DNA of 42,094 nucleotides. Source: Desulforhopalus sp. Lineage in GTDB: Bacteria > Desulfobacterota > Desulfobulbia > Desulfobulbales > Desulfocapsaceae. Positions 1 through 42,094 of the stretch are shown one piece after another (positions within the stretch are counted from its first letter, which is position 1; every line of letters starts with the position of its first letter). Under the pieces are notes generated by a model. That model was not told the DNA's origin. It searched no databases and worked only from the letters and a program-made list of their open reading frames with translations. The position numbers and the translations under genes were made by a program. Location: contig JANJUM010000084.1 in the NCBI GenBank assembly GCA_024710585.1, forward strand, positions 1-42,094. Direction: 5' to 3'.

Positions 1-2
1 TA

Positions 3-173
3 CACATAGCGAGGACCTATCTCGGCCAGAAAAATAACTTGTTGGGGATGAGCTTTTGGGCACGAGGCTACTTTGTGTCAACAGTTGGCACCGATAAAGA
101 GGTTGTGCGAGTATATATAAGAGAGCAGGAAAAAGAAGATCGTCGAGTTGAGCAATTGATGTTGTTTAAATAG
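3..173 (+). mobile_element. tnpA: IS200/IS605-family TnpA transposase, C-terminal 56 residues (cut by window edge)
   Basis: The open frame from base 3 to the TAG at 171-173 is not in the ORF track because its start lies outside the window. It reads as the end of a single-strand Y1 HUH transposase. FWARGYFVSTVG is the family's last conserved block, and YIREQEKEDRR matches the catalytic helix, in which the nucleophilic Tyr is followed four residues later by Gln. Both residues are present here, so the visible part looks intact. The HUH motif would lie upstream of the window. Whether the element is whole cannot be judged from here. Confidence 0.85.
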
Positions 174-275
174 GCGCCCACCGAAGGGTGGTCAGTGATT
201 CTTTTCCACATACCGCTTTGAGCGGTTCACATATTTAAAGCGACCGGCTTTGCCGGTGGATACTTACTTATTTGG
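174..275 (+). repeat. IS200/IS605 right end with three short hairpins
   Basis: Three perfect inverted repeats follow the transposase stop: CCACC-gaag-GGTGG (178-191), ACCGCT-ttg-AGCGGT (212-226) and ACCGGC-ttt-GCCGGT (243-257). IS200/IS605 elements end in subterminal hairpins recognised by TnpA instead of in terminal inverted repeats, so the last hairpin is the best candidate for the functional right end. The exact cleavage point is not resolved; I placed it a little after the third hairpin. The first hairpin could also act as a weak terminator. Confidence 0.55.
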
Positions 276-444
276 CGAAGGATTGCTAATGTACGGCAAT
301 CAACTTACGGATTAATAATAGGTTGATTAAGGCAAGGTGGCGATCAGATAAAAATTATAAAAATTGTGAGTTGTGGCTGAGGTGAATCTTCGAGTTCATT
401 GAGAATTGTTTGTGAACAAAAAATTTGGTTTGATGGAGGTGTAT

Positions 445-813
445 ATGCGAATAATATTCCCTGCTGCACTATTAATTTCTATACTGCTTGTTGATTCGGT
501 AAATGGGTTCTCAGAAGAGAAATCGACGAATGTAATCGAGGCATTCAGATACTCAAATCAGGCTGCTAGAAATATTATATACAGTGTTGGGCACTCGGCA
601 GCAGCATCAGGACAAATCGTTTCAGCGGTTGCGTCGAAACCTTTTGCAGTTGTTGGAACAGTGAGCAGAGCTGTAGGTGAAGTTAGCACAAAAACAGGGA
701 CGATATTGATAAATATCGCAACACTCGAACCAGGACAATCATTAGAGATTTCAGATGAAACCATTACCAGCATTCGACCTGATGAAGCGTTAATGAAACA
801 AAATGGTAACTAA
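445..813 (+). CDS. Small exported protein of unknown function, partner of the DUF2145 gene
   Basis: 122 residues. I chose ATG 445 instead of the track's 406 because GGAGG at 435-439 sits five bases before it and because this start gives a clean signal peptide (MRIIFPAALLISILLVDSVNG). The mature part is rich in Ala, Ser, Val and Gly (GHSAAASGQIVSAVASKPFAVVGTVSRAVGEVS) and ends with a short polar tail. No catalytic motif is visible. It lies 59 bases upstream of the DUF2145 gene on the same strand, and small signal-bearing proteins with this texture are, to my recollection, common neighbours of DUF2145. Base composition is clearly more AT-rich than the downstream secretion genes, which fits acquisition with the neighbouring IS. 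Confidence 0.7.
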   Translation: MRIIFPAALLISILLVDSVNGFSEEKSTNVIEAFRYSNQAARNIIYSVGHSAAASGQIVSAVASKPFAVVGTVSRAVGEVSTKTGTILINIATLEPGQSLEISDETITSIRPDEALMKQNGN

Positions 814-872
814 ACCATTTGTTCTTGAGAAGAGGTAATTAAGCTTTCAATCAAAAAAACGGAGAATGAAGT

Positions 873-1679
873 ATGCGGTATATTCAGATGCTCATGTTGT
901 TTGTGTTTCTGTTTCTCTATGCGTTATCTATTCAGGCTACAGATTTTAGTGTAGGTGCCAGCGTTCAAAATGAGTTGGCGAATTTTTCGCCTAAAGAGAT
1001 AGTGGAATTCTCGAAAAAAGTGGAAAGGACACTGGCCGCGAAAGGTGCACATGTGGCAATCCTAGCGCGCATGGGTCGTCCGGTGTCCGAGTTACCCAAG
1101 GGCATGCACTTCACACATGTTGGCTTTGCTGTCTATTCAGAAATTGTAACCAGTGACGGACGTAAGGTTCCAGGGTATGCGATTTATAATCTTTATCAAC
1201 GTGAAAAAAGTCCAGATGTCAGTGATTTGGTACAAGATTTTCCTGTAGATTTCTTTTCTGGGGTTTCTGTATTGGAGGCAGGCATTATTATCCCATCTAT
1301 TGAGTTGCAGAAACGCTTGTTAAGTGTTATCAATTCACCAACATATGTTGCTTTGCACAATCCAAATTATTCTGTTATTGCAAATCCATACAAGACGAGC
1401 AAACAAAATTGTACGGCATTTGTTCTTGATGTAATTAACTCAGCTATATACCAGACAAACGATATCAACATAATTAAGTCAAACGAACGAAAGTTTTTCA
1501 CTGCGCAAGAGGTAAATGTCAATCCTGTCAAATTGATGATGGGAGCGCTGTTTTCCAGTGAAGTTGCGATGTCTGACCAAGATGATACACCGGTTACCGC
1601 AACATTTGAAACAATTAGCAAGTACTTGGTGAAATTCGACAATGGAGCAGAGATATTGTCTGTTTTTCCAGATAGTTGA
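873..1679 (+). CDS. DUF2145 family exported protein (possible permuted papain-like fold)
   Basis: 268 residues with an N-terminal signal peptide (MLMLFVFLFLYALSIQA) and a GGAG ribosome site shortly before the ATG. The body matches my memory of DUF2145: ILARMGRPVSELP, then FTHVGFAVY around His82, and QNCTAFVLDVI around Cys180, near the end ATFETISKYL. A His-before-Cys order is what a circularly permuted NlpC/P60 (YiiX-like) cysteine peptidase would show, so I infer a periplasmic hydrolase-like fold; activity is unproven. It follows the small exported protein and probably shares its transcript. It is AT-rich relative to the core genes and sits between an IS200 end and the secretion operon. Confidence 0.75.
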   Translation: MRYIQMLMLFVFLFLYALSIQATDFSVGASVQNELANFSPKEIVEFSKKVERTLAAKGAHVAILARMGRPVSELPKGMHFTHVGFAVYSEIVTSDGRKVPGYAIYNLYQREKSPDVSDLVQDFPVDFFSGVSVLEAGIIIPSIELQKRLLSVINSPTYVALHNPNYSVIANPYKTSKQNCTAFVLDVINSAIYQTNDINIIKSNERKFFTAQEVNVNPVKLMMGALFSSEVAMSDQDDTPVTATFETISKYLVKFDNGAEILSVFPDS

Positions 1680-1958
1680 TGTCGTCCCTGTGTGCGGATC
1701 TCTGATCCTCAGCCTACGGTTTTCTGCGTATCGAGTTTTATATCTAAGATCTATGGTCTCGATGAAACAAAATTTGCATTGGTTGGATGATGAATCAAGT
1801 ACGCTCAGCCAGACCAACCTTATCATTATTTTCATTATCTTGAACGATGTTTGTTCTTTTCTATTTAAGCAATTCATCGTTCAACTTTCATCCTTCTCTG
1901 AAAAATCATCAGATGATATAGAGTTGATTGATATGTTGTCGGGACAATATTTCTACAT
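1680..1958. other. AT-rich intergenic region upstream of the secretion operon
   Basis: About 280 bases with no credible gene; the ORFs listed here are short shadows. The likely promoter of the gspG operon lies somewhere here, but I see no convincing -35/-10 pair. A small perfect inverted repeat, TTGTC-gg-GACAA (1936-1947), lies shortly before the gspG start and could be an operator; this is weak evidence. Confidence 0.4.
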
Positions 1959-2402
1959 ATGCCTAACGTCAAAAATCTAAAGAGAAAACTTCTTATTACC
2001 TGCGAAGGTTTCACCCTTATCGAACTCCTGGTGGTGGTGATCATTCTCGGGTTATTGGCGTCATTGGTGGCGCCGAAGTTTTTCGGCAAGCTCGATAAGA
2101 GCAAGCAGATGGTGGCCAAGGCGCAGATAGAGTTGTTCAGCAGCGCCCTGGACAGCTTCAGGCTTGATAACGACCGCTACCCCTCAACCTCGGAGGGCTT
2201 GGCTGCCTTGCGAAAAAACGTCAATACTCTGGCAAAATGGTCAGGTCCCTATCTCCCCAAGGAGATTCCCCAGGACCCATGGGGGAGGGGGTATACCTAC
2301 CGCAGCCCGGGGGAGCATGGCGACTATGACCTCTTTAGTCTTGGTGCTGATGGCGTTGAAGGGGGCGAGGGTGAAAACGGCGATGTGGTCAGCTGGAAGT
2401 AA
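1959..2402 (+). CDS. gspG: Type II secretion major pseudopilin GspG
   Basis: 147 residues. A short basic leader ends in Gly before FTLIELLVVVIILGLLASLVAPKFF, the prepilin-peptidase site (cleavage between G and F, Glu at +5) and hydrophobic pilin helix. The C-terminal part (QDPWGRGYTYRSPGEHGDYDLFSLGADG) is the GspG core with acidic residues that bind calcium in this family. GspG polymerises into the periplasmic pseudopilus that pushes substrates through the secretin. It opens the operon and is followed 21 bases later by gspE. The ribosome site is poor, and no better ATG lies downstream. Confidence 0.95.
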   Translation: MPNVKNLKRKLLITCEGFTLIELLVVVIILGLLASLVAPKFFGKLDKSKQMVAKAQIELFSSALDSFRLDNDRYPSTSEGLAALRKNVNTLAKWSGPYLPKEIPQDPWGRGYTYRSPGEHGDYDLFSLGADGVEGGEGENGDVVSWK

Positions 2403-2423
2403 CCTCTGCTCAAGGCATTGTCG

Positions 2424-3977
2424 ATGAACGGAAGCGAGGTGCGATTTGCCGACTTTCCCCAGCAGCCGCCGAAGGTTGAAGGGTTGACGCCCAAACTGAT
2501 GAAGCGCTGGAAAGTAGTGCCTTTTGGCTGTGATGACGATAAGGTATCTCTCGCCGTTGCCGAAATGCCAGACCTGTTTTTTCTCGATGTGCTCGTTTCT
2601 CTTTTGGGTAAAGAGGTTCAGTGCCGTCCGACACGCGTCGAGGACCTCAACCGTATTCTTTATCGCTGGTATGAAGAGGAAGACGAACTCACCTCCGAAG
2701 AGAACGGGACGAGCGCCGATCATCTCGATATCTGGGAGGATCCGCAACGGTTGCGAAACCAGGCCTCGGAGGAGCCGGTAATCAAGCTGGTTGACGAAAT
2801 CATCGTCAGCGCGCTCGAACGCTCTGCTTCTGACATTCACTTCGAGCCGTTTCGCGAGCAATTCACTATCCGCTATCGCATCGATGGCGTGCTGCACGAC
2901 ACGCAGCGCCAGATACCGGCGACATATCAGCCGGCGGTCATTTCTCGCCTCAAGTTGATGGCGCGCATGAAGATCGATGAACGGCGCCTACCCCAGGACG
3001 GCCGCATCCGCTTTCTCGGTCCGCATGGGCCGATCGATATCCGCGTCTCCAGCGTGCCGACCCAGTTTGGCGAGAGCATGGTCTTGCGTTTGCTCGGCCA
3101 CGAGGAGGTGAAGCTCGATTTTACCTCGCTCGGCATGCCATTGCTGGTGAAGAGTGCCTTTCGCAGGGCCATTTCCAGATCCTATGGGCTGGTGCTGGTA
3201 ACCGGGCCGACCGGCAGCGGCAAGACCACGACCCTGTACACCGCCATTAACAGTCTCAACGCCCCAGACAAAAAAATTCTCACCATCGAGGACCCTGTAG
3301 AATATCAACTGCAGGGGATCAACCAGATCCAGGTCAAACCGAAGATCGGTCTCAGCTTCGCCTCGGCATTGCGCTCCTTTCTGCGCCAGGATCCAGATGT
3401 CATTCTGGTCGGCGAGATACGCGACGCAGAAACCGCCGAGATCGCCATCCATGCGGCACTTACCGGGCATCTGGTGTTCTCCACTCTCCATACTAACGAT
3501 TCGGCCGGGGCAATCACACGACTTCAGGAAATGGGAGTCGAGCCGTATTTGCTGACCTCTTCCCTGTTGGGCGTCATGGCGCAGAGACTGGTGCGGCGAA
3601 TTTGCCCGCAATGCGCGCGGGCTCGACCTTTTTCGAGCGAGACCATCCAGTATCTGCAGGATATCGTCGGACAAGGCGGCGAGGTGCCGACCGAGGAGCG
3701 GCGTGGAGATGGATGCGAGTTGTGCGGGCGCCGAGGGTATCGTGGCCGCACCGGGCTCTATGAATGGATGGAGATGTCCGACGACATTCGACAATTCGTG
3801 CTCAAACGTGCGGATAGCATGTCCATAAGCCGCGTAGCACAGTCTCAAGGCATGATTACGCTGTTGCAGTCTGGTATTGCCAAGGTTGCCGAAGGGTTGA
3901 CGACGTTTGAGGAGGTCCTCAGGGTTGCCAATGTTGCCGGGCAAGGTGCAGTGACAATAGTGGAGCCCTGCGAGTGA
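2424..3977 (+). CDS. gspE: Type II secretion ATPase GspE
   Basis: 517 residues from ATG 2424 (AAGG eight bases upstream); the track start is TTG 2418. This is the cytoplasmic hexameric motor that powers pseudopilus assembly. Visible elements in order: a short N-terminal MshEN-like region, the second N-domain (SDIHFEPF), Walker A GPTGSGKT near residue 261, Asp box TIEDPVEY, Walker B VILVGEIRD, His box STLHTND, and the four-cysteine zinc site CPQC...CELC near residues 394-435 that marks the GspE/PilB class. All key residues are intact. The stop overlaps the gspF GTG by four bases, so the two are translationally coupled. Confidence 0.96.
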   Translation: MNGSEVRFADFPQQPPKVEGLTPKLMKRWKVVPFGCDDDKVSLAVAEMPDLFFLDVLVSLLGKEVQCRPTRVEDLNRILYRWYEEEDELTSEENGTSADHLDIWEDPQRLRNQASEEPVIKLVDEIIVSALERSASDIHFEPFREQFTIRYRIDGVLHDTQRQIPATYQPAVISRLKLMARMKIDERRLPQDGRIRFLGPHGPIDIRVSSVPTQFGESMVLRLLGHEEVKLDFTSLGMPLLVKSAFRRAISRSYGLVLVTGPTGSGKTTTLYTAINSLNAPDKKILTIEDPVEYQLQGINQIQVKPKIGLSFASALRSFLRQDPDVILVGEIRDAETAEIAIHAALTGHLVFSTLHTNDSAGAITRLQEMGVEPYLLTSSLLGVMAQRLVRRICPQCARARPFSSETIQYLQDIVGQGGEVPTEERRGDGCELCGRRGYRGRTGLYEWMEMSDDIRQFVLKRADSMSISRVAQSQGMITLLQSGIAKVAEGLTTFEEVLRVANVAGQGAVTIVEPCE

Positions 3978-5179
3978 CACGATATTCCTATGAGGCGATC
4001 GATGACGCTGGGCAAAAGGTGCGTGGCAGTGAGGAGGCCCTCGGCCGGGAAGAACTGATCGATAGCCTGCGCGAACGAAAGATGTTCCCCCTGGTTATCC
4101 GCAAGGTCGAGGCGGGGCGATGGCGCTTCCGGTTTTCCCGGGAAAAACGCGTATCGCATGACGACCTGCTCTTTCTGACCAGAGAGTTGGCTACACTGCT
4201 AAGCAAGGAAGTCTCCCTGGAAAGGGCGGTGTCGATCGTTGCCAGCAGTTGCGGCCACGAGGGGGTCTCGCGGCTGATGGCCGACATCAACCGTGTCCTG
4301 CATGGCGGCAACACCTTCAGCCAAGCCCTCCATGGGCATGCCAGTCTGTTCTCGAGGTTCTATGTCAGCATGATCCAGGTTGGCGAGGAGGGTGGCGTGC
4401 TCTCCGTGGTCATGCATCGTCTTGCACTCTATCTCGAGCGTCATCGACAAGTACGCGACGCCATCGTCAAGGCCTCAATTTATCCTGCCTTTCTCGTCTT
4501 GTTCAGCGGTTTGTCAGTGTTGGCACTGGTGTTTTTCGTCGTTCCCAAATTCGCGCAGATTTTTCAGGATCTCAACCAGCCCTTGCCGTTGCCCACCCAG
4601 GTACTTGCTGACTGCAGTGCGTTTCTTGGCCAGTGGTGGTGGCTTGTCTTGGGCGTGCTTGCAGTTGTGTGGCTGGCGGGGGCTCGCTGGTGTCGTAGCG
4701 AGATAGGCAAGGTGACCTGGAGCCGATGGTCACTTCGCTTGCCCTTGCTTGGACGATTGTACCACCTCATGGAACTGGCCACGTTTGCCAGGGCGATGGG
4801 AACGCTCATGGAAAGTGGTGTGCCCATTCTGCGCGGACTGGCCCTGGCTGGAGAGATAAGCGATAATGCCGTCGTCCGCAGGTCGATAGATGGCCTGTAT
4901 CAGCAGGTGCGTAAGGGAAGGTCCTTGAGCCTGGCTATGCGCGACGATCCATTCTTCCCCCCTCAGGTGGTGCATCTGACGGCCATAGGCGAGGAGGTTG
5001 GCAGCAGTGGACAGATGCTGCTCCAGTTGGCCGACGATGTCGAGACCAAATTGGAGCACGAGATCAAAATGTTGCTGGCGCTGATCGAGCCAGTGACCAT
5101 CGTCCTCATGGGCTTGATGATCGGTGGGATCATTATCGCCATGCTGCTGGCCATTTTCAGTATCAATGACTTGCAGTAG
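3974..5179 (+). CDS. gspF: Type II secretion inner-membrane platform protein GspF
   Basis: 401 residues starting at GTG in a GTGA overlap with the gspE stop. Two tandem T2SSF domains are visible (about residues 66-190 and 265-390), each with the family pattern (LLFLTRELATLLSKEVSLERA; LATFARAMGTLMESGVPILRGL), separated by hydrophobic helices and ended by a final membrane helix (MLLALIEPVTIVLMGLMIGGIIIAMLLAIF). It is the multi-pass platform on which GspE acts. Length is normal for the family. A gap of about 140 bases to the next gene may hold an internal promoter; TATTAT at 5257-5262 is a possible -10, without a good -35. Confidence 0.95.
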   Translation: MTRYSYEAIDDAGQKVRGSEEALGREELIDSLRERKMFPLVIRKVEAGRWRFRFSREKRVSHDDLLFLTRELATLLSKEVSLERAVSIVASSCGHEGVSRLMADINRVLHGGNTFSQALHGHASLFSRFYVSMIQVGEEGGVLSVVMHRLALYLERHRQVRDAIVKASIYPAFLVLFSGLSVLALVFFVVPKFAQIFQDLNQPLPLPTQVLADCSAFLGQWWWLVLGVLAVVWLAGARWCRSEIGKVTWSRWSLRLPLLGRLYHLMELATFARAMGTLMESGVPILRGLALAGEISDNAVVRRSIDGLYQQVRKGRSLSLAMRDDPFFPPQVVHLTAIGEEVGSSGQMLLQLADDVETKLEHEIKMLLALIEPVTIVLMGLMIGGIIIAMLLAIFSINDLQ

Positions 5180-5319
5180 ATCTGACTTTTTACTGAAGTA
5201 TCATATTGAATATCTAAATCTGAACAAAAGCCTTCCATTCCAACAAGTAAATCTGCTATTATGCCACCTGTAAATGGTCAGGTAGGTCAATTCTTTATGC
5301 CGGATTGAGGCGTAACGTG

Positions 5320-7104
5320 ATGCGGAATCTTGTTGGACTTCATTGTTCTGTATGTGGGTTGCTGCTCGCTGCTGCACTGGCCTTTTTGCCATCCTGGCTT
5401 TTGGCTGAGGCACTTAGCGAGGCCACTTCCGAGGTAGCAGTCAACGGGGAAGCGACTGACGCACAAGGGTCGTCCTGTACGCTGATCCGTAAGGGCCGCA
5501 AAATCGTCAGACCCATGCTGGTTCAAAGCTTGAGCCAGTTTGGCGCGGCGGTTGCCATCGATGGGCCCTTTGCAGCTATTGGTGCCAGAGGAGAGGATGG
5601 GGGAAGTGGCTCACTTTATGTTTTTCAGGAGGGCGATGGGCGGTGGCGACAAGAAGCCCGGCTCAAGGAAGGGCAAGAAGGACGCGACAACCTCCTCGGA
5701 GCGGCAATCGCAGTTTCTGGCAACCTGATGGTTGCCGGTGCTCCTCGAGCGACGGTGAACGGCCTTGTCGACGCCGGGACTGTCTCACTTTTCACGCTCG
5801 ATGCAGGCGGCCTGTGGCGACAAACCGCCCGATTGACAGCAGATGAGCCTGGTTCTTCCGACCATTTCGGCATGGCCGTGGGGGTGTGGAAAAACAGCGT
5901 CATCGTCGGGGCCTGGAACGATAATGAAAGGGGAGAGGCAGCTGGGTCGGCGCACATCTTTGTCCAGGATGGTCACGGATGGTGGAATCATGCGGCCAAA
6001 TTGGTTCCGGCACAGGTCAGTGAAGAAGGCGGACCTGAGCAGACTGCGCCGGTGACTGCTGCCGTCGAAGAAGGCGCGGTTCCGGTCTCGTCGGTTCCCC
6101 AGCAATTTGGTTTGGCAGTGGCCATTGGCAAGGACTTCGCTCTGGTGGGGGCGCCGCGGCTTTCTGGCACGGTCCAGCAGCAAGCTGTCGAAGCGGGGGC
6201 AGTCTATGTTTTTGATAAAACAGGCCAGACCTGGACGCAGTCACACATTCTCCAACCCTCAGAGAAATCGTCTGGAGATGGCTTCGGGGCGTCCATCGCT
6301 GTTTGGGACGGATTTGCCATTATCGGATCTCCAGGCGACGACAGCCTGGGCCGCGACTCCGGAGCAGCCTATATCTTCAAGAAGAGTGGAAATTCCTGGT
6401 CGCAGGTTGCGCGTCTCACCGCGGCCGATGCTTCTGCCGGCGATCGCTTTGGAGTTTCTGTAGCGATGTACGGCAGCCACGTGGCAGTTGGTGCTATCGG
6501 CCACGACGGCGTCGGCGTCAACGCTGGCATGACCTACATTTTCGAAGGACTTGGCTCTGCATGGGAACAAAAGCTGCGAGTCAGCCCGGGCTTCCCCTCC
6601 GATGGCCAGAAGATGGGCATTGCCGTGGCGCTCAGTTCGAGACAGTTGCTCACTGGGTCCGATCCTGACGATTTTCTTCACCTTCCCGAGCAAGTCTATG
6701 ATTTTCCCTTATCGCCGCTCATCCGAGCGGAAAAAACTCTCTATGATTTTGGCATGGTGCCACCGGAATCGGAATCCGAGGAAGTGGAAATATTCCTGGA
6801 TAACCCGGGGGAACAGGCCACGACTATCGCCGGTATTTCTCTTTCTTCGGGCGATATCGGCGCCTTTGCAATCGTCAAGGATCGGTGCTCCGAGAAAAAG
6901 CTCAAGCCGGGCAGGCAATGCCGCATTGTCGCTCGCTTTACTCCCGACGTCGTCGGCTACTATGAGGCTTTGCTGACGGTGACTTCAGACCAATGCCTTG
7001 CCCTCGACATACCCCTCCGAGGAGTTGGCGCGAGTCCGGGCTACAGTATGAGCGCGGGGGATGATGGTGCCGTCGAGGAATTGTCATGGCCTCCAGGGCG
7101 CTAG
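5320..7104 (+). CDS. Exported FG-GAP beta-propeller protein with C-terminal Ig-like domain, inside the secretion operon
   Basis: 594 residues from ATG 5320 (GAGG nine bases upstream; the track start is TTG 5305). A signal peptide (LLLAAALAFLPSWLLAEA) is followed by about six or seven repeats of the integrin-alpha/FG-GAP type, each with a phrase like FGxAVAxxGxxAxxGA, then GxxYxF and a trailing W. Examples are FGAAVAIDGPFAAIGARGED, FGMAVGVWKNSVIVGAWND and FGVSVAMYGSHVAVGAIGHD. From about residue 475 comes an Ig-like choice-of-anchor-D/SPD-2 type domain (LYDFGMVPPES...CRIVARFTPDVVGYYEALLTVTSD). It is not a known Gsp component. Its place between gspF and gspH, with a 19-base overlap into gspH, suggests a dedicated substrate or surface accessory of this system; that is inference. 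Confidence 0.85.
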   Translation: MRNLVGLHCSVCGLLLAAALAFLPSWLLAEALSEATSEVAVNGEATDAQGSSCTLIRKGRKIVRPMLVQSLSQFGAAVAIDGPFAAIGARGEDGGSGSLYVFQEGDGRWRQEARLKEGQEGRDNLLGAAIAVSGNLMVAGAPRATVNGLVDAGTVSLFTLDAGGLWRQTARLTADEPGSSDHFGMAVGVWKNSVIVGAWNDNERGEAAGSAHIFVQDGHGWWNHAAKLVPAQVSEEGGPEQTAPVTAAVEEGAVPVSSVPQQFGLAVAIGKDFALVGAPRLSGTVQQQAVEAGAVYVFDKTGQTWTQSHILQPSEKSSGDGFGASIAVWDGFAIIGSPGDDSLGRDSGAAYIFKKSGNSWSQVARLTAADASAGDRFGVSVAMYGSHVAVGAIGHDGVGVNAGMTYIFEGLGSAWEQKLRVSPGFPSDGQKMGIAVALSSRQLLTGSDPDDFLHLPEQVYDFPLSPLIRAEKTLYDFGMVPPESESEEVEIFLDNPGEQATTIAGISLSSGDIGAFAIVKDRCSEKKLKPGRQCRIVARFTPDVVGYYEALLTVTSDQCLALDIPLRGVGASPGYSMSAGDDGAVEELSWPPGR

Positions 7105-7589
7105 ATGCGCCCATGCTTCCGTCAGGAAAGCGAGGGCAGGACCTGCCCGGGGGGCAACACGGTTTCACGCTGCTCGAACTGCTGGTGGTCGTTGCCCTTC
7201 TGGCGATGGCGGTGGGCCTGGTTGCAGTTGCAGTCTCCTCGGGAATCCATGGTGTTCGAGAGCGCAATGTGCAAACGCACATGTACAGCGCATTGCAGCA
7301 TGCACGTGTCAAGGCAATGAATTCACGCAGGAATATCCGCTTCGTCATTGACGGAAGAAAACGGGTGTTTTTCTTCGAAGGCGGGGAGGTTCATGGTATT
7401 CCGGAATCGGTACAGGTTGAAGGTGGAAGGCTTCAGGACTTTTCCCCATCATTGAGAGGGTTGACGTTTTATCCAGATGGTTCCTCCTCCGGAGGCATTC
7501 TTACGCTCAGTCCTCCGACCGGAGCAGTGTGCGAGTTGGAAATCGATCGAGTGTTCGGCCTCGTCGCTCTCACCACGGGGAACCGATGA
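7086..7589 (+). CDS. gspH: Type II secretion minor pseudopilin GspH
   Basis: 167 residues. The prepilin site is GGQHG-FTLLELLVVVALLAMAVGLVAVAV (G before F, Glu at +5), with a leader of about 26 residues that is longer than usual. GAGG seven bases before ATG 7086 supports the start, although the Met at 7113 would give a more normal leader. The C-terminal part (VQVEGGRLQDFSPSLRGLTFYPDGSSSGGILTL) is the GspH beta domain, including the F-P-dG-S-s-G-g signature. It sits beneath the pseudopilus tip. The gene overlaps the end of the beta-propeller gene and is joined to gspI by an ATGA overlap. Confidence 0.9.
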   Translation: MASRALDAPMLPSGKRGQDLPGGQHGFTLLELLVVVALLAMAVGLVAVAVSSGIHGVRERNVQTHMYSALQHARVKAMNSRRNIRFVIDGRKRVFFFEGGEVHGIPESVQVEGGRLQDFSPSLRGLTFYPDGSSSGGILTLSPPTGAVCELEIDRVFGLVALTTGNR

Positions 7590-8002
7590 CGGTGCCTTGG
7601 CGTCGGCGTTTTGGCTCCGAGGGTTTCACCCTTTTCGAGGTGCTGGCGGCAACCGCATTGGCGGGGGTGTTTCTCGCTCTTTGCTTTGTCGGTTTCAGCC
7701 AGGAAAAAAGAAGACTTTATCGGGCCGAGCAGACGCAAGCCACGACCAATGTATTGCGCTACGCTCTAAGAGTTTTGGATCAAAAAGATCTGCAAGGGCG
7801 GTTACCTACAGTCATCGAAATGCCTCGGGACTTGGCAACCTGGCGGGTTACGGTCGAGCATGGGCAGTGCCCAGTGTTTTTGGGAGAAGGTGCCGAGGGA
7901 GCGAGGTTGGTGCCACTTGCAGGTTATATGCAGAGAGCGGTGGTGATTCAATCCCCCGATGGGCGACGCTACCTCTTGCGCCGCCTTGTTGAGAACCAAT
8001 GA
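7586..8002 (+). CDS. gspI: Type II secretion minor pseudopilin GspI
   Basis: 138 residues. I start it at ATG 7586 (ATGA overlap with gspH) instead of the track's upstream 7529. A short leader ends in EG before FTLFEVLAATALAGVFLALCFVGF, the type IV pilin cleavage and helix motif with Glu at +5. Identification as GspI instead of another minor pseudopilin rests mainly on position (H-I-J-K), size and the FTLFEVLAA start. GspI forms the initiating tip complex with GspJ and GspK. Its stop overlaps the gspJ ATG by four bases. Confidence 0.85.
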   Translation: MTVPWRRRFGSEGFTLFEVLAATALAGVFLALCFVGFSQEKRRLYRAEQTQATTNVLRYALRVLDQKDLQGRLPTVIEMPRDLATWRVTVEHGQCPVFLGEGAEGARLVPLAGYMQRAVVIQSPDGRRYLLRRLVENQ

Positions 8003-8763
8003 AGATGGGGCGAAATATCGGCTTTACCCTGCTGGAACTGCTGGTTGCGTTGACTCTTGCGGAATTGTTGATTGTTTTGCTCAGCCTTTCTTTGCGTTCA
8101 GGCTTGGTTTCGTGGATGGAACTGCGCAAGAACAATCAGCGTGTCATGCCGCAGCGCGCCGTCGAGGCTTTGCTCAATCGACAATTGCGGGCGGCCGTGC
8201 TCCCCAATACCCAGCAGGTTGGAAGCCCTCAGGTTTTTGTCGGGAGCAAAGAGAGCCTGGTCTTTACCACGAGTCATGCTTCCATGGGCAGTGAAGCGGC
8301 AGGGGTGATTCTGGTCGTATACACGCAGGACAGAGCGGGGTCGGATCTGTTGTATGCACAGCGGGTGCTGACGCGCACCTCGCAATTGACTGAAGTATTG
8401 CCAGTCGAACTGACAGTGGAGAGTCTGCCGGCAATGCGCGCGAAAGGGTGGGAAACAGCACGGATCAGCTCTGCAGGCGAGGTGCGCTTCGCCTTTCAAG
8501 GGCCTGAAGAGGCCGGGGAAGGTTCTCCTGAACGATGGCAAGAGCTCTGGCAGGACAGAGGGGGCGCGCCGTTAGCGGTGGCGATGCGGTGGCGTGACAC
8601 GAGAAATGGCAGACAGAGTGAAGAGCCATGGCGGATATTCGCTGTGGCCCCATTCCAATATTCTCGCGAAGAGGTCGCAATGCCTACCAAGGCAGGCGCT
8701 TTTGATGGCTTGGTAGGGGAAATTGATGGCAAAAGCAACCAGGCTGGAGTGCCGGTGCAATAG
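7999..8763 (+). CDS. gspJ: Type II secretion minor pseudopilin GspJ
   Basis: 254 residues in an ATGA overlap with gspI. A short leader MKMGRNIG precedes FTLLELLVALTLAELLIVLLSLSL, a canonical prepilin site. The family pattern of a long periplasmic domain follows, with an early basic helix (RAVEALLNRQLRAAVLPN) and an LVFTTSHASMG strand region typical of GspJ. It is somewhat longer than many GspJ proteins. It works with GspI and GspK at the pseudopilus tip, and its stop overlaps the next start by one base. Confidence 0.9.
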   Translation: MKMGRNIGFTLLELLVALTLAELLIVLLSLSLRSGLVSWMELRKNNQRVMPQRAVEALLNRQLRAAVLPNTQQVGSPQVFVGSKESLVFTTSHASMGSEAAGVILVVYTQDRAGSDLLYAQRVLTRTSQLTEVLPVELTVESLPAMRAKGWETARISSAGEVRFAFQGPEEAGEGSPERWQELWQDRGGAPLAVAMRWRDTRNGRQSEEPWRIFAVAPFQYSREEVAMPTKAGAFDGLVGEIDGKSNQAGVPVQ

Positions 8764-9863
8764 TGAGGTGTACCTGCAAGCACCTTGCCTTCTTCTGCCA
8801 AAAGGGACAGCAGCAGGGTACTGTCATGGTGTTGGTCCTCTGGGTCATCGCCATGCTCTCCTCAGTGGCGATGCTGTACGGTGTCGCAGTTCGTGGCCGC
8901 TATCATGCTGAGGTTTATGCCTTGAACGATATGGAGGATATGGAGGCCATCGCCTCGCTGGCACTCGTGGTGCACCGACAACTTACGTTTTCTTCTTTCG
9001 ATACAGCCCAGGAGGGATCTCGCCATGGCTTTCAACTGCGAACGCAAGCATACCTCGCTGACCGGCAAGTGGGGGCGGAGCGGCCCTTGTGGACGGAGAG
9101 CAGCGAGGAGATGATGGGTCGAATCATTCCGGATGGGCGTGTCTACAAGGTGAAGATCGCAGACCGTCAGTACAGGCTCTCCGTGGAAGCGGAACAGGGG
9201 AAAGTGGATCTCAACGCAGTTCAAGAGGCATTCCTTCACCAGTTGTTGCGATGGTTGCAAGGGCGAAACGCAAGAGAAGGCGATGCGTTGGCAGACTGCC
9301 TGCTGGATTGGCGTGACAGTGACAATCTGGTCCGCCTGTCTGGTGCCGAGGAAGAGGCATATAGGCGCGCCGGTCTGGTCCAAGTCCCCGCTGACGGGCC
9401 CTTTGCCAGCGTCGATGAAATGCGTCTGGTCCTGGGAATGACCCCGCAACTCTACTTCGGACCTCTCGGCCAGGGCAGGGGGAAAGAGGTCGTCGAGCGG
9501 TGGGATGGCGGTTTGCGGGATCTCTTTACAGTCTACAATGGCACTGCTGATGTACTGCTAGATTACGCTCCGCCACCTCTCAGGGCGTTTTATGAAGACT
9601 TGGCCGCTATCGGTGGGGCGGAAGGGTTGGCAGAGACCGAGAGGGGAAAATCGCCACCTTTCCCCCGGCCTCCTTTCGCAGAAAAATCCATGGGGCAGAC
9701 GACTGGAAACGGTGAGTCCGCGAGGGTAGTGCTGCTTAAGGTGGACACGGGCCATGCCGCGTACCGGGTGTGGTTGCGCGTCAATGAAGGGAGCGTCTCC
9801 CCGAAGATACTCAGGGTGGAGGAAGATATGCATGCGATGATGGCAAGGCATGTTCAGAAATGA
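8763..9863 (+). CDS. gspK: Type II secretion tip pseudopilin GspK
   Basis: 366 residues from GTG 8763, one base overlapping the gspJ TAG. The leader ends QKGQQQG before TVMVLVLWVIAMLSSVAMLYGVAV; the Glu at +5 found in other pseudopilins is absent, as is usual for GspK. The large periplasmic part contains the SAM-like helical region (KVDLNAVQEAFLHQLLRWL, LADCLLDWRDSDNLVRLSGAEEEAYRRAG, FASVDEMRLVLGMTPQLYFGPLG), the GspK hallmark. It caps the pseudopilus. Its end overlaps the gspL start by 14 bases. Confidence 0.93.
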   Translation: MRCTCKHLAFFCQKGQQQGTVMVLVLWVIAMLSSVAMLYGVAVRGRYHAEVYALNDMEDMEAIASLALVVHRQLTFSSFDTAQEGSRHGFQLRTQAYLADRQVGAERPLWTESSEEMMGRIIPDGRVYKVKIADRQYRLSVEAEQGKVDLNAVQEAFLHQLLRWLQGRNAREGDALADCLLDWRDSDNLVRLSGAEEEAYRRAGLVQVPADGPFASVDEMRLVLGMTPQLYFGPLGQGRGKEVVERWDGGLRDLFTVYNGTADVLLDYAPPPLRAFYEDLAAIGGAEGLAETERGKSPPFPRPPFAEKSMGQTTGNGESARVVLLKVDTGHAAYRVWLRVNEGSVSPKILRVEEDMHAMMARHVQK

Positions 9864-11217
9864 AATCCTCGGGCTTGCCTGCTTGGGAGACAGAATTGAA
9901 AGCTGTCTTCTGATAAAACAGGGGAAACGCGCTGATGGGCCCTCCTGGGGGGCCGATCAGCTCCGCTCGCAAACCCTGGAGGTGCATGAACACAGAGAGG
10001 AAGCCGAGGTCTTGCGGCAGATACTGTCGCCGCTTGCGCCTTCCCGTCGTCGAGCGATCTGCTTGGGAATTGGGCGACGTCACTACCTGATGCGTGAGAT
10101 TCCTTGCCCTGGTTGCACTATAGAAGAAGCCATCGCCAGTATTCGTTTGTCACTTGATTATTATCTGCCGCTCCCCTGTGATGATGTCTACTGCGACCTG
10201 CTTGCCAAGCAGTGTAATGGAGTGGCCAACGTTCAACTGTACTGGGTGGAAAGAAGATACGTCGATGCCTTGGTTGCGGCTCTTCAAACAACTGGACATA
10301 TTCGTTCGCTGGTGACCGTTGCCCCCCTCTGCTGTGGCCTTGACCTGTATCTTCGCAGTTGTGGCCAGGAACACCTGCCGGGGTCATTGGTGTCAATGCA
10401 GACGCAGCTTCCCGTGGTGACCTTTCATGCCACTACGGAGTTCGCTGGGTCACTGCCGTTACGACTCGATTCGCAACAACGGCCGAAATTGGACCTGCCG
10501 TCCCTGGGAATGAAAATGGCCGAGACCATTGCCTTGCCGTTACGGATTCTCGGTATGCGGGGGGGGAACACTCATTTGCCGGCTCCACTTCAGCAATCCC
10601 TGGAAGAGGCCTTTCCTGATCAGGCCCTTATGTCCAGTTGCCTTCTCAATGTTGAGAATTGGGGTCAATGTGCGGCGATGCTGGCCTTTTCGGGCTCCAC
10701 GATGCCGCATTTTCATCCTGGCAAGCGAAGGGTGTGGCGAGAGGCTGGCGGCAAATTGCTTTTGAGCCTGACCGTCGTTGTGTTGCTCGCTGTGCTGGCC
10801 ATGGCCGCCTGTAATGGCTGGGAGTCAAGAGCCTTGCGCGAAAAGGCCGAAGAGCTTGAGGTCGATGCAAAGAGAGCACAGCAGAGGTATGCGCTGCTGG
10901 CATCCTCCGAAAAGGAACTTTTGGATATAAAGAAGCTCTACGACGATGTCAGCGCTTTCCGCATCGATTGCGTGGAATTGCTCGAGGCCTTGAAAAGTCT
11001 TGCCGAACAGACCCCAGCAACCACCTGGGTGCAGGGTTTGCAACAGAACGAAAGGAACGTGACCGTCGAGGTGGTTGGGACGGGAGCAGCCGACATCCTC
11101 GAGATATGGGGTAAAAATCCATATGTTGCGGGGGTTCGATTGGCGTCTCAGGTTAACAAGGATCGAGATGGCAAGGAGCATTTCCGCGTTGAGTTCCAAC
11201 TCCAGCGTGGGGAGTGA
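9850..11217 (+). CDS. gspL: Type II secretion GspL-like (PilM/PilN-type) inner-membrane protein
   Basis: 455 residues. The N-terminal 290 or so residues have the divergent actin-like (PilM) fold pattern expected of cytoplasmic GspL: RRRAICLGIGRRHYLMREIP, EEAIASIRLSLDYYLPLPCDDVYCDL, then a shuffled later half. One membrane helix lies at about 302-322 (LLLSLTVVVLLAVLAMAACNGW). It is followed by a coiled coil (LREKAEELEVDAKRAQQRYALLASSEKELLDIKKLY) and a ferredoxin-like domain (TWVQGLQQNERNVTVEVVGTG). The layout resembles a PilM-PilN fusion. It couples GspE to the periplasmic assembly. gspM starts seven bases after its stop. Confidence 0.88.
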   Translation: MFRNEILGLACLGDRIESCLLIKQGKRADGPSWGADQLRSQTLEVHEHREEAEVLRQILSPLAPSRRRAICLGIGRRHYLMREIPCPGCTIEEAIASIRLSLDYYLPLPCDDVYCDLLAKQCNGVANVQLYWVERRYVDALVAALQTTGHIRSLVTVAPLCCGLDLYLRSCGQEHLPGSLVSMQTQLPVVTFHATTEFAGSLPLRLDSQQRPKLDLPSLGMKMAETIALPLRILGMRGGNTHLPAPLQQSLEEAFPDQALMSSCLLNVENWGQCAAMLAFSGSTMPHFHPGKRRVWREAGGKLLLSLTVVVLLAVLAMAACNGWESRALREKAEELEVDAKRAQQRYALLASSEKELLDIKKLYDDVSAFRIDCVELLEALKSLAEQTPATTWVQGLQQNERNVTVEVVGTGAADILEIWGKNPYVAGVRLASQVNKDRDGKEHFRVEFQLQRGE

Positions 11218-11223
11218 CGAGAG

Positions 11224-11805
11224 ATGATCGGCGCAGTTCGGTTGCTTGTCCAACGTTTGCAGCACGTGAGCAACAGCCCGGTGATTTTTTTTGGTATCCC
11301 CCTGGCTTGTGTGCTGATGACGGTCAGATATCTCTACCTGCCGTCTGCAGGCGTCAATGATGAGCTCGCCCAGGTCATAGCGGCGCGAGAATCGAATATC
11401 GCTAAACTCAATGAGAAAACGAGGGAGATCCATGCCCGACTCGAAGGCAGGGAGGAGTGGGAGCAAAAGATGGCGATGATGGCAGGCCGAGGTGTCGATG
11501 GTGAAAGCCGGGAATCAGCAAATAGCCAGCTGGCGCGCCTGGTCACCGAATCCTGCACAAGCGCTGGCATGTCTGTTGTGAGCTACAACGGAGTCACGCC
11601 AAAGCAGTGGGAGGGAAGAGACCTCCTCGGGGTCAGTGTATCCATGGAGGGAAAAACCGAGAATCTCGTCGCCTTGCTGACACAGATACGCGAAAAGCTG
11701 CCGGATAGTCGCCTGCAATCCTTGCAGATTCAGAACGTTGATGTAGAGGCCTCGCGCCTGACCATACAGTTGGAGTTACATGCACTCTATTTCCCTCGTC
11801 GTTGA
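11224..11805 (+). CDS. gspM: Type II secretion GspM/PilO-like inner-membrane protein
   Basis: 193 residues. A short cytoplasmic stretch precedes a single membrane helix (SPVIFFGIPLACVLMTVRYLYL, about 18-40). Then come a coiled coil (VIAARESNIAKLNEKTREIHARLEGREEWEQKM) and a ferredoxin-like domain (LARLVTESCTSAGMSVVSY, LVALLTQIREKLPDSRLQSLQIQ). This is the shared architecture of GspM and PilO, which pair with GspL or PilN. The assignment rests on topology plus its place after gspL, because the primary sequence is poorly conserved in this family. Confidence 0.8.
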   Translation: MIGAVRLLVQRLQHVSNSPVIFFGIPLACVLMTVRYLYLPSAGVNDELAQVIAARESNIAKLNEKTREIHARLEGREEWEQKMAMMAGRGVDGESRESANSQLARLVTESCTSAGMSVVSYNGVTPKQWEGRDLLGVSVSMEGKTENLVALLTQIREKLPDSRLQSLQIQNVDVEASRLTIQLELHALYFPRR

Positions 11806-11812
11806 GCACACA

Positions 11813-13882
11813 ATGAATCGTCTTCTTTCTCGTCTTTCCGTGTTCGTCTGTCCCTCGGTCATCAGTGCTTTGATTGTACTGTGGCCATTCTGCCCAGTTC
11901 TTGCCCAGGATGAACTCGAACCAAAGCCACTTGTCGTCAATCGCGGTCTGGTCATGCCAGCCGACAGGAATCAGGCGAAGCCGGTAAATTTCGTGCTCGA
12001 TGACATGGATATCGAACCCCTGCTCGCCCATATCATCGGTGAAGCGCTTGGCCGCAATTATGTTATCGAACCCGGTATTCAGGGATCCATGTCACTCAAT
12101 ATCAAGGGAAGTTATACCGACGAGCAGCTGATGGAACTGCTCAACGCGGTGTTTCAGCTGCACGGTATTGCCATTGTCGAAGGCGAGAACGGCATGATCA
12201 AAGTGGTCAAGAAAGGGGCAAGTGGTCGCTTTACCAGTGTTTTCGGTGAGGATGGCGGCGGGCGGAAGTCTGTGGGTGACCGAATCAGCGTTTTTCAACT
12301 GTCGTATCTCACTCCGAGCCATGTGGCGCAGATAATTGCCAACTTTGTGTCACCTGGTGCCGTCGTATTGCCCGAAGCAAAGACCAACAGCCTGATCGTT
12401 GTAGATTCACCGGAGGTGTTGCGGAAAATTCGGCAGATAATCAGTATGATGGACACAGATTTCTTCAAGGATCTCTACTGGAACATCTATACGCCTATTT
12501 ATGCCGATGTCGCCGAGTTGACCAAGGACCTCGAAAAGATCTTCAAGGCCAAAGGATTGTACAGTCTTCCTGGAACCGATTCAGGTGGCATTCAGATTAT
12601 GCCGCTTAAAACCATCGGGGGGCTTCTGGTCATCAGCAAATGGCAGAGCGCCCTCGATCTTGTAGGGCATTTCGTCAAGGAACTCGATCGTGGCAACGCC
12701 GGGAAAAGTAGCAAGCTGTATGTCTATACTGTGCAAAATAATAGTGCCGAAAATATCGCCAAGATGTTGACGGAGATCTTTGGCGACGAGAGTGCCAAGA
12801 CGCCTAAAGGGGAAGAACGAAAGGTGGTGGTCAAGAGAGCCGAGATGCCAGAAGCCCAATCTGAAGAGGAGACTGGGGATGTCGAGTTGAGTGGCGACGT
12901 CAGATTCATTCCCAATCAGGACTTGAATCTCTTGCTGGTAAAAGCATCTCCACGGGATTATGCCATAATCAACGATATTATCGAGAAACTCGATATCTTG
13001 CCGCGACAGGTGATGATCGATGTGATCATCGTCGATGTCAAACTGAATGACGGCATGGAATATGGCATTCAGTGGCTGCTCAAGCAGAAAAAAATAACTC
13101 TTAATGGGGACCGATATTCCTCCGATGTCGCGCTGTCTTTCCCCAGCGAGCTTGGGAATCTTGAAAAAGACACGCTTCTCGGCAAAGGTTTGTCGGGCTT
13201 GACCTATGGCCTGTTCGATTCTGCCGGAGATCTGGCAGGTCTGATTCGACTCATAGCGAGCAAGACGGACACCAATTTGCTGGCGTCCCCCAACATCCTC
13301 GCGGTGGACAACAAGGAGTCAACCATCGAGGCGGGGGAAGAGGTGCCCACCAAAACCGGCGAGACGACCACCGCCACTGGTTCGACGACGCAATCGATCC
13401 AGTACCGGCAAACCGGCTTTATCCTCAAGGTCAAGCCATCGATCAACGACAGTGGTGTCGTTCGCCTGGAAGTCACGCAAGAATACAGCGAAGTTTCCAG
13501 TCGGGATACCGGCGGCGCCGAGTCTCCGGCATTTATAAAGCGGAAGGCGGCAACCAATCTCGTCGCCCATGATGGCCAGACCGTGGTGATCGGCGGGCTG
13601 ATCAAACAGACACAAAACGCAGTCAGCGCAGGCATTCCGTACTTACAGGATATCCCTGTGCTTGGCTATCTCTTTGGCGGCAGTCAGGTCTCAAAGGATA
13701 AGAGCGAACTTCTCATCGCCATCACCCCCCATGTTATCCGCAGCAAGGAACAGGTCGATGATCTCACCGCTCAGTTCGTAGGCCGTGTCAAGGCGCTGAA
13801 GGATGTTATCGAAGAGGCCAAAGGCGCAAAAGCGTCACCATCGACAGATGGTGACGGGGCAGTGCCAAAGGAAGAACGATGA
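11813..13882 (+). CDS. gspD: Type II secretion outer-membrane secretin GspD
   Basis: 689 residues from ATG 11813, which places a signal peptide (VISALIVLWPFCPVLAQ) at the N terminus; the track start 11780 lies inside gspM. In order: N0 (VNFVLDDMDIEPLLAHIIGEALGRNYVIEPGIQG), N1 (ISVFQLSYLTPSHVAQIIANFVSPGAVVLPEAKTNSLIVVDSP), N2 and N3 (VYTVQNNSAENIAKMLTEIFG; VRFIPNQDLNLLLVKASP), and the secretin barrel from about residue 395 (QVMIDVIIVDVKLNDGMEYGIQW; TNLLASPNILAVDNKESTIEAGEEVP; VVIGGLIKQTQ; IPVLGYLFGG). It forms the outer-membrane gate. No lipobox or obvious pilotin partner is visible. It is unusual in lying near the operon's end instead of next to gspC at the start. Confidence 0.95.
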   Translation: MNRLLSRLSVFVCPSVISALIVLWPFCPVLAQDELEPKPLVVNRGLVMPADRNQAKPVNFVLDDMDIEPLLAHIIGEALGRNYVIEPGIQGSMSLNIKGSYTDEQLMELLNAVFQLHGIAIVEGENGMIKVVKKGASGRFTSVFGEDGGGRKSVGDRISVFQLSYLTPSHVAQIIANFVSPGAVVLPEAKTNSLIVVDSPEVLRKIRQIISMMDTDFFKDLYWNIYTPIYADVAELTKDLEKIFKAKGLYSLPGTDSGGIQIMPLKTIGGLLVISKWQSALDLVGHFVKELDRGNAGKSSKLYVYTVQNNSAENIAKMLTEIFGDESAKTPKGEERKVVVKRAEMPEAQSEEETGDVELSGDVRFIPNQDLNLLLVKASPRDYAIINDIIEKLDILPRQVMIDVIIVDVKLNDGMEYGIQWLLKQKKITLNGDRYSSDVALSFPSELGNLEKDTLLGKGLSGLTYGLFDSAGDLAGLIRLIASKTDTNLLASPNILAVDNKESTIEAGEEVPTKTGETTTATGSTTQSIQYRQTGFILKVKPSINDSGVVRLEVTQEYSEVSSRDTGGAESPAFIKRKAATNLVAHDGQTVVIGGLIKQTQNAVSAGIPYLQDIPVLGYLFGGSQVSKDKSELLIAITPHVIRSKEQVDDLTAQFVGRVKALKDVIEEAKGAKASPSTDGDGAVPKEER

Positions 13883-13926
13883 AAGTGCGCCTGTTGTTTG
13901 CGGGGGTTTCCTTTTGGCAACAATGA
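13879..13926 (+). CDS. Possible 15-codon coupling peptide between gspD and gspC
   Basis: An ATG at 13879 overlaps the gspD TGA by an ATGA, reads MKVRLLFAGVSFWQQ and stops at a TGA that itself overlaps the gspC ATG (13923) by another ATGA. The arrangement would hand ribosomes from gspD to gspC without a gap. It may have no function beyond coupling, and it could be chance. Confidence 0.3.
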   Translation: MKVRLLFAGVSFWQQ

Positions 13927-14741
13927 AAAAGCAATCATTTCTGGGGTGCTGGGAGATGCTGAAGGGGGCCTTGGCATGGCGCTTGGCATCTCGTGCGCTG
14001 GTCTTGCTGGTCTGTTCGATGTTCTGGCCGGAGCTCAACAAGTGTCTGGCCCAGGAAGATTTCAGCAGTATCTACAGTAAGGATCTGTTTTCCCCGCAAC
14101 GTCGCCAGGCTCCCGTTGCCCAGCCAGATGTACTTCCTGAGCCTTTTCCACCTCCGCAAGAAGCACAGAATACCATCGTGTTGCGCGGCATTGTCGAAAT
14201 CGGTGGGGTGCGACGTGCTTGTCTGACCTTGCAGGATGGGACTCGCTCTGCTCAGGCCTTGTCCCCGTCCGGAGAAAACACCACGGTGCTTGGAAGAGGC
14301 GAAACAACTGGGCGTTGGGTGGTCGAAAAGGTGCAAGAACGTTCGGTCGAACTCGTCGACAAGGGCGGGCAACGACTTCACCTGTCCATTTACGATGTCA
14401 AGACTCAGGGAACGAAGGCGAAGGGGAAAAAGCAGGCGGTGGGGCTGTTGACCAAACCGGATATGCCGCCACCTCCCCCCATCATACACTCCGCGCCAGC
14501 ACAGACTCAAGAAGGATCGAGTGTTCAAGTTGAAGGCGAGACTCCTGCTGCACCTGAGGCAACGACGCACAATCACTCTCGAGAAGAAGAAAGCCTGGCC
14601 GAGGAAATCAGCCGCCAGCAGGTGACGAAGGGAAGAAAGCTGCGCGGGGGGGATGGCAACAAACGACGTGAAGGGCTGTCCGGCTCGCCAGCACCACCCC
14701 CGATTCCCTCAGAACTCTATCGCACGACATCGAAGGAATAG
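13923..14741 (+). CDS. gspC: Type II secretion GspC/PilP-like periplasmic linker protein
   Basis: 272 residues from ATG 13923; the track's earlier start is inside gspD. A hydrophobic N-terminal anchor (LASRALVLLVCSMFWPELNKCLAQ) is followed by DFSSIYSKDLFSPQRR and an HR-like beta domain (IVLRGIVEIGGVRRACLTLQDGTRSA, GRGETTGRWVVEKVQERSVELVDKGGQRLHLSIYD). This matches the homology region shared by GspC and PilP that binds the secretin N0 domain. There is no PDZ domain; the C-terminal 110 residues are low-complexity, charged and proline-rich. It closes the operon directly after gspD. The GspC name is by position and domain, not by full-length similarity. Confidence 0.75.
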   Translation: MKKQSFLGCWEMLKGALAWRLASRALVLLVCSMFWPELNKCLAQEDFSSIYSKDLFSPQRRQAPVAQPDVLPEPFPPPQEAQNTIVLRGIVEIGGVRRACLTLQDGTRSAQALSPSGENTTVLGRGETTGRWVVEKVQERSVELVDKGGQRLHLSIYDVKTQGTKAKGKKQAVGLLTKPDMPPPPPIIHSAPAQTQEGSSVQVEGETPAAPEATTHNHSREEESLAEEISRQQVTKGRKLRGGDGNKRREGLSGSPAPPPIPSELYRTTSKE

Positions 14742-14942
14742 CCTGTGTAAGGCGAGGCAGTCACTCAACACGATATTCCACCAGGCAAAAGGGGCAGGCG
14801 CTTCAAGCGTTAAAAATTTTCAGACCGGTGCAGAGAGTGTCTGCCCGCGGAGATGTATCGGGCGCGAATCGAACATTGCTTCACTTCAGAGAAGGCTTCT
14901 GCTTTCTTCGTGGCAGACGGCATTGGAGTGTAATTCAGGGGT
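14742..14942. other. Intergenic region between convergent gspC and the DUF2834-like gene
   Basis: About 200 bases between convergent genes. I see no convincing terminator hairpin with a U tract and no RNA gene. Confidence 0.4.
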
Positions 14943-15287
14943 TTAGAATGCGGAACGCCTGCTGCCGAACACTACGTCCCTGATGTCAGTGCCAGGACGA
15001 AAGCTCAGGAAAAGCAGATAGGCACCAAGAAAGATCATGCCACCGAAAAAGGCGACCACGCCGAGAACAATCCCCACTGTCGAGAACCGGTTCCGCCAGG
15101 CAACCCATATTCCGGAAAGGCCGAGAAAAGTCATGAAATCGAGGTTGAACTGGCCAGGCCAGGACATTTCGGCGATATCGGCGAAGAAGACCGGCAGAAG
15201 GTGCCAACCGTGCTCGGCTCCAACCAACAGTGTGTAACCAGCCAGGATCACCCAGGCGACGGCGAGGTACAGACGAAAGAGAGTCAT
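14943..15287 (-). CDS. Small four-helix membrane protein, DUF2834-like
   Basis: 114 residues from ATG 15287 (a GTG at 15320 would add 11 residues; neither has a clear ribosome site). Hydrophobic segments are LYLAVAWVILAGYTLLVG, FMTFLGLSGIWVAW, VGIVLGVVAFFGGMIFLGAYLLFLS, plus a partly hydrophobic loop. The pattern FNLDFMTFLGLSGIWVAWRN with a following GG and YLLF resembles DUF2834 membrane proteins; that match is from memory and loose. It is the last gene of the TetR-headed - strand cluster. No function can be stated. Confidence 0.6.
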   Translation of the reverse strand: MTLFRLYLAVAWVILAGYTLLVGAEHGWHLLPVFFADIAEMSWPGQFNLDFMTFLGLSGIWVAWRNRFSTVGIVLGVVAFFGGMIFLGAYLLFLSFRPGTDIRDVVFGSRRSAF

Positions 15288-15350
15288 AGGCGTTTGCGGG
15301 ATGTTTGCAGCGGCAACCACTCCGGAAGGAGTCTCAGCCTCATGAAAAGT

Positions 15351-15806
15351 TTATTCGGGGAGAAATTTTCTTTCCCCAACATCGAGCCCCTTGCCTGGGA
15401 GGACCATCAGTGTCGAGGTGCCGTGGGCGAGAAGGGTGCCGAGGTCATCGAAAACTGTCGCCTCGGAATAACAGAGTGATTTGCCCTCTTTGATACTGCG
15501 ACCTTGTGCATGAAGTCTGCCATGGGTGGCCGGCCGGAGATAATTGAGCTTGAGGTCGACGTTCACCAGGCCTGCATCTTCGTCAAGGCTCATGAACACA
15601 GCCCAGAATGTCGCCGTGTCGATGAGGGTGGCGATGACCCCGCCATGTACCAACCCGAAGGGTTGTAAATGAACCGTGCTCAAGAGAAGTTCGATTTTCG
15701 CCAGTCCGACATCCATCTCGATCAGGTTCATGGACATGTGTTTTGGAAAAGGGGCTTTGCTGACGATATCCTGTATCTTGCGGATGTACTCTGGGTTCGG
15801 TTTCAT
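15351..15806 (-). CDS. PaaI-type hotdog-fold thioesterase
   Basis: 151 residues. I start at ATG 15806 (MKPNPEYIRKI), giving a 22-base gap to the upstream gene; the track start would overlap that gene. The hotdog signature is clear: PFGLVHGGVIATLIDTATFWAVFM, with HGG and the Asp used by PaaI-type enzymes, then VNVDLKLNYLRPATHGRLHAQGRSIKEGKSLCYSEATVFDDLGTLLAHGTSTLMVL. Such enzymes hydrolyse acyl-CoA thioesters; the substrate is not predictable here. Linkage to a TetR repressor and a DUF6125-like protein suggests an inducible acyl-CoA or small-acid pathway (inference). Confidence 0.88.
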   Translation of the reverse strand: MKPNPEYIRKIQDIVSKAPFPKHMSMNLIEMDVGLAKIELLLSTVHLQPFGLVHGGVIATLIDTATFWAVFMSLDEDAGLVNVDLKLNYLRPATHGRLHAQGRSIKEGKSLCYSEATVFDDLGTLLAHGTSTLMVLPGKGLDVGERKFLPE

Positions 15807-15828
15807 GCTGTGTTGCGGAGTCGCAATG

Positions 15829-16335
15829 CTATCGTTGAGGAACGAAGGAAAAGGTGATGACACAACGCGAATCACCGTTGACCAGGCTTTCCACTATGGA
15901 ATGCACCGGCTCGAGCCTGAGCGCTTTCATGACGCCGTTACGTATTGCCTGACAGCCGCAGGCATATCCCTTCGTCATATTGGCAATTTGCAGCGAATCA
16001 AAGGCGTTGCACTGTTGTCCGATCCAGGTCGCCTTGTCGCCGTCGATGGTTATCGGCTCATGAACGTACATGTCATCAAAGAAGCAGTTCGCCCAGATCT
16101 TTCTGAAGATGGCAACCAGGTCTTGGATGTTCTCCGGCTTCTGTATCTGGCCGGATTTCAGTAACATCAGGGTGTATTTTCTAAAAAAGAGCTCATTTGC
16201 CTGGATGTTCAGCCTGTTGGCGCGCTCTTCCCCCAGTTCTCTGACTGCGGTTGCATGCCAGTAGGAGTCATGCAGCCACCAGAGTTTCTTGAGAGTATTC
16301 ATCTCCTCGGTTGTTCCCACGTCGGCATCGCTCAT
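15829..16335 (-). CDS. DUF6125-like protein of unknown function
   Basis: 168 residues from ATG 16335, in an ATGA overlap with the TetR stop and with GGAG seven bases upstream. Conserved-looking blocks are LWWLHDSYWHATAVRELGEERANRLNIQANELFFRKYT near the N terminus and GYACGCQAIRNGVMKALRLEPVHSIVESLVNGDSRCVITFSF near the C terminus, with three cysteines in the latter half. The texture resembles DUF6125 and the L-2-amino-thiazoline-4-carboxylate hydrolase-like group; I hold this loosely. No signal peptide or membrane helix. Coupled to the repressor, it is probably the first controlled gene. Confidence 0.6.
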   Translation of the reverse strand: MSDADVGTTEEMNTLKKLWWLHDSYWHATAVRELGEERANRLNIQANELFFRKYTLMLLKSGQIQKPENIQDLVAIFRKIWANCFFDDMYVHEPITIDGDKATWIGQQCNAFDSLQIANMTKGYACGCQAIRNGVMKALRLEPVHSIVESLVNGDSRCVITFSFVPQR

Positions 16336-16955
16336 ATCAATCTCCACTCGGCATCGTTATCGATCTTTTTCGGCAGTGTCATAAGAAGCGCTTCAACCTG
16401 GGACAAGGCCTGCTCCATATAGCCCTCATCGCCGGTTGCCCTGGTCATGGCGTATCCGCCTTCGACAAGACAAATCAGCACCCGGGCGGTATTTTCCGCA
16501 TTGCTGTTTCTTGCAAACTCGCCGCTCTCGATGCCTTCCTCAACCAGAGAAACGATGGCACGTTTCCACTCGTCGATCGCCGCACGCACCACTGCCTGCA
16601 GTTGGTCGTTGACATCGCCGCTATCGATGGCGGTGTTGACGATCGGGCAACCGCCGGATTGTATGACCTGCCGGTAAATGATCCGGAAGGTGTTTGGGTA
16701 GGCGAGGAGCTTTTCAAGATAGGTGCGTCCTGCAATGATATTTTCCTTCAGTCGATCTTTGATAAAGGAAAGGTTGTGTTCGAAGGCGAGGACGGCAAGC
16801 TCGTCTTTGTTCGCGAAATTGCCGTAAATGGCTCCTTTGCTCAACCCGGTGGTGTCGGTCAGGTCTTTCAGACTGGTGGCGGCATAGCCCTTGCGGTTGA
16901 AGACCGGGGCCACCTGCTGGATGATGAAGTCTTTGGTTCGTTCTGCTTTGCCCAT
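16332..16955 (-). CDS. TetR/AcrR-family transcriptional repressor
   Basis: 207 residues. The N-terminal helix-turn-helix is clear: RTKDFIIQQVAPVFNRKGYAATSLKDLTDTTGLSKGAIYGNFANKDELAVLAFEHN, a textbook TetR domain. The C-terminal region (about 60-200) is the ligand-binding half; it contains CPIVNTAIDS and VICLVEGGYAMTRATGD, typical of the TetR_C group found with acyl-CoA or redox pathways. A near-perfect inverted repeat sits nine bases before its ATG, so it probably represses its own operon with the DUF6125-like, thioesterase and DUF2834-like genes. Confidence 0.93.
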   Translation of the reverse strand: MGKAERTKDFIIQQVAPVFNRKGYAATSLKDLTDTTGLSKGAIYGNFANKDELAVLAFEHNLSFIKDRLKENIIAGRTYLEKLLAYPNTFRIIYRQVIQSGGCPIVNTAIDSGDVNDQLQAVVRAAIDEWKRAIVSLVEEGIESGEFARNSNAENTARVLICLVEGGYAMTRATGDEGYMEQALSQVEALLMTLPKKIDNDAEWRLI

Positions 16956-16963
16956 GGCTAAAA

Positions 16964-16979
16964 TATACCGAACGGTATA
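16964..16979 (-). promoter_or_regulatory. TetR operator palindrome
   Basis: TATACCG-aa-CGGTATA (read on +) is a perfect 7+7 inverted repeat with a two-base centre, just upstream of the TetR ATG and next to an AT-rich TAATATTATA tract that could supply the -10. Palindromes of the ACCG-NN-CGGT kind are typical TetR-family operators. Binding here would block the promoter of the repressor operon. Confidence 0.75.
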
Positions 16980-17242
16980 ATATTAAGCAAGCTGCATTTT
17001 GCATATTGGCACAACGTTCCATTATGCCGAGCTTTTTCTGGCTGCCATTTCCAAAAAAACACCCGCAGGCCTCGACTTCGCTGGCCACGCACATCAAGTG
17101 ATATGCAGATGCCAGTCAAGTGCGTAATTCTGAAATCGCACGCGGCCTTGTCTGGGAGAGAACGAGGTATTCTGCAGACGAGGTGCAGTTTGCAGAACAA
17201 GGAGGAAGCAATGGAGGCGTCTCACCTATGCGGCTGGCTCTG
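16980..17242. other. Intergenic region between TetR operon promoter and dCMP deaminase
   Basis: About 260 bases holding the TetR operon promoter region at the left. The remainder contains no recognisable gene, RNA or terminator; the + strand ORF beginning at 17120 is a shadow of the deaminase gene. Confidence 0.4.
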
Positions 17243-17740
17243 TTAGAGCTCAGGTGCCAAAAAGCTGATGAGCAGGCTCTGCAGGGAGGTTTCGAGGCGC
17301 CGGTAGCTGATGCGCGGGCATTTGTCGAGCATGATCTTGGCCGCCTTGACCTGATCGGTGTCGCTGTATTTGTCGGAGAGGTAAATGATCTCTTTGATGC
17401 CGGCCTGGATGATCACCTTGGTGCACTCGTTGCACGGAAAGAGACCCACATAGATGCGGCAGTCGCGCAGGTCGGTGGAGATCGAGTTGAGCACCGCGTT
17501 CAGTTCCGCGTGGCAGACATAAGGGTATTTGGTGTCGAGGAACTTTCCCTGGCGTTCCCAGGGCAACTCGTCATCGGAACAGCCCCAGGGAAAGCCGTTG
17601 TAGCCGACACCGACGATCTTGTTCTGGTCGTTGGCGACGCAGGCCCCCACCTGAGTGTTGGGGTCCTTGCTGCGCTGGGCGGAAAGCAGGGCCACCGCCA
17701 TGAAGTACTCGTCCCAGGAGAGGTAGTTCTGTCGTTTCAT
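17243..17740 (-). CDS. Deoxycytidylate (dCMP) deaminase
   Basis: 165 residues. Zinc-dependent deaminase of the cytidine/deoxycytidylate family: [14 protein letters not shown] carries the zinc His and catalytic Glu, and [16 protein letters not shown] carries the two zinc cysteines. The N terminus ([27 protein letters not shown]) and [19 protein letters not shown] are characteristic of dCMP deaminases instead of CMP/dCMP or tRNA deaminases. It converts dCMP to dUMP for thymidylate synthesis. It is coupled to the upstream hydrolase by an ATGA overlap, which says little about function. Confidence 0.92.
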
Positions 17741-18585
17741 CGCGTCTCGTCGCCTTTCTGGGCCTGGAATTTTCGTCGCCGGTCGCGCCAGGTATTAAGG
17801 CCGCAGACAGTGTCGACAAAGCTGCGCACCGCCTTGTAGTAGAGCGCGCCGGCTGTCCTGGCGACATTGCCGTGCCGCGCTCCTGGAACCAGCAGGAACT
17901 GTTTGGTCTTGGCCGCCGATGAGGCCTGGAGCTTTTCTACCTCGGGGATGGGCACCAGTTCATCTTTCGATCCATGGAAGATGCTGGTAGCCAGCTTGAT
18001 CGTCCCCATCTTTTCGAGAACGCCAAAGCTGTCACCTTCGGCGACGGCCTGGGACGCCTCTTCCAGGCCAAGGGCCTGAAGCAGGGTTTTGCCTTGACAA
18101 TAGGCGCTCTCAAGGATCAGCCCCTTGAGTTTTTCCTGGTGGCCACTGGCGATGGAGACTGCGCATAATGAGCCGAGGGAGCGGCCGAAGACAAAGAGCG
18201 GCGCGGTGTGCCCCCGGGAGCCCAGCCACTCGATCGCCTGAAGAAATTGGCTGTCGGCGTCGCCAAGCAGGGTGGCAAGGGAGGGGTTGCCAGTGCTGCC
18301 GCCGAAACCGCGGTAAGAAAAAACGAGGACATTGAGGCCGGTGGCGCGGTAGCCTTCCGCCTCGTCGGTGAAGGTGTCACACGATTCTTCGCCGCCATGG
18401 AAGTAGAGCAATGTCGGATTCCCTTTAGCTGCTTCGTAGAAACGCGCCGTGAGAGTCGCTCCGTCTACTGCCAGGGTGATATCCTCGCTGTTTTCAGCTG
18501 GCGCGAGGGGCTCGGCGGCAGGAGGCGGTTGCAGCAGGCGGGCGGTGACGTCAGGGCGATCGAACGGCTGAAGCGTTGTCATCAT
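17737..18585 (-). CDS. Alpha/beta hydrolase
   Basis: 282 residues, no signal peptide. The fold is shown by [14 protein letters not shown] (oxyanion region), [15 protein letters not shown], the nucleophile elbow [10 protein letters not shown] (G-x-S-x-G), the acid loop [17 protein letters not shown] and the catalytic His in [10 protein letters not shown]. This arrangement is typical of small serine esterases related to the BAAT/dienelactone/YfhR types. Substrate unknown. It is the first gene of a pair with dCMP deaminase; the start could be either of two adjacent ATGs (18585 or 18582). Confidence 0.88.
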
Positions 18586-18644
18586 CGTTTCTCAACAGGA
18601 GGGGAACCGGGGTTTGTCGGCTGAACGGGGTACAGTAGAAACAA

Positions 18645-18673
18645 CAAAAGGCGGCACAACATGCCGCCTTTTG
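18645..18673 (-). terminator. Rho-independent terminator of tRNA-His
   Basis: CAAAAGGCGGCA-caaca-TGCCGCCTTTTG is a perfect 12-base-pair stem. Read on the - strand it lies about 12 bases after the tRNA 3' end and continues into a T-rich tract (TTTTGTTGTTT). Confidence 0.88.
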
Positions 18674-18684
18674 TCGAATATCGG

Positions 18685-18762
18685 TGGGGTGAGCGATGGG
18701 ACTTGAACCCACGGCCTCCTGGGCCACAACCAGGTGCTCTAACCAATTGAGCTACGCCCACC
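18685..18762 (-). tRNA. tRNA-His (anticodon GTG)
   Basis: Read on the - strand: GTGGGCG acceptor paired with CGCTCAC (one G-U pair), D arm TAGCTCAATTGGTTAGAGC, anticodon stem CCTGG with loop TTGTGGC giving GTG, T arm GTGGGTTCAAGTCCCAT and an encoded CCA. The base before position 1 is G and the discriminator is C73, the G-1:C73 pair that is the identity mark of bacterial tRNA-His. Coordinates include G-1 and CCA. It has its own promoter and terminator. Confidence 0.97.
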
Positions 18763-18796
18763 ACGCGAATTCGCGAACGTATTGAAAAACCCGTCC

Positions 18797-18825
18797 TATA
18801 TACCTGCTCGGCAACCATTTTGCAA
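18797..18825 (-). promoter_or_regulatory. Sigma-70-type promoter of tRNA-His
   Basis: On the - strand, TTGCAA, then a 17-base spacer, then TATATA, ending about 35 bases before the tRNA 5' end. The match and spacing are good for a housekeeping promoter. Confidence 0.75.
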
Positions 18826-18836
18826 GGGCAAAATCG

Positions 18837-19484
18837 TTAGAGCTCCTCTTTGCAGTGCATGCACTTTTTCGCCTGCAGCTTGATGATCTCCATGCAGTGC
18901 GGGCACTCCTTCTTGTAATTGGCTTTGAGAATTCTGTCGAGGCTCTGGCCGACGGCGAACTCCACGGAGGGGTCGCGGAACTTGTGATTGCGGAGCGGGT
19001 CGATGCAGGAGAGGTCATTCAGTTTCTCCAGTACTTCCAGCGCCAGCATGCGGTCGTCTTTCGCCACAGCATCGTCGAGTATCAGCGTCAGCGGTGGCTG
19101 AAGGTCATGCTTTTCGACGCAGGTGGCCAGTGCCTCCTTGGCCTCCTTCTCCTTGTAATAACGCTCGTTTTGCAGACGCAATGCATCTCGGTCGATGACG
19201 CAGGCCTTGAAGGCGTCGGCGTTGCCGACCATCATGACGTTGCCCTCCTTGCTCTTGGGCAGCTCCATGTAGCGGTACGAGGCGTGGTGGCCATACTTGC
19301 TCTCGATATGGTCCCAACCCTTGAGAAACAGGGGACAATAATCGTTGAGGCAAATGAACATGACCTCCGAGCCCCAGCCAAGGCCGTCGCCGATGTGGAT
19401 CGGTGGCGCCTCGCAGCAGGACATAGTGGTGTTGCAGTGCGGGCAGACCTTGACTTCATCGAGAAAACTGTAATCGCGAAACAT
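18837..19484 (-). CDS. Zinc-ribbon protein with cysteine clusters at both ends
   Basis: 215 residues from ATG 19484 (AAGGAG about a dozen bases upstream); the track start 19574 adds an implausible basic tail. Near the N terminus are VCPHCNTTMSCC and FICLNDYCPLF, and at the C terminus KKECPHCMEIIKLQAKKCMHCKEEL, a classical zinc ribbon. Between them lies a helical region (DALRLQNERYYKEKEAKEALATC). No signal peptide, so it is cytoplasmic. I recognise the type as a conserved hypothetical of Desulfobacterota-like genomes but know no function. It is monocistronic, upstream of tRNA-His on the same strand. Confidence 0.8.
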   Translation of the reverse strand: MFRDYSFLDEVKVCPHCNTTMSCCEAPPIHIGDGLGWGSEVMFICLNDYCPLFLKGWDHIESKYGHHASYRYMELPKSKEGNVMMVGNADAFKACVIDRDALRLQNERYYKEKEAKEALATCVEKHDLQPPLTLILDDAVAKDDRMLALEVLEKLNDLSCIDPLRNHKFRDPSVEFAVGQSLDRILKANYKKECPHCMEIIKLQAKKCMHCKEEL

Positions 19485-19617
19485 GAGGGGAAGACTCCTT
19501 GAAAATATGGGGACCCGTGGCCGCCCTCGCTTCCCTGTCTCGGGGCGATGGCGATATGGGGTGGTTGCGGGCACTTGGCCAACTATAAGACCCGGATGAC
19601 AAATTACAACGGCAATA

Positions 19618-21309
19618 TCAACCTTTCATGGCCGGGCTGTTGATCACCTCATCGACGGCCTTGGCCTGCTTCATGTGGCGGCTGAGAAAGGTGGGGGGGA
19701 GGAAGCTGCGGTTGTTGTCCATGACTCTCGCCAGTTCTGCGATGTCGCCTGCTTCGGCAAGATCGATGAGCTGCAGGAGGTTGTTGGCAAAGGCGCGCAC
19801 GATCTTGCGGCCCTCTCCGGCGGTGGCCATTATTTCCGCATAGGTGCGTGGATTCTGGTTGTGCACCCTGGCCATGGCGAGGATGCCATAGAGGGAGGTC
19901 AGGGTAGAATGGCTGCCGATGTCGTCGCAGTCGATGCTGAATTCGCGCAGCGTCTTGGCCAGGGCCACCGAGATGGTGGTCGGCAGTTTCTGGCCGATGC
20001 CCATGAGGAGGTCGTGCCTGACGGCACTGTCATGGCAGATGTCGGCGCCGTGCTTGTAGAGGAACGCCTCGAACTCGCTGGAGAAGGCGCCGCTGCGCGG
20101 TGTCCTCACCACCGAGACGTTCTTGTCCTTCATGGTCAGCGCCTGCGGGCCCCAGAGGTTATGCACGAACATCACCTCGACGCCTTCTCCGGTGGCCTCG
20201 AGGGCGGCGGCGATGGTGTTTTCCGACTCGCCGGCGAGAATGATCAGCGCTTGCCCGCTCCGCAGCAGGGGGCCGTAGTTGCGAATGGTGGCGGCGGTCA
20301 CCGAAATGGGCACGCACACCACCACCACATCAACCCGAGGGATCATCTCCGCCGGGGTGAGCGCGGTGCTGCGTCCGGTGATCAGGGTTTTGTAGCCCTC
20401 GTTGTTGAGGCGCTCGGCGAACCACTTGCTCATGTCCCCGCTGCCGATGAAGCCGAAGCTGCGGATCTGCTTGACGCGCATCTCGACGCGAGGAAAAGAA
20501 CCGAGAATGCGCAGTGCGCCAGGCTCGTGGATGACGCCTCGTTCGATGTTGCGCAAGGCCTGCTGCATCTGTTCGTCCTGCTGATGCCCCTCGACCTCGA
20601 CGTAGATCTGCAGTTTTTGGGTCTTGATATCGTTTTCCGACTGCAGGTCGAGGATGTTGATGCCGCGACGGGTGAACTCGCCGAGGATGTCGGCGAGCAG
20701 GCCGACGCGGTCACGCAATGGTCGGGTCATCAAGGCGGTGGCGTCGAAGCCGGTGGCGGCGCCGAGGGTGTCGCCGATCACCGCGAAGCGCGTCCGGTTA
20801 TGGGATACCACCTCGCGGGCCACCAAGGAAAAGCCGTGGCGCAGGAGCAGTTCCTCGGAGTCGATGACCCCGAAGCCCTTTCGTCCCTCGTGACGGATGG
20901 CGGCCATGGCCGCTTCGATGTCGTGCACCGCCATCAGGGTGGCTTCCGGGTAATTGCGCTCGATATATTCGTCACACTGGCGGAATACCGAGTTTCGTCC
21001 GACGATGGTGGCGATGGCTGAGCCGTCGACGGCGTCGTCGCTGGTGCCTAAGGAGAGGTTGATCGGCAGTACGACGTTGTCGCGCCAGTGGCCTTTGTCC
21101 ATTTTCGAGACAAGGCGGAAATAGTCCTTTACCTCTCCCTCGCGCGTGTTGTAGACAGGGATGAGCGCCAGATCGGCCCGGCCTTCTCCGTACGCGGCGA
21201 GTACGTCGGCGATACGGGAGAAGAGGATGATCTCCCCATCGGGGAGGTAGGTGCGCGCCGCGCGATAGCTGTCGGAGGCGATCGGGCCGAGGGTGGCAAG
21301 AGTTTTCAT
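19618..21309 (-). CDS. Fused prephenate dehydratase - ACT - prephenate dehydrogenase
   Basis: 563 residues from ATG 21309 (MKTLATLGPIAS); the long N-terminal extension in the track is non-coding. Residues 1-190 match the prephenate dehydratase fold: DLALIPVYNTREGEV (usually PVENSxEG) and the catalytic Thr-Arg-Phe in NRTRFAVIGD at 173-175. Residues 198-262 form an ACT domain (RDRVGLLADILGEFTRRGINILDLQSEN). Residues 283-545 form a TyrA dehydrogenase, with nucleotide-binding GFIGSGDM, VVVCVPISVT, and VHNLWGP around His383. Together these would make phenylpyruvate and 4-hydroxyphenylpyruvate from prephenate. There is no chorismate mutase domain. The dehydratase N-terminal motif and the ACT effector motif are divergent, so activity and feedback of that half are uncertain. 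Confidence 0.85.
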   Translation of the reverse strand: MKTLATLGPIASDSYRAARTYLPDGEIILFSRIADVLAAYGEGRADLALIPVYNTREGEVKDYFRLVSKMDKGHWRDNVVLPINLSLGTSDDAVDGSAIATIVGRNSVFRQCDEYIERNYPEATLMAVHDIEAAMAAIRHEGRKGFGVIDSEELLLRHGFSLVAREVVSHNRTRFAVIGDTLGAATGFDATALMTRPLRDRVGLLADILGEFTRRGINILDLQSENDIKTQKLQIYVEVEGHQQDEQMQQALRNIERGVIHEPGALRILGSFPRVEMRVKQIRSFGFIGSGDMSKWFAERLNNEGYKTLITGRSTALTPAEMIPRVDVVVVCVPISVTAATIRNYGPLLRSGQALIILAGESENTIAAALEATGEGVEVMFVHNLWGPQALTMKDKNVSVVRTPRSGAFSSEFEAFLYKHGADICHDSAVRHDLLMGIGQKLPTTISVALAKTLREFSIDCDDIGSHSTLTSLYGILAMARVHNQNPRTYAEIMATAGEGRKIVRAFANNLLQLIDLAEAGDIAELARVMDNNRSFLPPTFLSRHMKQAKAVDEVINSPAMKG

Positions 21310-21464
21310 GATGGCTGCCCGCTGACAAAAATGGAATACCCCGGCCCGCCCGGCGGCTGCGGGCCGGAGGGTGGCTGGGCGATGGCCTGTGCAAAATATC
21401 CGTTCTCTCTCCTCCCGGCAAGAGCTATCCGCCTCCTCTGGCGGTCGCCACCTTTTCCGAAGCG

Positions 21465-24419
21465 ATGCCCGCCACCCTCGACGAATACCTCGACGCCCTG
21501 AAAAGCTCCCGTAAGTTCGGGCCGCAGGTAGTCTGTCAGCGCACCACGGCGGCGCTGCCGGCGGCCTTTGCCGGTTCCACGCCATCGCTCTCCCCGGTCT
21601 TGTGGCGTGCTCTTCAACAAGGGGGTATCGACCGACTCTATAGCCACCAGGCGGAGGCGATAGAGCTCATCTGCGCCGGCCATGACGTGGTGGTGGCAAC
21701 GCCCACCGCCTCGGGCAAGAGCCTCATCTACAACCTGCCGGTGGTCGATGACCTCCTCGGTGACTCCCCCGGCCACTCGCTCTACCTCTTCCCCCTCAAG
21801 GCCCTCGCCCAGGATCAATACCAGGGGCTGTGCACGCTCTTTGGGCGGCTGCCGGAGGGGGAGCGCAGCCGGCATCCACGCCTCGCCGCCCTTTTCGATG
21901 GCGACACCGGCAGCGCTCTGCGGCGACGCATCAAGGACGACCCGCCGCGGGTGCTGTTCACCAATCCCGAGATGCTCCATCTGTCCCTGCTCCCCTATCA
22001 TCAGGGCTGGCAGGAATTTTTCTCGCGCCTGCGCTACGTAGTGGTCGACGAGGTGCACAGCTACCGCGGCATTTTCGGCAGCCACATGGCCTGGGTGCTG
22101 CGCCGCCTGCAGCGCCTTGCCGAACATTACGGCAGTTCGCCGATCTTCGTGCTGCTCTCGGCCACCGTCGGCAACCCCGGCGAACTCGGCGGCAGGTTGC
22201 TGGGCAGGGAGGTGAAGGTGGTCACGACTTCGGGAGCCCCCGGTGCCGAGCGCCACATGCTCTTGCTCAACCCCTGGGACAGCGCCGCCCATGCCGCCAG
22301 CCAGCTGCTCGAGGCGGCGATAAAGCGGGGGCTGCGCACCATCGTTTACACCCAGTCGCGACGCATGACCGAGTTGATCAGCATGTGGACCGCGCCGCGC
22401 CTTGGCCCCCTGGCGGGGCGGCTGAGCGCCTACCGCGCCGGGTTCCTTCCCGAGGAACGGCGCGATATCGAGAGGTTGCTGTTCAGTGGCGAACTGCTCG
22501 GGGTGGTGGCGACTTCGGCGCTGGAACTGGGTATCGATATCGGCGACCTCGACCTCTGCCTGCTCGTCGGCTATCCCGGTTCGATCATGGCCACCAGGCA
22601 GCGGGGCGGCAGGGTGGGGCGGGGCATGCGCCCCTCGGCAACAGTCCTCATCGGCCAGGAGGATGCCCTCGATCAGCACTTCATGCGCATCCCCGAAGAT
22701 TTCTTCGCCCGCTCGCCGGAAGCGGCGGTGCTCAACCCCGGCAACCCGGCGGTGATGGCGCAGCATCTGCAATGTGCCGCCGCCGAGTTGCCCTTGCGGC
22801 GGGATGAGGTTCTCCTTGAAGACGAGGAACGGCGTCAGGCGGTGCAGCGGCTGGAAGAGGCGAAATTTCTCCTGCAGACCGCCGACGGCGAGCGCTGGAT
22901 TGCCTCGCGCACCTTGCCGCAGCGTGATGTCAGCCTGCGCGGGGCTGGCCGTCAGATGGTCATCATCGATGGTGAGAACGGCGAGATCATTGGCGAAATT
23001 GACAGCGGCCGGGCTATCAAGGAGTGTCACCAGGGAGCAGTCTACCTCCATCGCGCCACCACCTGGGTGGTGGAACGTTTCTCCCTCGACGATGGCGAGA
23101 TCGTCGCCAGACGTCACAGCCCGAGTTACTTCACCCGGCCAACCAGCGACAAACGAACGGAAATTCTTGCAACCCAGAGTTCCAAAGGGACTTTTGTCGC
23201 CGCGGTGCACTTCGGTCGCGTACGCGTCACCGAGCGGGTCACCGGCTACCAGAAACGCAACAATCATACCCAGAAGCTGGTAACCACAGTCCCCCTTGAC
23301 ATGCCCGAGCAGACCATGGAGAGCGAAGGGCTGTGGCTCGTCATCCCTGCCGAGATCGTTCTCCTCTGCGAAAAGGAGAAATACCATTTCATGGGGGCCA
23401 TCCACGCCCTGGAACACGCCATGATCGCCCTCTTTCCCCTGCTGGTGCTCTGCGACCGTAACGATATCGGCGGAATCTCCTGTCCGCTGCACGCGCAGAC
23501 GGAGGAGGCGACGATTTTTCTCTATGATGGCTACCCCGGAGGGGTCGGCCTGTGCGCCGAAGCCTACGCCAGGATCGACGAGCTTCTCCTGCAGACGAGG
23601 CAAACGGTGGCCACCTGCCCCTGCGAGAACGGGTGCCCCTCCTGTGTCCACTCGCCACGTTGTGGTTCGGGAAACCGGCCGATAGATAAAAAGGCCTGCC
23701 TCTATTTGCTCGAGTTGCTGCTGGTCAGGGAGTCGGTGCAGGCAAAGGCGGTGCCTGCCGTGCCTCCTGTGCCCCACGTCCTCGCCACGGCGCCGTCTCA
23801 AGCCCCGCTGCAAGTATCGCCTCGGGGCCTGGCGGCCCTGCCGGAGCATTTCGTCGTCTTCGATGTGGAGACCCAAAGGTCGGCGGAGGAGGCAGGCGGC
23901 TGGCACCGCGCCGACAATATGGGGCTAGCGCTGGCCGTGGTCTATGATTCGCGCTTGGGGGATTTTATCACCTATCTCGAAGACGAGGCCGAGCGGCTGG
24001 TCGAGCATCTTGCCGGCAGCGAACTCGTCGTCGGCTTCAACAACCGGCGCTTCGACAATCTGGTGCTCTCCGCCTACAGTTCCATCGACCTCAATTGCCT
24101 GCCGACGCTTGACCTGCTCGAGGAGGTCCACAATGCCCTTGGCTATCGCATCAGCTTGAACGGCCTCGCCGAACATACCCTGGGGGTAAAAAAGATGGCG
24201 GATGGTCTGCAGTCGCTGCGCTGGTACAAGGAAGGGCGCATCGATCTCATCCGTCATTATTGTCGTCAGGATGTGGAGATTACCCGCGACCTCTTCCTGC
24301 ATGCCCTCGAGCACGGCTACCTGCTGTTCGCCAACAAGAAAAAGGTCGAAGTGCGGCTGCCTCTGGCACTGGACAGGCGCATCGAGGCCCTGCTCGCCAT
24401 GGCTGCGAGAGATAAGTGA
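21465..24419 (+). CDS. MrfA-like DEAD/DEAH helicase (DUF1998) fused to a YprB/MrfB-like 3'-5' exonuclease
   Basis: 984 residues. Superfamily 2 helicase motifs: Q-like YSHQAEAI, Walker A ATPTASGKS (78-86), DEVH (195-198), LLSATVGNP (231-239), SALELGIDIGDLD, and GGRVGRG. A DUF1998/MZB zinc domain follows, with four cysteines in CPCENGCPSCVHSPRCGSGN (about 717-737). After a proline-rich linker a DnaQ-like exonuclease (RNase_H_2/YprB type) begins: VVFDVET at about 796, LVVGFNNRRFDN, and YCRQDVEITRD near 932, the DEDDy acids. In Bacillus, MrfA helicase and MrfB exonuclease are separate proteins for mitomycin adduct repair; here both activities appear on one chain. Divergent from the aromatic-biosynthesis gene across 155 bases. 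Confidence 0.9.
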   Translation: MPATLDEYLDALKSSRKFGPQVVCQRTTAALPAAFAGSTPSLSPVLWRALQQGGIDRLYSHQAEAIELICAGHDVVVATPTASGKSLIYNLPVVDDLLGDSPGHSLYLFPLKALAQDQYQGLCTLFGRLPEGERSRHPRLAALFDGDTGSALRRRIKDDPPRVLFTNPEMLHLSLLPYHQGWQEFFSRLRYVVVDEVHSYRGIFGSHMAWVLRRLQRLAEHYGSSPIFVLLSATVGNPGELGGRLLGREVKVVTTSGAPGAERHMLLLNPWDSAAHAASQLLEAAIKRGLRTIVYTQSRRMTELISMWTAPRLGPLAGRLSAYRAGFLPEERRDIERLLFSGELLGVVATSALELGIDIGDLDLCLLVGYPGSIMATRQRGGRVGRGMRPSATVLIGQEDALDQHFMRIPEDFFARSPEAAVLNPGNPAVMAQHLQCAAAELPLRRDEVLLEDEERRQAVQRLEEAKFLLQTADGERWIASRTLPQRDVSLRGAGRQMVIIDGENGEIIGEIDSGRAIKECHQGAVYLHRATTWVVERFSLDDGEIVARRHSPSYFTRPTSDKRTEILATQSSKGTFVAAVHFGRVRVTERVTGYQKRNNHTQKLVTTVPLDMPEQTMESEGLWLVIPAEIVLLCEKEKYHFMGAIHALEHAMIALFPLLVLCDRNDIGGISCPLHAQTEEATIFLYDGYPGGVGLCAEAYARIDELLLQTRQTVATCPCENGCPSCVHSPRCGSGNRPIDKKACLYLLELLLVRESVQAKAVPAVPPVPHVLATAPSQAPLQVSPRGLAALPEHFVVFDVETQRSAEEAGGWHRADNMGLALAVVYDSRLGDFITYLEDEAERLVEHLAGSELVVGFNNRRFDNLVLSAYSSIDLNCLPTLDLLEEVHNALGYRISLNGLAEHTLGVKKMADGLQSLRWYKEGRIDLIRHYCRQDVEITRDLFLHALEHGYLLFANKKKVEVRLPLALDRRIEALLAMAARDK

Positions 24420-24537
24420 CGGTGTTCAAGGGACCCGGAGTCGAGGTCAAGCCTCTCGCTATCCGGCAGGGGAGAGGGGTTGGCTGCGGCCCGCCCAGGA
24501 CCTCATCTTACTGCTGTCGGGGCTGAAAATAGGATGT

Positions 24538-24987
24538 TTATGGCCACAGCAGCGGGCTGAAGATCCACCCGCTGGTTCCGCTACCATGGCGAACCTGCGT
24601 CCATTTTTCCTTGCTGCCCACCTTGGTAAGGACAACGCCCCGCTCGACATCGGCAACTACCGCTGCCGATGTGGAGGGTTCTGCACGCATGTTGACGCTG
24701 TTGTCGGAAATGACGATGACCGTGTCGCATTTCTTGACCAGGCTCTGGTGGATCCAGCCGGAATCCTGCTCGAAATCGCTGACCTTGTACCACTCGCCCT
24801 CCTTGTCGACGACCTTGAGGGGATAGCCTTGAAAAAGCTCCATGGAGGTGGGGTTGTTTTTGCCCGGCCCGGTTCTGACGGTGGCCTTGTCGGAGGTGAC
24901 GGTGAGATAATCGGCGGCCATGGCCGGTGCCAGCCAGAAAGAGCAGGCCAGGCCGAAGGTGGCGATGCGTATGGCGATAGTTTTCAT
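24538..24987 (-). CDS. Exported protein with two bacterial SH3 domains
   Basis: 149 residues with a signal peptide (MKTIAIRIATFGLACSFWLAPAMAA) and GAGG just before the ATG. Two SH3b domains fill the rest: YLTVTSDKATVRTGPGKNNPTSMELFQGYPLKVVDKEGEWYKVSDFEQDSGWIHQSLV, and VIVISDNSVNMRAEPSTSAAVVADVERGVVLTKVGSKEKWTQVRHGSGTSGWIFSPLL. Each shows the N-x-R-xxP and W-x-x-V/G-W-I pattern. Such proteins sit in the periplasm and may bind peptidoglycan. It lies 123 bases downstream of the LD-carboxypeptidase gene on the same strand, consistent with cell-wall work. Confidence 0.9.
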   Translation of the reverse strand: MKTIAIRIATFGLACSFWLAPAMAADYLTVTSDKATVRTGPGKNNPTSMELFQGYPLKVVDKEGEWYKVSDFEQDSGWIHQSLVKKCDTVIVISDNSVNMRAEPSTSAAVVADVERGVVLTKVGSKEKWTQVRHGSGTSGWIFSPLLWP

Positions 24988-25110
24988 ATATCCTCTTTAT
25001 ATCATGATATTTCTTTTGGTACAGGGCAGGTGCGCACGGTGTTGCCTGTCGGTGTTCTTTAGCATGGATCGCCGGGCAAGTCAAATGGGTTGCCCGGGAA
25101 GTGCTGGCCT

Positions 25111-26034
25111 CTACGGGAAAAGAAGTCGAGGAATTTCCGGCTCGAGGAGCACGGTCGCTGCAAAGGGCAGGGTCTGGTTGTCGTGTCTATGGCCAGCGGG
25201 GATGTTGGCCCAGATGGGGTAGGTCTCCCCTGCGCAGAGCTCCGCCACCCGCCCCAGGACCATGTCGAGATATTGCCTGTTGCGCTGGTCTTCAGGAGCG
25301 TAGAGGCCTGAGAAATCTCCGAGCAGCAGCCCGGCCAGGCCACGGAACTTGCCGGCCAGAAAGAGCTGGGTGAGCAGGCGGTCAATACGGTAGGGGGGCT
25401 CGTTGACCTCCTCGAGGAAAATCACTTTGCCCTGCCAGGGAAAATCGAAGGGGGTGCCGATCAGGCTGACCAGGCTGGCCAGGTTGCCGCCAAACAGCGG
25501 GGCGGACACCCTATCCCCATGACGCAGCACCATGCGGCTGGTGATGTCGATGGGCTCGTGCCAGTGACCCTGCAGGCAGCGCTGCAGTCGTTGCCGTGCG
25601 GCGGGGGAGGCATCGCCGAGGCTGGTCAGCACCGGACCGTGCAGAGAGACCATGCCGAAATGGACGCCGAGATGGTTGAGCAGGATGGAGATATCGGAGA
25701 AACCCACCAGCAGCTTGGGGTGGGCGGCAAGGAGACTCGCGTCAAGAAAGGGGAGCAGGCGCAGGCAGCCGAAACCACCGCGCACGGCGATGATCGCTGC
25801 GACATTGGCGTCGGTGAACAGGGCATGAAGTTCGTCTGCCCGGCGCTGGTCGCTGCCGGCGAGATATTCTTGGCCGGGCCACAGCTCGGCGGGCAGGCGC
25901 ACGGCATAGCCCATCTCATTGAGGGCTCTCACCCCCGCGGCGAGACGCTCGGGATGTGCCGGCCGACCGGCGGGGGCGGCGACGCCGATGGTGTCGCCGG
26001 GCCGCAGGGGCCGTGGCATGAGCAATACTGTCAT
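25111..26034 (-). CDS. ldcA: LD-carboxypeptidase (peptidase S66, LdcA/MccF-like)
   Basis: 307 residues. N-terminal RPLRPGDTIGVAAPAGRP, then VAAIIAVRGGFGCLRLLPFLD, the nucleophile Ser in LLVGFSDISILLNHLG, the Glu in VIFLEEVNEPPYRIDRLL, and the His in IPAGHRHDNQTLPF give the S66 Ser-Glu-His triad. The enzyme removes the terminal D-Ala from muropeptide tetrapeptides during wall recycling in the cytoplasm; MccF-type homologues cleave microcin C instead. The ATG is in an ATGA overlap with the coaX stop, so the two are co-translated. Confidence 0.92.
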   Translation of the reverse strand: MTVLLMPRPLRPGDTIGVAAPAGRPAHPERLAAGVRALNEMGYAVRLPAELWPGQEYLAGSDQRRADELHALFTDANVAAIIAVRGGFGCLRLLPFLDASLLAAHPKLLVGFSDISILLNHLGVHFGMVSLHGPVLTSLGDASPAARQRLQRCLQGHWHEPIDITSRMVLRHGDRVSAPLFGGNLASLVSLIGTPFDFPWQGKVIFLEEVNEPPYRIDRLLTQLFLAGKFRGLAGLLLGDFSGLYAPEDQRNRQYLDMVLGRVAELCAGETYPIWANIPAGHRHDNQTLPFAATVLLEPEIPRLLFP

Positions 26035-26831
26035 GAGAGGACGGTTTTGCGGTAGATGACCGACAGGCCGGTCAGGGTCAGCATGGGGTCGATAAGGTCG
26101 ATTGCCGAGGAGAAGGGGGCAATCAGGGTTGCCATGCCCCCGGTGGCCACGACCCGGAAGGCCTCTCCTGGGGCAGGCGCCATTTCTTTTCTTATGCCGC
26201 CCACCAGGCCGTCGATCATTGCCCCGTAGCCATAGAGAATGCCACTCTTCATGGCCTGGACCGTCGACTTGCCGATGATCCGTGGCGGGGCTTCGGAGAC
26301 GTCGATATGCGGCAGTTTGGCGGTCCTGCTCGCCAGGGCTTCGAGAGAGATGGCGATGCCCGGGAGGATGGTTCCACCGAGGTAGGTGCAGTCTTCGGTG
26401 ACGCAGTCGAAGGTGATGGCCGTGCCGAAGTCGATGACGATCTGCTTGCAGGGCTTGAGATGATGGGCGGCGATGGCGTTGACGAGGCGGTCGGCGCCAA
26501 CCTCCTGGGGGTTGTCGAGCGCCACGTTGATCAGGGGCTTGAGACGGTCGTAAGAGACGACGACGATATCGCGTTCAAGCTCGGTGGCGAAGTGACGGCG
26601 GCAGCAGGCCAGCCAGGCTGTCTCCAAGGTGGGGACGACACTGGCGATGACGATGCCGCGAATCTTCCCCTTGTCTATTCCGGCCATGGCGAATAAGCTG
26701 TGGTAGCGGATGGCCAGTTCGTCGGCGGTGCTCTTGGCATCGGATTTGAGCCGCCACTGGTCGACGAGCCGCTCACCATCATACATCCCCGTAACGGTGT
26801 GGGAGTTGCCGATATCGACGACGAGATACAT
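26031..26831 (-). CDS. coaX: Type III pantothenate kinase
   Basis: 266 residues. ASKHA-fold motifs of CoaX: VVDIGNSHTVTGMY at the start, NPQEVGADRLVNAIAAH for pantothenate binding, VIDFGTAITFDCVTEDCTYLGGTILPGI, and GYGAMIDGLVGGI. It phosphorylates pantothenate, the first step of coenzyme A synthesis, and is the feedback-insensitive type. AGGTG before the ATG is the ribosome site. In many bacteria coaX follows birA, but not here: this one leads ldcA. Confidence 0.95.
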   Translation of the reverse strand: MYLVVDIGNSHTVTGMYDGERLVDQWRLKSDAKSTADELAIRYHSLFAMAGIDKGKIRGIVIASVVPTLETAWLACCRRHFATELERDIVVVSYDRLKPLINVALDNPQEVGADRLVNAIAAHHLKPCKQIVIDFGTAITFDCVTEDCTYLGGTILPGIAISLEALASRTAKLPHIDVSEAPPRIIGKSTVQAMKSGILYGYGAMIDGLVGGIRKEMAPAPGEAFRVVATGGMATLIAPFSSAIDLIDPMLTLTGLSVIYRKTVLS

Positions 26832-26957
26832 CGTTCACCTCATAGGATATGGGATCTGCCCCCTGGCCGGATAATCCCCGCCGTGCCCTGCCCGGGTCGG
26901 GGATGGCAGGGGGGTCGGAAAGTCCCTCTATACCATATTCAACCAGCAGAAGACACT

Positions 26958-27278
26958 ATGAATAAGACCGTTTTCGTCGTTACCACGACGGTCGAGCACA
27001 AGGAGGATGGCGAGCGGCTGGCCGCGCTGCTCCTCGAGCGTCGCCTCGTCGCCTGCGCCCAGATCTCAGGCCCGCTGACCAGCGTCTACCGCTGGCAGGG
27101 CGAGACCGTCACCGCTGCAGAGTACCTGCTCACCCTGAAGACCCGGCACAGCCTCTTTCGGCAGGTCGAGGAACTGTTGCGCGAGGAGCACCCCTATCAG
27201 GTCCCGGAGATCCTCGGTGACGAGGTGGCGGTTGCCAGTCAGGCCTATGCCGACTGGGTCGAGGGGGAGACGTCATGA
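26958..27278 (+). CDS. cutA: CutA-like divalent-ion tolerance family protein
   Basis: 106 residues from ATG 26958; the longer track start reads through the divergent promoter region. The CutA core is plain: FVVTTTVEHKEDGERLAALLLERRLVACAQISGPLTSVYRWQGETVTAAEYLLTLKTRHSLFRQVEELLREEHPYQVPEIL. CutA forms very stable PII-like trimers; its link to copper tolerance is historical and its role is unsettled. It ends in an ATGA overlap with the next small gene. Confidence 0.93.
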   Translation: MNKTVFVVTTTVEHKEDGERLAALLLERRLVACAQISGPLTSVYRWQGETVTAAEYLLTLKTRHSLFRQVEELLREEHPYQVPEILGDEVAVASQAYADWVEGETS

Positions 27279-27481
27279 ACGGCAAGCCCAATAGCGGCGG
27301 CTATCGCAAGCGCCGCAGCGGCAATTACGTCTGCCACTGCTGCAAGAAGGAACAGGTGTTCTGCTGGAGCTGTCCCTGTGGGTTTATGATCTGCAAGGAG
27401 TGCTTCGAGGAGAACAAATGGGGTATCAGCAACGGTCCGACCTGGATCTGCCCTGACTGCGAGCGCATCAGGATGATGTGA
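27275..27481 (+). CDS. Ten-cysteine mini-protein, zinc-binding type, coupled to cutA
   Basis: 68 residues with Cys at 20, 22, 23, 30, 33, 35, 40, 43, 59 and 62 (VCHCC, CWSCPCG, CKECF, CPDC), preceded by a basic Gly/Arg-rich tail (SGGYRKRRSG). The spacing suggests two or three zinc knuckles, like a B-box or treble-clef mini-domain. No name is known to me. The start overlaps the cutA stop (ATGA), so it is made with CutA. Confidence 0.75.
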   Translation: MNGKPNSGGYRKRRSGNYVCHCCKKEQVFCWSCPCGFMICKECFEENKWGISNGPTWICPDCERIRMM

Positions 27482-27644
27482 TCGGACTTTCACACAAGGT
27501 CGGTGGGAGTATTTGTATATCGGAGAGTGGAAGCGCCACGGCTCGCCCTGAGGTGTGCCGGCAGTTCAGGCGAGTTGGCGAAGAACATATGCGGAGGTGG
27601 CTTTATCACAGGGTAGGGCACTGGTCGGGGAAGTTTGCCGAAGC

Positions 27645-27673
27645 TTGCGGTCGCTCGTCAAATGCAATAAGAT
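27645..27673 (+). promoter_or_regulatory. Probable promoter of parE
   Basis: TTGCGG, a 17-base spacer and TAAGAT, about 45 bases before the parE ATG. Four of six match at -35 and four of six at -10; spacing is ideal. The rest of the 220-base gap (27482-27703) shows nothing else recognisable. Confidence 0.5.
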
Positions 27674-27718
27674 GGCCGCGGCAATGGCATCCCGAGAATT
27701 ATTTTGCAAAATGAGATT

Positions 27719-29548
27719 ATGGACGCTTCTACAGCAGTATACGACGAAAGCAAGATAAAAACCCTGAGCTCGCTGGATCATATCCGCAAGCGCCCGGGGA
27801 TGTATATCGGCAGGCTTGGAGACGGCTCCAATGCCGACGATGGCATCTATATCCTCCTCAAGGAGGTGGTTGACAACGCCATCGACGAGTTCATCATGGG
27901 TGCCGGCAAGCGTATCAATATCTCTATCAGCGCCAAGGGTCTGGTGACGGTACGCGACTTTGGACGTGGCATTCCGCTCGGCAAGATCGTCGATTGCGTC
28001 TCGACCATCAACACAGGAGCGAAATACAATACCGAAGTCTTCCAGTTCTCCGTCGGTTTGAATGGCGTTGGCACCAAGGCAGTTAATGCTCTTTCTGAAC
28101 ATTTTATTGTAACCGCTTATAGAGATGGGAAATTTGCGTCGGCAAGATTTGCCGATGGCAAACTGCTCGAAAAGAGTGAAGGCGATACCGAGGAGAAGAA
28201 CGGCACCTGCATCGAGTTTCTGCCTTCCGAGAAAATGTTCCCCGGCTTCGCCTTCGACCCCACCTTCGTCGAGAAGCGGCTGTGGCGCTACGCCTATCTC
28301 AACGCCGGACTGAAGATTCACTTCGACCGCAAGGTCTTCCATTCCGCCAACGGCCTGCTCGACCTGCTCGATAAGGAACTTGGCGGGGCGCAGCTCTACC
28401 GCCCCATCTACTACCGCGACGCCACTCTGGAGTTCGCCTTTTCCCACACCGATACCTTCAGCGACTGCTATTACACCTTCGTCAACGGCACGTACACCAG
28501 TGAGGGCGGCACGCACCTATCCGCCTTTCGCGAAGGAATTCTCAAGGGAATCAACGAGTTTTCTGGGAAAAAGTTCGTCAATACCGATGTTCGCGACGGC
28601 ATCGTCGGGACCCTGGCGATCAAGATCAAAGATCCGGTCTTCGAGTCGCAGACGAAAAACAAGCTCGGCAACACCGAGATCCGCTCGTGGATCGTCGGCA
28701 AAGTGCGCGATGCCGTGTCCAGCGCTCTCTACAAGGACACCGAGTCGGCGCAGATCCTCATCGAGAAGATCCTGCGCAACGAGGATGTGCGCAAGGAACT
28801 GCAGAGCGTTCGCTCCGAGGCCCGCGCCAACGCCAAGAAGGTGGCCTTCAAGATCGATCAGCTCAAGGATTGCAAGTATCACCCCAGCAAGGACAAGCCA
28901 TCGCAGCCCGGTCGGGAGAACATGGTCTTCATCACCGAGGGACAGTCGGCGGCCGGCTCCATCGTCTCCTCGCGCGACCCGATGGTCCAGGCGGTGTTTT
29001 CCCTCAAGGGAAAACCGTTCAATGTCTACGGGCAGAAGATGGCGGTCCTCTATAAGAACGAGGAGATGTACGCCCTGATGCGGGCGCTCAATATCGAGGA
29101 ATCGATCAGCGATTTACGTTACGACAAGGTCATCCTCGCCACCGATGCCGACGTCGACGGCCTGCATATCCGCAACTTGCTGCTGACCTTCTTTCTCCAT
29201 TACTTCGAGCCTCTGGTCAAACTAGGCCATATCCATATCCTCGAGACGCCGATCTTTCGCGTTCGCAACAAGGCGGAGACGGTCTACTGCTATTCGGAGC
29301 GCGAGAGGCAGCAGGCGACCGAGAGGCTGGCCGCCGGCAAGGCTGGCAACGTCGAGACCACGCGCTTCAAAGGTCTGGGGGAGATTTCGCCGAAAGAGTT
29401 CAAGCAGTTTATCGGACCGGACATTCGCCTGAAAAGCGTCACCCTCGATTCCCTCAGCGAAGTCAATCAGGTGCTGTCGTTCTACATGGGCAAGAATACG
29501 CCGGCACGACGCAAATATATCATGGACCACCTGATCCTCACCGACTGA
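27719..29548 (+). CDS. parE: DNA topoisomerase IV subunit B (ParE), Bacteroidetes-like type
   Basis: 609 residues from ATG 27719; the track uses a TTG 15 bases upstream. GHKL ATPase motifs: EVVDNAIDEF, VRDFGRGIPLG and GLNGVGTKAVNALS. The transducer and TOPRIM parts follow: FITEGQSAAGSIVSSRDP (normally EGDSA, here Gln for Asp), then LATDADVDGLHIRNLLLTFFL, RFKGLGE. The length is that of ParE, without the long GyrB insertion of many Proteobacteria. It supplies ATP-driven strand passage for chromosome decatenation. The partner parC follows 54 bases later. Confidence 0.9.
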   Translation: MDASTAVYDESKIKTLSSLDHIRKRPGMYIGRLGDGSNADDGIYILLKEVVDNAIDEFIMGAGKRINISISAKGLVTVRDFGRGIPLGKIVDCVSTINTGAKYNTEVFQFSVGLNGVGTKAVNALSEHFIVTAYRDGKFASARFADGKLLEKSEGDTEEKNGTCIEFLPSEKMFPGFAFDPTFVEKRLWRYAYLNAGLKIHFDRKVFHSANGLLDLLDKELGGAQLYRPIYYRDATLEFAFSHTDTFSDCYYTFVNGTYTSEGGTHLSAFREGILKGINEFSGKKFVNTDVRDGIVGTLAIKIKDPVFESQTKNKLGNTEIRSWIVGKVRDAVSSALYKDTESAQILIEKILRNEDVRKELQSVRSEARANAKKVAFKIDQLKDCKYHPSKDKPSQPGRENMVFITEGQSAAGSIVSSRDPMVQAVFSLKGKPFNVYGQKMAVLYKNEEMYALMRALNIEESISDLRYDKVILATDADVDGLHIRNLLLTFFLHYFEPLVKLGHIHILETPIFRVRNKAETVYCYSERERQQATERLAAGKAGNVETTRFKGLGEISPKEFKQFIGPDIRLKSVTLDSLSEVNQVLSFYMGKNTPARRKYIMDHLILTD

Positions 29549-29602
29549 CCCGGGCCCCGTCGCCGCCCGCAAACGAGTCTTACCTCCACGGCCAACTGAG
29601 TT

Positions 29603-31648
29603 ATGGAAGCGCATCCCGGAAAACTGCATCGACTGTTCGACAAGAATTTTCTCGAATACACCTCCTATGTCATCCGCGAGCGGGCCATCCCCGCGGTGGA
29701 GGACGGGCTCAAACCGGTGCAGCGCCGCATCCTGCAGACCCTGTTCAATATGGATGACGGCCGCTTCCATAAGGTGGCCAACGTCGTTGGCGAGACGATG
29801 AAGCTGCATCCCCATGGCGACCAGAGTATCTTTGCCGCCCTGGTCAATCTCGCCAACAAGGGCTATCTCATCGAACAGCAGGGGAATTTCGGCAATATCT
29901 ATACCGGCGACCGCGCTTCCGCCGCCCGCTATATCGAGTGCCGCCTCACGCCCCTGGCCAGGGAGATCCTCTTCAACAAGGATCTCACCACCTTCGTCGA
30001 TTCCTACGACGGGCGCATGAAGGAGCCGGTGACTCTCCCGGCGAAGATTCCCTTGTTGCTGATGATGGGCGCGGAGGGTATCGCCGTTGGCATGGCCACC
30101 AAGATCTTGCCGCACAACTTCTGCGAACTCCTCGAGGCGCAAAAGAACATCCTTCGCGGCGAGCCCTTCACCGTCTATCCCGATTTTCCTCAGGGCGGGC
30201 TGGTCGATGTTGGCAGCTACGAGGATGGCAACGGCAAGATCCGTTGTCGGGCGAAGATCGAGGAGCAGAACGAAAAGACCATTGTTATCAAGGAGATCCC
30301 CTATACCACCACCACCCAGTCGCTGACTGATTCCATCGAAAAGGCCGCCAAGGCTGGCAAGATCAAAATCGTCTCCATTAACGACTATACCGCCGAGAAC
30401 GTCGAGATCGAGATCAAGCTGGCGCGCGGCATCTATGCCCGCGACACCATCGAGGCGCTCTACGCTTTCACCGACTGTGAGGTGTCGATCGTCCCCAACC
30501 TCACCCTGATCAACGGCGCCACGCCGGAAACCTCGACGGTCAGCGAGGTGTTGCGCCTCAATACTGCAAGGCTCAAGGACGACCTGGAAAAAGAGCTGCA
30601 TATCGAGCAGGCGCGGCTCGAAGAGAAACTGCATGGCAAGATCCTCGAACAGATCTTCATCGAGGAACGGCTCTATAAAAATATCGAAGAACAGACCAGC
30701 TACGCGGCCGTCGTCGCCACCGTGGAGAAGTCCTTCGTCCCCTATGCCGAACGCCTGATGCGGCCGCTCTCCAAAGAGGACATCGAACACCTCCTCGAAA
30801 TCCGCATCAAGCGCATTTCCCGCTACGATATCAATCGCCAGGAGAGGGAGATCAAAGAGATCCGCAAGAGAATCAAGGAAATTGTCAAATCTTTGAAAGA
30901 TATGACGGGATTTACGATATCTTTCCTCGATGATCTCTTGCGCCGCTATGGTCACTTCTATCCACGGCGCTCGGAATTGACGACCTTTTCCGAGGTCACC
31001 GCACGGTCGGTGGCCATCTCCAACCTGCTCACCGTGTACAATCGCGAGAGCGGGTTTCTTGGCCATCAGATCAAGGAGGAACATCCCGGCGAAGACCTGG
31101 TGGTGCCCTGCTCAGAGTACGATAAGCTCTTCCTCCTCTTCAGCGACGGTCTCTATAAGGTCATTTCGGTAACCGAGAAGCTCTATGTCGGCAATGAACT
31201 CCTCTGGTTCGGGGTGGTGCAGAAGGATCTGGTGTTCAATATCATCTATCGTGACGGCGCGGAAAACCTCGCCTACGTCAAGCGGTTCGCCATGCCGAGT
31301 TTTATCCTCGAAAAGGAGTACCGCCTCTTCCCCGAGCACAAGCGCTCGAAAATTCTCTATCTCGATTTTGGCGACAACAGCTTTGTGAAGATTTCCCTGG
31401 TGCCCTCGTTGCGGGCAAAAACCAACAGCATGGAGATCGCCTTCAGCGAGTATCTCATCAAAAATGCCGCGGCCAAGGGGCGACGTGTCGCCAATCGCGG
31501 CATCCGCCGTATTGTCGCGGTTACCGGCAAGGTCGACCTTACCGAAAAACAGCTCCTGCCATTGCCGGGGATGGAATCAACGGCATTGCCGGAAGAGGGG
31601 GCGGGGGATACTGCTAAAACGGAGAGAGGCGAGGAGGAAAACTCCTGA
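29603..31648 (+). CDS. parC: DNA topoisomerase IV subunit A (ParC), Bacteroidetes-like type
   Basis: 681 residues. The breakage-reunion domain is complete: GLKPVQRRIL, the quinolone region LHPHGDQSIFAAL, QGNFGNIYTGDRASAARYIECRL with catalytic Tyr at about 110, and PLLLMMGAEGIAVGMATKILPHN. A long coiled-coil arm follows (LKDDLEKELHIEQARLEEKLHG), then a divergent C-terminal domain of about 230 residues without a GyrA box (QRRGGKG), so it is the decatenating type. The overall wording resembles ParC of Bacteroidetes more than that of Gammaproteobacteria. With ParE it separates linked daughter chromosomes; it lies a few kb from the dif site. Confidence 0.9.
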   Translation: MEAHPGKLHRLFDKNFLEYTSYVIRERAIPAVEDGLKPVQRRILQTLFNMDDGRFHKVANVVGETMKLHPHGDQSIFAALVNLANKGYLIEQQGNFGNIYTGDRASAARYIECRLTPLAREILFNKDLTTFVDSYDGRMKEPVTLPAKIPLLLMMGAEGIAVGMATKILPHNFCELLEAQKNILRGEPFTVYPDFPQGGLVDVGSYEDGNGKIRCRAKIEEQNEKTIVIKEIPYTTTTQSLTDSIEKAAKAGKIKIVSINDYTAENVEIEIKLARGIYARDTIEALYAFTDCEVSIVPNLTLINGATPETSTVSEVLRLNTARLKDDLEKELHIEQARLEEKLHGKILEQIFIEERLYKNIEEQTSYAAVVATVEKSFVPYAERLMRPLSKEDIEHLLEIRIKRISRYDINRQEREIKEIRKRIKEIVKSLKDMTGFTISFLDDLLRRYGHFYPRRSELTTFSEVTARSVAISNLLTVYNRESGFLGHQIKEEHPGEDLVVPCSEYDKLFLLFSDGLYKVISVTEKLYVGNELLWFGVVQKDLVFNIIYRDGAENLAYVKRFAMPSFILEKEYRLFPEHKRSKILYLDFGDNSFVKISLVPSLRAKTNSMEIAFSEYLIKNAAAKGRRVANRGIRRIVAVTGKVDLTEKQLLPLPGMESTALPEEGAGDTAKTERGEEENS

Positions 31649-31690
31649 AAACAGTAAGGTGCTCTCAATTATCTAATGTAGTTTCGAGCT

Positions 31691-33064
31691 TTATTGTTCT
31701 TGTGTAATCCATTCCCCACTGAGCGAGTGCTGGCCAGCGTGGGTGATAGAGACGAGAGCGCTCGCTCCGGGAGCTGGCGGGGCAGGGCAATCCTTGACGT
31801 GGACGATGTGGTCGGTCACGGTTCGGCCACGAAGCTCCCCTCCCACGACTTCCTCAATGAGAATTTCCATTGTCGTTCCCACGTATTCGCGGTTTCTTTC
31901 CAGGCTGATCTCATCTTGCCGCCGCTGAAAACGAGTCAATCGTTCCCCCTTGACACGCTCGTCGAGCTTGTCCGTCAATCCGCTTGCCTTGGTTCCCTTG
32001 CGGTCGGAGTACTTGAAAGAAAAGGAGCCATGGTAGCGTACTGTGTCGAGTAGCTCCATGGTTTCCTGGAAGTCGGCCTCGGTTTCTCCAGGAAAACCAA
32101 CGATAATATCAGTAGTTAGTGTGATGTCAGGGCAGTACTGCCGCAACCGCTCCACCTTGTCGAGATATTCCCTGACGCTATAGCGCCGATTCATGAGCGT
32201 GAGTATCTTGTCCGAGCCCGATTGTACCGGAAGGTGCAGTTGCGGGCAGAGGTTGGGTAATTCGCCAAAACAGCGCATCAATTCTTCGCCGAAGTCCTTC
32301 GGATTGGACGTGGTGAAGCGCAGACGGCGCAGTCCTGCGATCGCCGACACTTCCCGCAAGAGGTCGGGGAAGGAATAGGCAGCGCTGCCTCTGCCTATGT
32401 CGTTGGTCCTGCCGTAGGAATTGACGTTCTGCCCAAGAAGGGTGATTTCCTGCGCCCCCTGTTTGACCAATGTCTCTATTTCTTCAAGTATCTCATTGAC
32501 CTGTCGTGAAACTTCGCGTCCCCGCGTATATGGCACCACACAATAGCTGCAGAAATTGTTGCAGCCTTGCATGATGGTGACGAAGCGGCTATGGCTTCCT
32601 CTGGGAGAGTGGGGGAGGGGGAGTTTTCCAGCCATTTCCCCGGTGGGAGGCAGCAGGGATGGGATCTGGTAATCGTCGTGCAGGGCGGTGACGATGCGCG
32701 GACCACCCTGTCGCGCTGCATCGAGCAGGGCAGGCAGTCCATAGATGTGCTGCGTGCCGATGACGAGGTCGACATGGGGCATCTTCTCAAGCAAGCGCAC
32801 CCCCTCCTGCTGGGCGACGCAGCCGGCGACCACCAGCGCCATTCCCGGCCTGGCCGATTTCGTCTTACGCAGGTAGCCAAGAAGGCTGAGAACCTTTTGT
32901 TCCGCTTTGGCGCGGATGGAGCAGGTGTTGAGGATGATCAGGTCGGCATCCTGGTAGCTCATGCTCTCCACATATCCTTGGCTGGAGAGGGTCTGGGCCA
33001 TGATCTCCGAATCCCTGAGGTTCATCTGGCAGCCAAAGGTCTTGATGAAAAATGCTTTCGCCAT
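31691..33064 (-). CDS. miaB: tRNA-2-methylthio-N6-isopentenyladenosine synthase MiaB
   Basis: 457 residues. The N-terminal UPF0004 domain binds one iron-sulfur cluster (TFGCQMNLRDSE, NTCSIRAKAEQKV, VVAGCVAQQEG). The radical SAM cluster motif CNNFCSYCVVPYTRGREVSR is CX3CX2C, and a TRAM domain ends the protein (GTTMEILIEEVVGGELRGRTVTDHIVHV). It adds the methylthio group to i6A37 of tRNAs. miaA, which makes its substrate, is in the same window (37610-38566). It follows DUF4911 by 35 bases. Confidence 0.95.
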   Translation of the reverse strand: MAKAFFIKTFGCQMNLRDSEIMAQTLSSQGYVESMSYQDADLIILNTCSIRAKAEQKVLSLLGYLRKTKSARPGMALVVAGCVAQQEGVRLLEKMPHVDLVIGTQHIYGLPALLDAARQGGPRIVTALHDDYQIPSLLPPTGEMAGKLPLPHSPRGSHSRFVTIMQGCNNFCSYCVVPYTRGREVSRQVNEILEEIETLVKQGAQEITLLGQNVNSYGRTNDIGRGSAAYSFPDLLREVSAIAGLRRLRFTTSNPKDFGEELMRCFGELPNLCPQLHLPVQSGSDKILTLMNRRYSVREYLDKVERLRQYCPDITLTTDIIVGFPGETEADFQETMELLDTVRYHGSFSFKYSDRKGTKASGLTDKLDERVKGERLTRFQRRQDEISLERNREYVGTTMEILIEEVVGGELRGRTVTDHIVHVKDCPAPPAPGASALVSITHAGQHSLSGEWITQEQ

Positions 33065-33099
33065 GTGTCTGTGATAGCAAATAAACTGAGTTTCCGTAT

Positions 33100-33300
33100 T
33101 CAGGCAAGCGTCACGGCGATGGACGCCAGCAAAGTGAACAGCTCTCGCCGCCTCTCCCTGGGGTGGCGGATGACGACCAACCCAGGAATGCCCTTTTGCG
33201 ACGAAAGTACGGCAAGATTATCGTAACCTTCGAGGATGAACTTGAGGAAATGAAAACGATCCGGCCTGATGCGTAAATAGAGGTGATCGAGACGGCTCAT
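33100..33300 (-). CDS. DUF4911 family protein
   Basis: 66 residues from ATG 33300, five bases after the purB stop; the track gives a longer frame running into purB. MSRLDHLYLRIRPDRFHFLKFILEGYDNLAVLSSQKGIPGLVVIRHPRERRRELFTLLASI fits DUF4911 (an F-L-K-F-I-L-E-x-Y-D/E core followed by a two-strand unit). Function unknown. DUF4911 genes next to miaB are familiar from Desulfobacterota-like genomes, which supports the lineage guess. Confidence 0.75.
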   Translation of the reverse strand: MSRLDHLYLRIRPDRFHFLKFILEGYDNLAVLSSQKGIPGLVVIRHPRERRRELFTLLASIAVTLA

Positions 33301-33304
33301 GAGC

Positions 33305-34750
33305 TCAAACGGTAAGGGTTGCGTCGCTCTTGCCGATGCGTTCACGGTTCTCGGCGAGCAGGGGTAAGACGACCTCCTCGAGAAACTCTTCCGTTTGCTC
33401 TTTGGCGCGGCCCGCAAATTGCTCGCTGTTACGCACCATTTCTGTCAGCTCATCGAGGGTGAAGGGGATTTCACTGTCGGCGGCGAGGCGTCGCAGCAGA
33501 TCGTTTTCCCTGCCATCTTCTTTTACGGCGCTGCCGGCGGCAACGGAATGGACCTTGACGAGTTCATGCATCTCTTGCCGGCTTTTTCCTCTGGCGACGG
33601 CTTCCATGAGGATTTTTTCCGTGGCCATGAAAGGAAGTTCGGCTTCGAGATGTTTTCGTATTTGATTCGGATAAACAACCATATCCGATGTAATGTTGAC
33701 AAACAACTTTAAAATTGCATCAGCGAGAAGAAAGCTTTGCGGAAGATCCATTCTGCGGATGGCCGAATCGTCCAGGGTTCGCTCGAACCACTGATTGCTG
33801 TAGGTCGCAGCGAAATTTTGCGGCAACTGCATGAGCTTGCGCGCCAGACCGGTCATACGCTCGGAGCGCATCGGGTTGCGTTTATAGGCCATGGCGGAAG
33901 ATCCAGTCTGATTTTTTTCAAATGGCTCTTCCTGGACCTTGAGGTTGGAGAGCAGCCGCAGATCGACGGCGAATTTATGAGCTGTGGCGCCAATACCGGC
34001 GAGTGTCTCGCAGAGTTTCATGTCAAGCTTGCGCGTATAGGTCTGCCCGGTGACATGAAAGGTTGATGTAAAACCTAATTTTTCTGCAACCAACTGATCG
34101 AGTTGACGAACTTTTTTGTGATCTCCGGCAAAGAGCTCGAGAAAGGTCGCCTGGGTGCCAACCGTGCCCTTGGCGCCGCGGGCTTTAATCTGCCCGAGGA
34201 AAGTGTCGACATACTGCAGGTCCATGATGAGATCTTGCAGATAGAGGGTGTTGCGCTTACCGACGGTAGTCGGCTGGGCTGGTTGATAGTGGGTATAGCC
34301 GAGAGTCACCAGGCCCTTGTGGGTTTCGCAGAAGCGGGCGAGGTTGGCGATGACCTGCAACAGTGCCGCGCGGATGAGTTCCATGGCAGATTTCTGCACC
34401 AGGAGGTCGGTGTTGCAGACGACGAACTGCGAGGTGGCACCGAGGTGGATAATGCCTGCCGCCCGGGGGCACTTGAGGCCGAACTCATAGACATGCGCCA
34501 TGACATCGTGGCGAATCTCACGCTCTTTAGCGGCGGCTATGTCGTAGTCGATATTTTCGACATTGGCGCGCATTTCCTCAAGCATGGCTTCGTCGATGAG
34601 ATCGGTCAAACCGAGTTCGTACTGGGCCTCGGCAAGTGCCAGCCAGCAACGGCGCCAGGTGGTGAAGCGTGTCTTGTCGGAAAAAAGTCGCTGCATGGCG
34701 GGTGACGTGTAGCGGCTGACCAGCGGTTCCTGATAGATATCGCGTGACAT
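33305..34750 (-). CDS. purB: Adenylosuccinate lyase
   Basis: 481 residues from ATG 34750, with GGAGG five bases upstream (track start is 18 bases earlier). Superfamily signature GSSAMAYKRNPMRSERMTGLAR, active-site GATSQFVVCNTDL and GYTHYQPAQPTTVGKR are all present. It cleaves SAICAR and adenylosuccinate in purine synthesis. Length and the SSAMxYKRNPMRSE wording resemble the roughly 480-residue animal-type clade more than the 430-residue Bacillus type. It heads purB-DUF4911-miaB. Confidence 0.95.
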   Translation of the reverse strand: MSRDIYQEPLVSRYTSPAMQRLFSDKTRFTTWRRCWLALAEAQYELGLTDLIDEAMLEEMRANVENIDYDIAAAKEREIRHDVMAHVYEFGLKCPRAAGIIHLGATSQFVVCNTDLLVQKSAMELIRAALLQVIANLARFCETHKGLVTLGYTHYQPAQPTTVGKRNTLYLQDLIMDLQYVDTFLGQIKARGAKGTVGTQATFLELFAGDHKKVRQLDQLVAEKLGFTSTFHVTGQTYTRKLDMKLCETLAGIGATAHKFAVDLRLLSNLKVQEEPFEKNQTGSSAMAYKRNPMRSERMTGLARKLMQLPQNFAATYSNQWFERTLDDSAIRRMDLPQSFLLADAILKLFVNITSDMVVYPNQIRKHLEAELPFMATEKILMEAVARGKSRQEMHELVKVHSVAAGSAVKEDGRENDLLRRLAADSEIPFTLDELTEMVRNSEQFAGRAKEQTEEFLEEVVLPLLAENRERIGKSDATLTV

Positions 34751-34768
34751 ATGTCCTCCAGAGATCAC

Positions 34769-35309
34769 CTGTCCCGGGCAGATGAGGTGTTCCTTGCGGT
34801 CTCGGGTACTCTTGTCAAGAGTGCGCTCGGGTGGTGGTGATTTACGTTAAGAAACGATCTGTGGGAATACTGTTATAGACGTGTTTAGAGGTGGTTTTCG
34901 TAGTTTTTGCAAAAAACCTTTGTTCGGGGTGGCAGGCGAGGCTGAGAGCTCCGCGAATTGCCAAGCAGGGCCTTTTGGCGAGGATCTGCGCAAGGTGTTG
35001 CTTGACATGTGTCCTGGTAACGCGCCTTGTTCAGACCAAGAAGAGGCCCGCCTGGTTATTATATCCCGAACTATTGAGGCTTCTGGCAGATACAGGCGCT
35101 AAACGTAGTCTAATGAGGGGCATTGTTGTTTCAAGCCCGATTGCGTCACAAAGCGCCCTTTGTCGATCATGTAAATTCTCTTGCTGATGTTTGTCGGCGG
35201 GGCAGGGCACTCTCTTATAGCATTGTTGCGCGCAGAAGAAAACTGTTCGCTGCGCAGGGCTCGAGCCTTTTGGGAGAGAATTCTATTCGCCAATCAAAGA
35301 AATAACCTA
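34769..35309. other. Gene-free region left of the dif site
   Basis: About 540 bases upstream of purB with only short ORFs that do not look like proteins. The purB promoter must lie here (34769 onwards); no convincing -35/-10 is seen. Composition becomes more AT-rich toward the dif site. Confidence 0.5.
35200..35207 (+). other. KOPS-like octamer pointing to dif
   Basis: GGGCAGGG on the + strand, about 100 bases left of dif, matches the E. coli FtsK-orienting consensus GGGNAGGG in the orientation that would send FtsK toward dif. Whether this species uses the same motif is unknown. Confidence 0.35.
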
Positions 35310-35337
35310 ATGTCGCATAATTTATATTATGTATAAT
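35310..35337 (+). other. dif: dif site (XerC/XerD chromosome-dimer resolution site)
   Basis: ATGTCGCATAA-TTTATA-TTATGTATAAT has the 11-6-11 layout of dif. Compared with E. coli dif (GGTGCGCATAA TGTATA TTATGTTAAAT) the right (XerD) arm matches at 9 of 11 positions, the centre at 5 of 6, and the left (XerC) arm at 7 of 11, all of the mismatches being in the outer four bases, the variable part in other phyla. It is intergenic, in an AT-rich stretch, as expected for a terminus. Confidence 0.85.
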
Positions 35338-35921
35338 ATTATAAATATACGTCAAGACAGATTGATAGTGTCATTAATTTATGTAATTTCAAGCTATATG
35401 GCGTGTTTTTCGAGTCGCAACTACGCTGTGGTTTTTGAGAGGGGCAAAGGTCTTATGTCGGTGTCGAGAGATGCGCCATCTATCTCTGAACGGCAAGAAT
35501 ATCTCCATGCATTGAGATTTTGGTCAGAGATTACACATGAGGTACGATTTCTGCGGCTCGGCTGCACACATGACAATCTCCAGTCTTGTGGCCCATGATA
35601 TGTTGCAGATCCAACGATGCCTCTTTTGTTAATCCAGTTTCGAGCATTTCCGGAACCGATCGATGGCATTTCAAAGAGTCCAGCGAAGTTTCTGTGTTTC
35701 AAATTTTGAAAAACAAAAGGGAGTGTTTTGGGCAATATCAAAACGTCAGCAATTTTGGTCTCGTGCTATTTGGCTTATCACATCGTTCACAACGAAGAGT
35801 ACAGGCTCAGGTGGCCTACCCTTGGGAGATTTCTTTGTAGTTGCTTTGGGTAAATCAATCTAAAGCAAGACCATGCATGACCATCAATTTCGCTCCCCCC
35901 CCTGCCCTCCCTTGCCTCGAA
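35338..35921. other. Gene-free AT-rich region right of the dif site
   Basis: About 580 bases downstream of recJ. ORFs of 66-106 codons exist on both strands (for example 35329-35598 and 35421-35741), but none has a ribosome site, domain or codon texture that persuades me. It may be decayed mobile DNA; I cannot identify a parent element. Confidence 0.45.
35900..35907 (-). other. KOPS-like octamer pointing to dif
   Basis: CCCTGCCC on +, i.e. GGGCAGGG on the - strand, about 560 bases right of dif and oriented toward it, converging with the copy at 35200. Confidence 0.35.
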
Positions 35922-37613
35922 TCAAAGATCTATAACTCGTACCTGCCAACTGACCGTTCCGCGAAAACGGTTTACTGTCGGACTATAGAGCAGAGAGCGC
36001 GTCGGGTTGCTCTGCACCTCAGAGATTTTCTTGCCAAGGCCGAATCCTATTCCTTTGTGATTTGCATATCTGCCACGAATACTCACCTGTAGATGTTCCA
36101 TCTCACGGCCAACTGTCCGCGCGTCGACAATTTTTGATTGTTGGTCGAAGAATACCGGCGCTTCGTTGCCGGGGCCAAAAGGATCGAGATACTTGAATAT
36201 ATTGAGATATCTTTCCGTCAGGAGCTCGTCCACCGCGCAGGAGATATCAAATCTGCGGCGTGTCTGCGGAGATCTGTCCTCATAGGCCCTTGCCGCTAAT
36301 TGCGAGAAGGCTCTTGAGAACGCCGGGAAGGCGTCTTCTCTTAGTGAAAGTCCTGCCGCCATCTTGTGGCCACCATATCTTTCGAGAAGCGGAGCGCACT
36401 GACGCAGCATGTCGACCATATCGATGCCTTCGACCGATCTTGCCGAGCCTACATAAAGAGGAGCAGCGTTTTGATTCTCTTTTCTTGCGAAAACAAGAGC
36501 TGGAAAGCCGAAAAGTTCAACCAGTTTCGAGGCTACGATGCCAGCAACTCCCTGATGGGAAACCTCTTTGACGATGATGCACCTGGCTTGCTGTATCTCG
36601 CCTTGAGAGAGTTTTGATATGGCTTTTTCTAGAATTTCAGCGCAAAGCGCCTTGCGTTGATCATTGAGCAAGGTGAGACGTGCAGCGAGTTTTTTGGCGT
36701 GGCTGGCATTCTCTTCGGTAAGAAGCGACACCGCCAGGTCACTGTCTCCCAGGCGTCCGGCAGCATTGATCTTGGGACCGAGGAAAAAGGCGATATCTTC
36801 AGAATAGAGGTCTGCGCCGGCAATGGAACAAGATGAAAGAAGTTCCCTTACCCCCTGAAATGGCGTACTTGTCAGAGCTTCCAAGCCTGCGCGAACGAGA
36901 ATGCGGTTGGTGGCTGTCATGGGGACGACGTCGGCCACCGTGCCCAAGGCGACAAAAGCCAGATATTGTTTGAGATTGATCTGTATATTTGGAAACCGCG
37001 GCGCAAGAATTGCCTTGATAGCTGCCGCGAGATAGAAAGCTACTCCTGCCCCGGAAAGCTGATGGCCGTGAAAGCCGCAGTGTGGCAGGGAAGGGTTGAC
37101 GATCAGGCACTGGGGGAGTCCTTCCGCTGGCAACTGGTGGTGGTCGGTGACGATAACCGTCGCCCCGAGTCGCTGGAGCTCCGCGACCTGCTCTCTGTTG
37201 GAGATGCCACAATCAACGGTAATGAGAAGAAAATCCCGATTGCGGGATGCCGAGGCCCGATCACGGAACCATTGGCTGTTGAGGCCATAACCTTCGGTGA
37301 AGCGGTTGGGAATATGCCAGCTCACCCTCGCGCCAAATTCCTTGAAAAAATTGACCAGTAACGCGGTGCCGGTGGTTCCGTCCACATCGTAGTCGCCCCA
37401 GATAATGATTTCCCGGTCTCGACGCAGCGCCTCGGCGACGAGTTCGGCGGCGGTCGTCAGGTTGGCCATCTGTTCCGGCCTGGGCAGATCGGCCAGACGG
37501 GGTAGCAGGAAACGGCGCAGTTGATCCTCCCCTTCCACTCCCCGCGACTTAAGGAATACTCTGAACTGTTCTGGGATATCCAGCTGAAATGTCGTTTCTT
37601 GATGCTTCGTCAT
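35922..37613 (-). CDS. recJ: Single-stranded-DNA-specific exonuclease RecJ
   Basis: 563 residues. DHH-family motifs: IIIWGDYDVDGTTGTALL, LLITVDCGISN, VIVTDHHQLP, FVALGTVADVVPM, FFLGPKINAAGRLGD, and the DHHA1 part with LLERYGGHKMAAGLSL. The C-terminal OB-like region (YLNIFKYLDPFGPGNEAPVFF) is present. It degrades 5' ends of single-stranded DNA in recombination and mismatch or base-excision repair. The start overlaps the miaA stop (ATGA). It is the last gene of comEA-miaA-recJ and reads toward dif. Confidence 0.94.
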   Translation of the reverse strand: MTKHQETTFQLDIPEQFRVFLKSRGVEGEDQLRRFLLPRLADLPRPEQMANLTTAAELVAEALRRDREIIIWGDYDVDGTTGTALLVNFFKEFGARVSWHIPNRFTEGYGLNSQWFRDRASASRNRDFLLITVDCGISNREQVAELQRLGATVIVTDHHQLPAEGLPQCLIVNPSLPHCGFHGHQLSGAGVAFYLAAAIKAILAPRFPNIQINLKQYLAFVALGTVADVVPMTATNRILVRAGLEALTSTPFQGVRELLSSCSIAGADLYSEDIAFFLGPKINAAGRLGDSDLAVSLLTEENASHAKKLAARLTLLNDQRKALCAEILEKAISKLSQGEIQQARCIIVKEVSHQGVAGIVASKLVELFGFPALVFARKENQNAAPLYVGSARSVEGIDMVDMLRQCAPLLERYGGHKMAAGLSLREDAFPAFSRAFSQLAARAYEDRSPQTRRRFDISCAVDELLTERYLNIFKYLDPFGPGNEAPVFFDQQSKIVDARTVGREMEHLQVSIRGRYANHKGIGFGLGKKISEVQSNPTRSLLYSPTVNRFRGTVSWQVRVIDL

Positions 37614-38566
37614 GGCGTTCCCAGATATTCCTTCTGCCAGCGATCAATTCGGGCGAGAATGTTCTTCGTGCCGTCGACGGCACACCACTCCACCTTTTCG
37701 TCCCTGGTGAACCACGTGTATTGCCGCTTGGCATAATGTCGCGTGTCGCGGCGCATCAGGTCCAGCATGGTCTGCTCGTCGCAAAGCCCATCGAGATAGT
37801 CCAGCATATGGCGGTAGCCGATGGCGCCCATCGGTTTCAGCTGACGGTGGTAGCCACGGGCAAGCAGAGAGCGCACCTCTTCCTCAAGTCCGGCTTCGAT
37901 CATGGCGGCGCAACGCTCGTCGATCCGCCGGTAGAGCTGACGGCGTTCGCAGGTCAGCCCGATGTGCAGAACATTGGCGAACCGCAATCCAGCCCCCTTT
38001 TCTTTGTGCAGTTCGAGGTGGCGGGACCAGGAAATCCCCGTGGCATCATAGACCTCCAAGGCACGAACAATGCGCTGCCGGTCGGTACGTGCGATGCGCT
38101 CGGCAGACTGCGGGTCGACCTGTGCAAGCTCCTGGTAAAGCGCTGACACTCCGTTCTTCTCCAAGCGTTCACGGAGGCGTTGGCGAACCTCTTCGGGTAT
38201 CGGCGGGGCTTCGAACAGCCCTTCAAGCAAGGCGCGCAGATAGAGACCGGTGCCACCGGCGAGTAGTGGCAAACGGCCCCTTTCATGGATGGCGGCGATA
38301 GCCTGGGCGCCATCACGGGCAAAGGCGGCGGCGTCGTAGGGCGTTTCGGGGGTGACGATATCGATGAGATGATGGGGGATCCCTCCCCTCTCTTCCAGAG
38401 TCGGTTTGGCGGTGCCGATATCCATATAGCGATAGATCTGCATGGAATCGACGCTGACGATCTCGGCGCCATACCGCTCAGCAATCTGCAGGGACAAGGA
38501 AGTCTTGCCCACCGCCGTCGGACCAACCAGGACCAGAACCGGTTTTTCGATCCGCATCTCGCTCAC
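37610..38566 (-). CDS. miaA: tRNA dimethylallyltransferase MiaA
   Basis: 318 residues. P-loop GPTAVGKTSLS, then VSVDSMQIYRYMDIGTAKP, HHLIDIVTP, LLAGGTGLYLRALLEG and DRQRIVRALEVYDATG are the ordered MiaA motifs. It isopentenylates A37 of tRNAs reading UNN codons; MiaB, encoded 4.5 kb away, then methylthiolates it. The start is a GTG in a GTGA overlap with comEA; an ATG nine bases on (38557) is the alternative. ATGA overlap with recJ at the other end. Confidence 0.95.
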   Translation of the reverse strand: MSEMRIEKPVLVLVGPTAVGKTSLSLQIAERYGAEIVSVDSMQIYRYMDIGTAKPTLEERGGIPHHLIDIVTPETPYDAAAFARDGAQAIAAIHERGRLPLLAGGTGLYLRALLEGLFEAPPIPEEVRQRLRERLEKNGVSALYQELAQVDPQSAERIARTDRQRIVRALEVYDATGISWSRHLELHKEKGAGLRFANVLHIGLTCERRQLYRRIDERCAAMIEAGLEEEVRSLLARGYHRQLKPMGAIGYRHMLDYLDGLCDEQTMLDLMRRDTRHYAKRQYTWFTRDEKVEWCAVDGTKNILARIDRWQKEYLGTP

Positions 38567-39018
38567 TGGCCGGCACCGAAATCAAGATAGGCTGCCAGGG
38601 AGGCGGCGCGTTTTTTTCCTATGCCAGGGATACGCGCCAGTTCGTCGGCGCTCTTCAGCGACCCATGTTCCTCTCGCCACTGGACGATCTTGGCTGCCAA
38701 TCCCGGACCTATGCCGGGCAGAGTCTGCAGCAGCTGAGAAGAAGCGCTGTTGGCTGGGATTTGACGGAAAAAAAATGGTTCCAGTCCCGGCGCTGGCGCC
38801 ATGCCCTCACCTGTTGGTTGCTCTGCAGAAATATAAAGCACGTTATCAGATGCTGATGACAAATATTTGCTATCACGTGAATATATCGAGGTTGGCTCTC
38901 TTCCTTCCCACGACCTCGTCAGCGCAAGGGCGAGGAGCAGAACCAACAACACCAGTGATGGCCGCTGGTCTGCTGTTTCGTCCTTGGCGCACGCCATCTG
39001 GATAGCTCTGTCGATCAT
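38563..39018 (-). CDS. comEA: ComEA-like helix-hairpin-helix protein
   Basis: 151 residues. One membrane helix near the N terminus (SLVLLVLLLALALTRSW), a flexible linker, then tandem helix-hairpin-helix motifs (LLQTLPGIGPGLAAKIVQWREEHG and LARIPGIGKKRAASLAAYL). This is the ComEA DNA-receptor layout: inner-membrane anchor with periplasmic double-stranded-DNA binding. No other competence gene is nearby, and many such proteins occur in species not known to be transformable, so uptake is only possible. Coupled to miaA. Confidence 0.82.
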   Translation of the reverse strand: MIDRAIQMACAKDETADQRPSLVLLVLLLALALTRSWEGREPTSIYSRDSKYLSSASDNVLYISAEQPTGEGMAPAPGLEPFFFRQIPANSASSQLLQTLPGIGPGLAAKIVQWREEHGSLKSADELARIPGIGKKRAASLAAYLDFGAGQ

Positions 39019-39199
39019 CTCGCCCTTCCCCTCTCTTTTTCAGCCGTCACGCCGCCATGCGAATGCCGAAATCTAGTCGCTGAGAGGAAAAATGCAACGC
39101 TTTTAGGAAAAGCGCCCTCTCGGCCTTTTTTCATTGTTTCCCCGCAGCGCCGGAGGTATATAGCGTCTTCGACTTTCCCCCCGTTGCCGTCAGCCTGCC

Positions 39200-39697
39200 A
39201 TGATTTGCCACCAGCCTTATAATATCGTTCTCGTCGAGCCAGAGATCCCCCCCAATACCGGTTCGATAGCGAGACTCTGCGGAGCAACCGACTCGGTGCT
39301 CCATCTCGTCCATCCCCTGGGGTTTTCCCTGGATGACAAGCATCTCAAGCGAGCCGGACTCGACTATTGGCAACACGTCACCATCCGCCACTGGCCCGAT
39401 CTCGACACCTTTCTCGCCGCACAACGCGAACTGCAACTCTTCTTCTTTACCACCAAGGTGGCGCGCAGCTATGTCGAGGCCCCCTTCGAGCCGGGCAGCT
39501 TTCTCGTTTTTGGAAAGGAAACAAAGGGCTTGCCTGATGATATCCTGCAACTCTACAGGGATCGCTGCTACACCATCCCCATGCAAAATCCCCATATCCG
39601 CAGTTTGAATCTTGCCATGTGTGCCGGGATCGTCTTATATGATGCGTTGCGCCGTTCCCCGCCGAAAGAGTTCTCCACCCACCTCTTGACGGAGTGA
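39200..39697 (+). CDS. trmL: tRNA (cytidine/uridine-34)-2'-O-methyltransferase TrmL
   Basis: 165 residues. SPOUT trefoil-knot signatures: NIVLVEPEIPPNTGSIARLCGAT at the N terminus, FLVFGKETKGLPDDIL in the middle and TIPMQNPHIRSLNLAMCAGIVLYDAL at the C terminus. TrmL methylates the wobble ribose of certain leucine tRNAs. The intergenic 180 bases to divergent comEA hold no further gene. The gene lies 64 bases before serC. Confidence 0.93.
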   Translation: MICHQPYNIVLVEPEIPPNTGSIARLCGATDSVLHLVHPLGFSLDDKHLKRAGLDYWQHVTIRHWPDLDTFLAAQRELQLFFFTTKVARSYVEAPFEPGSFLVFGKETKGLPDDILQLYRDRCYTIPMQNPHIRSLNLAMCAGIVLYDALRRSPPKEFSTHLLTE

Positions 39698-39761
39698 ATG
39701 ACGTCGACCTGACACCACCTTTCCTATTCGTTCCATTCCCTTTGAGAGGAGACAAAAAGCA

Positions 39762-40850
39762 ATGGCTGACCGAGTGTTCAATTTCAATCCGGGACCGGCG
39801 ACGCTGCCTTATGAGGTCTTGCAGCAGGCCGGGCGAGATGTCGTCAACTTCAAAAACACGGGCATGGGGCTGATCGAGATCAGCCATCGTTCCAAGGAAT
39901 TCATCGCCGTTTGCCAGGAAACCGAGACCAACCTCCGCGAGCTGATGGGCATTCCGGCGAACTACAAGGTGCTCTTTCTCCAAGGCGGCGCCTCCAGCCA
40001 GTTCTTCATGGTGCCGATGAACCTCCTCGGCCCCGGTAAGAAGGCAGCCTATCTCAACACTGGTGTCTGGTCGAAAAAGGCCATCAAGGAAGCCAAGCTC
40101 TTCGGGGCAATCGACGTCGCCTACTCCAGCGAGGAACTGGGATTCCGCCGTGTCCCCAGGTCCGGGGAATACAAGGTGGCGGATGACGCCGAATACCTCT
40201 ATTACGTCTCTAACAACACCATCTACGGGACCCAGTTCCCCGATGTGCCGCAGAGCGACAAGATGCTCGTCAGCGACATGAGCTCGGACATCCTCTCCCG
40301 CCCCATCGACGTCAGCAAATTCGGCCTGATCTTTGCCGGGGCCCAGAAAAATCTCGGACCGGCGGGGGTGACGCTGGTCATCATCCGCGAGGACCTCCTC
40401 GAGCGTTCACCAGCCAACATCCCGACGATGCTGGCCTATAAGACCCATGCCGAAAAAGAGTCGATGTTCAATACCCCACCCTGTTTTGCCATCTACATCA
40501 TGGGCGAGGTCTTGAAGTGGCTCAAGAAGCTCGGTGGAGTAGATGCGGTGGCGAAGATGAATGCCGAGAAGGCCAGTCGCCTCTACGCCGCCATGGACGC
40601 CTCCGACTACTATCGTGGCCATGCCGACAAGGATTCGCGCTCGCTGATGAACGTGCCCTTCAATCTGCCGACCAAGGAACTCGAGGCCAAGTTCCTCGCC
40701 GAGGCCACCGCCCTCGGCCTGTGCGGCCTCAAGGGCCACCGCTCCCTCGGCGGCTGCCGCGCCTCCATCTATAACGCCTTCCCCCTCGAAGGCGTCGTCA
40801 AGCTCACGGAGTTCATGGCCGATTTCGCCGCCAAAAACCCCGCCCCCTGA
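39762..40850 (+). CDS. serC: Phosphoserine aminotransferase
   Basis: 362 residues, with GAGAGGAGA before the ATG. FNFNPGPATLPYEVLQQA, the phosphate-binding LFLQGGASSQFFMVPMNLL, SNNTIYGTQFPDVP, and the PLP lysine in LIFAGAQKNLGPAGVTLVIIR are SerC motifs, along with HAEKESMFNTPPCFAIYI. It makes O-phosphoserine for serine (and possibly pyridoxine) synthesis. The stop overlaps the next start (TGATG). Confidence 0.96.
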   Translation: MADRVFNFNPGPATLPYEVLQQAGRDVVNFKNTGMGLIEISHRSKEFIAVCQETETNLRELMGIPANYKVLFLQGGASSQFFMVPMNLLGPGKKAAYLNTGVWSKKAIKEAKLFGAIDVAYSSEELGFRRVPRSGEYKVADDAEYLYYVSNNTIYGTQFPDVPQSDKMLVSDMSSDILSRPIDVSKFGLIFAGAQKNLGPAGVTLVIIREDLLERSPANIPTMLAYKTHAEKESMFNTPPCFAIYIMGEVLKWLKKLGGVDAVAKMNAEKASRLYAAMDASDYYRGHADKDSRSLMNVPFNLPTKELEAKFLAEATALGLCGLKGHRSLGGCRASIYNAFPLEGVVKLTEFMADFAAKNPAP

Positions 40851-41719
40851 TGGAGTATGTCGGTACGGTCATCCGGCCGCCGAGCGAGGCTGATGCCATC
40901 ATCCTCCAGGTGGCGGTCGGATGTTCTTATAATGAATGCACCTTCTGCGGGGCGTACAAGGACGTCCCCTACTCCCTCAAGCGAGAAGAAGAGGTGGTCT
41001 CGGACCTCCTCTTCGCCGCTGCCCACTGTCGCCGGCTGCAGCGGGTCTTTCTCGCTGACGGCGACGTGCTCATTCTCTCGCAGCCGCGGCTGGTGCGCCT
41101 CTTTACGCTGATCCGCCACCACCTGCCATGGATCTCGCGCATCTCGCTGTATGGCAATGCCCGTGCTATCCGTGGCAAGAGCGTCGACAACCTCAGGGAA
41201 CTGCGCGCCCTCGGCCTCTCCCGTATCTATATGGGGCTGGAGAGCGGCTGTGCCGAAGTGCTCGACCAGGTTCGCAAGGGGGAGACGCCGGAGAGCATGA
41301 TTGCCGCCGCCGCCAAGGTAGCCGAGGCCGGGGTCTTTCTCTCCGTCACCGCGTTGCTCGGGCTCGGCGGAATCAGGCTGTGGGAGCGGCACGCCGAGGA
41401 GACCGCCCGGGTGCTGACCGCCATGGCGCCGCGTCATATCGCCTTGCTGACTCTGATGCCTCTTCGCAATACTGAACTGGGCCGGCAGGTGGCCAGCGGC
41501 GCCTTCACGCTGCCTGGCCCGCAGGATATCCTGAAAGAGCTGTATCTGCTCCTCTCACGGCTGGGCGAGGTGCGCTGCCAGTTTCATGCCAACCATGCCT
41601 CGAGCTACCTGCCCCTGGCCGGTCGTCTCCCTGCCGATCGCCAGGCCCTTCTCGCCACCGTCGCAGCGGCCCTGCAGGGCGACCTGGACCTGGTCCCGGA
41701 ATACCGGAGAGCACTATGA
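40850..41719 (+). CDS. Radical SAM protein with CX4CX2C cluster motif
   Basis: 289 residues. The cluster motif is GCSYNECTFCGAYK, with four residues between the first two cysteines instead of the usual three. Downstream are RVFLADGDVLILS, ISLYGNARAIRGKS, LSRIYMGLESGCAEVLDQVRKGET and FLSVTALLGLGG, the (beta/alpha) barrel pattern of the elongator/MiaB-like radical SAM group. Proteins with this GCS(Y/H)N-x-CTFC motif are common conserved hypotheticals without a known substrate. It overlaps serC by one base and rlmN by four, so it sits in a serC-radSAM-rlmN unit. Confidence 0.85.
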   Translation: MEYVGTVIRPPSEADAIILQVAVGCSYNECTFCGAYKDVPYSLKREEEVVSDLLFAAAHCRRLQRVFLADGDVLILSQPRLVRLFTLIRHHLPWISRISLYGNARAIRGKSVDNLRELRALGLSRIYMGLESGCAEVLDQVRKGETPESMIAAAAKVAEAGVFLSVTALLGLGGIRLWERHAEETARVLTAMAPRHIALLTLMPLRNTELGRQVASGAFTLPGPQDILKELYLLLSRLGEVRCQFHANHASSYLPLAGRLPADRQALLATVAAALQGDLDLVPEYRRAL

Positions 41720-42094
41720 TTTCATCCACCTCCATGATGCCGCACAAGACCGACCTGCGCAACCTGACTCAGGAGCAGCTGACCGCCTTCGTCCTCGGCC
41801 TGGGGCATCCCGCTTTTCGCTCCAGGCAGATCATGGCTTGGCTCTATCGCCCGGGAATCAGCGAGTTCGCGCAGATGACCGATCTGGCCAAGAGCTTTCG
41901 CCAGGTTCTCGAGGACAATGCCGTCATCTCCCGCTTCGAGAAGGTGGCGGTGGAGAAATCGACCGACGGCTGCGTCAAGTTCGCCTTCACCCTGGAGGAT
42001 GGGCATGTCGTCGAGGCGGTGCTCATTCCCGAACCGGACCGCAACACCCTGTGCATCTCCTCTCAGGTGGGCTGCGCCATGAACTGCGCCTTCT
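41716..42094 (+). CDS. rlmN: 23S rRNA/tRNA adenine-C2 methyltransferase RlmN, N-terminal part (cut by window edge)
   Basis: 126 codons are visible. TDLRNLTQEQLTAFVLGLGHPAFRSRQIMAWLYRPGISEFAQMTDLAKSFRQVL is the RlmN N-terminal helical domain, followed by STDGCVKFAFTLEDGHVVEAVLIPEPDRNTLCISSQVGCAMNCAF, where the CX3CX2C cluster motif begins and the window ends. It methylates A2503 of 23S rRNA and A37 of some tRNAs. ATG in an ATGA overlap with the radical SAM gene. Confidence 0.95.
   Translation, partial: MISSTSMMPHKTDLRNLTQEQLTAFVLGLGHPAFRSRQIMAWLYRPGISEFAQMTDLAKSFRQVLEDNAVISRFEKVAVEKSTDGCVKFAFTLEDGHVVEAVLIPEPDRNTLCISSQVGCAMNCAF

Follow-up and report, generated by a model that had tools for sequence, protein, structure and literature searches.

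A seven-repeat FG-GAP gene inserted between gspF and gspH of a horizontally acquired type II secretion operon in Desulforhopalus: a candidate lineage-specific cargo

A stretch of 42,094 nucleotides from Desulforhopalus sp. (assembly GCA_024710585.1, contig JANJUM010000084.1, positions 1 to 42,094; hereafter the window) was found to carry a type II secretion system (T2SS) operon with an additional gene, an open frame of 594 aa on the + strand (5320-7104), between gspF and gspH. A sequence-only reading of the window had described an exported-type FG-GAP protein with an Ig-like tail at this place, overlapping gspH, and this description was confirmed by the frame, the Pfam matches, and the neighboring genes. 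We favor, at about even confidence, the interpretation that the inserted gene is a lineage-specific cargo gene within a horizontally acquired T2SS operon. This would be the simplest reading, because a predicted propeller and Ig protein with a signal peptide is coupled to the minor pseudopilins of an imported T2SS. Overall, the locus joins known parts in a new arrangement, and the place of the gene is unusual and not conserved.

Operon layout and the junctions around the inserted gene

The operon has the order gspG-E-F-X-H-I-J-K-L-M-D-C, X being the inserted gene (Table 1). Its membership in the T2SS family follows from GspG and GspD, both of which exceed curated equivalog cut-offs; E, F, K, L, and M were identified by profile, H, I, and J partly so, and C by position only. 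No Pfam or NCBIfam match and no PDZ domain were found in the gspC/N-like protein. The C-terminus of GspF reads FSINDLQ, versus FGINDVxF in the sister lineage.

Table 1. Features of the T2SS operon and of the inserted gene (positions in the window)
Feature	Position	Strand	Evidence
gspG, major pseudopilin, first gene of the operon	1959..2402	+	TIGR01710, 167.3 bits (cut-off 88.85)
gspE, T2SS ATPase	2418..3977	+	TIGR02533, 572 bits (slightly under the equivalog cut-off of 630)
gspF, inner-membrane platform protein	3974..5179	+	PF00482; TIGR02120, 373 bits; C-terminus
AT-rich gap between gspF and the inserted gene, 37% GC	5180..5319	.	Composition; possible promoter
Inserted gene: signal peptide, predicted seven-bladed FG-GAP beta-propeller, VesB-type Ig domain	5320..7104	+	Frame, Pfam, NCBIfam, Foldseek, reading by eye
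Predicted Sec-type signal peptide, about residues 1-32	5320..5415	+	Sequence by eye and hydropathy
Seven FG-GAP_2 repeats, predicted to form one complete propeller	5521..6681	+	PF14312; repeats by eye; Foldseek
HYDIN/VesB/CFA65-type Ig-like (ASH / choice-of-anchor-D-like) domain	6718..6993	+	PF22544, 30.8 bits (cut-off 25.5)
gspH, minor pseudopilin	7086..7589	+	PF12019 and PF07963; GAGGA 5' of ATG
gspI, minor pseudopilin; start overlaps gspH stop	7586..8002	+	N-methylation motif below cut-off; sequence
gspJ, minor pseudopilin	7999..8763	+	Profile searches; gene order in relatives
gspK, pseudopilus tip protein	8763..9863	+	PF21687
gspL (PilM/PilN-like)	9850..11217	+	PF05137; gene order in relatives
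gspM	11224..11805	+	PF10741 (T2SSM_b)
gspD, secretin	11780..13882	+	TIGR02517, 407 bits (cut-off 351)
gspC/N-like protein	13803..14741	+	Position, HR-like region

The two ends of the inserted gene are joined to the operon in different ways. At its 5' end there is no overlap with gspF, and since 140 bp of AT-rich DNA separate the two genes, the inserted gene may have its own promoter; a search of this gap gave no promoter site above chance, and a scan for Pho-box-like sites was likewise at chance level. Other possible in-frame starts are a GTG at 5317 and a TTG at 5305. At its 3' end the gene overlaps gspH by 19 bp (7086-7104), and both a GAGGA Shine-Dalgarno-like site and the ATG of gspH lie within it. 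Translation of gspH thus appears to be tied to the inserted gene, and, because the gspH ribosome-binding site is within that gene, the putative cargo and the minor pseudopilins are probably made together.

Domains of the inserted protein and a putative route of export

In the predicted signal peptide, residues 9-29 are hydrophobic and are followed by an AEA-like cleavage site (by eye and hydropathy); the sequence contains no lipobox. The C-terminal tail (GASPGYSMSAGDDGAVEELSWPPGR) is without a hydrophobic segment, and no NCBIfam tail model, whether GlyGly-CTERM or another sorting tail, matched the protein. With no membrane anchor or sorting signal visible and no adhesive ligand site known, the earlier proposal of a surface adhesin displayed by the system goes beyond the evidence.

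The propeller region matched FG-GAP_2 (PF14312) above the cut-off with an E value of 1.7e-59 and five significant stretches, while seven repeats were counted by eye, one of them degenerate at the first strand. Seven is the blade number of the integrin-type propeller. A single-sequence AlphaFold model of the inserted protein was moderate (mean pLDDT 52), and its propeller part matched integrin alpha and Kelch propellers in Foldseek (E about 1e-8). Taken with the model, the seven repeats are predicted to form one seven-bladed beta-propeller. Other FG-GAP_2 proteins similarly combine seven repeats with a signal peptide, and seven are present in the relatives L236 and L237 as well; those that we read were, however, standalone or very large, none was in a T2SS operon, and their acidic loops were less degenerate than those of the inserted protein. 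Genome G385 encodes two very large proteins (L240 and L241; about 3500-3700 residues each) in which FG-GAP_2 repeats are numerous.

The Ig-like domain was recognized less strongly. When the whole protein was searched, PF22544 scored 26.8 bits (E 6.4e-6), only just over the cut-off, and the NCBIfam choice-of-anchor-D model matched the same domain below its own cut-off. Modelled alone, the domain had a mean pLDDT of 37; it contains three Cys. Searching the PDB by sequence with the inserted protein returned only chance-level matches. In a genome-wide profile search, the genome was found to have one FG-GAP gene and one VesB-type-Ig gene, both being the inserted gene; that the only gene of either kind is in a T2SS operon was counted in favor of the cargo reading.

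Domains of this kind have a published link to T2SS export. In Vibrio cholerae, the VesB Ig-fold directs T2SS export when grafted on beta-lactamase, and its action depends on the EpsC (GspC) PDZ domain; in PulA and PelI, too, domains of the Ig/Fn3 type bear on T2SS recognition (PMC12369372). VesB and the inserted protein share a C-terminal Ig-like domain of PF22544, VesB being exported and the inserted protein predicted to be so. VesB is, however, a serine protease that ends in a GlyGly-CTERM tail and requires the PDZ domain of EpsC (PMC12369372); none of these features was found here. Since PF22544 occurs far beyond T2SS cargo, being present also in control genomes and in proteins unrelated to T2SS, the precedent shows a resemblance in domain type and does not amount to proof. 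Furthermore, the published Ig-to-GspC-PDZ mechanism cannot apply as such, because no PDZ domain was found in the GspC-like protein.

A precedent for the position of the gene is Psp of Pseudomonas fluorescens SBW25, a DING protein that is encoded directly beside a second T2SS (Hxc) and exported by it (PMC2225411). Like the inserted protein, Psp has a signal peptide, and its gene directly follows that of a GspF homologue, hxcS, in the same orientation. In contrast, Psp binds phosphate, and psp lies at the edge of its cluster with its own promoter, whereas the gene studied here is within the operon and encodes a predicted propeller with an Ig domain (PMC2225411). A literature search for work joining FG-GAP and T2SS found no relevant paper.

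Under the favored cargo reading, the inserted protein would be exported to the periplasm by Sec and would fold there, possibly with disulfides formed from the three Cys of the Ig domain. The operon's own T2SS would then carry the folded protein out of the cell. Like the Ig-fold of VesB in V. cholerae, the Ig domain may contribute to recognition, although not via a GspC PDZ domain. Outside the cell, the propeller would bind a ligand. Of the earlier suggestion that the protein is the main cargo of the system, we retain cargo as the best reading, given the signal peptide, the predicted foldable propeller with its VesB-type Ig domain, the operon position, and the published precedent, while "main" exceeds the evidence.

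Origin of the operon and a second T2SS in the genome

The GspF encoded by the operon was at most 39% identical to GspF proteins within its own order and 42-47% identical to those from another class of the phylum, and in the tree it fell in a clade with that class (support 99/99). A second GspF in the genome, on contig C189 with GspG, GspK, and GspD as neighbors, grouped with its own order. These comparisons indicate that the operon was acquired horizontally and that the genome keeps an ordinary T2SS elsewhere. Because the branch of the window's GspF is long, the donor is not among the sampled genomes.

We considered a misbinned contig as the source of the foreign T2SS and rejected it. The ParC protein of the window is 81% identical to that of congeners, and synteny with them runs from a dCMP-deaminase-like gene, at 17.2 kb, to 31.6 kb; for these reasons the contig belongs to the genome. 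On the other side of the dCMP-deaminase-like gene, the congeners hold different genes and no T2SS. The operon thus sits on an accessory stretch. The left part of the window has a GC content of 40% and reaches the contig end; directly 5' of gspG, two ORFs (406-1980, 40% GC), one of them a DUF2145 gene (PF09916), have a composition sharply unlike that of the operon. Convergent with the operon end is a gene for a TetR-like regulator (16332-16955, - strand; assigned by eye), near a thioesterase gene.

The presence of a second, vertically inherited T2SS (C189) means that this system could be the exporter instead, which was counted against the favored reading. We nevertheless regard it as very unlikely that the inserted protein is cargo of the C189 system rather than of the enclosing one, given the position of its gene and its coupling within its own operon.

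The gspF-gspH junction in related systems and alternative roles

The sequence-only reading had held that canonical gsp operons have nothing between gspF and gspH. This is correct for the sublineage concerned, in which F abuts H and gspG precedes gspE, but the commonest order, seen in several order-level relatives, has gspG between the two. That reading had also suggested a comparison of gene order across relatives for conservation of the gene; when run, the comparison showed the gene to be absent from every readable junction, an outcome that the reading had itself named as speaking against its proposal. The survey covered 38 loci of the nearest T2SS class, of which 34 were readable and four were not informative. 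In 33 of the 34, gspH adjoined gspF, mostly overlapping it. In the remaining one (G285, locus L122), an adenine-deaminase-like ORF (10115-11845, + strand) lies between gspF and gspH, which are both on the - strand, so the same junction received an unrelated gene in another lineage. At two loci (L190 of G638 and L192 of G637), gspF of this lineage is followed by non-T2SS genes in place of gspH, which suggests split or decayed operons. At none of the loci read did the gspF-gspH junction hold an FG-GAP gene, and the inserted gene had no match in any of 14 congeners; it has been found in one genome only. The inserted gene is not a conserved part of the T2SS, and a conserved T2SS accessory was rejected on the basis of this survey.

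Such absence speaks against a pseudopilus accessory that is core or generally required. It is not evidence against a lineage-specific cargo, because the congeners are without a matching T2SS at the locus. With a single genome, there is no conservation to back a function.

The main rival to the cargo reading is that an exported propeller gene landed, as a passenger, at an operon junction that tolerates it, with gspH still translated and no functional link to the T2SS; its product would act in the periplasm or leave by another route. Tolerance of the junction is illustrated by the opposite-strand gene in G285, and the restriction of the inserted gene to one genome fits such an event, as does the finding that none of the 16 other FG-GAP neighborhoods read has T2SS genes, and hence none has a homologue beside a T2SS. 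Nevertheless, the gene is on the same strand as the operon and contains the ribosome-binding site and start of gspH, which suggests adaptation to the operon, and its product has a signal peptide together with a type of domain that is also known in cargo of the T2SS. We consider a passenger possible but on balance unlikely.

An accessory role is another alternative, in which a PilY1-like propeller protein, made with the minor pseudopilins, would sit at the filament tip or prime it. The inserted gene is directly 5' of gspH-I-J-K, and PilY1, a seven-bladed propeller from minor pilin clusters, is a type IV pilus tip adhesin (PMC13190605). The predicted seven-bladed propeller of the inserted protein and the place of its gene beside those of minor pseudopilins recall PilY1 and PilC, which are seven-bladed propellers encoded with minor pilins, but these two belong to another sequence family, carry an N-terminal vWA or DUF4114 domain and a calcium site, and serve the type IV pilus rather than the T2SS. 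A Pfam search of the inserted protein did not return PF05567 (the PilY1 family), and neither a vWA domain nor an EF-hand-like calcium loop was seen in the protein; moreover, the tip protein GspK is present, and the closest operons lack the inserted gene. A genome-wide search with PF05567 was empty, but as the controls were silent too, it carries no weight. We judge the accessory role improbable. More improbable still is a T2SS pseudopilus with the operon-encoded propeller and Ig protein located at its tip or close to it, as a counterpart of PilY1 that would display or deliver an adhesin.

How the T2SS recognizes its cargo is poorly understood, and a cargo candidate that appears translationally coupled to the minor pseudopilins bears on this question. 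If the cargo reading is true, the locus would offer a compact natural test of Ig-domain recognition without PDZ, pairing an Ig domain of the VesB type with a GspC in which no PDZ domain was detected.
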